49,565 bases of DNA from Bacteroidia bacterium (GTDB lineage: Bacteria; Bacteroidota; Bacteroidia; Bacteroidales; JAPLDU01), in NCBI GenBank assembly GCA_026391255.1, contig JAPLDU010000089.1, positions 1 through 49,565 on the forward strand, in the 5' to 3' direction. The notes under the pieces are model-generated. The model made no database searches, had not been told where the DNA came from, and saw only the letters and a list, made by a program, of their open reading frames with translations. Position 1 is the first letter of the stretch; every line of letters begins with the position of its first letter. The translations under genes and the position numbers were made by a program. Shown one piece after another: positions 1 through 49,565 of the stretch.

Positions 1-1
1 A

Positions 2-2230
<2,229 letters not shown>

Positions 2231-2562
2231 GTATTTTTATCATGCAAAGATAGTTAAATATCAAAAGAGAACACGATCAAAGTAAAGACCCTGCCTGGAA
2301 TTAACGGATTTGAACACATTGAAATTAATGAGTATACGAGGCAATAGGTCTTAGCATCTCCTTTCAGGCCGGAACCACTTTGATAACATGTGAATCAACT
2401 TTGATCTCTTTTTCAAGTTTTGAGGTCAATATTAAGGTTTGTCAGAATGGTTGATACGAATATGGAAAAACAGTCACAGTCAATCCCTTCCGATCTTTCC
2501 TGCCAGGAGCATGCCGGGCGGCGCAGTTGCTCCAGCCCCCTTTTATCGAGCCGGTAATATTT
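2231..2562. other. intergenic region without recognised gene
   Basis: About 330 bases with no convincing ORF. A GC-richer patch at 2490-2550 resembles decayed coding sequence but no family can be assigned. Confidence 0.5.
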
Positions 2563-2678
2563 GTCTTAATCACAGATTAAACGGATAAAAGGATTACGCA
2601 GATTGGAGAAAAAATTTTAAATTTGTGAGATCGTTTATCAGTGAAATCCAATAATCCTGATAATCAGTGATTCAGACA
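2563..2678. repeat. palindromic repeat, left copy flanking the GxxExxY gene
   Basis: Repeat of about 116 bp running from GTCTTAATCACAGATTA to TAATCAGTGATTCAGACA. The ends are imperfect inverted repeats of each other (GTCTGAATCAC type), and GGATTACGCAGAT lies inside. A second copy in the same orientation lies at 3081-3227, directly behind the gene. The right end overlaps the GTG that could start the neighbouring ORF. Confidence 0.85.
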
Positions 2679-2693
2679 ATTAAAATTACGCTT

Positions 2694-3086
2694 ATGGACA
2701 AACAAAATGAATTTATGTATAGCGAACTGACTCAAAAAATAATCGGTTGTGCTATGAAAGTACATGGTTTTTTAGGTAATGGCTTTCAGGAAGTCATTTA
2801 CCAACGGGCATTAGCCCTGGAATTCAGGAGTGCAGGACTCCAATTTCAAAGGGAAATTGAACAACAGATTTATTACCGTGATTATGATGAACCTATTGGA
2901 ACAAGAAGGGCTGACTTTGTTGTTGAAGAAAAGGTGATAGTTGAATTAAAAGCTATAGTTCAGTTAGATGAGGTGCACAAAGCCCAAATAATAAATTATC
3001 TGAAGGCATATCGCATTGAGGTTGGCTTACTGATTAACTTCGGTGAAAAAAGTCTCAATTTCAAGCGATTCATATTAACTGTCTGA
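2694..3086 (+). CDS. GxxExxY family protein, PD-(D/E)XK nuclease-like
   Basis: A 130-residue protein of the GxxExxY family, whose members are assigned to the PD-(D/E)XK nuclease superfamily but have no settled function. The family motif is GFQEVIY at 30-36. D74 in RRADF and E84-L-K86 in VELKA give the D...ExK catalytic pattern, so the active site looks intact. A GTG at 2667 would add nine residues, but it lies inside the upstream repeat; the ATG at 2694 is preferred. The gene fills the space between two copies of a palindromic repeat almost exactly, and its stop codon is the TGA of the repeat end GTCTGAATCAC. No other gene is co-transcribed. A role in DNA or RNA processing of the flanking repeats is inference only. 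Confidence 0.85.
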   Translation: MDKQNEFMYSELTQKIIGCAMKVHGFLGNGFQEVIYQRALALEFRSAGLQFQREIEQQIYYRDYDEPIGTRRADFVVEEKVIVELKAIVQLDEVHKAQIINYLKAYRIEVGLLINFGEKSLNFKRFILTV

Positions 3087-3227
3087 ATCACAGATTAAAC
3101 GGATTTCGTTGTCTGAATCGCAGATAACACAGATTAAAGGATTACGCAGATAATAAGAAAAAACCTCAAATTCAGCATTTTATTTATCAGTGAAATCCAT
3201 TAATCCTTATAATCAGTGATTCAGACA
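3081..3227. repeat. palindromic repeat, right copy flanking the GxxExxY gene
   Basis: Second copy of the repeat at 2563-2678, here 147 bp because the left arm is partly duplicated: GTCTGAATCACAGATTAAAC is followed by a second GTCTGAATCGCAGATAACAC. It ends in AATCAGTGATTCAGACA. The outer 11 bases, GTCTGAATCAC and GTGATTCAGAC, are perfect terminal inverted repeats. It supplies the stop codon of the GxxExxY gene. Confidence 0.85.
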
Positions 3228-3612
3228 GGAGTTGATGCTGCCAAGGATCATCCCTGAAGTAAAAGCCTTTGTCAGCCCCCCGAAAATCCCGGAGCCGGTG
3301 GAGATGATCGTCTGGCTACTGAGCGAAGCCGAAGTATGGTTCTGTTGCATTGTCACTGACATTAAAATCAGTGGCAAATATCTGGTGGCCTTTTTCGGCG
3401 GAATCTATAAACCGGGGTGGAGTGTGGTAAACGGGGGTAAAATGGGGTATTGAAAATAATGTCTTTTCAAAAAAGTTTTTATTTCAAAATATTTTTATTT
3501 TTACCATGTGAAATATTAAAAGACATTACTGTTCTATCTATCATAGTAAAGGTTCATGTCTTTCAGTAATAATAGCCTATTTGAACCTTGAGGCTAAGTA
3601 AACTGATGCCAT
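3228..3612. other. intergenic region, possible decayed coding remnant
   Basis: A GC-richer block at 3232-3453 has a 73-codon TTG-initiated frame, and on the other strand a reading with stops. Neither resembles a known family. The last 150 bases are very AT-rich and probably contain the promoter of the downstream secreted protein, though no clear consensus was found. Confidence 0.4.
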
Positions 3613-5817
3613 ATGAAAAAAATATTATTTTTTCTGTTTTTTGCTTTGACATTTATTGTTAGCTTTTCACAAAGCACCAATCAGGTTATTAATCTTCCAC
3701 AGGGTTGGAGTATATTTTCAACATACATTCAACCAGCTCAACCAGCAATTAGTAGTGTAATGTTACCGGTTGCTTCCGAAATAAGCATAGTAAAAGATGG
3801 AGGAGGACATGTTTATTGGCCTCAGTATGGATTAAATACAATTGGAATTATCGAGACTGGTAGGGGGTATAAAACAAAGATGGTTTCAACTCAGAATCTG
3901 ACCATTTCAGGAACTCAGGTGAATCCTGAGAATTTTCCTATTATTGTACCAATTGGATGGAGTATGATCGGTTACTTACGATCAATTCCAACCAAAATTG
4001 ATAGTGCATTTTCCAGCATTATAGATAATCTCATTATGGTAAAGGATGATCTTGGAAATGTATATTGGCCCATACAAGGATTAAATCAAATAGGATTTTT
4101 AGTTTCTAGCAAAGGGTATGATATTAAATTACTTAATACTGATACTTTACTATATAACGCAAACTCCTTCAATTGTGGAACAGATGCCCTTTCTGATTAT
4201 GATGGTAATTTGTATAATACAGTTCAAATAGGAAATCAATGCTGGATGAAGGAAAACCTAGCTACCATCCATTATGCAGATGGAACCACTCTTGTCGATG
4301 GAACAAATGTTGGTGACATTACTTCCGATTATTCTAACAAATACTGGTTTGTATATAACAATATTATGTCGTATAAAGTAACATACGGGTTACTTTATAC
4401 TTGGGCATCAATAATGAACGGAGCAACTAGTAGTAACACCACCCCAAGTGGAGTTCAGGGCATATGTCCCACTGGTTGGCATGTCCCCTCGCAAACTGAA
4501 TGGATAAACCTAATTAATTATTATGGTGGAGGTTATGCAGGTGGTGGTAAACTAAAAGAGACAGGCATTTCTCACTGGAATAATCCCAATGAAGGTGCTA
4601 CCAACGAAAGCAATTTTACTGCCCTTCCTGGTGGATACCGTGCCAATGATGGAACATTCAACGATATTGGAATGGTAGGTGCCTGGTTTACAGCGAAAGA
4701 GTACTCTGAAACCAATGCCTGGTTCTTTTATTTATCATATGCTAGTGAAGGTATTAGTGATGCGAGTATCGACTATAAATCAATCGGTTACTCTATCAGG
4801 TGTTTGATGGATTATACTTCTCAGGTAACCCTACCAACAGTAACTACTAGTTCTATAATTAATATTACCCAGACAACTGCAATTGGCGGAGGTTGGACTA
4901 ATTCAGATGGCGGTGCAACAATTATTGCTAGGGGCGTTTGTTGGAACATAAGCGGCAACCCTACCTTAGTAGATTCTCACACTACAGATGGGTCAGACAT
5001 TGGATTCTTTACTAGTAGTTTAATTGGATTAAGTGCATATACTTCCTATTTTGTTCGTGCATATACCACCAACTCAGTAGGAACATTCTATGGAAATGAA
5101 ATAACATTTACTACTTCTGCTTGGGCAATTCCATGTCCTGATGGCTCGACCATAATTGATTACGACGGAAATACATACAATACAGTTCAAATAGGAACTC
5201 AATGTTGGATGAAAGAAAACCTTAAGACAAAGCATTATGCTGATGGAACGTCATTAGTTGATGGTACAAATGTTGGTAATATATCAAATGATTATTCAAC
5301 TAAATATTGGTTTGTTTATAATTACCCATCTTCTAATTTTGAAGTATATGGTTTATTATACACTTGGGCTGCAGTAATGAATGGAGTAACGAGTAGCAAT
5401 GGAAATCCAAGTGGTGTTCAAGGTATATGCCCAAGTGGTTGGCATGTACCAGGAGATGATGAATGGAAACAATTAGAAATATTTATAGGCATGAGTGAAG
5501 TTCAAGCAAATTCATTAGGTTGGCGTGGATCAAATCAAGGAGAAATTCTTAAAGAAACTGGTGATTCGCACTGGCAGCATTCCAGTAATAATGAAGCAAC
5601 AAATATTAGTGGATTTACGGCACTTCCAGGTGGTGGACGAAATAGCTCAGGTAATAATTTTGTAACTTTAGAGCAATATGGTTATTGGTGGTCTACTACT
5701 GATCAAAATGAAGCAAATGCAAACGCTCGTATATTGTATTTTGATAGCGGTCAAGTATATAGGGATAATTACTTGAAATCAACAGGATATTCAGTACGTT
5801 GTTTGAAAAATAATTAG
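3613..5817 (+). CDS. secreted two-FISUMP-domain protein with YWP repeat domain
   Basis: Exported surface or periplasmic protein of 734 residues, function unknown. A signal peptide ends at FSQ (residue 20). Residues 27-185 form two similar halves, each with a GW motif (GWSIFSTY, GWSMIGYL) and a VYWP motif (67-70 and 150-153). The same domain pair ends the large protein at 29035-32271. A FISUMP domain (Fibrobacter succinogenes major paralogous domain) spans 195-400, an Fn3/Ig-like linker 405-502, and a second FISUMP 515-733; both FISUMP copies carry NTVQIG, CWMKENL, GWHVP, FTALPGG and a terminal SVRC/SIRC motif. There is no T9SS type A tail, so the export route beyond the inner membrane is unclear. 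Base composition is more AT-rich than neighbouring housekeeping genes. Conserved motifs are clear; the role is not. Confidence 0.88.
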   Translation: MKKILFFLFFALTFIVSFSQSTNQVINLPQGWSIFSTYIQPAQPAISSVMLPVASEISIVKDGGGHVYWPQYGLNTIGIIETGRGYKTKMVSTQNLTISGTQVNPENFPIIVPIGWSMIGYLRSIPTKIDSAFSSIIDNLIMVKDDLGNVYWPIQGLNQIGFLVSSKGYDIKLLNTDTLLYNANSFNCGTDALSDYDGNLYNTVQIGNQCWMKENLATIHYADGTTLVDGTNVGDITSDYSNKYWFVYNNIMSYKVTYGLLYTWASIMNGATSSNTTPSGVQGICPTGWHVPSQTEWINLINYYGGGYAGGGKLKETGISHWNNPNEGATNESNFTALPGGYRANDGTFNDIGMVGAWFTAKEYSETNAWFFYLSYASEGISDASIDYKSIGYSIRCLMDYTSQVTLPTVTTSSIINITQTTAIGGGWTNSDGGATIIARGVCWNISGNPTLVDSHTTDGSDIGFFTSSLIGLSAYTSYFVRAYTTNSVGTFYGNEITFTTSAWAIPCPDGSTIIDYDGNTYNTVQIGTQCWMKENLKTKHYADGTSLVDGTNVGNISNDYSTKYWFVYNYPSSNFEVYGLLYTWAAVMNGVTSSNGNPSGVQGICPSGWHVPGDDEWKQLEIFIGMSEVQANSLGWRGSNQGEILKETGDSHWQHSSNNEATNISGFTALPGGGRNSSGNNFVTLEQYGYWWSTTDQNEANANARILYFDSGQVYRDNYLKSTGYSVRCLKNN

Positions 5818-6070
5818 TAATTTATAATTCACCATTATACCCCACCAATATTTTAACATGCATTGGTGTAAGGGTTTTCTATATATTCTTCCAACCATTT
5901 ATTTTCAAAAGGTTAATAGGAGTGGGATTCCAATGAATCTGCTAGCTAAAATCTTGTATGAAGATTACAAAAGGCATTTTTATTTTTAAACTTCTAAAAT
6001 ACTTCAAAAATAATTTTGTCAAGCTTCGTAATTCAGGTAATTCAGTATATTTTCAATTTTTAGAAGTCCT
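5818..6070. other. AT-rich intergenic spacer
   Basis: About 250 bases between two convergent genes. No ORF, no clear terminator hairpin and no repeat shared with the rest of the window was seen. Confidence 0.4.
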
Positions 6071-6304
6071 TCAAAAATAATCAGGTGGATCAAAAAAATC
6101 GACTAAAATTCTTACTTGTTTTGGTGTAAGTGAGCGTTTGCCTTTTTCCCAGCCATATTCTTTTAGCATGGATATAAGTTTAGGGGATCCATGAATCCAC
6201 TGGCTGAAAATCCGGGAGGCTGATTTCTTGGTGCATTTCGGAAAATACAAGCAAGCCAGTTCTCCGAATCCATAAGTTCTGATTTGAAATTCTTGTTCTT
6301 TCAT
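6071..6304 (-). CDS. DUF4248 family small protein
   Basis: A 77-residue protein matching the DUF4248 pattern of Bacteroidota. It has an N-terminal F-x-I-R-x-Y-G-x-x-E-L-A segment (FQIRTYGFGELA), a central W-x-x-x-S-P-x-L-like part (WIHGSPKLI) and a C-terminal LTPKQVRILVDFF helix. The family is small, soluble and uncharacterised; a helix-turn-helix-like role has been suspected but is not shown here. It sits 19 nt downstream of the integrase remnant on the same strand, and both presumably entered as part of the element inserted beside tRNA-Ser. Start ATG at 6304. Confidence 0.75.
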   Translation of the reverse strand: MKEQEFQIRTYGFGELACLYFPKCTKKSASRIFSQWIHGSPKLISMLKEYGWEKGKRSLTPKQVRILVDFFDPPDYF

Positions 6305-6323
6305 TGTTCTTGTTTTTAAATGG

Positions 6324-7549
6324 TTAATTGAGTATTGGGTTGAGGGTTTTCTTCACAGCAAATTTTTCATGAAGTTTTTTCATATCCTGGCTTACTTTCT
6401 TATCGAGCAGCTTGGCATAAACCTGTGTCATTTTGAGTGAACTGTGTCCCAGCATTTTGGAAACACTCTCAATAGGTATGTCATTGTTCAGGGTCACAGT
6501 TGTAGCAAAAGTATGCCTGGCCATGTGGGTACTCATGTGCTTGGTAATACCGCAGACATCGGCAATCTCTTTCAGGTAGCTGTTCAGTTTCTGGTTTGAG
6601 TACACTGGTAATAATACATGGTGTCTTATGCAATGAGGATGATCCCTGTATTTTTCAATAATTTCAGCAGCCAATGGCAGCAAAGGAATATGACTTGGAT
6701 TATCCGTCTTCTTGCGTTTTGTGATGATCCACAGACCTCCATCAGTCCCGGTCACCAGATTTTCAGGGTTCAAAAGTTTCAGGTCAGAGTAAGCCAGCCC
6801 GGTAAAACAGCCGAAAAGGAAAATGTCCTTCACATGCTCTAACCGTTCTATCTCAAATTCCTTATTGATAATTGCCGACATCTCCCCTTCTGTCAGGAAA
6901 TCCTTATCAACCCGTTTTAATGGCAGCTTGATCTTTGCAAACGGGTCTTGGATAATCCAGCCATTTGCCATTGCTATCCTCACGATCTTTTTAAAATTCT
7001 TGATGTACTTCATTGCGGTATTATGCCCACAATTCCGGTCAATTTTCAGGTACATCTCAAACCCGGTGATGAATTGGTGATCAATTTCCGTGATCAGCAT
7101 ATCCTCTTTCCGGTATTTTTTCCACATAAAGTCATGGACGTGCATCATGCTGGTTTCATACCTCTGGTAGGTAGCTGGTGCGAAGTCTTTCCCGATAAGC
7201 AGCTTCACATTATCGTTGTGTTCCTTGAAGATTGAAAAGACACTCTTTTCAACACCCTGTCCAAGAAAGGATTTCTTAATGTTGGTTGCTGTTATTTCCC
7301 TTCCGGCGTTCTGAAGCTTTGCCAGGTGGTCATGCAACTTGTACCTGATTGATTCAAGATAACTATTAATTTCCTTTGCTTCCCGGCTTTTTCAACGCTC
7401 CATAGCTCCGGTTTGATTGACCTGAGTACCGATAACTCATCATTGTGCTTGTCAACCCTGATTCTGGCATAAATGGGAGCTTCGCCGTTTTTGAGCAGTT
7501 TGTTCCTCTTAATGAAGAAGATGAAAGTCGTTCTGTTCCTGTCTGTCAT
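6324..7549 (-). pseudogene. tyrosine recombinase (integrase), frameshifted
   Basis: Site-specific recombinase of the Bacteroidota mobile-element type, split by one frameshift. The first frame (7549 to about 7390) encodes the N-terminal arm-binding domain: TFIFFIKRNKLLKNGEAPIY through SVEKAGK. The second frame, open from about 7390 to 6324, continues it with KEINSYLESIRYK and then the SAM-like core-binding and catalytic domains. In the 337-codon downstream frame the catalytic residues are H271 and R274 (HMAR), H298 (LGHSS) and Y307 (MTQVYAKL). The usual first arginine is replaced by alanine in TGLAYSD, as in many Bacteroidota integrases. The downstream frame has no in-frame ATG before the core domain. 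One missing base near 7388-7395 would restore an approximately 410-residue enzyme. This could be a decayed gene, a sequencing error or, less likely, programmed frameshifting. Confidence 0.85.
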
Positions 7550-7601
7550 TTTACATAAATTTTAAAGGTTTAAAACTATGTAATGCAGACCAGAATATAA
7601 A

Positions 7602-7779
7602 GTGCAAACCGGTGCAAATCAGTGCAAAAGAACCGAATGTGTGGGACTAAGCCATTTTCGTTTTTAGTCCCACACAAATTCCCACACGGAATATGATTTT
7701 TTAGCACTTTTCTGCACTTTCCCAAAAACGAAAAAAGCCCTGCAATGATTCTTTTGCAGGGCTTTGCACTGTTTTGCAC
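7602..7779. repeat. phased GTGCAAA repeats and inverted repeat, candidate integrase arm sites
   Basis: GTGCAAA occurs at 7602, 7612 and 7622, exactly 10 bp apart. The inverted word TTTGCAC occurs at 7763 and 7773, again 10 bp apart, with CTGCACTTT at 7712. Between them lies a perfect 13-bp inverted repeat, TGTGTGGGACTAA at 7638-7650 and TTAGTCCCACACA at 7664-7676, followed by a further CCCACAC. The cluster lies between the integrase start and the 3' end of tRNA-Ser, where attachment sites and arm-type recombinase sites are expected. No second tRNA-end copy was found in the window. Confidence 0.55.
7731..7763 (-). terminator. rho-independent terminator behind tRNA-Ser
   Basis: On the minus strand a perfect 10-bp stem, AGCCCTGCAA with TTGCAGGGCT and an 8-nt loop (7736-7763), is followed by a run of T (7731-7736) and a second T-rich stretch. 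It lies 28 nt after the tRNA 3' end. Confidence 0.75.
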
Positions 7780-7790
7780 TTTTCAACCAG

Positions 7791-7877
7791 CGGAGAAAGA
7801 GGGATTCGAACCCCCGGTCCAGTTACCCGGACAACGGTTTTCGAGACCGCCCCGTTCGACCACTCCGGCATTTCTCC
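7791..7877 (-). tRNA. tRNA-Ser(CGA)
   Basis: Cloverleaf of about 87 nt with a long variable arm typical of class II tRNA. The acceptor stem is GGAGAAA / TTTCTCC with discriminator G. The anticodon stem GCGGT / ACCGT encloses the loop CTCGAAA, giving anticodon CGA. The T arm contains GGTTCGAATCC. The 3' CCA is not encoded. Integrase remnants lie directly downstream, so this gene is the probable integration target. Confidence 0.93.
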
Positions 7878-8000
7878 TGTTATTCTTTAACCAATATTAA
7901 TATCCTGATTAATATTCAATCATATCAACTATTTTTATGTTGTATGATTGAACCGCAGCAAAAGTAACAGTTTTATTGATTATCTGCCTTACTCACGAAT

Positions 8001-8133
8001 AAACAATATCAAAATTTCAGATACTTAATACATACACCAGATTTGAATTTGTCATTTTTGGTGATTCAAATTTATTTGTGATTTGTATATTGAAATTTGT
8101 GATTTCTTCTTTGGTTCTGGATCGTTCAGGTTT
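8001..8133. repeat. dispersed AT-rich palindromic repeat, copy 1 (diverged)
   Basis: Diverged copy of the family seen at 9418-9795, 22498-22703, 27187-27651 and 32269-32480. The left arm has AACAATATCAAAATTTCA; the right arm has GAATTTGTCATTTT, TTTATTTGTGATTTGTA, GATTTCTTCTTTGGTTCTGG. Confidence 0.7.
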
Positions 8134-8209
8134 GGTCATTCAGACTATGGACTCTCAGCTATTTATATCTAATTTACATAGCATGCCGACTATTTTACCA
8201 AATAAGTAT

Positions 8210-8217
8210 TAACTTTG
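8210..8217 (+). promoter_or_regulatory. possible -7 element upstream of tatA
   Basis: TAACTTTG fits the Bacteroidota -7 consensus TAnnTTTG and lies 25 nt upstream of the tatA start. No good TTG was seen at the expected -33 distance, so this is tentative. Confidence 0.35.
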
Positions 8218-8242
8218 CCGCTGAATTAATAACCCAGTTATC

Positions 8243-8464
8243 ATGGAAACACATAACCTGTTTATTATTGCCGGTGAGATAGGTTTTACCGAATATTTGC
8301 TGATAGGTATCGCAATTCTGATCCTCTTCGGAGGCAGAAAAATTCCCGAGCTGATGAAAGGCCTTGGCCAGGGGATCAAGGAATTCAAAAATGCCTCGCG
8401 TACTGACAATGACACGGTAAATTCCAAAGAACCCTCAAAGGATGTCGAAAACAATCCTAAATAA
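8243..8464 (+). CDS. tatA: Sec-independent translocase subunit TatA/E
   Basis: A 73-residue TatA/E-family subunit of the twin-arginine translocase, which forms the pore that exports folded proteins across the inner membrane. It has a short periplasmic N-terminus, one membrane helix (about 14-31), the conserved [20 protein letters not shown] hinge and amphipathic helix, and an acidic, low-complexity tail. It lies 10 nt before deoC on the same strand and may be co-transcribed with it. No tatC lies nearby. Confidence 0.9.
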
Positions 8465-8474
8465 TTAAACTTTG

Positions 8475-9413
8475 ATGGTTCAGCCTGTTTTATTATACAG
8501 GCCAGTCTCCTTCAGAAATAATATTAAAGTGTCCAACATATTTCAAATATTAAAACAATATGCCTCCCCTGTTGATATAGAAGAAGTGACCGGGAAAGTC
8601 GGAGAGATTCTTGCTGTAAGTGCTGATAATTATTCTTATGAGAACCTGAAGCTGATATATAGTGTAATTGATCTGACTTCATTAAATTCCACGGATAACG
8701 AAAGCAAGATAAAGGCTATATGCACTAAGATCAATGAGTTTGCCAATCATTATCCCGATTTACCGAATGTTGCAGGAATATGTGTTTTCCCATCTCTGGC
8801 AGGTTGTGCTAAATATTATCTGAAAGTCCCTTCGGTGAGGGTAGTTTCAGTAGCCGGCGGGTTTCCCTTTTCACAGACATTTTTCGAGATTCGGGAGCAG
8901 GAAGCCCGGTTAGCCGTTAAAGCAGGAGCTTCAGAAATTGATATGTTACTGAATGTGGGTAAATTCCTGGAAGGTAACGCCAATGCGGTTTTTGGTGAGA
9001 TTCAGAAGTTAAAGACCTCTATAGGCAAAATCAGGTTAAAGGTGATACTTGAAACAGGCGCCTTAAAAACATTGGATAATATAAAAGCAGCATCCATTAT
9101 AGCCATGGAGGCAGGAGCTGATTTTATCAAGACTTCAACCGGTAAGCTCGAAACATCGGCAACGCCCGAAGCCGTCTATGTAATTGCCAAAGCCATTAAA
9201 GAGTTTTATCTCAGGACGGGGGTAAAAGTGGGTATTAAACCATCAGGCGGTATATCAACCTGTGAGGATGCCCTGATATATTTTACCATTATAAAAAAAG
9301 TACTTGGAGATAGCTGGCTGAATCCTAAACTCTTCCGTATTGGAGCAAGCAGGCTGACCAACAATGTTCTTCTGGAACTGGAGAAATTGCGACCTGAAAC
9401 TTCGACCATCTGA
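8475..9413 (+). CDS. deoC: deoxyribose-phosphate aldolase
   Basis: Cytoplasmic class I aldolase that cleaves 2-deoxyribose 5-phosphate to glyceraldehyde 3-phosphate and acetaldehyde in deoxynucleoside catabolism. From the ATG at 8475 (a TTG at 8472 is also in frame) the protein has 312 residues. VILETG lies around 190-195. K219 in DFIKTSTGK is the Schiff-base lysine, D156 in SEIDMLLN and K255 in GIKPSGG are the partner residues. It is about 60 residues longer at the N-terminus than the E. coli enzyme, as in other Bacteroidota. The gene probably shares a transcript with tatA. Confidence 0.93.
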   Translation: MVQPVLLYRPVSFRNNIKVSNIFQILKQYASPVDIEEVTGKVGEILAVSADNYSYENLKLIYSVIDLTSLNSTDNESKIKAICTKINEFANHYPDLPNVAGICVFPSLAGCAKYYLKVPSVRVVSVAGGFPFSQTFFEIREQEARLAVKAGASEIDMLLNVGKFLEGNANAVFGEIQKLKTSIGKIRLKVILETGALKTLDNIKAASIIAMEAGADFIKTSTGKLETSATPEAVYVIAKAIKEFYLRTGVKVGIKPSGGISTCEDALIYFTIIKKVLGDSWLNPKLFRIGASRLTNNVLLELEKLRPETSTI

Positions 9414-9417
9414 ACAT

Positions 9418-9795
9418 TTGAAAATAAAATTCCAAAAAACAAATCACAAAAAACAAATAATAAACAATATTAAAATTTCAAATACAAATCAAACTACTTT
9501 GAATTTGTCAATTTGTTGATTGATATTTATTTGTTATTTGTATTTTGAGATTTGTGATTTCTTATTTTGAATTTGTCAATTTGTTGATTGAAATTTATTT
9601 GTTATTTGTATTTTGAGATTTGTGATTTCTTATTTTGAATTTGTCATTTTGTTGATTGAAATTTATTTGTTATTTGTATTTTGAGATTTGTGATTTCTTA
9701 TTTTGAATTTGTCATTTTGTTGATTGAAATTTATTTGTTATTTGTATTTTGAGATTTGTGATTTCTTGTTTGGTACTGGCTCGTATAGATCAGGT
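9418..9795. repeat. dispersed palindromic repeat copy 2 with a 4x68-bp tandem array
   Basis: The left arm (AATTCCAAAAAACAAATCAC onward) is the approximate reverse complement of the right arm. The right arm is expanded into four tandem units of exactly 68 bp starting at 9501, 9569, 9637 and 9705 and ending about 9772. Units begin GAATTTGTCA and end GATTTCTTATTTT; the last turns into the family's usual end TTGTTTGGTACTGGCTCGT. The units differ only at a few bases. It separates the convergent deoC and fabI genes. Confidence 0.9.
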
Positions 9796-9823
9796 TAAAG
9801 TAAAAGTAGCAATAATCTAGGTA

Positions 9824-10657
9824 TTACTTATTATCTGCCTCAAAGCTAAGTATATACTGCGCCATGGCTTTCTGGCTCATTCCCATGCTTGAGAAGCCAC
9901 CATCGTGAAAAAGGTTTTGCATAGTCACCTTGCGGGTAAGATCTGAGAAAAGTGTAATGCAGTAATCAGCACATTCGTCAGCAGAAGCATTTCCAAGCGG
10001 GGACATACGTTCGGTAAAGTCAAGCAGCCCGTCGATTCCTTTAACACCGCTTCCGGCAGTAGTCAGAGTGGGCGATTGTGAAACGGTATTGATCCTGACT
10101 TTTTTATCCCTGCCATAAATGTACCCGAAGGTACGTGCGATGGATTCGAGCATTGCTTTTGCCTCTGCCATATCGTTGTATTCAAACAATGTACGTTGTG
10201 CTGCCACATAAGATAAAGCAACCACCGAGCCCCAGTCATTGATGGCATCCAGTTTACGGGCAACCTGCAGTACTTTGTGAAAGGAAATAGCAGAAATATC
10301 AAGTGTTTTGTGAAGATATTCATAATTCAGGTCATCATATGCCCTGCCTTTTCTCACATTCAGAGACATTGCAATGGAATGGAGAATAAAATCCACTTTG
10401 CCACCCAGAAATTCCATTGATTTGGTAAACAAATTCTCAATCTGGTGAATATCGGTAGCATCTGCGGGGATTACCAATGACCGGCAGGTTCCGGCCAATT
10501 GGTTGATCTCACCAAATCGCAGGGCAACCGGCGTATTGGTAAGGGTAAAGGTTGCTCCTTCTTCAAAAGCACGTTCAGCGATTTTCCAGGCAATGGATTT
10601 ATCATTTAAAGCCCCGAAAATAATCCCTTTCTTTCCTTTCAATAAGTTATATGGCAT
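9824..10657 (-). CDS. fabI: enoyl-[acyl-carrier-protein] reductase (NADH)
   Basis: Short-chain dehydrogenase/reductase that performs the last reduction of each fatty acid elongation cycle, in the cytoplasm. The 277-residue length is usual for FabI, though slightly longer than E. coli. The N-terminus has the FabI-type nucleotide motif GIIFGALNDKSIAWKIA. The catalytic residues are Y150 in ALSY and Y160 with K167 in YNDMAEAK. NTVSQSPTLTTAGSG is the substrate-lid region. It is alone on this strand; lpdA follows upstream after a short repeat-filled gap. Start ATG at 10657. Confidence 0.95.
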   Translation of the reverse strand: MPYNLLKGKKGIIFGALNDKSIAWKIAERAFEEGATFTLTNTPVALRFGEINQLAGTCRSLVIPADATDIHQIENLFTKSMEFLGGKVDFILHSIAMSLNVRKGRAYDDLNYEYLHKTLDISAISFHKVLQVARKLDAINDWGSVVALSYVAAQRTLFEYNDMAEAKAMLESIARTFGYIYGRDKKVRINTVSQSPTLTTAGSGVKGIDGLLDFTERMSPLGNASADECADYCITLFSDLTRKVTMQNLFHDGGFSSMGMSQKAMAQYILSFEADNK

Positions 10658-10670
10658 GATATTCCTGTAT

Positions 10671-10773
10671 CAGAGTTCGTAAAGTTCATAAAGTTTATAA
10701 AGTTATACCTAATACTTATTGCCTAATGCCTAATGCCTAATGCCTAATGCCTAATGCCTGGTGCCTGGTGCCT
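10671..10773. repeat. 9-mer and 7-mer tandem repeats between lpdA and fabI
   Basis: A 31-bp word, AGTTCGTAAAGTTCATAAAG continuing to TTTATAAAGTT (period 9), is identical to 46391-46421. It is followed by about five perfect copies of the 7-mer TAATGCC, turning into TGGTGCC at the lpdA stop. Confidence 0.85.
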
Positions 10774-10774
10774 T

Positions 10775-12166
10775 TTACAAGTGAATGACTTCTCCGTAGG
10801 CAGCGGCGGCAGCTTCCATAATAGCCTCAGACATGGTAGGATGAGGATGCATTGATTTGATCAGTTCGTGGCCTGTGGTTTCCAGCTTCCTGGCAACCAC
10901 TAATTCCGCAATCAACTCGGTGACATTAAAACCAATCATGTGAGCGCCTAAAAGTTCACCGTATTTTGCATCAAAAATAAGTTTGACAAATCCTTCCCTG
11001 GCCCCGGCAGCGCTGGCTTTTCCTGAAGCTGAGAAAGGAAATTTTCCGACCTTTATTTCATATCCGGCATCAATAGCTGCCTTTTCGGACATTCCCACCG
11101 AAGCAACCTCAGGATTGGTATAGATGCATGCAGGAATATTCCCGTAGTCCAATGGGTCGGGGTTCAGACCTGCGATTTTTTCAACACAGATAATGCCTTC
11201 GGCCGAGGCGACGTGTGCCAGTGAAGGCCCCTTCACGATATCGCCAATAGCATAAATACCTTTCACATTGGTACAGTAAAAATCATCCACCTTTACTTTG
11301 CCATTTTCAAGTTCTATCCCCAGTTCTTCAATTCCGATGTTGTCCAGATTAGGGGTAATTCCAACCGATGATAGCACTATCTCAGCCTCATGTTCTACCA
11401 ACCCTTTCGGGGTTTTCACCGAAACTTTGCATTTGTCGCCTGAAGTATCCACTGATTCAACCGTAGAATTGGTGAGGATATTTATACCTGCTTTTTTGAA
11501 GGACCTGGCCAATTGTTTTGAAACTTCCTCATCTTCAAGAGGGATTATTTCAGGTAGCAGTTCGACCAGGGTGACCTTTGTGCCCATGGTTGAATAGAAC
11601 CAGGCAAACTCGCTTCCTATGGCGCCTGAACCCACCACCATCATTGATTCGGGTAACCTGGGCAATACCAGCGCTTCACGGTAACCTATGATCTTTTTAC
11701 CGTCTATTTTCAGGTTGGGCAACTCGCGTGTGCGGGAACCGGTAGCAAGGATGATGTGTTTAGCGGTAAATGTTGATTTATTATTCTGATTGTCTGTCAA
11801 TTCAACCGTTTGATTATCAATTAATTTTCCGGAGCCCTGCAAATGATCGATATTGTTTTTTTTGAACAGGAACTGAATACCACTGCTCATACCTGCGGCT
11901 ACCTTACGACTTCTTTCCACCACTTTGGCAAACTCGGGCGTTGCTTCACCGGATAACGAAATACCATAATCCCCGGCATGTTTCATATATTCAAAAACCT
12001 GTGCACTTTTTAACAGGGATTTGGTCGGAATACAACCCCAGTTCAGACATATTCCACCCAGCTCGGCTCTTTCAATTACACCGGTCTTCAGACCGAGTTG
12101 TGAAGCCCTGATAGCTGCCACGTAACCACCCGGACCACTTCCAATCACTATGAGATCGTATGACAT
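10775..12166 (-). CDS. lpdA: dihydrolipoyl dehydrogenase (E3)
   Basis: Flavoenzyme of 463 residues that reoxidises dihydrolipoamide in the pyruvate, 2-oxoglutarate or branched-chain dehydrogenase complexes, or in the glycine cleavage system. The N-terminal FAD motif is GSGPGGYVAA. The redox disulphide is C40 and C45 in GGICLNWGCIPTKS, where the usual CLNxGC carries tryptophan. The second nucleotide-binding motif is GSGAIGSEFAW. The C-terminal interface ends with HPHPTMSEAIMEAA, containing the catalytic His and Glu. No E1 or E2 gene is adjacent, so the partner complex cannot be read from context. Confidence 0.95.
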   Translation of the reverse strand: MSYDLIVIGSGPGGYVAAIRASQLGLKTGVIERAELGGICLNWGCIPTKSLLKSAQVFEYMKHAGDYGISLSGEATPEFAKVVERSRKVAAGMSSGIQFLFKKNNIDHLQGSGKLIDNQTVELTDNQNNKSTFTAKHIILATGSRTRELPNLKIDGKKIIGYREALVLPRLPESMMVVGSGAIGSEFAWFYSTMGTKVTLVELLPEIIPLEDEEVSKQLARSFKKAGINILTNSTVESVDTSGDKCKVSVKTPKGLVEHEAEIVLSSVGITPNLDNIGIEELGIELENGKVKVDDFYCTNVKGIYAIGDIVKGPSLAHVASAEGIICVEKIAGLNPDPLDYGNIPACIYTNPEVASVGMSEKAAIDAGYEIKVGKFPFSASGKASAAGAREGFVKLIFDAKYGELLGAHMIGFNVTELIAELVVARKLETTGHELIKSMHPHPTMSEAIMEAAAAAYGEVIHL

Positions 12167-12654
12167 AAAACTAATATTTTAGTAATTTAAAAACAATCGA
12201 ACAATGAGTAAACTCTGAAGAGTAGAAATTTTGGACTAAAGTCCTGTAACAATTTGATTATCAATTACCACTACCTTAAGATAGTGGCAAGTCAAAACGC
12301 TGAAATATACGGCTTTAGCCAAATTCATTATAGAAATATATACATTTCGGAGTGGACTCAACATTTGAACAATTAAAGATCATTTTACTAATATAATAGC
12401 TGCTACAGTTTTCTTTATCATGAAATTGATTTTTTTTTAACTAAACGATAAACATCAAAATCAATAAATGGTTGTAAAAAAATTAGAATTCATTTAATCA
12501 ATCACAATTCAGCCCTTATCATTCGATTGTTCTGCATTCGTATGTTCGTCCGCCGGAGGCGGACTTCGTAGGTTCATTGTGGATTCATTAAAATACAAAG
12601 GCCGAAAATTGGTTCTGAATGCCAATTTCCGACCTCTCTGTTCCTTGAATCCGG
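12167..12654. other. AT-rich intergenic region with one micropalindrome
   Basis: About 490 bases without a supported gene. It contains the 15-bp micropalindrome TCCGCCGGAGGCGGA at 12549-12563, a member of the family also found at 28461, 28915, 32416 and 40484. The short minus-strand frame at 12588-12824 is only a shadow of the neighbouring gene. Confidence 0.6.
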
Positions 12655-14280
12655 TTATTCAAAAAAGAAATTACCCCATTTGTATTTCTGAGGTAATGGG
12701 AAAGGCATATTTCCTTTTTCACCGTAAATAATATAGCTGCTTCCTGTATTGAAAAAGAACTTAGGGCACATGGAAGTTTTTTCTTCGTCCGGGCCAAAAA
12801 GCAGGGCCTTGTCGGTATTTCCATCAGGGAAAAGGGTTACCACCATGGCAGCTCCTTCAGGATTGGAAGCCACATTATTTTTAATCTGCTTGGTCTTTTC
12901 AGGCGCTGTGTTCTTCAGGTTCTTAGGAGCATCATTGAACATGATCTTCACCTTATTGGCATAATTGGCTGTCACGAAAGAGGAGTAATAGCCCTCATCG
13001 TTAGTGCTGAACTGGCATTTCGGGATTCGGGTGATCCATTCCATTTTATTATCACTGCTCACGCTGGCTGCAATGATATCGTTGTAATTATAATAATGAA
13101 TCACTGTTTCTGCTTTTGTCTTTGGGTCAACCATTGTCCTGTTTGTTCCGAAGGTTTGTTCCGTCAGGAAGACACATGAGCCATCGTCGAGAAACTCGAT
13201 CTTTCCAAGGTCATAGTTAAATATCTCTTCGTTGTTAGTACCGTTCCGTTCGAGTCTAAACTGGGCAATAAACTTCCTGTCTTTTGAGAAATCCTTTGTA
13301 GTGGTGGTTATCACTTTTTCGATACGTGGATCTATTTTACGGCAGAACATCCCGCTGAATTCATCGGTTGATTTTTTTGTATAAAAACCAAAAATGACGA
13401 TGTTTTCATCTTTATCCAGTGCAAAAGTCATATCGGCTGCTTTGAATTTTTCCACCTCCACGGTATATGGCTGAAATATTTCTTTTTTAGCATTATAAAC
13501 ATATAATGACCAGTCGTATTTCATCCTGGCAGTTTTAGGACCGGCGGCACGTGTATTACCGGAAGCGGGTTTCTTGGAAGTTTTTTTCTTGGATGCAGGC
13601 TCCACTTTTAAAGCCAGGTAAACATTACCACTGCCACCAACTTCATACTGCTCAATGTCAAAGCTTTTACCCACCAGTGGCAATGTCAGGTCTTTACTGA
13701 ATGATAAGTTAAGGTCGGAATCCAGTACCCTGAAATAAAATGGTTCATTTCCATATACATTGAACATCATGTTGTATTCGATAACAATCTTTGATTTATC
13801 GCTGGTAAGAGAAAAGTTAAACACATTGGCATCACCTGCAGTATAGGCAATATCACCTATCATTTTAGGAGTTCCGGTGGTAGCTCCTGATTCGTCAATC
13901 TGCTGGGCATATAATGTCTTCCTGTTTTTCCCATTGTCAATGACCGTGGAGAAAAGGATCAGCTTACCATTCAGGTAAAAAATATCTTCAAAAACAGCGT
14001 CTTTGGTATATATCTTTGGTGGCTTAATTTCAACGGACGATTCCATCTGCATGGTACCGGATGAAAATTTATCAAGCCAAACCTGGCTTGCATGAATATC
14101 TTTTGTCTTCTCAGCACGATAAGCAAAAAAGAAATTTTTGTCAAAACCGGCCACCTTCACAAACTGTGTTTTTTTGGGAAGATCGATATAGGGGCCCCAT
14201 TCCATTTCCACACTCTGTGCAACCAATCGGGAGGTAAGCAATAATGCAAACAACCCTGCTATAAATTTCAAATTTCTCAT
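12655..14280 (-). CDS. secreted protein of unknown function
   Basis: A 541-residue exported protein with a signal peptide ending near VAQS (residues 1-22). I recognise no named domain. The body is rich in beta-strand-like segments of alternating aromatic and charged residues, and recurring blocks such as FYLNGKLILFS, NVYLALKVEP and SCVFLTEQTF suggest a beta-propeller-like fold. A lysine-rich insert (KKKTSKKP, around 229-236) interrupts it. There is no T9SS tail or lipobox. It stands alone between two intergenic repeats, so context gives no role. Confidence 0.7.
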   Translation of the reverse strand: MRNLKFIAGLFALLLTSRLVAQSVEMEWGPYIDLPKKTQFVKVAGFDKNFFFAYRAEKTKDIHASQVWLDKFSSGTMQMESSVEIKPPKIYTKDAVFEDIFYLNGKLILFSTVIDNGKNRKTLYAQQIDESGATTGTPKMIGDIAYTAGDANVFNFSLTSDKSKIVIEYNMMFNVYGNEPFYFRVLDSDLNLSFSKDLTLPLVGKSFDIEQYEVGGSGNVYLALKVEPASKKKTSKKPASGNTRAAGPKTARMKYDWSLYVYNAKKEIFQPYTVEVEKFKAADMTFALDKDENIVIFGFYTKKSTDEFSGMFCRKIDPRIEKVITTTTKDFSKDRKFIAQFRLERNGTNNEEIFNYDLGKIEFLDDGSCVFLTEQTFGTNRTMVDPKTKAETVIHYYNYNDIIAASVSSDNKMEWITRIPKCQFSTNDEGYYSSFVTANYANKVKIMFNDAPKNLKNTAPEKTKQIKNNVASNPEGAAMVVTLFPDGNTDKALLFGPDEEKTSMCPKFFFNTGSSYIIYGEKGNMPFPLPQKYKWGNFFFE

Positions 14281-14399
14281 ATTTCAGAAATTAAAATATC
14301 AAAAAATAGTTAGCCTGCTAAAGTATTAAATTACAATTGAAATTTAATGATCATTATTAAAAAATAATTATCCGTCAAAGGGTCAGGTGTTTAGACTGT

Positions 14400-14510
14400 A
14401 TAATATAGTCATAAGTCATAAGTAATAAGTCGTAAGTTATAAGTGATTAATAATCAGTTAACAGTTTAATTTATGATTCGTAACTCGTAATTCGTAACTT
14501 GTAATTCATT
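14400..14510. repeat. heptamer-period direct repeats
   Basis: Two adjacent degenerate arrays with 7-bp period. The first cycles through CATAAGT, AATAAGT, CGTAAGT, TATAAGT (14407-14445); the second through TCGTAAC, TCGTAAT, TCGTAAC, TTGTAAT (14477-14506). No gene is present here. Confidence 0.75.
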
Positions 14511-14530
14511 CAGCCAATATTCCTGAAAAA

Positions 14531-16132
14531 CTATTTGTCTAAAATTTCCCTGGCAGTAATCAGCGTTTTGTCAATTTCACCGAGGATAGGATAAAAGCCT
14601 TTATCATCAAATATGTTCCTTGAAATCAATGCTTTTAACTGAACAAACATGAGTTTTCCGGAAGCTGCAATTTCGTTTGGTGATGGTTTTACGCCCTTGC
14701 CGGCGCAGAATGAGAGGAAACGGGTCCGGATATCCTGTTTGTCAAGCCAGGATTCGAGTTCCCTGTAATCTTTGAAACCGGATAACTTGCTGCGGTTCTC
14801 GTCTGTGTACCGGAATGCAAACTGGTAGATAAATCCTTTATTTGATATTTTGCTCATAAACCCATTCATACCCGTTGTGTCAGCAGGTACAAATATATCG
14901 GGCATGATACCGCCTCCGCCATATACGACTTTCCCGCCCGGGGTAATAAACTTTAACGAATCGGGGAAACGGATGCTGTCTTTTTGTTCCAGTTCGCCAT
15001 GCAGGAATCGTTTGTTGAGGTCGGAGAAATAATCTTCCTGGCCGTGGTTGTATGGTTTTTGTATGCACCGGCCGGTAGGGGTATAATAGCGGGCAACAGT
15101 CAACCGGAGGGCCGAGCCGTCAGGAAATTCATTCTGTTCCTGCACTAATCCTTTACCATAGGAACGGCGGCCAATGATGGTTCCCCTGTCGTTATCCTGT
15201 ATGGCGCCGGCGAGTATCTCACTGGCAGAGGCCGACCATTCGTCAATCAGTATCACCAGTTTGTCTTTCAGACATACGCCTCCGGGTTTTGAATTAATCA
15301 CGGTTTTAGGTCTTGCTTTACCGGCAGTATATACGATCACCCTGCCGGCATCCAGGAATTCATCGGCTATCTGTGTGGCGACTTCCATGTATCCTCCGCC
15401 ATTTCCCCGAAGATCAAGCATCAGTTTTGTCATTCCCTGTTTATGAAGGGTCTTTACTGCTTCAGTAAATTCATTGTGTGTTGTCCTTGAGAATTTACTG
15501 ATCTTGATGTAGCCGGCATAACCGGAAAGCATATATGCCACATCCACCGAAACCAGAGGTATTTTGTCCCTTGTGATGGTGATATCCACCAATTCATGAA
15601 TATCAGAACGTTTCACCGAGATTTTCACTTTGATACCGCGCGGGCCTTTTAGTTTTTTCATCACAGCATCCGAGCTGATCTTTTTACCGGCTATCAGGCT
15701 GTCGTTCACCTTCACAATCCTGTCGCCGGCCCTTACGCCTGCCTTTTCGGCCGGCCCTCCGGCAACAGTGTTGATCACAACCACTGTATCACCCTGAACA
15801 TTGAACTGCACGCCTATACCTTCAAAATTACCTTCGAGCGATTCTTCGGAAGCCTTGAATTCATTGGCAGGAATATATACCGAATGAGGATCAAGATGTT
15901 TCAGCATATAAGGAATAACTGATTCGATCAAGGTATCCGGTGAAAGGGAATCAACATACTCATTCTCGATATATTGAAGGATTGCATCAATCTTGTTAGT
16001 ATGTTCCCTGCTGCCGAAATTCCCATGATAATTGCCAAAATTCAGCCTGTTGCCTATGATTATTCCGGCAGCCAGCATCACTGCCAGCAAGAGTGGTATT
16101 ATTACCTTTATATTCCTGTTCCCTATGGTCAT
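14531..16132 (-). CDS. C-terminal processing peptidase, S41 family
   Basis: Membrane-anchored serine protease of the CtpA/Prc type, acting in the periplasm on C-termini of exported proteins. From the ATG at 16132 the protein has 533 residues. It has one N-terminal membrane helix (about 9-27), a PDZ domain around 100-175 (GIGVQF, AGGPAEKAGVRAGDRI), and the S41 core with GNGGGYMEVA, S302 in SASASE and K327 in SYGKG; the 25-residue spacing between them matches the Ser/Lys dyad of the family. The frame stays open to 16249, but those extra 39 codons lie in a repeat element and encode no plausible export signal, so the internal start is chosen. An inverted-repeat element begins two bases upstream of this ATG, so the promoter must lie within or beyond it. 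Confidence 0.92.
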   Translation of the reverse strand: MTIGNRNIKVIIPLLLAVMLAAGIIIGNRLNFGNYHGNFGSREHTNKIDAILQYIENEYVDSLSPDTLIESVIPYMLKHLDPHSVYIPANEFKASEESLEGNFEGIGVQFNVQGDTVVVINTVAGGPAEKAGVRAGDRIVKVNDSLIAGKKISSDAVMKKLKGPRGIKVKISVKRSDIHELVDITITRDKIPLVSVDVAYMLSGYAGYIKISKFSRTTHNEFTEAVKTLHKQGMTKLMLDLRGNGGGYMEVATQIADEFLDAGRVIVYTAGKARPKTVINSKPGGVCLKDKLVILIDEWSASASEILAGAIQDNDRGTIIGRRSYGKGLVQEQNEFPDGSALRLTVARYYTPTGRCIQKPYNHGQEDYFSDLNKRFLHGELEQKDSIRFPDSLKFITPGGKVVYGGGGIMPDIFVPADTTGMNGFMSKISNKGFIYQFAFRYTDENRSKLSGFKDYRELESWLDKQDIRTRFLSFCAGKGVKPSPNEIAASGKLMFVQLKALISRNIFDDKGFYPILGEIDKTLITAREILDK

Positions 16133-16134
16133 TT

Positions 16135-16575
16135 GAAACTGTTTTGAATTTTCATTATTCCTGTTATATAATTCATATTCAACTTCTTTTGCATGCCCAG
16201 AAGCAAAAGGGCACCACGAACGAGACGTTTCGACAAGCTCAACGCCCACTTCTTTTGGTTACCGGCCATTGAGCCTGTCGAAATGGCATGTTGTATTCCG
16301 CACCGTTCGTGGACGGCTGACGCACAGGGCTTTCATGGTCATATTTATGTAAAAATAATTTAGAAAAGGTCATTTTTTCAAATAATATTCATAATAAATG
16401 GAGGCGAAGCATAAAATAAATAATTCCTTATCAACGAATTGCTGTTTGAGTGAAGTCGAGGTACGAGACGGAACGAGTTCAATTCGTTAAGTCTTTTTTG
16501 CTTACTTTTTGTGACGACAAAAAGTAAGAAGAAAAAAATACAAAAAATCATCTGGTAAATATTCAAAACAGTTTC
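16135..16575. repeat. 441-bp inverted-repeat-bounded element with nested hairpins
   Basis: Bounded by a perfect 15-bp inverted repeat, GAAACTGTTTTGAAT at 16135-16149 and ATTCAAAACAGTTTC at 16561-16575. Inside are the pair CGTTTCGACAAGCTCAACG (16228-16246) and CATTGAGCCTGTCGAAATG (16267-16285), and a perfect 12-bp hairpin CTTACTTTTTGT-GACG-ACAAAAAGTAAG (16501-16528). It encodes no credible protein and looks like a non-autonomous or composite repeat insertion. Confidence 0.75.
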
Positions 16576-16644
16576 TAAATTTTTATTTATCATCGCAGAC
16601 ACTGATTACGGGAACATGGTCTCATGCCAGAACCAGCCTGTGCG

Positions 16645-17508
16645 TCAGTTCCATACTTTCACCATCCTGTTCCGGCCATTGATATCTGTGCGAAGAACGG
16701 CAAAATTAAAATAATTATCCTTCATCAGTTTTACAACTTCCCCTGCAAGATATTCATTCACCTCAAAAAACACCCTGCCGTTAACTGCGAGCGATTTAAC
16801 CGCAAAATCAGCAATGTGCCGGTAAAACAGCAAAGCATCATCATCAGGAACAAACAGGGTGCTGTGTGGTTCAAAAGCGAGTACATTTTTCTTCATCAGT
16901 TTCTTTTCGGAAAGCCTGATGTATGGAGGATTGCTCACAATTATATCCCAACCTGTTTCAGGTAAATTTCCAGTACCTGTTAAAATATCATAGCGGGAAA
17001 AAGTTACTTCGGCTTTGTTCTTTAATGCGTTTCGCGCGGCCATTGCGATTGCATTTTCAGAAATATCACAGGCCGTCACACGGGCACTTGAAAGATTTAC
17101 TGCCAGTGCAATGGCAATATTTCCGGAACCTGTCCCGATATCAAGAATTCTGAGCTTTTCATTGCCGGTTTCGCTGATGATCCACTGAACCAATTCAGCA
17201 GTTTCCTGGCGGGGTATCAGCACATCCGGCGAAACATCAATGCTGCAGCCATAAAACTCAGTGTTCCCGGTGATGTACTGAACAGGCATGTTTGTTTTCA
17301 GCAGTTTCAGATATTCCATTAGTACTCCGCTGATTTCTCCGGATAAAATTTCTTTCCTTTGGGAAAATATTTGCAGTCTGGAATACTGAAGCAGGTGAGC
17401 GAACACAATTTCAATAATGCTGTCTATCTCCCGTTGTTCGTATATCTCCTTCAGTTCAGTGCGGTAAGAAGTCAGTATGAAGTCGATGGATAAAGAGACA
17501 TTAGGCAT
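16645..17508 (-). CDS. prmC: peptide chain release factor N5-glutamine methyltransferase
   Basis: SAM-dependent methyltransferase that modifies the glutamine of the GGQ motif in release factors RF1 and RF2. The 287-residue length is normal. The helical N-terminal domain ends around residue 75 with PVQYITG. SAM-binding motif I is LDIGTGSG around 122-129. The substrate-glutamine motif NPPY is at 193-196, preceded by DIIVS. It is transcribed divergently from ribD across a heptamer-repeat spacer; prmC next to ribD is a common Bacteroidota arrangement. Start ATG at 17508. Confidence 0.93.
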   Translation of the reverse strand: MPNVSLSIDFILTSYRTELKEIYEQREIDSIIEIVFAHLLQYSRLQIFSQRKEILSGEISGVLMEYLKLLKTNMPVQYITGNTEFYGCSIDVSPDVLIPRQETAELVQWIISETGNEKLRILDIGTGSGNIAIALAVNLSSARVTACDISENAIAMAARNALKNKAEVTFSRYDILTGTGNLPETGWDIIVSNPPYIRLSEKKLMKKNVLAFEPHSTLFVPDDDALLFYRHIADFAVKSLAVNGRVFFEVNEYLAGEVVKLMKDNYFNFAVLRTDINGRNRMVKVWN

Positions 17509-17639
17509 TAAATTAATTTGAAAATTTGAAAATGTGCAAATTTGAAAATTAAATCCGTTTCACGGGGATAAGATTAGCGACAAAATGTAGGTAAGTTTGC
17601 TCTTTTTAGTTCCAGGGCAACAGGTTTTATAAAAGTGAT

Positions 17640-17815
17640 GAATTATGAGTTTTGAATTATGAGTTTTGATAATTTTGATTTCTTGCTATGAACCTTAAAC
17701 TTTGAACATTGAACTCCGAACTCTGAACTTACGACTAATGACTAACGACTAACGACTAACGACTAAGGATAACGACTAACGACTAACGACTAACGACTAA
17801 CGATAACGACTTAAC
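17640..17815. repeat. tandem ACGACTA heptamers upstream of ribD
   Basis: About eight copies of the 7-mer ACGACTA at 17729-17815, interrupted by GGATA and ATA. They are preceded by shorter degenerate repeats (GAATTATGAGTTTT; GAACTCCGAACTCTGAAC). The array ends only about 17 nt before the ribD start codon, so it occupies the ribD leader. No FMN-riboswitch-like structure was seen. Confidence 0.8.
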
Positions 17816-17831
17816 AACTGATATTATTTTT

Positions 17832-18860
17832 ATGCATGACTTTTTCATGTGGCGATGCCTTGATCTGGCGGGTAACGGACTTGGCAGCGCTGCTCCAAAT
17901 CCGCTGGTGGGTGCGGTGATTGTTCACCAGGGAAAGATCATCGGCGAGGGGTTTCACCTGAAAGCCGGTGATCCGCATGCTGAAGTGATGGCGATGAATT
18001 CAGTAAAAGATAAATCAAACCTGAAAGAATCGACGCTTTATGTCAGTCTTGAACCTTGTTCTCACCAGGGCAGAACTCCACCCTGCACCGGGCTTATCAC
18101 TTCTCTGAACATTCCTGAAGTAGTGATCGGTACGGCCGATACTTCTGCAAAAGTGAACGGAAAGGGAATAGCCATTCTCAATTCAGCAGGCTGCAATGTG
18201 ATTACCGGCGTTCTGGAAAAGGAATGCCGTTTCCTGAACCGGCGCTTCTTCACATTTCATGAGAAAAAAAGGCCATATGTGATCCTGAAGTGGGCGCAGA
18301 CAAAGGATAAATTTATTGATTCGTGCAGGGATGCCAATCAACCTCCTGCCTGGATCACAAACAGGCTGGCAAAAATGATGGTTCATAAATGGCGGAGCGA
18401 AGAAGCGGGCATCATGGCAGGATTTAACACACTAGTAAGAGATAATCCGCAATTGACAGTCAGAGATTGGGCCGGGAAAAACCCGCTGAGACTCGCCTAT
18501 GACAGGGACAGACAACTGCCGGCGGGTCTTCATATTTTTAATGACCAGGCCCCAAGCCTGATATTTACCAATGAAAAAACAGGACAGCCGGATTCACGGT
18601 ATATTGAATTACCGGATGATCGCTTTTACCTGGAAGCCATATTTGATGAGCTGTACAAGAGAGAAATACTTTCATTATTTGTTGAAGGAGGCCGTCAGCT
18701 TCATAACGATTTTCTCAGTTCCGGTTTGTGGGATGAAGCCAGAGTATTTACCGGAAATATGAGCTTTCACAATGGGATACCGGCTCCTGTCATTGGTTTT
18801 TCACCTGTTTCGGAAGAAATGGTGGATGACAGCAAGTTGGAAATATATCTGAATAAATAA
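17832..18860 (+). CDS. ribD: bifunctional riboflavin deaminase/reductase
   Basis: Cytoplasmic enzyme that deaminates and then reduces the pyrimidine intermediate after GTP cyclohydrolase II in riboflavin biosynthesis. The N-terminal CMP/dCMP-deaminase-like zinc site is H49-A-E51, with C76 and C85 in PCSHQGRTPPC. The C-terminal reductase half carries MAGFNTLVRDNPQLTVR and the FVEGGRQLHNDFL motif. The 342-residue length is typical. The other rib genes are not in the window. Start ATG at 17832 gives the canonical MHDFFMWRCLDLA beginning. Confidence 0.94.
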   Translation: MHDFFMWRCLDLAGNGLGSAAPNPLVGAVIVHQGKIIGEGFHLKAGDPHAEVMAMNSVKDKSNLKESTLYVSLEPCSHQGRTPPCTGLITSLNIPEVVIGTADTSAKVNGKGIAILNSAGCNVITGVLEKECRFLNRRFFTFHEKKRPYVILKWAQTKDKFIDSCRDANQPPAWITNRLAKMMVHKWRSEEAGIMAGFNTLVRDNPQLTVRDWAGKNPLRLAYDRDRQLPAGLHIFNDQAPSLIFTNEKTGQPDSRYIELPDDRFYLEAIFDELYKREILSLFVEGGRQLHNDFLSSGLWDEARVFTGNMSFHNGIPAPVIGFSPVSEEMVDDSKLEIYLNK

Positions 18861-18985
18861 GCATTCTTTGATTTTGCAGCCTAAATTTCTTAAACATAAT
18901 TTGAAATTTTTCAATCAATTACAATAACCCCGGTACTGTGTTATTTCATCCGATATTTTGTCCCAGACAGGACGAGGATTTCTCA

Positions 18986-19819
18986 TTATCTTGTTATGAC
19001 AAATTTCCCGGTTTGATATACTTTTCTTCCCGTTTTTAAAGCATATAAATAAGTACCGGAGGACATAGATTTTTGTTTGGCGTCAAGTTGATATTTCTTT
19101 CCATTGATAGTTGTTTCATCAACTATTTGAAATGAAGAATTGTAAATTGTCAATTTGAATATTTCCTAATTATTCGGTTGGTTAATGATAAAGTTAATCA
19201 TCCTGTTTGCCGGATCAGGAAATACCTGAACATAATTATGCGGAACTGATATCTCATTTGTATCGGTTGGCAGAGTTCCACAAAGTGAATATACATACTC
19301 ACTATCGGCACTATTTATCATATGCTTTCTATTAAACTGCAATAAAAGCTTAGCGCCACCTGGAGTATTTACAATTGGGTTTTGATAGATTGAACCATTA
19401 AAATTCGCAATCGTCCCTGTAACACTATCCTTTTCAAACAATAGAGTACCATCAGTCCTGTAAATATAAAAGTTTCCAGCCCAGAAGCCATTCATAAGTA
19501 CATATTCAATATTAGTGCTGTCACAATCAAAAAGTGTTTTGGTAATATAACTTACCCCATAATAGGAAGGTGGTCGCCAAAGAGGGATTGGCGGAACAAC
19601 ATGTAATAAGTAAGGAGTATGATCGAGGTTATAAAGACTAAATCCTGAACTGTCAATTAACTCAAATTTATAATCATTGTTCCCAAGATTAATAACAAAA
19701 AAATCTTTATGATAAATGTAGTATGAATGTTCGAGAGTTACCTGCCCGAAAGTATCACTAAATTCTGCAATAAATATTTCTATTATTGCAAGCATTAATA
19801 ATTTAATTTTAGGTATCAT
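18986..19819 (-). pseudogene. T9SS cargo protein with amber codon inside its sorting domain
   Basis: The open frame from ATG 19819 encodes 217 residues: a signal peptide ending near TFGQ (residue 26) and a beta-rich body of unknown function. From about residue 198 a type A sorting domain begins (YVQVFPDPANRMINFII). A TAG at 19166-19168 stops translation after QPNN. The same frame then runs on for 59 sense codons to TAA at 18986-18988 and encodes the rest of a typical sorting tail, including IYNSSFQIVDE, MSSGTYLYALKTGRKV and the end TGKFVITR. The stop thus removes the segment needed for T9SS export. It may be a recent nonsense mutation, a sequence error, or readthrough. The sorting-tail identification is by pattern; the body is unrecognised. 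Confidence 0.8.
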
Positions 19820-20008
19820 TTTTTAGTCATTTTATTTAGACACTTAGGAAACAAAACTTACCAACATGTTGTCAGTAAATTGTTGTCCTCTGATTCGTAA
19901 ATCGTCATTCGTAATTCGTAAATTCTCCCCTTTGGGCTTTTTTCTCAAAATGAAAAATTCAGATCCTAAATTCCGAAAATCACAATTTACGATCAAATGT
20001 AAGCATTT

Positions 20009-20038
20009 TTGATATTTGAATTTGAATTTTTATCTTTC
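20009..20038 (+). promoter_or_regulatory. candidate promoter of the FISUMP lipoprotein gene
   Basis: TTG at 20009-20011, a 19-bp spacer and TATCTTTC at 20031-20038 (consensus TAnnTTTG, last base off). It ends 23 nt before the start codon. Confidence 0.45.
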
Positions 20039-20061
20039 GGAGAAATATAAATTAATCTGAC

Positions 20062-20760
20062 ATGAAAATGCAAAGCAAATATTTGATTTACCTCTTCATT
20101 GTTTTGGGATTCATATTATTGTTTACAAATAGTTGTAAGAAAGTTGATAATGAAAATTCATCTTATATCGTCAATGACATCGACGGCAATGTTTATCATA
20201 CTGTTAATGTTGGTACACAGGTATGGATGGTTGAAAATCTGAAAGTGACAAAATATAACAATGGCACAGCTATACCATTGGTTACTGATAATACTGCATG
20301 GAGCAATCTAACAACACCAGGGTACTGTTGGTATAACGATAGTGCACAAACATATAAGAATACGTATGGCGCCTTGTATAATTGGTACGCAGAAAATAAT
20401 GGTATACTTTGCCCTACCGGATGGCATGTACCAACCAATTTTGAATGGACCCAATTAACTAATTTTCTTGGTGGTGATAGTATTGCCGGAGGGAAGCTGA
20501 AAGAAGCCGGAACCTCACATTGGATTCACCAGAGTAGCGTAGCTAACAATTTCAGTGGTTTTACGGCTTTGCCCGGTGGCTTCCGTGATACCCATGGTAT
20601 CTTTTACGATTTCAGCATCTTCGGCTACTGGTGGTCGACTACCGGATACGATGCTTCACGTGCATGGTACCGCAGTCTTGCTTATAACAGCGCAAAGGTT
20701 AACCGGAACTACAGTGTCGAGTCGGTCGGATTCTCGGTTCGCTGTATCAGGGATTATTGA
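20062..20760 (+). CDS. FISUMP-domain lipoprotein
   Basis: Lipoprotein of 232 residues with one FISUMP domain, function unknown. The signal peptide ends in a lipobox-like LLFTNSC with C25, followed by a KK-rich linker. The domain runs from about 38 (DIDGNVYHTVNVGTQVWM) to the end, with CPTGWHVP, GGKLKEAGTSHW, FTALPGGFRD, YWWSTT and the terminal FSVRCIRDY. It is equivalent to a single domain of the two-domain protein at 3613-5817, so this window holds three FISUMP copies. A candidate promoter lies just upstream; the gene appears monocistronic. Confidence 0.88.
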   Translation: MKMQSKYLIYLFIVLGFILLFTNSCKKVDNENSSYIVNDIDGNVYHTVNVGTQVWMVENLKVTKYNNGTAIPLVTDNTAWSNLTTPGYCWYNDSAQTYKNTYGALYNWYAENNGILCPTGWHVPTNFEWTQLTNFLGGDSIAGGKLKEAGTSHWIHQSSVANNFSGFTALPGGFRDTHGIFYDFSIFGYWWSTTGYDASRAWYRSLAYNSAKVNRNYSVESVGFSVRCIRDY

Positions 20761-20964
20761 TAAAGGATGACTCTTTAGAAAAAGGACTAATTTATTTTTT
20801 TAATGAAAGCCCTTTGGTCAGTACACTGATGGGCGTTTGCATTTTATGATTTGATTCCTTTTCCAATTAATAATCATATTTTAGTTCTTTAATCCTGCAA
20901 TAACATACAATAATCCTGTTTCTTCCAGCCAAATCATTTCTTTGTTTTTTTTCACATAATTTCC

Positions 20965-21150
20965 TCAAGCGGCGTAGCTGCGACCTGTCTGTAAAAGTAG
21001 CGTTCATTCCTTATCTATAAAGCAGCGTAGCCGGGACCTAAATGTAAATGGCAGATTCAGGTCACAGCTAAGCTGTTTTGATTTTAACATACTTACTTTA
21101 TTTACAGCCTGGGAGCAACTATGTTGCTAAAGCATAATATCAGACTGACT
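20965..21150. repeat. pair of inverted GTAGCTGCGACCTG-type repeats
   Basis: Two plus-oriented units (GGCGTAGCTGCGACCTGTCT at 20974 and CAGCGTAGCCGGGACCTAAA at about 21024) face two minus-oriented units (AGGTCACAGCTAAGCTG about 21059, and CTGGGAGCAACTATGTTGCT about 21108). Each unit is followed by a TGTAAA-type stretch. Together they form a long imperfect palindrome in the gap before the MFS gene. Confidence 0.6.
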
Positions 21151-21218
21151 AACCAGAATCATAATGAATTGTCACAGTTAGTCAATTATATATTTTTTTG
21201 TTTTTTTGCAAAAAATAT

Positions 21219-22463
21219 ATGCATATGAGCAGCAGCCTGAAAGAGGAACTGAAAGCCACCCTGAATTTTACCGTGTTTGTCGGCGCATTGGGTTATTTTG
21301 TGGATATGTACGATTTGTTACTGTATGGCATAGTACGAATACCAAGCCTTACCGCATTAGGCATCACAGGCGATAAACTGGTGACGGTAGGTGTATTTTT
21401 ACTAAACATGCAGATGGCCGGAATGCTCATCGGTGGCATCATCTGGGGAGTGCTTGGCGACAAAAGAGGCAGGAAATCGGTTCTGTTCGGCTCCATAGCC
21501 ATATATTCCCTTGCCAATATTGCCAATGCCTTTGTCACAACTACCGGGATGTATGCGGCGGTGAGGTTTTGTGCCGGTGTGGGGCTTGCCGGTGAATTAG
21601 GAGCTGCCATCACCCTTGTGAGCGAAGTGCTGAAAAAAGAAAGCCGCGGTTACGGAACTACCATCGTTGCCTGTGTCGGTCTGCTTGGCTCTGTCACTGC
21701 CGGGCTTGCAGGAACCTACCTCACCTGGAGGGCAGCTTATATTTTCGGCGGCGGACTTGGCCTGTTGCTGCTTGCCATGCAGGCAAAACTTTTCGAATCG
21801 GGTATTTATTCATCCATCATTTCCAAAGGGATCAAAAGAGGCAGTTTTATCAGCCTGTTCAATAACCGGGAAAGATTTTTCAAATACATGAGATGCATCA
21901 TGATTGGTTTACCGATGTGGTTCGTGGTGGGCATACTCATCATGCTTTCACCGGAATTAGGGAAGCATATTGGTGTTATTGGGATTGTTATGGCAAGCAA
22001 AGCAATTATGTACACCTACATGGGCCTTATTGCCGGGGATATCGTCAGCGGTTTCTGCAGCCAGTATTTCAAAACAAGGAAAAAAGTGGTGGCTACTTTT
22101 CTTACAACAACAAGTATCTTCGTCATCCTTTATTTTTCAGTACACAATATTTCACTTACGTTCTTTTATACCCTGTGTTTCTTTATCGGCGCCAGCATAG
22201 GTTACTGGGCAGTATTTGTGACCATTGCCTCAGAGCAGTTTGGAACCAACATGAGGGCGACCGTTACTACCACAGTTCCCAATTTCGTACGCGGATCAAC
22301 CGTGTTGATCACCCTGTCATTTCAGGCACTCAGAGGATGGCTTGGTCTTACCGGTGCAGCATTGACTGTTGGTTTTACAACCATCATCCTCGCATTTATA
22401 TCGCTGTATTTCATGGAAGAAACCTATCATAAGGATTTGAATTACATTGAAGAGATTGAATGA
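21219..22463 (+). CDS. MFS transporter
   Basis: Inner-membrane major facilitator superfamily permease of about 414 residues with twelve predicted membrane helices. The loop between helices 2 and 3 carries GDKRGRKSVLFGS, the MFS motif A, and the fourth-fifth helix region carries RFCAGVGLAGELGAAITLVSE, as in sugar- and metabolite:H+ symporter-like families. The substrate cannot be inferred. A TTG at 21198 is in frame, but the ATG at 21219 or 21225 gives a more natural N-terminus. No neighbouring gene is co-transcribed. Confidence 0.85.
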   Translation: MHMSSSLKEELKATLNFTVFVGALGYFVDMYDLLLYGIVRIPSLTALGITGDKLVTVGVFLLNMQMAGMLIGGIIWGVLGDKRGRKSVLFGSIAIYSLANIANAFVTTTGMYAAVRFCAGVGLAGELGAAITLVSEVLKKESRGYGTTIVACVGLLGSVTAGLAGTYLTWRAAYIFGGGLGLLLLAMQAKLFESGIYSSIISKGIKRGSFISLFNNRERFFKYMRCIMIGLPMWFVVGILIMLSPELGKHIGVIGIVMASKAIMYTYMGLIAGDIVSGFCSQYFKTRKKVVATFLTTTSIFVILYFSVHNISLTFFYTLCFFIGASIGYWAVFVTIASEQFGTNMRATVTTTVPNFVRGSTVLITLSFQALRGWLGLTGAALTVGFTTIILAFISLYFMEETYHKDLNYIEEIE

Positions 22464-22489
22464 TTTATTTTCAGGTCAATAATTTTTTC

Positions 22490-22757
22490 AACCACATAGT
22501 ATCTTATTTCTGAAATCTTGACGTGTATTGGAAAAAAATTCCAAAAAACAAATCACAAAAAACAAATAATAAACAAAATAAAAATTTCAAATACCAAACA
22601 AACTACTTTGAAATTGTCATTTTGTTGATTGATATTTATTTGTTATTTGTATTTTGAGATTTGTGATTTCTTGTTTGGTTCTGGCTTGTCTAGGTTAGGT
22701 AGATAGGAAACACAGAGAGGAAAAACTATGTGTATCTATGTGACTATTGTGGTAAAT
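22490..22757. repeat. nested repeats: ACCACATAG element interrupted by dispersed palindrome copy 3
   Basis: The outer arms are ACCACATAG at 22491-22499 and, at the right, CTATGTGTATCTATGTGACTA through GTGGTAAA. Between them lies a complete copy of the dispersed palindrome (about 22498-22703), from AGTATCTTATTTCTGAAATC to GTTTGGTTCTGGCTTGTC. The outer element without this insertion is seen at 27337-27455. Confidence 0.75.
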
Positions 22758-22769
22758 AAATATTTACAA

Positions 22770-24494
22770 TTATTCAATAACGGGTATTGATCCGATTAAA
22801 GTCCTAGTATAGGATGAGACCGGGTTTTCACAGAGTTCATCGGCATCGCCGGTTTCTTCGATCCTGCCGTTTTTCATCACCACTATCCTGTCAGACATGT
22901 ACCTGATCACTGACAGGTCATGGGATATGAAAATATAAGTGAGTCCGAAGCTATCCTTCAGATCGTTCAGCAGGTTGAGCACCTGTGCCTGTATCGATAC
23001 ATCGAGCGCAGAAACAGGTTCGTCGCAGATGATGAATTCTGGGCCGGTGGCCAGCGCACGGGCAATCACCGCCCTTTGCCTTTGCCCTCCTGATAATTCA
23101 TGAGGGTAGCGGAAATAAAATGAATCGTCAAGGTCTGTCTTTTCAAGCAATCCGATCACCTGGTTCTTCAGTTCAGCGTTATTGAAAGACTTTTTGTGAA
23201 CTCTCATGGGTTCCATTATGGCCTCTCCTATGGTCATTCTTGGGTTGAGAGAAGAATAAGGATCCTGGAAAATAAGCTGCATTTTCTGCCTCAACCTCCG
23301 CAACTCAGATTTTTTAAGTTTGCTGAGTTCCAGTCCCCGGAAAAAAATATCCCCGCTGCCGGCTTCAACCAGCCTGAGGATTGTTCGTCCCAGTGTTGTT
23401 TTACCACATCCCGATTCGCCCACCAGTCCTAATGTTTCACCCTTGTACACCTCAAGGTTCAAATCATTCACTGCTTTGATAAAACCGGTGGCTTTTCCCG
23501 AAAAACCCCTGCCTGTTGTGTACCAGGTATTCAGGTTCCTGATCACCAGTTCAGGTTCCCGGGAATAAATCAACTGATGCATTTCTTCCCTTGCTGAAGA
23601 AGTAATGTATTTAATTTCAGGGGCTTTTTCTTCGGTTGGTATATTTATATAATCCCGAACAGTAATGAGCCTTTGCGGGCGTTTGTCCAACGGGGGACGA
23701 CAGGCCAGCAGGCCTTTTGTATAAGGATGTTTTGGAAAATGCAGGATGTTCCGGGTGCTGTCTTCTTCCACAATCTTCCCTTTCCGGAAAACTGATATCC
23801 GGTCGGCAATCTGCGAAAGCACGCCGATATCATGGGTGATAAACATGATGCTCATGTTGAACCTGATTTGTAAGCTTTTCAGAAGGTCAAGAATGGTCTT
23901 CTGCACGGTTACATCAAGGGCTGTGGTGGGTTCATCGGCAATGAGAAGATCGGGCCTGCAGCTCATGGCCATAGCGATCATTACCCTTTGCCGTTGCCCT
24001 CCGGAAAGCTGATGAGGGTAGGAATCATAAAGTTTTTCAGGCCGGGGTAACTGAACTTCATTGAACCAATGAATGACCTGTTCCTTTGCATCTGCCCTGC
24101 CAATCCTGTTATGCGTCAGTATAGCTTCAGCCACCTGCCTGCCGCAGGTCATTACAGGGTTGAGCGAGGTCATGGGTTCCTGGAAGATCATGGAAATCCG
24201 GTTACCCCTGAGCAGCCTGATCTCCTCTTCTTTCAGTGTGAGCAGGTCGACCACCCTGTTATTCTCCGTTTCAAATAATACTGATCCTTTTAATGATACA
24301 TTCTTTTCCGGTAATAATCGCAGAACTGATAAGGCAGTGACCGATTTACCGGATCCCGATTCGCCAAGGATACCGAGTGTTTCAGTCCTGTGAATCTTAA
24401 GACTGATATTTTCAGTCACCCATTGTATTTTTCTGCCTGAGTAAAACCCAGCAGAAAAATCTTTCAGTTCCAGAAGAGGGGTTGAAATTGACAT
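22770..24494 (-). CDS. fused double ABC ATPase of an oligopeptide-type importer
   Basis: Cytoplasmic ATPase of 574 residues that combines the two nucleotide-binding subunits (DppD-like and DppF-like) of a peptide/nickel-type ABC importer. Domain 1: Walker A GESGSGKS at 44-51, signature [12 protein letters not shown], Walker [13 protein letters not shown]. Domain 2: Walker [10 protein letters not shown] in the middle of the protein, [12 protein letters not shown] and [12 protein letters not shown]. Each half ends with the typical oligopeptide-ABC C-terminal segment ([24 protein letters not shown]). The fusion resembles YejF-type proteins. The permease and binding-protein genes are not adjacent, so they lie elsewhere. 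Confidence 0.92.
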
Positions 24495-24575
24495 TCAGTT
24501 GATATGGAATGAGTTGTAAATATTAATTGTGTTTCAGGTCCTTAATATAAAAAATTTCATAATAAATATCATTTT

Positions 24576-24665
24576 ACTTCTCCAACTACCTCTAAAACAG
24601 GGGAGGCAAAAACCTGCGACTCACAATGCCCCACTTGTTTTAGGAGGGGTTAAGGGAGGTAAAAT
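24576..24665. repeat. CCTCCCC hairpin repeat, copy downstream of DUF559
   Basis: About 90 bp with two hairpins joined by GCAAAAACCTGCGACTCACA: CCTCTAAAACAGGGGAGG and CCCCACTTGTTTTAGGAGGGG. It is near-identical to 25107-25197 on the other side of the gene, in the same orientation, and ends two bases before the restored DUF559 stop codon. Confidence 0.9.
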
Positions 24666-24666
24666 A

Positions 24667-25028
24667 CTACTTGAAATTGCGTCTTATTTCATTTAAAACC
24701 CAGTCAGTTCTAAACATTACGTCATTATTAATAAAACGGATAATGTTAATGCCAAGATTATTAAGATATTCTGTTCTTTTTTGTCATGTTCTTTCCCTTC
24801 CTCCGTAAAGTGAGGTGAGCCATCAAGTTCAATTGCAAGTTTTTCAGTAGGACAATAAAAATCAAGTACATATTTTCCAACACAGTGCTGTCTTCTAAAC
24901 TTCCGACATTCAAGCTTTTTGTTTTTTAAGTGATTCCATAATAATAATTCAGCAGGAGTAAGTCTTTTCCTTAGCCAGCGCCTCATTTCTTTTAAATCAG
25001 GGAGGTTATGTATTTGATTTTGTTTCAT
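24667..25028 (-). pseudogene. DUF559 nuclease-like protein, -1 frameshift at A6
   Basis: Small protein of the DUF559 family, related to Vsr-type PD-(D/E)XK endonucleases. The uninterrupted frame ends at 24717 after 103 residues, with an unrelated hydrophobic tail after K84. A -1 shift at the AAAAAA run (about 24777-24782) restores the family's C-terminus: RTEYLNNLGINIIRF, then DWVLNEIRRNFK, stopping at 24667-24669, total about 120 residues. Visible features are LTPAE at 23-27, FRRQHCVGKYVLDFYC with D56, and E67-L-D69 in AIELDG. The catalytic half is therefore present in either reading. The gene is enclosed by direct copies of a hairpin repeat. It may be decayed, mis-sequenced, or frameshifted on purpose at the A-run. 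Confidence 0.8.
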
Positions 25029-25106
25029 ATAGTATAATAAACCATCAAATTTTTTAAAATTTTGCCCTACTGTTTCTTATATTGATACAATATGTTCAGG
25101 TCAATT

Positions 25107-25197
25107 TTACCCCACCAACCTCCCCTAAAACAGGGGAGGCAAAAACCTGCGACTCACAATGCCCCTCCTGTTTTAGGAGGGGTCAGGGGAGGTAATT
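25107..25197. repeat. CCTCCCC hairpin repeat, copy upstream of DUF559
   Basis: Two perfect hairpins: CCTCCCCT-AAAAC-AGGGGAGG and CCCCTCCT-GTTTT-AGGAGGGG, linked by GCAAAAACCTGCGACTCACA. The two loop sequences are complementary to each other. Outer TTACCCCACC and GGGGAGGTAA also pair. Related stand-alone copies lie at 28438-28570, 38666-38774 and 42990-43041. Confidence 0.9.
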
Positions 25198-25211
25198 TAT
25201 AACAATTTTCA

Positions 25212-27143
25212 TCAGTTACAGCCTGCCACTTTCATAAATTCAGGGCTGACATTATATCCAAGAGATTTTGATTTAAGGGCATCCCGGCATGCCTGGTCGA
25301 ATTGTTTTAGCTGATAATAAGTGATGGCACGGTTAAAATAAAATACCCCGTTATTGAAGATTTGAATGGCATGATTGAAAGCATCAAGCGCTGCATTGAA
25401 ATCTTTCATTTTCAGGTAAGCACAACCAATTGTATTCCACATATCGCCACTGGAATCAGGTACTATGGACATCTGCCTGCGAAAATCCCCGATGGCTTCA
25501 TTTTCCCTGTTCAGCTTGTCAAATAACAAACCCCGGCTCAGATAGCCATTTTCTGTTTTGGGGTCTAATTCAATGGCACGGTTAAAGTCGCTCATCGCCA
25601 GATCATACTTCCCTGTTTCGGCATAGGCAGCGCCCCTGTTCTCATAAGTTTTCTGTTTATCCGGATCAATGGCAAAACATTTATTGTAATCATCAATGGC
25701 AAGCTGGTACTGTTTTCTGTCAAAATAAATATTTCCACGGTTTATCAATGCTTCCGTTTCCTGTTTATTCAGCCTGATGGCTTCATCGTACATCTTCATT
25801 GCTTTATCGTATTTTTTTTCTGCTTTGTACAGGTTGGCCCTGTTGCAATAAGCACGGCTTCCGGGGGCTGCACTGATGGCCTTATCCCAAAGTGCTGTTC
25901 CGTTTTTCCAGGTGGTTGCCTGGCTGTATCCTGTTGTGACAAACACCACAGAGGCAAGGGTGAGTATGGCATAGAGCAAACCCGGAACAGCGCTCTTATT
26001 TTTCTCTATCCATTGCTGAACATAATATCCTATTAAGAAAAAAGGACCCAGCAAAGGCAGATAGGTATAACGATCGGCAATAACAGCGCTTCCGACCGGG
26101 AGAAATTGCAGGACAAGCAACAGGTTGACCAGGTAGAACAGAATAGAAAATGTGAGCACACGGTTCTTCCTGCGGTAGATGACCAGCAAAGCGATCAATG
26201 CCAGGCTCACAATCGGTGACAGGTAATAGTCGGCTGGCAGACTCATATTGATTGGCGGAAACGGATAAAATGCGCACAAATTGAAAGGTACGATGGCTTT
26301 AACAAGGTAAATCATAATCCCGTAATTACCAAAAAAGAACCGCGAAGTGGCTGAAAACATTCCCGCCTCTGCCACAGCGCCCTGGTGACTTTGTGCTTTC
26401 AGTGTCAGTACGCTGAAGAAAACCGCCACGAGAAGGAAGGGTATTTTTTCGAGGTAAGTCTTCCATTTGTCAAGCCTCATATAATAGTAATCAATTGTGA
26501 GCAGGGCAACAGGGAAGATGATCGCTGCAGGCTTTGACAGGATGGATAAAACAAACAGGATAAATACCAGGATAAGATCAGGCCATTTACCCCGTTCGAG
26601 ATATCTCAGGTACACTAACATAGCGCTGAGAAAGAACAATGCATAAAGAACGTCCTTGCGCTCTGACACCCAGGCCACCGATTCGACATGCAGCGGATGG
26701 ATACCAAACAGTAATGCAGTGATAAAGCCAGTCCAGTTCCTGCCATTACTTAGTTTCCTGAATAAAAAGAAAACAAGTACCACGTTGATCAGGTGGAGCA
26801 GCAGGTTCAGGATATGATATGAAGAGGCCGATCGTCCAGACATGGCATAATTGACAGCCAGCGATAACATGGTAAGAGGATGATAGTTTCCCTGGACAGG
26901 AGTCGTCAGGATATTTCCCATGTTGGAAAGCGACCTGATGGTCAGATTTTTTGTAGCGTAATCATCGTCGTCCCAGTTTACGAAACCGGAATGAAAAACA
27001 GGCATGTAAGTGATGAGAGTCAGCGCCAGGCAAACCGCAAGCATCCAAGCGTAGCCTTGTTTTCCTGATTTTGCAACTTCTTTCTTTTGGCCGTTTTTTA
27101 TGGGTCTTTGCTTTACGGGCTTCATGTTAATCGGATAAAACAT
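25212..27143 (-). CDS. polytopic membrane protein with C-terminal TPR repeats
   Basis: A 643-residue inner-membrane protein. After a basic N-terminus it has about ten to twelve hydrophobic helices (about 30-420), then tetratricopeptide repeats to the end (about 430-635; for example AYCNRANLYKAEKKYDKAMK and ALINRGNIYFDRKQYQLAID). Between the first helices are WDDDDYATKN and HPLHVESVAWVSERKDVLYA, motifs shared with TMTC-like and PMT/GT-C glycosyltransferase-related proteins, where the acidic loop is catalytic. A glycosyltransferase role is therefore plausible but unproven. An alternative ATG lies 18 nt downstream. It stands alone between repeat regions. Confidence 0.82.
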   Translation of the reverse strand: MFYPINMKPVKQRPIKNGQKKEVAKSGKQGYAWMLAVCLALTLITYMPVFHSGFVNWDDDDYATKNLTIRSLSNMGNILTTPVQGNYHPLTMLSLAVNYAMSGRSASSYHILNLLLHLINVVLVFFLFRKLSNGRNWTGFITALLFGIHPLHVESVAWVSERKDVLYALFFLSAMLVYLRYLERGKWPDLILVFILFVLSILSKPAAIIFPVALLTIDYYYMRLDKWKTYLEKIPFLLVAVFFSVLTLKAQSHQGAVAEAGMFSATSRFFFGNYGIMIYLVKAIVPFNLCAFYPFPPINMSLPADYYLSPIVSLALIALLVIYRRKNRVLTFSILFYLVNLLLVLQFLPVGSAVIADRYTYLPLLGPFFLIGYYVQQWIEKNKSAVPGLLYAILTLASVVFVTTGYSQATTWKNGTALWDKAISAAPGSRAYCNRANLYKAEKKYDKAMKMYDEAIRLNKQETEALINRGNIYFDRKQYQLAIDDYNKCFAIDPDKQKTYENRGAAYAETGKYDLAMSDFNRAIELDPKTENGYLSRGLLFDKLNRENEAIGDFRRQMSIVPDSSGDMWNTIGCAYLKMKDFNAALDAFNHAIQIFNNGVFYFNRAITYYQLKQFDQACRDALKSKSLGYNVSPEFMKVAGCN

Positions 27144-27186
27144 TCAAACAGCTATCAAAAATAGAAATTTTTGAAGAACTTCATTA

Positions 27187-27655
27187 AGTATCTTATTTCT
27201 GAAATCCTGACGTGTATTGGCAAAAAATTCCAAAAAACAAATCACAAAAAACAAATAATTAACAATATCAAATTTTCAAATAAGTATATATTATCACTAA
27301 TAAATTTGAGAATTTAAACTCTTACACTCCTAATATTTTACCACATAGTATCATAGAAACATAGGCTTCACATAGACTTGACCATTATTTGCAGTGATAA
27401 TTCGGGATAAAAACTATGTGTCTTACTATGTATCTACTGTGTCTATGTGGTAAAAAAAGATACAAATATTATTAATTTTCATCAACCTTTTTTATGGGGA
27501 TAAGCAGTATAATATTACTCGCTTTGCAAACGAATAAGTCCGTTCTTCCGAATCATTTACAGGTTTTGAATTTGTCATTTTGTCTTTTGAAATTTATTTG
27601 TTATTTGTATTTTGAGATTTGTGATTTCTTGTTTGGTTCCGGCTTGACCAGGCTA
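27187..27655. repeat. dispersed palindrome copy 4, arms separated by an ACCACATAG element
   Basis: The left arm at 27187-27285 (AGTATCTTATTTCTGAAATC, CAAATCACAAAAAACAAATAA) is separated by about 270 bp from the right arm at 27566-27651 (GAATTTGTCATTTTGTC, GTTTGGTTCCGGCTTGACC). Between them lies a 119-bp inverted-repeat element, TTTACCACATAG at 27337 to CTATGTGGTAAAA at 27455. No protein is encoded. Confidence 0.75.
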
Positions 27656-27685
27656 CGAAAGATACCTTCGATTATTATGTTTGGT

Positions 27686-28273
27686 TTACTGATGAGCCCT
27701 GTAACCGGTGGAAGCCATCATTTGTTCCATAAACTGGTAGAGGTAATTTTTATATAAATTAATTTTCTCTTCTATTCCTGCAACAGCTGAGCTGAGTATT
27801 ATTCTGCTGCCTGAAATCCTTTCCACGCGTTTCAGCGTATCCTCAATAGCGCTCAGATGCCTGTTATTTACGAACCAGTTATCCCTGACCATATAACCAA
27901 ACACGCGGGCGAACCGTTCCGGGAAACTGGCCGACGAGAGGCCAATCCTCTGGTAGCATTGTACGGCAAAGTTTTCCAATGAAATAGCCGAGAAATCATG
28001 CCAGTGAACTGCCAGTAAATGATCAATAAAAATATCAGTGATAATACCTCTGTAATGACCGTATTCATTGCCGGTCAGTTGTTTAATATTTATGAAGCCA
28101 TCGTTATTATTGCATAAGGAATCGAGGTGGCGATGATAGACCAATCCATTTCTGATGCCTTCGGGGTAATGTGTTTTCGCTATGTTGCCTTTCACAAAAT
28201 CACCGAAAACGTTGCCGGCAAGTACAGCGTCATCATCAAAGTATGAAAAATATGCATGTCCGAGAAAATTCAT
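27686..28273 (-). CDS. acpH: ACP phosphodiesterase-like protein (AcpH/DUF479 family)
   Basis: Probable acyl-carrier-protein phosphodiesterase, which removes the 4'-phosphopantetheine group from holo-ACP. The start at 28273 (MNFLGHAYFSYFDDD) matches the family's conserved N-terminus; the frame extends 16 codons further upstream but without family similarity. Diagnostic blocks are AGNVFGDFVKG, GLVYHRHLDSL, and HYRGIITDIFIDHLLAVHW with metal-binding His and Asp residues. The product has 195 residues, in the usual range. It is isolated, with repeats on both sides. Confidence 0.85.
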   Translation of the reverse strand: MNFLGHAYFSYFDDDAVLAGNVFGDFVKGNIAKTHYPEGIRNGLVYHRHLDSLCNNNDGFINIKQLTGNEYGHYRGIITDIFIDHLLAVHWHDFSAISLENFAVQCYQRIGLSSASFPERFARVFGYMVRDNWFVNNRHLSAIEDTLKRVERISGSRIILSSAVAGIEEKINLYKNYLYQFMEQMMASTGYRAHQ

Positions 28274-28375
28274 GAAGCATTTTATAAACATAAATAATTC
28301 ATAATAACCTGCATTTTTCATTATTGTTTTCGGTATAATTCAAACTTCTTATGAAACTGATAAATATACAGCGTC

Positions 28376-28624
28376 TCTTAGAAGCTGTTTTGAATTTTAT
28401 TAAGTGTTTGGTTATTAACGTATAATTTTAATTTATGTACCCTCCCCTTCGTCCCCTCCCTCCGCCGCGGCGGATGGCAGGGAGGGGATTAAACGCTTAT
28501 TTCTATATTATAAATTAGCAGAACTCAGTTCCCCTCCTTGCTGGCAGGGAGGGGTCAGGGGTGGGTAAAAAGTAAAATATGGCAAAATTTTGAGATATTA
28601 ATAAATATAAAACAACCTCTTAGC
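28376..28624. repeat. three-level nested hairpin repeat
   Basis: The outer arms are CTTAGAAGCTGTTTTGAATT (28376) and its approximate reverse complement near 28605-28624 (AAAACAACCTCTTAG). Inside are two CCCTCCC hairpins (28453-28487 and 28531-28554). The first hairpin carries the micropalindrome TCCGCCGCGGCGGA at 28461-28474 in its loop. No gene lies in 28274-28835. Confidence 0.75.
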
Positions 28625-28835
28625 CTTTGTGTTAAATATTTATCCTAAACACTGCAGGTTGTACAGACGCCGGCTGGTAAATTTTATGAACTTTAGTGAT
28701 ATTGTGATTGTTATCATAAATTCTGACAAACTATTGACAGTAATTAAATAAATGATAAAAATTGTATTTAACGAAAATATTATCAACCGATTGAATATTA
28801 TTCCATTCATTCACGACTTAGTTGCAGAATTTATT

Positions 28836-28951
28836 TTATATTAAACCGAAATTTATTTATTACATAAATATTGCTTAATTCACTAAATATCATTTGATTA
28901 TATTTGTAAATCGTTCCGCCTCCGGCGGATAGTAATTCTAAAATTAATATT
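28836..28951. repeat. 100-bp direct repeat, copy carrying a micropalindrome
   Basis: Nearly identical to 35262-35364 in the same orientation (starts TTATATTAAACCGAAATTTA, ends TAATTCTAAAATTAATAT). This copy has TCCGCCTCCGGCGGA at 28915-28929 where the other has AATTCG. It contains TATATTTG (28899-28906), which fits the -7 consensus, and lies about 85 nt before the giant secreted-protein gene. Confidence 0.88.
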
Positions 28952-29034
28952 AATCCTGGGTTGTTGAAAATCCAGGTATACTCTGTGTCTGTTGATCAGA
29001 GTATTTTGTAATTTTGAACTTTAAAATATCCGGT

Positions 29035-32000
29035 ATGAAAAAAGTTTATTTGTTCATAACAGCCATGGGTCTGTTTCAATTATTAAATGCCCAGACGGCA
29101 ATACTGACGGAAGATTTCAGCAATACATACAGTAATTATTTCAACCTGACCGGCGATGTAGAGTCACAGGCATATATTGACAATGGATCAGCCATTATGA
29201 CCGGGGGCGCCGATTCCCTCTGGACAGGTAACGGCAATGGAACAACCGCCCAGAATGCCTGGACAAGCGACACTTCACACCATGCATCTCTCACCACTAA
29301 TTTTGACGGGACAGGATATGCCGGTCTCGAACTGAAAGTGAGGATGCGTCAGACAGCCGGTACATCGCTCAAATACTCATGGTTCCGGGTTCTGATAAAC
29401 GGAGTGCAGATCAGCGACCAGTGCGGGACTAGCAATTTCAATCCACAGACATTTACCGGTGATCCGTTCATAACACTCAGTTTCAATCTTTCGGTATATG
29501 CCGGAACACAGTTTTACCTTACTCTGCAGTCGAGTTGCAAAATGCTGAACACCGATGCCGTTTATATTGACAATGTGGTTGTATATGGCAGCGCACTGAA
29601 TGTTGCTGCAACTATTCCTTATACACAAAACTTCGAACTTTACAGTATGCCTCCCGGATGGTCAGTCTGCCAGCAGGCGGGTTCATTCGGGTGGCAGAAC
29701 GGAACAGCTGTCAGTCCCCTCATTCCGGTACATACCGGTTATGCTGCTTCAGTAAACATCCCGTCGGACGGGATAATCTGCAATAATTACCTGATCTCTC
29801 CGGTGTTCAATTTTTCCGGTCAGTCAGCCATTTCCCTCCAGTTCGACCTTTACTCGTCATCTGCAGGAACGGTGGTGGCCAGTACAAATGGGAGCACCAC
29901 ATGGACAGTTACATTATACACCATCAGTGCCACTTCAGGATGGCAAACCATCATTATTCCGCTTACGGCATACAGTAACCTGGCAAACTTCCGTTTTGCA
30001 TTTCATCATTCGGATGCAGGAGACGCCTCAAGCCAGATCGCAGTTGACAATATATCAATAACAGGAACGGCAACAGTTATGCCCGATGCAGGGGTTTCGT
30101 CCCTGGTTTCGCCCGTCAGCGGAAACAACCTGAGCAGTTCGGAAGTGGTGAGCATCCAGATTCATAATTTTGGAACCCAGGCAATCTCCAATTTCCCCGT
30201 ATCTTATCAAATTAATAATAATTCAGTTGTAAACCAGACTGTGACTTCATCTGTCCCGGCCGGACAAAATTTTGCTTTTACTTTCAGTTTAACAGCCGAT
30301 CTATCCGCAATAGGCAGTTACGTGGTAAAAACCTGGACTAACCTTGCATATGATGTGAACCATTCAAACGACACCCTTATAACGACCGTCATCTGCAGCG
30401 AGCCCACAATTTCCACATTCCCTTATTATGAATCCTTTGAAGGGACTACTCTGTGGACCAGCGGCGGCACTAATTCGTCATGGGAAGATGGCATACCTGC
30501 CAAGGCTTTTATCAGCAGCGCATCCAACGGGATGAAAGCCTGGGTCACCAATCTTGACGGGCCTTACAATGCCTATGAGGCATCTTATGTTACCAGCCCG
30601 AATTTCAATTTCTCTTCATTATCCCTTCCGATCATTGAACTGGATGTATTATGCCAGACCGAACCCATTGAAGATGGAGCATGCCTTGAATATTCCACCG
30701 ATCATGGGGTCACATGGAATGCTGTAGGCAGCGATACCGATGGTTCCAACTGGTACAATTCACCCTGGATCACAGGTTTGTATTTTACCGGGAGCACAGC
30801 AGGCTGGAACGGAACGCCATTTCCACATTGGGTAACCTCACAACATGTTCTTACTGCACTCGGAGGACAGCAGAGCGTTAAATTCAGGATGTACTTCGGT
30901 TCAACTGAAAACGCAAACCAGAAAGAAGGATTCGCATTTGATAATATAAAAATATTTGACACACCTCAATATGATGCAGGAGTAACAGCCCTGGTACATC
31001 CAAGCGGTGATTGTTTACAATCTTCCACTACACCTGCAACAGTCACTGTAACCAATTTTGGTTATGCTCCGCTTGTAAACCTCCAGGTAACACTGAATAT
31101 TTCCGGAACCATATCAACGGTAATATATCCGGATACCATCCCGGGAGACAGCTCTGCCAATGTTTCTTTCCCGAACGTATTTAATCTTTCCCTGGCAGGG
31201 ACTTATTATATTACAGCATATACTCATTTACCCGGTGATATTTTGTATTTCAATGACACATTGCATACCCAGTTGGTTCTGACAAATCCCCTAAGTCTGC
31301 CGTTTTCAGAAAATTTTGAATCAGGAGTTTTACCTCCGGGATGGTCGCGTTCACAGGCCGCAGGTTCTAACGGATGGCTCATTGGAAGCGCCCAGTCAAG
31401 CAGTTACTTTAATGTGCCTTCGCATACCATCTATGCTGCTTCCAATGATGATGTCTGCAACTGCGACATGAGCGTTGATTACCTGATCACTCCGCACTTG
31501 AGTTTTGCCGGGTTGAATACGGTAAGTCTGCAATTTGACGCTTACAATCCCGGTAACTACGGATCATCCGGGCATATCCTTGTAAGTACCGACTGCGGTT
31601 ACTCATGGACCAATGTGTACGATGTACCGGCCAACACCACGGCATGGCAGACCCTCACTGTCAATTTAAATACATACGCAGGTTACAACAATGTTAAAAT
31701 TGCATTTCATCACAACGACGGAGGTCAATGGGCTTCAGGGTTTGCTGTTGACAATGTGCATGTGACCGGCACTTCTAATACAGTTACCCAGAACATCAAC
31801 CTGCCTGCCGGATGGTGCTATTTTTCCACCTATATCAATACCGTTCAGACTATTTCAAGCCTTGTATCACCGGTACTCGCAAACGTGATAATAGTTAAAA
31901 GCGAAGCCGGAAACGTTTACTGGCCACAGTATGGGGTTAACAACATCGGAAATGCAGTTGTCGGAAAAGCTTTCCAGGTAAAAATGACATCGCAGTCAGT

Positions 32001-32271
32001 GCTTCCGGTGACAGGAATTCAGGTTATACCCCAGAACACCCCCATTCTTATTCCCAATGGCTGGAGCCTGCTGGGATACCTCAGAAATTCACCCTCACCA
32101 CTGGTCAGCATGTTTGGAGCATGGTCCTCATCCATCGGAATAATAAAAAACAGCATAGGACAGGTATACTGGCCATATTACGGGATAAATTCAATCGGGA
32201 TGATGAATCCTGGGGAAGGATATAATATACGTACCTGGACTAACATTAACTTTACTTACCCGGCGAATTAG
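29035..32271 (+). CDS. large secreted multidomain adhesin-like protein
   Basis: Exported protein of 1078 residues from the ATG at 29035 (a TTG seven codons upstream is also in frame). The signal peptide ends at LLNAQ (20). The body contains an N-terminal beta-sandwich-like region (about 21-185), then three choice-of-anchor J / cleaved-adhesin-like domains (about 190-345, 460-640, 748-908). They begin with patterns such as YTQNFELYSMPPGWS and FSENFESGVLPPGWS and end in AVDNISITG, AFDNIKIFD or AVDNVHVTG. They alternate with CARDB-like domains (about 350-445, 645-745). The last 159 residues are the paired GW/VYWP domain also found in the protein at 3613-5817. No T9SS type A tail follows. Its stop codon overlaps the edge of a dispersed repeat. 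A role in adhesion or carbohydrate binding is inferred from domain type only. Confidence 0.85.
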   Translation: MKKVYLFITAMGLFQLLNAQTAILTEDFSNTYSNYFNLTGDVESQAYIDNGSAIMTGGADSLWTGNGNGTTAQNAWTSDTSHHASLTTNFDGTGYAGLELKVRMRQTAGTSLKYSWFRVLINGVQISDQCGTSNFNPQTFTGDPFITLSFNLSVYAGTQFYLTLQSSCKMLNTDAVYIDNVVVYGSALNVAATIPYTQNFELYSMPPGWSVCQQAGSFGWQNGTAVSPLIPVHTGYAASVNIPSDGIICNNYLISPVFNFSGQSAISLQFDLYSSSAGTVVASTNGSTTWTVTLYTISATSGWQTIIIPLTAYSNLANFRFAFHHSDAGDASSQIAVDNISITGTATVMPDAGVSSLVSPVSGNNLSSSEVVSIQIHNFGTQAISNFPVSYQINNNSVVNQTVTSSVPAGQNFAFTFSLTADLSAIGSYVVKTWTNLAYDVNHSNDTLITTVICSEPTISTFPYYESFEGTTLWTSGGTNSSWEDGIPAKAFISSASNGMKAWVTNLDGPYNAYEASYVTSPNFNFSSLSLPIIELDVLCQTEPIEDGACLEYSTDHGVTWNAVGSDTDGSNWYNSPWITGLYFTGSTAGWNGTPFPHWVTSQHVLTALGGQQSVKFRMYFGSTENANQKEGFAFDNIKIFDTPQYDAGVTALVHPSGDCLQSSTTPATVTVTNFGYAPLVNLQVTLNISGTISTVIYPDTIPGDSSANVSFPNVFNLSLAGTYYITAYTHLPGDILYFNDTLHTQLVLTNPLSLPFSENFESGVLPPGWSRSQAAGSNGWLIGSAQSSSYFNVPSHTIYAASNDDVCNCDMSVDYLITPHLSFAGLNTVSLQFDAYNPGNYGSSGHILVSTDCGYSWTNVYDVPANTTAWQTLTVNLNTYAGYNNVKIAFHHNDGGQWASGFAVDNVHVTGTSNTVTQNINLPAGWCYFSTYINTVQTISSLVSPVLANVIIVKSEAGNVYWPQYGVNNIGNAVVGKAFQVKMTSQSVLPVTGIQVIPQNTPILIPNGWSLLGYLRNSPSPLVSMFGAWSSSIGIIKNSIGQVYWPYYGINSIGMMNPGEGYNIRTWTNINFTYPAN

Positions 32272-32480
32272 TATCTTATTTCTGAAATCTTGGTGCGTTT
32301 TGGCAAAAAATTCCAATAATCAAATCACAAAAAACAAATAATATCAAATTTTCAAAAATGAAACAAACTACTTTGAATTTGTCATTTTGTTGATTGATAT
32401 TTGTTTGTTATTTGTTCCGCCACGGCGGATTGAGATTTGTGATTTCTTTTTTGGTTCCGGCTCATCCAGGTTGGGGTAAT
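32269..32480. repeat. dispersed palindrome copy 5, with micropalindrome
   Basis: Begins TAGTATCTTATTTCTGAAAT over the stop codon of the preceding gene and ends GGTTCCGGCTCATCCAGGTT. TCCGCCACGGCGGA lies at 32416-32429, where other copies have ATT. Confidence 0.85.
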
Positions 32481-32793
32481 TTGTCTTAATCCTGCTCATA
32501 CTTCTGACTAAGTCTAAGACAAGGATTAGGACTAAGACTATGATTTACTTCATGATCTGCACTATATTAAAAAATGGACCCATTAGCTATCCTTCATTTT
32601 TATATTCCGGGGGCACAAAAAACGGCATTTACCAGGGAGGTGAAACCATTGAGAATCTCGTGGACATTAGAATTAAAATGGAATCAGAAACTGTATCGCT
32701 GAATAAGAACAGGTTTGGAGGTGAGGGAACTATTTTAGTTTATTAAATTGATTAAGAATGCCGTGAAACATAAAATAATCATCAGATAATATT
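32481..32793. other. intergenic spacer before the lipoprotein operon
   Basis: Contains short repeats of AGGACTAAGACTA type at 32500-32540 and a 68-codon frame (32540-32746) that resembles no family and is not accepted as a gene. Confidence 0.45.
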
Positions 32794-32821
32794 TTGACAA
32801 AGAAAAATATGTTTATTTTTG
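32794..32821 (+). promoter_or_regulatory. promoter of the CsgG-like lipoprotein operon
   Basis: TTG at 32794-32796, a 17-bp spacer and TATTTTTG at 32814-32821, an exact match to the Bacteroidota TTG / TAnnTTTG pattern. It ends 43 nt before the first start codon of the operon. Confidence 0.6.
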
Positions 32822-32864
32822 AACAAAAATTTGGAAATCTTATAATTTCTTAAAATATTATGAA

Positions 32865-33821
32865 ATGAAGAAAAATATTTTTGTTTTTGCAATATACCTA
32901 ATTGCAATTAGCTGTACTACACAGCAACATATAGTAAGAACTGAGCCACAAATTCAAAAAATTAATAATGAAGGTCAATCCCAAGCACAAAATCAAGGTC
33001 AAACCCTAAAACGCAAAGTTGCAATTGCTCGTTTTTCTAATGAAACAACATATGCAAAGGGTATATTTTATGATAAAGCAAATGACCCGGTCGGTAAACA
33101 AGCGGTTGACATTTTATCTACAAAACTTGCTGCAACGGATAAATTTATTCTATTGGAAAGACAAGACATGGATAAAATATTAGACGAGTTAAAACTTGCA
33201 GGAAATGAAGGATACCAGAAAGTTGGGGCAGATTATCTGATTATTGGTTCAATTACTGAATTTGGACGTAAGAATGTGGGTGATGTAAATGCATTCTCTA
33301 GGAGTAAGACTCAAACCGTACAAGCAGGTGTCAGTATTCGTTTAGTTGATGTTTCATCAGGTCAAATAATTTATTCTGAAGAAGCTAAAGGAGAAGCAGA
33401 AACTACAAATAAAACTGTTATGGGTTTGGGCGAAAGAACTGATTTTGATGCGACTCTTAGCGATAAAGCAATTTCTGCTGCAATTTCAAAATTGGTTGAG
33501 AATATTATTAATAATTGTATGGACAGGCCTTGGAAATCTTATTTTCTTTCGTACGATGACAATGGAATATTAATTTCTGGAGGGAAAAGTCAAGGCTTAA
33601 AGGTTGGAGACACTTATGAAGTTATTGAAAAAGGAAAAAGTGTGAAAAATCCTCAAACAGGAATGATGATTGAATTACCTGGAAAAACCGCAGGAAAAAT
33701 TAAAATTGATTTTACTGGGGGGGATAATCCAGAGAGCGAATTTTCTATGGTTTCATTTACAGATGGTAGTATTGACAAGCAAAATTTAAGCAACTATTAT
33801 ATAAAGGAGATTAAAAAATGA
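32865..33821 (+). CDS. CsgG-like lipoprotein
   Basis: Outer-membrane-type lipoprotein of 318 residues with a CsgG fold. The lipobox is IAISC with C17. A short glutamine-rich linker (about 34-48) precedes the CsgG core: KRKVAIARFSNET, VDILSTKLAATDKFILLERQDMDKILDE, GADYLIIGSITEFG and VSIRLVDVSSGQIIYSE. A C-terminal extension (about 225-318) includes GLKVGDTYEVIEKGKSV. CsgG proteins form export pores for curli, but this subtype, with DUF4810 and DUF799 partners, is not a curli system; its role is unknown. It is the first gene of a four-gene operon with 4-bp ATGA overlaps. The operon is AT-richer than the surrounding housekeeping genes. Confidence 0.88.
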   Translation: MKKNIFVFAIYLIAISCTTQQHIVRTEPQIQKINNEGQSQAQNQGQTLKRKVAIARFSNETTYAKGIFYDKANDPVGKQAVDILSTKLAATDKFILLERQDMDKILDELKLAGNEGYQKVGADYLIIGSITEFGRKNVGDVNAFSRSKTQTVQAGVSIRLVDVSSGQIIYSEEAKGEAETTNKTVMGLGERTDFDATLSDKAISAAISKLVENIINNCMDRPWKSYFLSYDDNGILISGGKSQGLKVGDTYEVIEKGKSVKNPQTGMMIELPGKTAGKIKIDFTGGDNPESEFSMVSFTDGSIDKQNLSNYYIKEIKK

Positions 33822-34150
33822 AAAAGATATATATTTTAATAGCAATTGGTTTAATTTTTCTCGTTAGTTGCACAGGGGTTAAAACTGTAACTACTGGCTT
33901 AGAAAATGAATCTTTCCTTGAATTTATTGGTACTCCAAGTAGTTATTCCGGAGGAGTTGATGTAAATGTTGATGATAAAAACAATTTTAATGCTGAGGTC
34001 AATGAAGATCATGCAGATCGACCAAAAGGTAATATTTATGCAATATCGACAGGGAAACATGTCATCACTGTTTCATATAATAAGAAAGTGATTTATAAAA
34101 AACAAATATTTGTTTCAGCACAGGAAACTAAAAAAGTATTATTACCATGA
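33818..34150 (+). CDS. small lipoprotein of the CsgG operon
   Basis: A 110-residue lipoprotein with lipobox LVSC (C18). I recognise no named family. The mature part has short beta-strand-like blocks (SFLEFIGTPSSY, HVITVSYNKKVIYKKQIFVS) that resemble a single small beta domain, similar to PEGA-type segments, which often hold GKHxITVSY motifs. It overlaps the CsgG-like gene and the DUF4810 gene by 4 bp on each side, so it is translationally coupled. It is an addition to the usual three-gene set. Confidence 0.75.
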   Translation: MKKIYILIAIGLIFLVSCTGVKTVTTGLENESFLEFIGTPSSYSGGVDVNVDDKNNFNAEVNEDHADRPKGNIYAISTGKHVITVSYNKKVIYKKQIFVSAQETKKVLLP

Positions 34151-34491
34151 GAAAGATCATTTTTATTTTATCTGTTATCCTCTTGTTGGCTTCATGTACA
34201 TCACAAAAACCTTTGTATTATTGGGGAGACTATGAAATCAAGAGTTATAATTATTTAAAAAACAGTGATGAAAAGTCCACTCAAGAATTAATTGATTCAT
34301 ATCAAAAGATTATTGAAAAACAAGGAGGATCAAGAGAAGTAGTACCTCCCGGCGTATATGCAGATTACGGCTTCTTATTATTACAAGCCAATAAAACAGT
34401 TGAAGGAAAAGCTATGTTACAAAAAGAAATCTCTCTTTATCCTGAATCAAAAGTATTTATTGATCGTATTTTAAAAAAGCTTGAAAAATGA
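34147..34491 (+). CDS. DUF4810 family lipoprotein
   Basis: A 114-residue lipoprotein with lipobox LLASC (C17). The family signature PLYYWGDYEIKSYNYLKN follows the lipid anchor. The rest is helical and resembles a TPR-like hairpin pair (PPGVYADYGFLLLQANKTVEG, MLQKEISLYPES). DUF4810 proteins are usually encoded between a CsgG-like and a DUF799 lipoprotein, exactly as here. It starts and ends in 4-bp overlaps. The function is unknown; assembly of an outer-membrane complex is inferred. Confidence 0.88.
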   Translation: MRKIIFILSVILLLASCTSQKPLYYWGDYEIKSYNYLKNSDEKSTQELIDSYQKIIEKQGGSREVVPPGVYADYGFLLLQANKTVEGKAMLQKEISLYPESKVFIDRILKKLEK

Positions 34492-35186
34492 AGAATTTAG
34501 TTTTTCTATTATTCGTTATTGAAGTCTTATTTTTATACAGTTGTACTTCGACAGAACCAATTGCTAAGTCTGTAGCATATAAAGGAATGTACGATGAAAA
34601 ACCTATTTCCATATTAATTATGTCCCCAATTAATAGAAGCACTTGTGTAGAAGCCAAAGAATATTTTCATTCAACTTTAAATGTTCCTCTTGACAATGCC
34701 GGTTTTTATGTAATTCCTCCATTTCTATCCATGGAGATATTGAAGAACGAAAGCGCTTATGATGCAGAAATGTTTATTAACTCACCCTTAAACAAATTTG
34801 CTGAAGTATTTGGAGCAGATTTAGCCTTATTTACAATAATTCATAAATGGGATAAATCTGGGCTCGCTGCAAAAGTTTATGTAGAGGTAGAGTATGTTCT
34901 TAAATCTACAAAAACAAATGAAGTTGTTTTCACAAGAAAGGGGGATATTACATATGATGCATCTGTGAACTCTGGAACAGGAGGATTAGCTGGTGCTTTG
35001 ACGAGTATGGCAGCTTCTGCAATAAATACTGCACTTACAAAGTATGTGGATGTTGCAAGAAAATGTAATTCATATACATTTAAAGATTTACCAGCAGGAA
35101 AATATAGTCCGAATTATGGCTTAGATAGAGATGAATTGATAGGAAAGAAAGAATTTAAGGTTAGTCTAAATCAATATTCTAAATAA
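34488..35186 (+). CDS. DUF799 (GNA1162-like) lipoprotein
   Basis: A 232-residue lipoprotein, last gene of the operon. The lipobox is LYSC (C19). The core resembles the neisserial GNA1162 family: ISILIMSPINRST, a YFHSTLNVPLDNAGFYVIPP segment, then FAEVFGADLALFTIIHKW and VYVEVEYVLKSTKTNEVVF, which form a CsgG-like alpha/beta domain. A glycine/alanine-rich stretch (TGGLAGALTSMAASAI) follows. Together with the CsgG-like and DUF4810 proteins it forms a conserved trio that probably assembles in the outer membrane; cargo and purpose are unknown. Confidence 0.87.
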   Translation: MKNLVFLLFVIEVLFLYSCTSTEPIAKSVAYKGMYDEKPISILIMSPINRSTCVEAKEYFHSTLNVPLDNAGFYVIPPFLSMEILKNESAYDAEMFINSPLNKFAEVFGADLALFTIIHKWDKSGLAAKVYVEVEYVLKSTKTNEVVFTRKGDITYDASVNSGTGGLAGALTSMAASAINTALTKYVDVARKCNSYTFKDLPAGKYSPNYGLDRDELIGKKEFKVSLNQYSK

Positions 35187-35261
35187 TAATTATATACTTA
35201 TAATCAAACGGTTATCTATAATAAAATATTTTATACTTTTATTAAATTTTAAAACGCCTTA

Positions 35262-35364
35262 TTATATTAAACCGAAATTTATTTATTACATAAATATTGT
35301 TTAATCCACTAAATATCATTTGATTATATTCGTAAATCGTAATTCGTAATTCTAAAATTAATAT
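35262..35364. repeat. 100-bp direct repeat, copy without micropalindrome
   Basis: Same sequence as 28836-28951 but with AATTCG at 35341-35346 in place of the TCCGCC micropalindrome. With that copy it brackets a 6.3-kb segment holding the giant secreted protein and the lipoprotein operon. Confidence 0.88.
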
Positions 35365-35375
35365 AATATTTTGCA

Positions 35376-36002
35376 TTATGAATTAAGAATTTTAGTTTTC
35401 CTGTTAATATATTCTTCGTCAGTAAGGATTCCCTTTTGTTTCAGCTCGTATAATCTTTCAAGTTCAGCCGCAACATCTGTTTTATTGCTTTGTTGTCCTG
35501 CAATTATTGCGCCTGCCAGTTCAGTAGCTTGTTTTGTTATTTGATTTTGTTTATAAACTTCCTGCATGTGGGTTATGGTATCTTTTAGTTTTTTTGGATT
35601 TTCAACTGATGAATAAGTTGTTGAACCTATCTCGGCTGCTGTCTGAATCTGAACATTACCATAACCAAAAATTTTCCCCCAGAATGATTGTCTGTAGGAT
35701 ACGTTATTTATTTTATCAAGCGGACTTTCCTTGGTATTATTAGAAAAAACGCCAAATTCATCAATGACCCGTAAATTTGTAACCGCCCATAAATTATTAT
35801 TTCTTTGTATGATTTTGTAAATAAAGTAGGCTATGAAAGCCAAAGCGGCTAATATTCCATAGATTTTTATTCCGGAATAGATTCCTATTACAATACAGAT
35901 TACTGAACTAATGAGTACGAGCATGAATGGCCCGACCAGTGTGAACCAGTGTGGTTTTGTCTCAAGAATGACTTTCTCGTCTTTTTTTAACTGCGTTTTC
36001 AT
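35376..36002 (-). CDS. membrane PH-domain (bPH2) protein with SHOCT tail
   Basis: A 208-residue inner-membrane protein. Two adjacent hydrophobic helices (about 20-65, FMLVLISSVICIVIGIYSG and IYGILAALAFIAYFIYK) are followed by a bacterial PH domain of the DUF304 type, with NLWAVTNLRVIDEFGVFS, SPLDKINNVSYRQSFWGKIF and YGNVQIQTAAEIGSTTY. The C-terminus carries a SHOCT motif (LERLYELKQKGILTDEEY). The family is of unknown function. It is 17 nt downstream of the DUF4251 gene on the same strand and probably co-transcribed with it. Confidence 0.88.
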   Translation of the reverse strand: MKTQLKKDEKVILETKPHWFTLVGPFMLVLISSVICIVIGIYSGIKIYGILAALAFIAYFIYKIIQRNNNLWAVTNLRVIDEFGVFSNNTKESPLDKINNVSYRQSFWGKIFGYGNVQIQTAAEIGSTTYSSVENPKKLKDTITHMQEVYKQNQITKQATELAGAIIAGQQSNKTDVAAELERLYELKQKGILTDEEYINRKTKILNS

Positions 36003-36019
36003 ATATATTTGTTATTAAA

Positions 36020-36580
36020 TTATAATGAACGGCCGGTAAATACGTGCGAATATTTCAATGGTACAATTCGTCCTTCAAAAACAATGCGTCCGAAATTCAT
36101 TCCATAAACCCATGCACTTGCAGAACCTGAAGCAGGTATATCAAAAGAAATTTCAAAATGTCCGGTCATTGTATTTACGGTGATTGCCAAAGAGCAGGAT
36201 TTGTGTTCATCATTTCTTGAGAGTTTATAACTGGTAATATTACCTTTTGCAGTCGCACCTCCCATATCATTATAACCAATATGATTGTCTGAGCCCACCT
36301 GAAGTACAGCATTTTCTGAATCTATCATCAGGAAGTTGAGCAGGTAATTTACACTATGCCTTCGTCCGGCGGTATTTTCAACGTAGTCAGCCTCAAGAAC
36401 AAACGATTTGCCGAGAAGTAAATGATAAATTGAATCAAATTCTATTTGAAGTTTTGCTTCTTTTTCTTCTTTCTTTTTTTTCCTGATCTCTTTCTTACTG
36501 AGGCTGGTTTTGGGAGATTCCTGTCCATTTAAGATACTTACAAAAACTATCAAAGATAATATAATGAATATTTTCTTCAT
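36020..36580 (-). CDS. DUF4251 family secreted protein
   Basis: A 186-residue exported protein. The signal peptide ends near LNGQ (20); a lysine/glutamate-rich segment (KKEIRKKKKEEKEAK) follows, then a DUF4251 beta domain with FVLEADYVENTAGRRHSVNYLLNFLMID, QVGSDNHIGYNDMGG and GNITSYKLSRN. This family is found in Bacteroidota only, with no known activity. It is the first gene of a likely two-gene unit with the PH/SHOCT protein. Start ATG at 36580. Confidence 0.85.
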   Translation of the reverse strand: MKKIFIILSLIVFVSILNGQESPKTSLSKKEIRKKKKEEKEAKLQIEFDSIYHLLLGKSFVLEADYVENTAGRRHSVNYLLNFLMIDSENAVLQVGSDNHIGYNDMGGATAKGNITSYKLSRNDEHKSCSLAITVNTMTGHFEISFDIPASGSASAWVYGMNFGRIVFEGRIVPLKYSHVFTGRSL

Positions 36581-36811
36581 GTTTCGTCATTATTATAATA
36601 TAATTTCAATATTATACCAGGTTTCTGTTAGTCGAATATAACGCGTGCCATTAAGGCCCGGGTGTGATTTGTAACTTTGACTGTTCATATTGAATTACCG
36701 CTATATCATTTATTATCACAATATCACAAATTATAACCTGCCCGGTTTGTTGTGGGTTATTCTGGGTAGCAAATTCTGTATGTATTTTTCCCTCCATTTA
36801 TTTTAGATGTC

Positions 36812-37993
36812 CTAATTTATTGGTATTCCGTACCAGGTCATTTTATAAAACATAGATTTTCTGCCAAACCTGCCTTTGTTAAAGTATAGTTTCAACCAGT
36901 CCTGTTGTTCTTTTATTTGCAAGGAAGCATCATCCAGTGACTTGATAAGTTGCATTATCATATTATTAGTATTTACGTCAGAACTGCTGATTTGTTCCAG
37001 ATTGGTTTTTGCTTCTTTTATTTTGTTGTCAGGTACATCAATCATCCTTTGTATTTCCGAATCTGTCTTTTTAGGAAGAAATTGTCTGTTTTTGTAATTA
37101 ATAAATTCATTAAAAGCATTTATTCCTGCATTGTAATCTGCAACCGCTAAGTTATATAAATTAATAGTTTTGCTTTGTCTGTCATTTTCAATTTCTAATT
37201 TTAAGTGTTGAAGCCTGTCAAAAACCAGGGAATTTTTCACTCCATTTTTCTCAACCCTGTATGCTGATGAAATCAATTGTTCGATATGACTTTGCTTTTC
37301 ATAGATCTGAATTGAGTCGATGAAATTAAAGTATGGTTTATTCTTATTTTGTTGTGTTTTACCTTCATAAAATTCCTGGTTCGTAACAGGATAGTTAAGA
37401 AACTGCCACAAGTAGTCAAAAGGAATATGAGATTTGATAAGTGATGATGGGTTTACTTTATAATAGTCGTTATTTATTTTCTTATAAAATTTTCCGCCGT
37501 TAATATAACCGGAACCCCATGTTGGGTCAAACAGAAACCATGAACTGTCAATGAGTACGGCACTCCATGCGTGAGGGATATAATCTGTAAATCCATTTTG
37601 TTTTGTATAACCTTCAATCAGATATGATTTCAATCCAGACTTTATGCAAATATCAGTTAATAATGATGCGAAGTTTTCGCATATTCCCTTTCTTGTCTTA
37701 AGTGGTTTTGAAATTTTATCTTCTTTTTTTTCATAGAAGTTAATAGCAAACATATTGTCAATGTCATATTGAATATTTGAGGCTACCCAGATGAATATTG
37801 CCCGGGATTTATCTTTGTCGGTCTGAAAGTTCGCAATTATATAAGCAGCAATGTCGTCTGTAGTTTTTGTTAACGAGTCGGGAAGTTGAAGAGCTTTTGT
37901 GTCAATAGTTGAAAATTCATTTACTGTTTTCTTTTGAGCATAAATTGTTTGTGTTGTAAAGATAAAAATTAGTATGTATTTCACCTGTTTCAT
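36812..37993 (-). CDS. transglutaminase-like secreted protein
   Basis: A 393-residue exported protein with a signal peptide ending near IYAQ (19). The transglutaminase-like cysteine-protease core spans about 60-175. The triad residues are the Cys of RKGICENFASL, the His of IPHAWSAVLI and the Asp of WFLFDPTWGSGY. Such Bacteroidota proteins (often with a KGICE / DPTWG signature) are predicted periplasmic peptidases or amidases; the substrate is unknown. The remainder is helical and charged. It is monocistronic, on the same strand as the DUF4251 gene but 230 bp away. Confidence 0.87.
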   Translation of the reverse strand: MKQVKYILIFIFTTQTIYAQKKTVNEFSTIDTKALQLPDSLTKTTDDIAAYIIANFQTDKDKSRAIFIWVASNIQYDIDNMFAINFYEKKEDKISKPLKTRKGICENFASLLTDICIKSGLKSYLIEGYTKQNGFTDYIPHAWSAVLIDSSWFLFDPTWGSGYINGGKFYKKINNDYYKVNPSSLIKSHIPFDYLWQFLNYPVTNQEFYEGKTQQNKNKPYFNFIDSIQIYEKQSHIEQLISSAYRVEKNGVKNSLVFDRLQHLKLEIENDRQSKTINLYNLAVADYNAGINAFNEFINYKNRQFLPKKTDSEIQRMIDVPDNKIKEAKTNLEQISSSDVNTNNMIMQLIKSLDDASLQIKEQQDWLKLYFNKGRFGRKSMFYKMTWYGIPIN

Positions 37994-38257
37994 TCTGTCA
38001 ATTGGGTTGGTCGTTAGTTTTTTGCTTGCTTATTACTTGATTATCTATTCAACTTTTCTCTCATTAAATTTAACAACTATTGACAAATCCCTGAAATTAA
38101 TCGTCCTGTTCTGCTAATTTAAACTTAATTCTTTGCCTTCGTCCGTCAGTCCCATTTTGCAGGACTAACAAGCTAAGCGGTAAATCAGGTTTTGTAAAAC
38201 AAAAGTATAAAATATCCTGGCAAATACACAAGTAATCTGAGAGGAAAATTATTTAAG

Positions 38258-38633
38258 GTTCATCATGCACAAGTGTAGATAAAAATAAAAAGTACATCCG
38301 GGGTATGGGTATTTTCTGTCCCGTCAGGGACAATATATCGGTAGAAAGAAATCCTATTCCAAAGGAATAGTGCCGTAGGTACGAAATATATTTTAATAAT
38401 AATAAGGAAATGGCTTAAACTTGAATTGATTGTGTGTAAATAACATTTCAATATATCGTTCCTATGGAACTTATATTTACAGGATGATCGTTGAAATCTA
38501 CCGATATTATGTCCCTCCGGGACAAAAGGCGCTTTTTCAGTTTTTCTAATATTTCAACTCGCCAAAATGATATTTATTTTAGATTAACTCTTATCAAATT
38601 CAACAATGACTTGTGCATCATCCAGATGAACCA
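38258..38633. repeat. 376-bp inverted-repeat element with GTCCC hairpins, non-coding
   Basis: The outer ends GGTTCATCATGCACAAGT (38259) and ACTTGTGCATCATCCAGATG through AACC (38633) are imperfect inverted repeats. Inner pairs include CCGTCAGGGACAATATATCG against CCGATATTATGTCCCTCCGG, CTATTCCAAAGGAATAG, and GTGCCGTAGGTACG. Short frames on both strands have no similarity to proteins. It looks like a structured, non-autonomous repeat. Confidence 0.7.
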
Positions 38634-38665
38634 TATTTATCTATTGCTTATCCACTTTAGTCAAT

Positions 38666-38774
38666 TATTTAACCCCTCCAACCTCCCCTAAAACAGGGGA
38701 GGCTAAATTTGCGGTTCCTTAAACCCTCCTGATCCCTGAGCTTGTCGAAGGGTAGGAGGGTTTGGGAGGTAAAT
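38666..38774. repeat. CCTCCCC hairpin repeat, stand-alone copy with nested micropalindrome
   Basis: The first hairpin, CCTCCCCTAAAACAGGGGAGG, is the same as beside DUF559. The second has the 19-bp micropalindrome CCCTGAGCTTGTCGAAGGG (38734-38752) in its loop, between CCCTCCTGAT and TAGGAGGG. No gene is attached. Confidence 0.85.
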
Positions 38775-38792
38775 TATGAAGAGCCTGCATCT

Positions 38793-40136
38793 CTATTCTT
38801 CAGGCGGGCTGGTCAGTTCGGTGGCGGATTGAATCCCTGCCGTTACTTCTGGAATGATGCCCAGCCGAATATAAATGGGATGAACCAATTCTTTTATTTC
38901 AGGGAGTTTTCTGGCGAAAACAACCGCGCCGATAATGCAGGATGCACCTCCAATTATTAAAGTATCTGGCGCCCCGATGCTGCTTGCCAGAGAACCCGCC
39001 ATCAGACTGCCGAATGGAGCAGCTCCCATGAATGCCATTGCATAAAAACTCATGACCCGTCCGCGTTTATCATCATCTACAATGGTTTGTAAAATAGTAT
39101 TGCTTGCCGTCATCTGCATGATCATTCCTGAACCGACTATTAACATTAATACCACTGATAATAAAAAGATATGAGACTGGGAAAATGCAATAAGCCCAAA
39201 GCCAAAGACAGCCGTAAACAGAGCAATAATTTTTCCCAGCCCCAGTACACTTTTCCGGGATGCCATATAAATGGCGCCAGCCAAAGCTCCGATACCAGCA
39301 GCGCCCATCAGAAAACCAAAAGTATGAGAACCACCATGAAGTATATTCTTAGCAAATACCGGCATCAGGACAGTGTAGGGCATTCCCATTAAACTTACCA
39401 ATCCAAGTAACAGAATAATATACCTGATAGGCATGAACCCGAAAGTATAAGTGAATCCTTCTTTTAATCCCTGTAAAACATTAGCGCTCTTAGCTTTTAT
39501 TATTCTCGGGGGAATTCTCATCATAAGCAGAAATACAATAACGAAAATATAACTGATCCCGTTAATAAGAAAACAGATTCCTTCACCTGTGACGGAAATT
39601 AATACGCCCGCAATGGAAGGCCCGAGCAATCTTGCGCTGTTAACCATGGAGGAGTTCAGGGCAATGGCATTTCCGAGGTCTTCTCTTTTTTCTATCATAT
39701 CGACAACAAATGATTGGCGTGCCGGCATATCAAATGCATTAATGAAACCAAGGAATATGCTTAAAAGCACGATATGCCAGACCTCAATGGATTTATTAAA
39801 AAAGAGAAAAGTCAGTATGAAAGCCTGGATCATGGCCAGAATCTGAGAGATAATCAGAATGGTATAGCGGTTGTAGCGGTCGACCAGAACACCGGCAAAA
39901 GGAGCTAATAAAAAGGTGGGTATCTGACCGGCAAAACCGACTAAACCCAATAAGAATGCCGAACCTGTCATATTATAAACCAGCCAGGGAAGAGCAATCC
40001 GTTGCATCCATGTTCCGATCAATGAGATGCTCTGACCACAGAAAAACAGACGGTAATTTCTATATTGCAGCGAACGGAAGATGGTCCTGAAACCCAACTT
40101 TTCAATAATGCTATATTTCCCGGATTCCTTCTGCAT
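38793..40136 (-). CDS. MFS exporter, MFS_3 / enterobactin-exporter-like
   Basis: Inner-membrane permease of 447 residues with about eleven to twelve helices. It matches the MFS_3 (EntS-like) group: a start RSLQYRNYRLFFCGQSISLIGTWMQ, then PTFLLAPFAGVLVDRYNR in the first cytoplasmic loop, FINAFDMPARQSFVVDM, and NSARLLGPSIAGVL. Members export siderophores or drugs; the substrate here is unknown and no biosynthetic gene is nearby. It lies directly downstream of tRNA-Val on the same strand, separated by a terminator hairpin. Confidence 0.88.
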   Translation of the reverse strand: MQKESGKYSIIEKLGFRTIFRSLQYRNYRLFFCGQSISLIGTWMQRIALPWLVYNMTGSAFLLGLVGFAGQIPTFLLAPFAGVLVDRYNRYTILIISQILAMIQAFILTFLFFNKSIEVWHIVLLSIFLGFINAFDMPARQSFVVDMIEKREDLGNAIALNSSMVNSARLLGPSIAGVLISVTGEGICFLINGISYIFVIVFLLMMRIPPRIIKAKSANVLQGLKEGFTYTFGFMPIRYIILLLGLVSLMGMPYTVLMPVFAKNILHGGSHTFGFLMGAAGIGALAGAIYMASRKSVLGLGKIIALFTAVFGFGLIAFSQSHIFLLSVVLMLIVGSGMIMQMTASNTILQTIVDDDKRGRVMSFYAMAFMGAAPFGSLMAGSLASSIGAPDTLIIGGASCIIGAVVFARKLPEIKELVHPIYIRLGIIPEVTAGIQSATELTSPPEE

Positions 40137-40140
40137 TTTA

Positions 40141-40178
40141 AAATAAAAAAGCCACCCGCATAATATGCCGTAAGTGGC
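40141..40178 (-). terminator. terminator behind tRNA-Val
   Basis: On the minus strand GGCCAC and GTGGC (40151-40155 with 40174-40178) form a stem, with an inner CGGCAT-AT-TATGCGG hairpin, followed by TTTTTTATTT (40141-40150). It separates the tRNA from the MFS gene. Confidence 0.65.
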
Positions 40179-40188
40179 CTTTTAAAGG

Positions 40189-40263
40189 TGGGCGGTAATG
40201 GATTCGAACCATCGACCCCTTGCGTGTGAAGCAAGTACTCTAAACCGACTGAGCTAACCGCCC
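40189..40263 (-). tRNA. tRNA-Val(CAC)
   Basis: A 75-nt cloverleaf: acceptor GGGCGGT / ACCGCCC with discriminator A, D arm GCTC-AGTCGGTTTA-GAGT, anticodon stem CTTGC / GCAAG with loop TTCACAC, so anticodon CAC, and T arm GGTTCGAATCC. CCA is not encoded. Confidence 0.93.
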
Positions 40264-40273
40264 TGATATTTGT

Positions 40274-40326
40274 AACCGACCTTCCCGATGAATCGGGATG
40301 CTCTGAACCGACTGAGCTAACCGCCC
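40274..40326 (-). pseudogene. truncated tRNA copy with replaced anticodon arm
   Basis: The first 29 nt (GGGCGGTTAGCTCAGTCGGT and TCAGAGCA) match the 5' half of the adjacent tRNA-Val at 27 positions. The anticodon arm is the 16-bp palindrome TCCCGATTCATCGGGA (40283-40298), followed by AGGTCGGTTAC, and then no T arm or acceptor 3' strand. The intact tRNA begins 10 nt further on. It is not a functional tRNA. Confidence 0.75.
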
Positions 40327-40395
40327 TTAAACCGGGCAAAAATAATTTATTTTACTATAATTGCCAAAGTCAGTTCAGGGAATATTAAAAAGATC

Positions 40396-40560
40396 GTAAC
40401 TTTTCAGGTTGTTTAGACTATAGACTGTCAGGCTTTTAGGGTAATTGAATTCAATTAATATTCCTAATTTTCCCGTTACCTGATCCGCTGCGGCGGATTG
40501 ATACCGGATATGTATTCTTACAGCTTACAGTCTAAAAGCCTACAGCCTAAAGGCCTGAGT
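40396..40560. repeat. 165-bp inverted repeat, left copy flanking glnN
   Basis: Matches the reverse complement of 43201-43358 over its whole length. Shared words are TCAGGTTGTTTAG, ACTGTCAGGCTTTTAGG, TTGAATTCAATT, TATTCTTA and CAGTCTAAAAGCCTACAGCC. This copy carries TCCGCTGCGGCGGA at 40484-40497, where the other reads TGCC. Confidence 0.85.
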
Positions 40561-40596
40561 AGTAAAAAACATAGTAATTATTCCCAAACACCACTA

Positions 40597-42780
40597 TTAA
40601 TTTGTGAAAAGCAATTCCCTGTATTTTGGTAAGGGCCAGATCTCATCATCAACAATGAGTTCCAGTTTGTCAATATGATACCTAACTGAATTAAGGAATG
40701 GTCTTACTTTTTCAGAATATATACCCGCTCTTTCTTCAATATCGTCAATTGAGTTTGCTGATTTGCGGGTTTCAGTCATTTCAATAATATTGTTTTTAAT
40801 AAATTCGATGTGCTCTGAAATTTCCTGGATCAGGTTAAGTTGACAGGTATATATATCAGATTCATTACTGAAAATTTCCTTTAGTCCCAGGTAATTACTT
40901 ATAAGGATATTCTGGTATTTTACGGCAGTAGGAATGATGTGATTAATCGCAAGATCATTGAGTACTCTTGATTCAATCTGTATTTTTTTAATGTAATCCT
41001 CGAGTTGAATTTCATACCTGGCGATTAATTCTCGCTTGCCCATCACCTGGTTTTTTTCAAACAGGGAAATATTCTTATCTTGTTTAAAAGCTTTAAGCGC
41101 TTCAATGGCTGATCCGAGGTTGGGCAGACCCCGCCGGCAGGCTTCCTCCACCCATTCGCTGCTGTAACCATTCCCTTCAAACCTGATATTTTTTGAGGTA
41201 ATGATGTATCGTTTCAGAATACTGATTATGGCTTTGTTTTTGTCTTCGCCCTTCTCAATCAGGATTTCAACATCTTTTCTGAATTCTGTGAGTTGGTCAG
41301 CAACAATAGTATTCAGGGTGATCATGGCCGATGCAACGTTTGCTCCCGAACCAACGGCACGGAACTCAAAACGGTTTCCAGTAAAGGCAAATGGCGAGGT
41401 GCGGTTTCTGTCGGTATTGTCAAGCAGTATTTCCGGAATTTTGATTAAATTCAGTTTCAGTTCAAGGTCACTGCCTGAAAAAACACTGTTTTCCGCTAAT
41501 GTGTTTTCAATCTCGTCAAGTACCTGGGTCAGTTTTTTCCCTATAAATATTGAAATTACTGAAGGTGGGGCTTCATGAGCTCCAAGTCGGTGTTCATTAC
41601 CTGCGTTCATAATACTGGCCATCAGTATATCGGAATGATCGTGCACAGCCTTTATGACATTTACGAAAAATGTGAGGAATTGCATGTTTCTATGTGGCGA
41701 ACTACCTGGTGATAGCAGGTTTAGTCCACCATTTGTTGCAATCGACCAGTTGCAGTGTTTACCTGAGCCATTAATACCTGAATAGGGCTTTTCATGAAAC
41801 AATACGCGGAACATATGCCTGCGGGCTGTTTTTTCCATGATGTCCATCAGTAGCTGGTTATGGTCAGTGGCAAGATTTACTTCCTCGAAGTGAGGCGCAC
41901 ATTCGAACTGGTTGGGCGCTACCTCGTTATGTCTTGTTTTGATGGGTATCCCCAACTTGTATGATTCCAGTTCGAAATCACGCATAAATGCCGAAACTCT
42001 TAAAGGAATTGAGCCAAAATAATGATCTTCCAGTTGCTGATCCTTTGCCGAGGCATGACCAAGCAAAGTTCTTCCGGTCATTTTCAAGTCGGGACGTGCC
42101 ATGAAAAGAGCTTCATCTACGAGGAAATACTCCTGTTCCCAACCAAGGTTGGCCACTACTTTATCGGTTTTATCACTGAAATACCTGCATACAGCCACAG
42201 CAGCTTTATCAAGTGCATGGGATGACTTTAGCAACGGTGTCTTGTAATCAAGAGCTTCACCTGTATAAGAAATAAAGATGGTCGGAATGCAGAGAGTATC
42301 TCCCACGATAAAAGCAGGGGAGGAAGGATCCCAGGCTGAATAACCTCTTGCTTCAAATGTATTCCTGATGCCACCACTCGGGAAACTGGAAGCATCCGGT
42401 TCCTGCTGTACAAGTTCATGTCCGCTGAAATTATCATTGATAACCCCGTTCTGTGATGGTTCAAAAAATGTATCATGTTTCTCAGCGGTTGCCCCGGTAA
42501 GCGGGTGAAACCAGTGAGTATAATGAGTTGCACCATGCTCCAATGCCCAAAGTTTCATACCGGCTGCCACCTTGTCGGCAATTTTCCGGTCAATCTTTTT
42601 ACCTTCGTCAATGGCAATAATTACCTGTCTGAACTCTTCTTCAGGTATGTATTTACTCATTTTAACCCGATCAAAAACATGTATGCCATAAATTTTAGTA
42701 ACATCAGTCTCCTGGATTTCATACTCCGGCACCCGGCGCGACATAATTTCGTAAAGACCTTTAAAACGTAATTCAGCCAT
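40597..42780 (-). CDS. glnN: glutamine synthetase type III
   Basis: Cytoplasmic ATP-dependent ligase that forms glutamine from glutamate and ammonia, the main ammonia-assimilation enzyme in many Bacteroidota. From ATG 42780 (MAELRFKGLYEIMSRRVPEY; a TTG lies two codons upstream) the protein has 727 residues, the type III length and far longer than type I. Type III signatures include KLWALEHGATHYTHWFHPLTG, the Glu-rich FEPSQNG region, HNEVAPNQFECAPHFEE, GSGKHCNWSIATN and NRTSPFAFTGNRFEFRAVGS. The C-terminal helical part (about 570-720) is the type III extension. No P-II or ammonium transporter gene is adjacent. It lies between two inverted copies of a 160-bp repeat. Confidence 0.96.
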   Translation of the reverse strand: MAELRFKGLYEIMSRRVPEYEIQETDVTKIYGIHVFDRVKMSKYIPEEEFRQVIIAIDEGKKIDRKIADKVAAGMKLWALEHGATHYTHWFHPLTGATAEKHDTFFEPSQNGVINDNFSGHELVQQEPDASSFPSGGIRNTFEARGYSAWDPSSPAFIVGDTLCIPTIFISYTGEALDYKTPLLKSSHALDKAAVAVCRYFSDKTDKVVANLGWEQEYFLVDEALFMARPDLKMTGRTLLGHASAKDQQLEDHYFGSIPLRVSAFMRDFELESYKLGIPIKTRHNEVAPNQFECAPHFEEVNLATDHNQLLMDIMEKTARRHMFRVLFHEKPYSGINGSGKHCNWSIATNGGLNLLSPGSSPHRNMQFLTFFVNVIKAVHDHSDILMASIMNAGNEHRLGAHEAPPSVISIFIGKKLTQVLDEIENTLAENSVFSGSDLELKLNLIKIPEILLDNTDRNRTSPFAFTGNRFEFRAVGSGANVASAMITLNTIVADQLTEFRKDVEILIEKGEDKNKAIISILKRYIITSKNIRFEGNGYSSEWVEEACRRGLPNLGSAIEALKAFKQDKNISLFEKNQVMGKRELIARYEIQLEDYIKKIQIESRVLNDLAINHIIPTAVKYQNILISNYLGLKEIFSNESDIYTCQLNLIQEISEHIEFIKNNIIEMTETRKSANSIDDIEERAGIYSEKVRPFLNSVRYHIDKLELIVDDEIWPLPKYRELLFTN

Positions 42781-42876
42781 AATCAATAAATAATTTTTAA
42801 GAAGATGTTTTGAATTCTATAAATATCAGGCAATGTCATTTTTCAAATAATTTTGTTTATCACATATAGTATTTTC

Positions 42877-43077
42877 AGGTTCTGTTCAAAATTAAAGGAT
42901 CACTAAATTCTCAGGTATTCTATGATTATTATTGCAATTAAATTGAATAAAAAAAATCGACGATTTATAGCATTTATTTTACAAACTTTTTACCCACCCC
43001 TTCCCCTCCCTGCTGGCAGGGAGGGGATTGAGGGAAGGGTAAAAAAACAGATTTCCCGTATTTCTGGAACAGAACCT
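42877..43077. repeat. 201-bp element with 11-bp terminal inverted repeats
   Basis: AGGTTCTGTTC at 42877-42887 and GAACAGAACCT at 43067-43077 are perfect inverted repeats. Inside is a stand-alone CCTCCCC-family hairpin, CCCCTCCC-TGCTGGCA-GGGAGGGG (43003-43026), the empty-site equivalent of 28453-28487. No gene is present in 42781-43522. Confidence 0.75.
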
Positions 43078-43200
43078 TTTTTCACTATTTTATGACCTGA
43101 TGTGGATAATATTATTTAGCTTCCGACTACATAAAGTCCAAATGAAAAACCGGCCGTAAATTATTGTTGTGCTTATGAGTTTTAACTTTTAATTATTGTA

Positions 43201-43358
43201 ACTCCTCATACCTAAAGGCTGTAGGCTTTTAGACTGTATGCTATAAGAATATATATACGGTATCAGGCATCAGGAAAAATTGTAAAAACAGGAATATGAA
43301 TTGAATTCAATTTCCTAAAAGCCTGACAGTATATAGCCTAAACAACCTGAATAGTTAC
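43201..43358. repeat. 158-bp inverted repeat, right copy flanking glnN
   Basis: Reverse complement of 40396-40560 with scattered substitutions and without the TCCGCT micropalindrome (here TATCAGGCATCAGG). Confidence 0.85.
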
Positions 43359-43522
43359 AACAGTTTTAATAAATGCAAACCAATCATTAAATTAATTAAC
43401 AATGAAATGTTATAGAAAGTTTATTTTCGAATATGTAAATTGAAGAATTAAAATTTCCGGTCCGGTTAAAATATAACAATTAAAAGAATGTTATTAATTT
43501 AGCGCCCCCTTTTTAGTAATAT

Positions 43523-43771
43523 ATGCAGGACCTGAGATATGTAATGGCAAGAATGATGACGATATTCGCTTACGTCATGGTTTCTGCATTTTTCATCAGC
43601 GGCATCCTGTTGCTGGTTCTGCCTGTATTTGGGAGGCTGATTGAACATCACTGGAGGATAACTTTTGCATTTTTCTTTTTTGTTTACGGAGGTATCAGGC
43701 TTATCAGGATACTTTCAAAAAAGACATTTAATAAGGAGGAAGAAAATTCTGATTACTATGCAAAAGATTAG
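43523..43771 (+). CDS. small membrane protein upstream of PstS-like gene
   Basis: An 82-residue protein with two hydrophobic helices (about 12-34 and 44-64) separated by RLIEHHWR, and a charged lysine/glutamate tail. No named family is recognised. It overlaps the start of the PstS-like lipoprotein gene by 14 nt, so the two are translationally linked. A role in the neighbouring binding-protein/TonB cluster is inferred from position only. Confidence 0.7.
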   Translation: MQDLRYVMARMMTIFAYVMVSAFFISGILLLVLPVFGRLIEHHWRITFAFFFFVYGGIRLIRILSKKTFNKEEENSDYYAKD

Positions 43772-44708
43772 ATTTATTATTTATGGCATTGGATTATTGC
43801 TGCTGCTTATAGCTGCCTGTAATTCACAACCACCCAAAATGGAGGAGACCCCGACCTCGGGGAATATCAGCATTTGTGTGGACGACTCCTACCGACTGAT
43901 CATTGATGCGGAAGTATACACATTCCAGTCCCTGTATCCAAACGCTAAGATCAGGCCCGTTTACAAACCGGAAGCCGATGCATTCGCCGATTTTCTGAAT
44001 GATTCTGTAAACGAGATAATTGCCGGCAGAGAACTTACATCCAAAGAAAATGAATACCTGGCCGGCAAAAAATTAGTTCCCAGAACCACCAGATGGGCGC
44101 TGGATGCCGTGGCTTTTATTATTAACAACGACAATCCTGATTCACTGATCACCTACCAAGAAATAAAAGATATATTCAACGGTAGCCTGACTTCATGGAA
44201 ACAAATGCATTCAGGAAAAGGAAACGGAAATATCAAAATGGTTTTTGACAATAATAAATCGTCGAATACCCGTTATATAAAAAATAAATTTCATATCAGT
44301 ACATTCCCGTCCTCTTGTTATGCGGTGAATACCAGTGAAGAAGTAGTTAATTTTGTGCAGAAAGACAGGAATTCCATTGGTATTATTAACGTAAACTGGA
44401 TCAGTGACCCCCAGGATACTGTTTCACATTCCTTTCTGAAAAAGATAAAAGTTGCAGCCATCAGTTCAGAATCCGATCCCGGCGGGGTTGATGGATATTA
44501 TACTCCCTGCCAGGGCTTTATCTCCAATAAAGAATATCCTTTCATCAAGGATGTGTTCGTTATTTGCAAAGAGACATTTACCGGACTTGGTACCGGATTT
44601 TCTTCTTTTATTGCCGGGGATATCGGCCAGCGGATTGTTCTGAAATCAGGACTACTGCCGGCAACAATGCCCGTAAGAGTGGTAAAAATTAAAAATAAAT
44701 TTGAATAA
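43758..44708 (+). CDS. PstS-like substrate-binding lipoprotein
   Basis: Lipoprotein of 316 residues with a PBP type 2 (phosphate-binding-protein-like) fold. The start at 43758 gives a good signal peptide with lipobox IAAC (C20); the open frame extends 31 codons upstream inside the previous gene and is not used. The mature protein has GNISICVDDSYRLIIDAEVYTF, RWALDAVAFIINNDNPDSLIT, IKDIFNGSLTSWKQM, and a C-terminal GLGTGFSSFIAGDIGQRIVLKSGLLPA segment like PstS. No Pst permease genes are near. In Bacteroidota such proteins are commonly found beside tonB-exbBD and TPR genes, as here, so a regulatory or scavenging role is possible. Confidence 0.82.
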   Translation: MQKIRFIIYGIGLLLLLIAACNSQPPKMEETPTSGNISICVDDSYRLIIDAEVYTFQSLYPNAKIRPVYKPEADAFADFLNDSVNEIIAGRELTSKENEYLAGKKLVPRTTRWALDAVAFIINNDNPDSLITYQEIKDIFNGSLTSWKQMHSGKGNGNIKMVFDNNKSSNTRYIKNKFHISTFPSSCYAVNTSEEVVNFVQKDRNSIGIINVNWISDPQDTVSHSFLKKIKVAAISSESDPGGVDGYYTPCQGFISNKEYPFIKDVFVICKETFTGLGTGFSSFIAGDIGQRIVLKSGLLPATMPVRVVKIKNKFE

Positions 44709-44709
44709 T

Positions 44710-46377
44710 ATGATCCGATTAACAAAATCATTCATTGTATTTCTTTCCGGGTTATTTTTATGCTGTTGTGCCACAGCGACAAGAGCCCAGGATATCAACG
44801 CGGCCATTAAACTGACAGTAAGCGAACAGTTCGAACTGGCCGATGCGGCCTTTCAAAACCTGATCAAAGCTCAACCCCAGAATGGAGATAATTATTTCTA
44901 TTACGGCGAAAATTATCTTCATATTTACTTTACTGATACGGTTTCAAAGGAATTGAAAGACGCATGCCAGCTTTCATTGGTTCAGTATAAAAAGGGAACG
45001 GACAATGATCCCAAGAATCCCCTGAACTGGGTGGGAATTGGTATGGTTAACATGTTCATGGGCGATACAGTAACTGCCAGGGTGAATTTTGATAAGGCCA
45101 TTTCGTTACTACCTACAAGAAAGAACAGGATAATAATGAGCAAGGACAAGCAATCCACAACATATGTAAAAATCGCTGAAGCTTACATTCTTGCACCCAG
45201 AAAGAATATTCCCAAAGCTCTGTCACTGCTTGACCAGGCTGAAAAGATCAGCCCAAAACTTCCGGTGATATTCCTGACCCGTGGTGATGCATACCTTGAA
45301 ATTAATGACGGCTCAAATGCTATTCTTAATTATAAGCGCGCACAGGAGTTTGATATGAAATCTCCTCTTGCAAAGATCAAGATCGGGAATATTTATGTAA
45401 GAGGTAAGAACCTGAAAGCTGCTATTCCTTATTTTGAAGATGCCGTTCAGACCGATTCAACTTTTGCACCGGTTTACCGGGAGCTGGGAGAACTGTATTT
45501 TAAAGCAGGACAATACGACAATGCGAAGAAAAACTATAAAAAATTCCTGTTGCTTTCCGACAAAAATATCTCTGCCAAGATCAGATATGCCCAGTTTCTT
45601 TTACTTGCAAAGGATTACCAGGAAGTCATCAACCAGGTGAACCAGATACTGAAGGTGGATTCGGATAATATTTACCTGAACCGGTTTCTTGCCTATTCTT
45701 ACTTCGAAACAGGTCAGTACGACAAGTCAAACGCAAGTATGAAAAAATTCCTTAAGAAGATTCAACCCGATAAAATCATCCGTTCGGATTATGAATATTA
45801 TGGACATACATTATCAAAACTGAACCAGGATTCTCTTGCAGTGTTAAACCTTAATAAAGCTTACGATCTGGATACTTCCGATAATGATTTACTGTCAGAT
45901 ATTGCTGTCATATTTATCAAAATGAAGAAATACAACGATGTTGTAAAAACTTATAACCGCAAAATTGCTAACAGATCAATTACGATAACCGATTACTACA
46001 GCCTTGGAAAGACCTATTATTCCAACCAGCAGTTTGGCAAGGCTGATACTGCCTTAGCCTATGTGATAATGAAGAAACCCGACTTTATGCCAGCCTATCT
46101 TTGGCGCGCTCGTGCCAACTCAAATCTTGACCCTGAACTATCAACCGGACAGGCAAAACCTTGTTTCGAGCTACTGGTCGAAAAAGCAAAGACTGATTCA
46201 GTCAAATATAAAAATGAACTAATTGAAGCATATGGCTACCTGGGCTATTACTATCTGAAGAACAAGGATAACTGTAATGCCAAGAAGCTCTATAAAAAAG
46301 TTCTCGAAATGGACCCTGCTAACGAGAATGCCCAGAAAGTACTTGGATCTAAAGAAATGAAAAAAGTGGACTGTTGA
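44710..46377 (+). CDS. secreted tetratricopeptide repeat protein
   Basis: Exported protein of 555 residues from the ATG at 44710, one base after the PstS-like stop codon. The signal peptide carries a hydrophobic run and CCC (about residues 19-21), ending near TRAQ. About ten tetratricopeptide repeats fill the rest, for example AGQYDNAKKNYKKFLLLSDK, LAKDYQEVINQVNQILKVD and NCNAKKLYKKVLEMDPANEN. Such proteins act as periplasmic scaffolds. The near-contiguous arrangement with the PstS-like gene indicates one transcript, ending before the hairpin repeat that precedes exbB. Confidence 0.85.
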   Translation: MIRLTKSFIVFLSGLFLCCCATATRAQDINAAIKLTVSEQFELADAAFQNLIKAQPQNGDNYFYYGENYLHIYFTDTVSKELKDACQLSLVQYKKGTDNDPKNPLNWVGIGMVNMFMGDTVTARVNFDKAISLLPTRKNRIIMSKDKQSTTYVKIAEAYILAPRKNIPKALSLLDQAEKISPKLPVIFLTRGDAYLEINDGSNAILNYKRAQEFDMKSPLAKIKIGNIYVRGKNLKAAIPYFEDAVQTDSTFAPVYRELGELYFKAGQYDNAKKNYKKFLLLSDKNISAKIRYAQFLLLAKDYQEVINQVNQILKVDSDNIYLNRFLAYSYFETGQYDKSNASMKKFLKKIQPDKIIRSDYEYYGHTLSKLNQDSLAVLNLNKAYDLDTSDNDLLSDIAVIFIKMKKYNDVVKTYNRKIANRSITITDYYSLGKTYYSNQQFGKADTALAYVIMKKPDFMPAYLWRARANSNLDPELSTGQAKPCFELLVEKAKTDSVKYKNELIEAYGYLGYYYLKNKDNCNAKKLYKKVLEMDPANENAQKVLGSKEMKKVDC

Positions 46378-46384
46378 TCAGAGT

Positions 46385-46515
46385 TCATTAAGTTCGTAAA
46401 GTTCATAAAGTTTATAAAGTTGAAAGTCAGAAAAATACCAACAAAAAACAAATAATCAATATTTTGTATTTTATGACTTTATAAACTTTATAACTTTTAA
46501 CTTTATAAACTTATA
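46385..46515. repeat. TTTATAAAGTT inverted repeat between TPR gene and exbB
   Basis: AGTTCGTAAAGTTCATAAAG continuing to TTTATAAAGTT (46391-46421) is the same 31-bp word as at 10674-10704. Downstream, GACTTTATAAACTTTATAAC and AACTTTATAAACTT (46472-46513) form its inverted partner, with an ACAAATAATCAATATTTTGT segment in the loop. It could form a long hairpin between two operons. Confidence 0.75.
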
Positions 46516-46558
46516 TAGTATTTTTTGGATCAATCAGGAGACACTATATACAATTTAT

Positions 46559-46566
46559 TATTTTTG
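46559..46566 (+). promoter_or_regulatory. possible -7 element of the exbBDD-tonB operon
   Basis: TATTTTTG fits TAnnTTTG and lies 58 nt before exbB. A matching -33 TTG at the right distance was not found. Confidence 0.35.
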
Positions 46567-46623
46567 CACGTTTTAACAATTAAATAATAAGTAAATTATA
46601 AAACTTTTTTAAAGAGAAACAAT

Positions 46624-47451
46624 ATGAGTAAAAAAGGTCAAAACGTTCAGGGTCATTCCTTAAAAGACTCTTTACAATCGATTTTTGCATTAACTACTAT
46701 AGTTCTTGCAGTTATTATTTCGTTTTTGCTTTTCAAATACTGGATGGGTAGTCCTGCAAATTTCCAGGGAGGCAATCCTGAAGGCAATCCCCTACCGGGA
46801 AGTACTCTGGCTATTGTCTACAAGGGAGGATACATCGTTCCATTTCTGATGTCGCTGCTTATTATCCTGATCACTTTCTCGATCGAAAGGATGATTACTT
46901 TATCAAAAGCCCGCGGAAAAAGAGCGATCAGTAATTTTGTGCTCGATGTTCAGACCAAGCTGCACAATAACCAGATTGATGAGGTTGTTGAGCTGTGTGC
47001 CAAACAAAAAGGTTCACTCGCCAATGTTGTTCAGGCAGGAATGATGAGGTACCATGAACTTCAGGAAGACAAAACACTCGAAAAGGATCAGAAGGTACTT
47101 GCCATGCAGAAAGAACTGGAAGAAGCTACTGCGCTGGAACTTCCCATGTTATCCAAAAACCTGGTGATTTTATCCACTATTGCTTCTATCTCAGTGTTGA
47201 CGGGTCTTTTAGGTACTGTGCTCGGTATGATACGTGCATTTAAAGCGCTGGCCCAGGCAGGCGCTCCCGATGCTCTTGCCCTTGCTACCGGTATTTCTGA
47301 AGCTCTTATCAATACTGCTTTTGGTATCACCGGATCATTGCTTGCCATCATTCTTTACAACTACTTTTCAAATAAGATTGACGGATTCACTTATAAGATT
47401 GACGAGGCAAATTTCAGCATCGTGCAGACATTTGCATCCCAGACCAAATAA
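46624..47451 (+). CDS. exbB: ExbB / TolQ / MotA family proton channel
   Basis: Inner-membrane proton-channel subunit of 275 residues that, with ExbD, energises TonB. There is one helix after the N-terminus (about 17-38), a second near 60-85 (VPFLMSLLIILITFSIERM), a cytoplasmic helical region (about 90-175) and the conserved C-terminal helix pair (VLTGLLGTVLGMIRAF and TGISEALINTAFGITGSLLAIILYNYF). It is the first gene of a four-gene operon with two exbD genes and tonB, the standard Bacteroidota arrangement. Confidence 0.93.
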   Translation: MSKKGQNVQGHSLKDSLQSIFALTTIVLAVIISFLLFKYWMGSPANFQGGNPEGNPLPGSTLAIVYKGGYIVPFLMSLLIILITFSIERMITLSKARGKRAISNFVLDVQTKLHNNQIDEVVELCAKQKGSLANVVQAGMMRYHELQEDKTLEKDQKVLAMQKELEEATALELPMLSKNLVILSTIASISVLTGLLGTVLGMIRAFKALAQAGAPDALALATGISEALINTAFGITGSLLAIILYNYFSNKIDGFTYKIDEANFSIVQTFASQTK

Positions 47452-47470
47452 TTTATTTTAATCTAAGGCT

Positions 47471-48100
47471 ATGCCAAAGTTAAAATTACCGACAAAATCG
47501 CCTCACATAGACATGACACCTATGGTGGACCTGCTGTCGTTGCTGCTGACATTTTTCATGCTCACCACATCATTCAGACCGCAGGAAGCCGCCTTGATTG
47601 ATACACCAACATCCATCTCGGAAAAACAAACACCGGATAAAAATGTGATGACCATTCTTATTGGGAAAGATGATAAAATCTATTTCAATATTGATAATGG
47701 CCGGGACACATCCACCAAAGTCAGGGCTAACCTGCTTGAAGAAATGGGAAAACGATACAACATCGCATTCACGAAGGAAGAGATTGCCAAATTCTCGAAG
47801 TTGTCTTCATTTGGTTTGAATATCAAAGACTTAAAGAAATGGATCAACGCCGAATCAAAAGATCGTGAAGCTATGGAGGTAGGAATACCTACCGATTCAA
47901 CAGATAACCAGCTATCCTGGTGGGTGTTTAATGCCCGTTTGTTAAATCCTGATGCCGATGTGGCCATCAAAGGTGATGCAGAGGCAAGTTACAAGACAGT
48001 GAAAAAGCTGCTTGATATGCTGCAGGAGAAAAAGGTGAATAAGTTCGCACTTACCACCACTCTTGTAAAGGTTGATATTAAAGCGTCTGATATCAAATAA
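47471..48100 (+). CDS. exbD: ExbD/TolR family protein, first copy
   Basis: Energy-transducing subunit of 209 residues with one membrane helix. The cytoplasmic start PHIDMTPMVDLL carries the conserved Asp residues (D14, D20), one of which carries the proton pathway. The helix runs about 19-34, and the periplasmic domain follows to the end (KMDDKIYFN-like and YKTVKKLLDMLQEKKVNKFA). It lies 19 nt after exbB and 8 nt before the second exbD. Paralogous to the next gene, with which it presumably pairs. Confidence 0.92.
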   Translation: MPKLKLPTKSPHIDMTPMVDLLSLLLTFFMLTTSFRPQEAALIDTPTSISEKQTPDKNVMTILIGKDDKIYFNIDNGRDTSTKVRANLLEEMGKRYNIAFTKEEIAKFSKLSSFGLNIKDLKKWINAESKDREAMEVGIPTDSTDNQLSWWVFNARLLNPDADVAIKGDAEASYKTVKKLLDMLQEKKVNKFALTTTLVKVDIKASDIK

Positions 48101-48108
48101 GGAATGAT

Positions 48109-48744
48109 ATGGCTGAAATAATTCAAGAAGATAGCGGTCATAAGAAAGGTGGAAAGAGACGCCCGAAAAAGCACTCGACCCATATCGATATGACCCCGAT
48201 GGTCGACCTGATGTGTTTGCTGATCACCTTTTTTATGCTAACAACGGCGTTCAGCAAGCCTAAGGTAATGGAAATAGTAATGCCGGAAAAAAAACAGGAT
48301 AAAGATATTGCTCCTGTTGTAGAGGCAAAAAGAACCATGAATATTCTGCTTACAGACAGCAGCAGGATATATTATTATATCGGAATAGCTGACCCGAATA
48401 AACTTCCCTTGCCGGATCTGATAAAATCTGATTTCAGTAAGGATGGGATTCGTAAAGTATTACTCGAAAAAAATAAGAAACTCTTCCTGAGCATTGATTC
48501 ATTAAAGCAAAAAGTGCTCAAAGGTGAAGTGAATATACCGAAAGATTCTATTGACGGTGCAATTAAAAAAATGAAGAATGCTGACCATTCAGGACCAATT
48601 GTGCTGATTAAATCAAACGACAGGTCCAAGTATAAAAATATCGTGGATATCATTGATGAAATGGCAATTTGTAATATTGCCAGGTATGCTATCGTTGATC
48701 TGTCGAAGACTGAGACAAAAATGCTTGATTCAGCGCCAAGGTAG
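48109..48744 (+). CDS. exbD: ExbD/TolR family protein, second copy
   Basis: Second ExbD-type subunit, 211 residues. A basic N-terminus (KKGGKRRPKKHS) precedes THIDMTPMVDLMCLLITFFML, with D27 and D33 in the same positions as the first copy. The periplasmic domain ends in YKNIVDIIDEMAICNIARYAIVD. Two exbD genes in a row after exbB are usual in this phylum. It lies 24 nt before tonB. Confidence 0.92.
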   Translation: MAEIIQEDSGHKKGGKRRPKKHSTHIDMTPMVDLMCLLITFFMLTTAFSKPKVMEIVMPEKKQDKDIAPVVEAKRTMNILLTDSSRIYYYIGIADPNKLPLPDLIKSDFSKDGIRKVLLEKNKKLFLSIDSLKQKVLKGEVNIPKDSIDGAIKKMKNADHSGPIVLIKSNDRSKYKNIVDIIDEMAICNIARYAIVDLSKTETKMLDSAPR

Positions 48745-48768
48745 TTTAATCTTTTAAAATAATGTCCT

Positions 48769-49536
48769 ATGGATTTACTTGGATTTGATGTAAAAAGATT
48801 TGACGAACTGGTTTTTAAAGTTCGCAATAAGGATTATGGTGCATATGATCTCAGGAGAAAATATAACCGTACCGTAACCATTGCTTCGATCATTGCCTTT
48901 CTGATAATGACCCTGGCTATTGGCATACCCTATCTTCTGGCAAAAATTGAAGAAGGGAAGAAAGTAATTGAAAATACTGTGGTGGCTGAAATGAGCGATA
49001 TGAAAGCCCCTGAAGAAGCTCCTCCGCCCCCGCCACCGCCACCTCCACCAGAAGAAATTGTCCAGCAGGTTAAATATGTTGCACCAACCGTTGTTGATAC
49101 TGTCGTAGAGGATAAAAAAGAAATGGCATCCATCGAAGATGTTAAAGCAACCACTACCAATGTTGCTCCCCAGGAAGATGTTATGGTTGTGCAAAAAGAA
49201 CAGGTTGTAGAAGAAGCAGCCGAAGTCTTTACTATTGTGGAAGAAATGCCTATGTTCCCCGGTGGTGATGATTCATTGCGTAAATACATTGCCAAGTCGG
49301 TAAAATATCCGGAAGTAGCCAGGGAGAATGGTATCCAGGGAAGAGTATATGTTCAGTTTGTCGTCAACGGCAAAGGAAAAGTTGAACAGGTCAAAGTAGT
49401 CCGTGGAGTTGACCCGACTCTTGATAAGGAAGCTATTCGTATCATCGAATCTCTTCCCGGATGGCAACCAGGGAAACAAAGAGGAAAACCGGTAAAGGTT
49501 TCTTTTACAGTACCTATTAATTTTAAGTTGAGCTAG
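48769..49536 (+). CDS. tonB: TonB energy-transducing protein
   Basis: Periplasm-spanning protein of 255 residues that couples the ExbBD proton channel to outer-membrane TonB-dependent receptors. The N-terminus is cytoplasmic with the Bacteroidota-type DYGAYDLRRKYNRT, one helix (about 34-57), a proline-rich stretch (PEEAPPPPPPPPPPEE, about 82-97), a charged acidic/valine linker and the TonB C-terminal domain (about 165-255; MFPGGDDSLRKYIAKSVKYP, GRVYVQFVVNGKGKVEQVKV, LPGWQPGKQRGKPV). It is the last gene of the operon; the window ends 29 nt after its stop. Confidence 0.95.
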   Translation: MDLLGFDVKRFDELVFKVRNKDYGAYDLRRKYNRTVTIASIIAFLIMTLAIGIPYLLAKIEEGKKVIENTVVAEMSDMKAPEEAPPPPPPPPPPEEIVQQVKYVAPTVVDTVVEDKKEMASIEDVKATTTNVAPQEDVMVVQKEQVVEEAAEVFTIVEEMPMFPGGDDSLRKYIAKSVKYPEVARENGIQGRVYVQFVVNGKGKVEQVKVVRGVDPTLDKEAIRIIESLPGWQPGKQRGKPVKVSFTVPINFKLS

Positions 49537-49565
49537 TAAATTAGAATTTTGTTTTCATTTTTTTT

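Follow-up and report, generated by a model that had tools for sequence, protein, structure and literature searches.

A REPIN-like family of double-hairpin elements in Bacteroidota, probably moved by a DUF559 nuclease

Introduction

In REPIN/RAYT systems, the repeated unit consists of two inverse palindromes and a linker, gene-less copies are numerous, and the few gene copies are flanked by repeats (PMC3116915). Moreover, the repeat family tracks the protein lineage, and the repeats have hairpin and clover forms as alternative folds (PMC3116915). All of these features are shared by the elements described here. The Rickettsia palindromic elements (RPEs) resemble them in another respect, as palindromic repeats located in frame within protein-coding genes; the likeness is one of description, and RPEs are described as short (~150 bp) elements with no mention of a nuclease gene (PMC10969869).

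In this study, we analyzed a stretch of 49,565 nucleotides, hereafter called the window, in which a DUF559 gene lies between two hairpin repeats. DUF559 proteins are annotated as having an unknown function. In Caulobacter, a DUF559 protein was linked to DNA damage and shown to cause the SOS response of methylase-deficient cells (PMC12907096). The explanation that we favor, with a probability of roughly 0.6, is that the repeats constitute a REPIN-like mobile family with gene-bearing and gene-less members, probably moved by the nuclease rather than by a RAYT transposase.

Results

A frameshifted DUF559 gene between two direct repeats

The gene in the window belongs to DUF559 (PF04480, a Vsr-like PD-(D/E)XK nuclease family; Pfam E-value 1e-20) and occupies positions 24667–25028 of the reverse strand, with its open part at 24717–25028. 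The reading frame is lost at an A6 run (24777–24782), and the domain resumes in the −1 frame (second piece, 24676–24798). The restored frame ends at a TAG codon at 24667–24669, two bases from the left repeat, which ends at 24664, exactly as the sequence-only reading had placed it. We rejected programmed −1 frameshifting as an explanation for the break in frame, because the A6 run starts at a codon boundary, out of register for a classical slippery heptamer, and also because the stand-alone DUF559 relatives are nearly all intact.

The repeats at 24576–24664 and 25108–25197, both read on the forward strand, belong to a family that we refer to as family A. The same reading had described near-identical ~90-bp repeats in one orientation around the gene, and they are indeed direct copies, with 89% identity across 92 nt and a spacing of 533 bp. 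It had also assigned to each repeat two hairpins with complementary AAAAC and GTTTT loops. This holds for the right repeat, which as single-stranded DNA folds into CCTCCCCT-AAAAC-AGGGGAGG and CCCCTCCT-GTTTT-AGGAGGGG (z −3.6; 0 of 200 shuffles fold equally well), but not for the left one, which is more degenerate (z −2.0) and for which the best single-stranded DNA fold is one long hairpin. With RNA folding parameters, one long hairpin was obtained for each repeat. The complementarity of the two loops follows from the 90-mer being, as a whole, an imperfect inverted repeat, and the two-hairpin and long-hairpin forms are therefore alternative folds. A search of Rfam returned a single chance match, far under its gathering score. 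The locus is best read as belonging to a REPIN-like mobile family, as one of its gene-bearing members, now damaged.

Two repeat families in the window genome

Related gene-less hairpins had been reported at 28438–28570, 38666–38774 and 42990–43041. All three exist, but they represent two families. The element at 38666–38774 (forward strand) is a family A double hairpin, the second hairpin of which contains a further small palindrome. The other two are assigned to family B: that at 28438–28570 is a gene-less double-hairpin element of the uniform ~130 bp size, while that at 42990–43041 is a single hairpin with outer arms resembling those of family B. The genome-wide search that the sequence-only reading had proposed was performed for both families. 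A family A 20-mer was found at 14 places, allowing up to three mismatches, and at none in the reversed control; the family B arm, TTTACCCACCCCTGACCCCTCCCTGC, was found at 71 places and at none in the control, mostly in uniform gene-less units of ~130 bp.

The only other DUF559 locus of this genome (C32:22901–23292) contains a 57-N gap within the gene and is bracketed by two family B arms (C32:22823, forward; 23369, reverse). Families A and B therefore have one gene-bearing copy each, and the two DUF559 proteins are visibly different. Given the frameshift in the window and the gap in C32, both loci are damaged or incompletely assembled, and their present activity is doubtful. Family B repeats also lie within about 100 bp of the ends of contigs C7, C10, C61, C93, C134 and C143, suggesting that the element breaks the assembly and is under-counted.

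Other repeats accompany these families. Small unrelated palindromes (CCCTGAGCTTGTCGAAGGG, CCGCCGCGGCGG and TCCGCCACTGGCGGA), which are repeats inserted into repeats, are nested in the loops or arms of hairpin elements (window positions 38734 and 28462; L006, L007 and L016–L019). A conserved tag of ~35 nt, CTGCTTATCCACTTTAATCAAGTAAGAC, is located just outside one arm in most gene-less family A copies (window 38645–38665; L001, L004–L008, L016 and L017); both copies flanking the window gene lack it, and at L008 it is present as an inverted pair. AT-rich intergenic repeats of ~90–145 bp (CAAAAAACAAATCACAAAAAACAAATAAT... and TTTGAATTTGTCATTTTGTTGATTG..., up to 94% identity) occupy 9389–9792, 22498–22697, 27187–27655 and 32270–32473 of the window. 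A 79-nt intergenic repeat occurs at 28836–28914 and 35262–35340, 6.4 kb apart and with 96% identity, its first copy being ~100 bp upstream of a large predicted secreted-type ORF (29014–32271). Long inverted repeats at 40383–40568 and 43196–43371, 84–88% complementary and ~2.7 kb apart, enclose the single hairpin at 42990–43041.

Hairpins flank DUF559 genes across Bacteroidota

DUF559 is present in 222 of the 392 sampled Bacteroidota genomes. The left and right flanks match each other at 58 of 79 stand-alone loci (73%), as compared with 4 of 86 control ORFs (5%; Fisher p 9e-22). The control ORFs were drawn from the same loci, and the flanks were measured from the DUF559 domain, so that ORFs running into the repeat were kept. 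GC-rich hairpins are found on both sides at 43 of the 79 loci (54%), as compared with 0 of 84 controls (p 8e-18), and about a quarter of the stand-alone loci have no matching flanks.

Such an association would also be expected if GC-rich palindromes, such as bidirectional terminators, were common beside small intergenic genes. The mostly intergenic location of the elements and the one-sided hairpins at 15 of 84 control ORFs fit this explanation. However, provided that the controls are representative, their values for two-sided hairpins and matching flanks refute it. A search of the window region gave no terminator-like site, and the occurrence of elements within coding genes and their absence from orthologous sites (see below) also argue against it; we regard it as very improbable.

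Under the preferred reading, in which the repeats belong to the DUF559 element, the repeats at other DUF559 genes should be related to those of the window. They are, in architecture, which is enriched far above the controls: double-hairpin inverted repeats surround stand-alone DUF559 genes in many families, with a common architecture and a genome-specific sequence, and in Hymenobacter the hairpin family tracks the nuclease lineage. The gene lies either within one inverted repeat (L022, L084, L115, L146 and the C32 locus) or, like the window gene, between two complete direct copies (L048, L074, L098, L110 and L117). Gene-less copies outnumber gene-bearing ones. Relatives beyond the phylum, several of them with matching flanks, were found in metagenome-assembled genomes (MAGs) assigned to Acidobacteria (Pyrinomonadaceae), Chloroflexi, Desulfosarcina and others. 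In a Pyrinomonadaceae MAG (L238), the 3' end of the neighboring gene (~60 bp) appears on either side of the DUF559 element, a duplication not seen at the other loci.

Lineage coupling in Hymenobacter

Of 61 Hymenobacter genomes, 57 contain the arm pattern CCTCACCCCCCGGCCCCCTCTCC, with as many as 107 occurrences in one genome and few or no control matches. Opposed forward and reverse arms are ~100–160 bp apart in gene-less elements and ~500 bp apart in gene-bearing ones. In a tree of 27 Hymenobacter DUF559 proteins, all eight with CAACCACCCC-type hairpins (F2) form one clade (support 100/100; one change, 0 of 500 shuffles). Hairpin labels are mixed at 8 of the 27 loci, none of them in the F2 clade, and the F1 and mixed-label loci do not separate cleanly from each other; this coupling test was confined to Hymenobacter. 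The window protein joins the F2 clade, and most of its closest relatives have CCACCCC-type hairpins (L043 being an exception).

These results bear on the main rival explanation, in which a Y1 (RAYT/IS200-type) transposase encoded elsewhere in the genome moves the hairpins as REP-like elements, with DUF559 as a passenger or cargo. Y1_Tnp (PF01797) was detected in 11 of 13 genomes tested, with four matches in the window genome, and REPINs display the same inverted-pair layout (PMC3116915). Nevertheless, two Hymenobacter genomes with DUF559-hairpin elements (G499 and G472) have no PF01797 match, which weakens this explanation, and a passenger role agrees poorly with a hairpin family that follows the DUF559 lineage and with a gene that is enclosed by the inverted repeats and groups according to its insertion site. 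We thus consider the Y1 transposase an unlikely driver, and favor the nuclease.

Insertion polymorphism among congeners

In G225, a UvrD-like gene and the next conserved gene are separated by the gene-bearing element L084, which is absent from 20 of 20 congeners examined; ~110 bp of intergenic sequence has been lost or exchanged there. For four further elements, joined-flank queries matched across the junction in 1–3 close congeners and thus revealed empty sites: those for the gene-less L316 and the DUF559-bearing L322 in G492, G499 and G450, and those for L318 and L310 in G499. Thus, gene-less and gene-bearing copies alike are missing at orthologous sites of congeneric species, the polymorphism that the sequence-only reading called for, and the hairpin elements are mobile, with recent insertions.

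L310 is a clean insertion without evident duplication, and the empty sites of L322 already hold CCTC, resembling the element end; no fixed-length target-site duplication is evident in the alignments of these two. Across the insertions compared, among them the clean L310 and L084 with its loss of ~110 bp, we could establish neither a consistent target-site duplication nor a target motif. The CG...CG ends seen in several Hymenobacter elements can be taken to belong to the inverted repeat. The L315 site is gene-less in G225 and gene-bearing in G499, G472 and G458, with genes from two nuclease lineages, and the locus upstream of metF holds different elements in different species; these differences indicate fast turnover. 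For the window locus itself, whose nearest genomes share only the order, the other species suggest that the element was mobile.

In-frame insertions into proteins

The elements also enter coding sequences. Only the in-frame insertions confirmed by relatives or by solved structures are claimed here, as some long frames in GC-rich genomes may represent chance read-through of an upstream gene. In G225, the gene-less L316 adds a 41-residue in-frame insert without a stop codon (ASPPGPLSENGEGVR...SPSPLSERGPGGEA) to methylmalonyl-CoA mutase (named from its sequence); G492 and G499 do not have this insert. In L322, a UvrD-type helicase that is uninterrupted in relatives contains an entire DUF559 element in frame. 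In leucyl-tRNA synthetase (LeuRS), DUF559 is inserted just before the editing domain (185 residues in L078, as compared with ~6 in T. thermophilus LeuRS), and six further genomes have this insertion, as judged by shared sequence. The linker of methionine synthase (MetH) carries DUF559 in L068 and four more cases, and further inserts reside in HsdR, in Eco57I-type methylases (L229 and L243) and in other proteins. The hairpin arms are translated into Pro/Gly linkers, such as PSPxxGEG and SPRERGLGGEA.

Hairpins are present on both sides at 16 of 26 DUF559 loci in long frames, as compared with 2 of 203 shifted controls. Fused DUF559 genes had been considered as a negative control and were dropped, since many are themselves element insertions. 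The MetH-linker nucleases form one group (support 84), while those of LeuRS need two changes on the tree (0 of 500 shuffles). This clustering is as expected for site-specific lineages, although a single insertion passed on vertically would produce it too.

The DUF559 enzyme

A profile of 35 DUF559 sequences matches PDB 3hrl, a DUF559 endonuclease-like protein (5.8e-35), and 3r3p, the homing endonuclease I-Bth0305I (1e-5). An AlphaFold2 model (pLDDT 86.5) retrieved 3hrl, 3r3p and, weakly, Vsr (1vsr) in Foldseek, with a TM-score of 0.73–0.74 against 3r3p, normalised to the latter. The invariant residues include E27, D56, E67-x-D69 and H73. The DUF559 nuclease has the Vsr fold of I-Bth0305I.

A fold of this kind would also suit a host-serving or addictive nuclease, engaged in Vsr-type repair, hairpin or cruciform processing, or defence, for which the hairpin is a substrate and the repeats spread otherwise. 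Caulobacter VsrA has been proposed to act in mismatch repair (PMC12907096), which would fit such a role. On the other hand, the patchy distribution of DUF559 among the sampled genomes, the recent insertions of whole gene-bearing elements and the damaged copies in the window genome suggest a selfish element, and PADLOC gave only partial matches, with no defence family convincingly covering DUF559. A host-serving role therefore appears rather improbable, as compared with a nuclease that moves its own hairpins.

Discussion

Alongside the observed nuclease–hairpin association, the lineage coupling in one genus, the insertion polymorphism, the in-frame insertions and the homology to a homing endonuclease, we infer that the nuclease drives the mobility, and propose the following mode. 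The basic unit is an inverted repeat of ~90–190 bp, composed of an outer arm, a hairpin, a short linker, a second hairpin and the complementary outer arm. The gene-bearing form harbors a Vsr-fold PD-(D/E)XK DUF559 nuclease of 100–160 amino acids, either in the inter-hairpin linker or between two whole units. DUF559 may recognize the arms or hairpins of its own family, together with short target sequences resembling the arm ends, and cut there, and the break would be repaired by copying the element in, in the manner of homing endonucleases. The gene-less copies would be spread in trans, as REPINs are by a RAYT. An arm often has an open frame that codes for a Pro/Gly-rich linker, so that an insertion within a gene can stay in frame and be tolerated.

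A broader possibility, which we put forward tentatively and at somewhat less than even odds, is that these are widespread mobile elements of Bacteroidota and beyond, with a Vsr-fold nuclease acting on its own double-hairpin ends as their sole mobility protein. Such a nuclease would move both gene-bearing and gene-less copies and invade essential genes in frame without splicing, and would have created the DUF559-containing LeuRS, MetH, helicase and restriction enzymes. The findings point to a widespread class, apparently undescribed so far, as we found no prior description of a hairpin-DUF559 element in a literature search of incomplete coverage, with subscription papers mostly outside it. If DUF559 moves these hairpins, a large nuclease family would gain a function and unannotated GC-rich repeats an origin. 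The elements would also show mobile DNA at work in giving nuclease domains to essential proteins, leucyl-tRNA synthetase among them.

Among the known systems, the RPEs differ in that some inserts here carry DUF559 and most copies here are intergenic. Miniature inverted-repeat transposable elements (MITEs) are likewise short, non-autonomous, multi-copy and ended by inverted repeats; however, no consistent target-site duplication was seen here, and the candidate mobility gene does not encode a DDE transposase. Vsr and Caulobacter VsrA share the superfamily fold and the DUF559 domain, but VsrA is described as the product of a chromosomal gene that stands alone and is linked to a cytosine methylase, with no repeats reported for it in the accessible part of the source (PMC12907096).

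The EDxHD/Vsr-fold homing endonucleases, represented by I-Bth0305I, possess a homologous catalytic domain with conserved acidic and His residues and insert recurrently at one site of a conserved gene, as do the site-specific MetH and LeuRS lineages. Empty and occupied orthologous sites exist for the DUF559 elements. The elements here differ in being flanked by hairpin inverted repeats and in having many non-allelic copies, and an unsystematic look noticed no intron, intein or splicing element.

With REPINs, the hairpin elements have in common the paired, inverse, multi-copy palindromes and, in the Hymenobacter F2 clade, a repeat class that follows the protein phylogeny. Their arms are much longer, and they also insert in frame within genes. 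The comparison with REP/RAYT pairs, made from the window alone, is supported by the phylum-wide architecture and the insertion polymorphism, as a repeat family with an occasional gene-bearing member. It extends to how the family works and not to membership, because the gene encodes no Y1 HUH transposase, as a RAYT gene does, but a protein of DUF559 (PF04480), with a Vsr-fold PD-(D/E)XK domain. If our reading is true, the REPIN lifestyle would be sustained by two non-homologous enzymes, a RAYT in the known systems and a DUF559 nuclease here.
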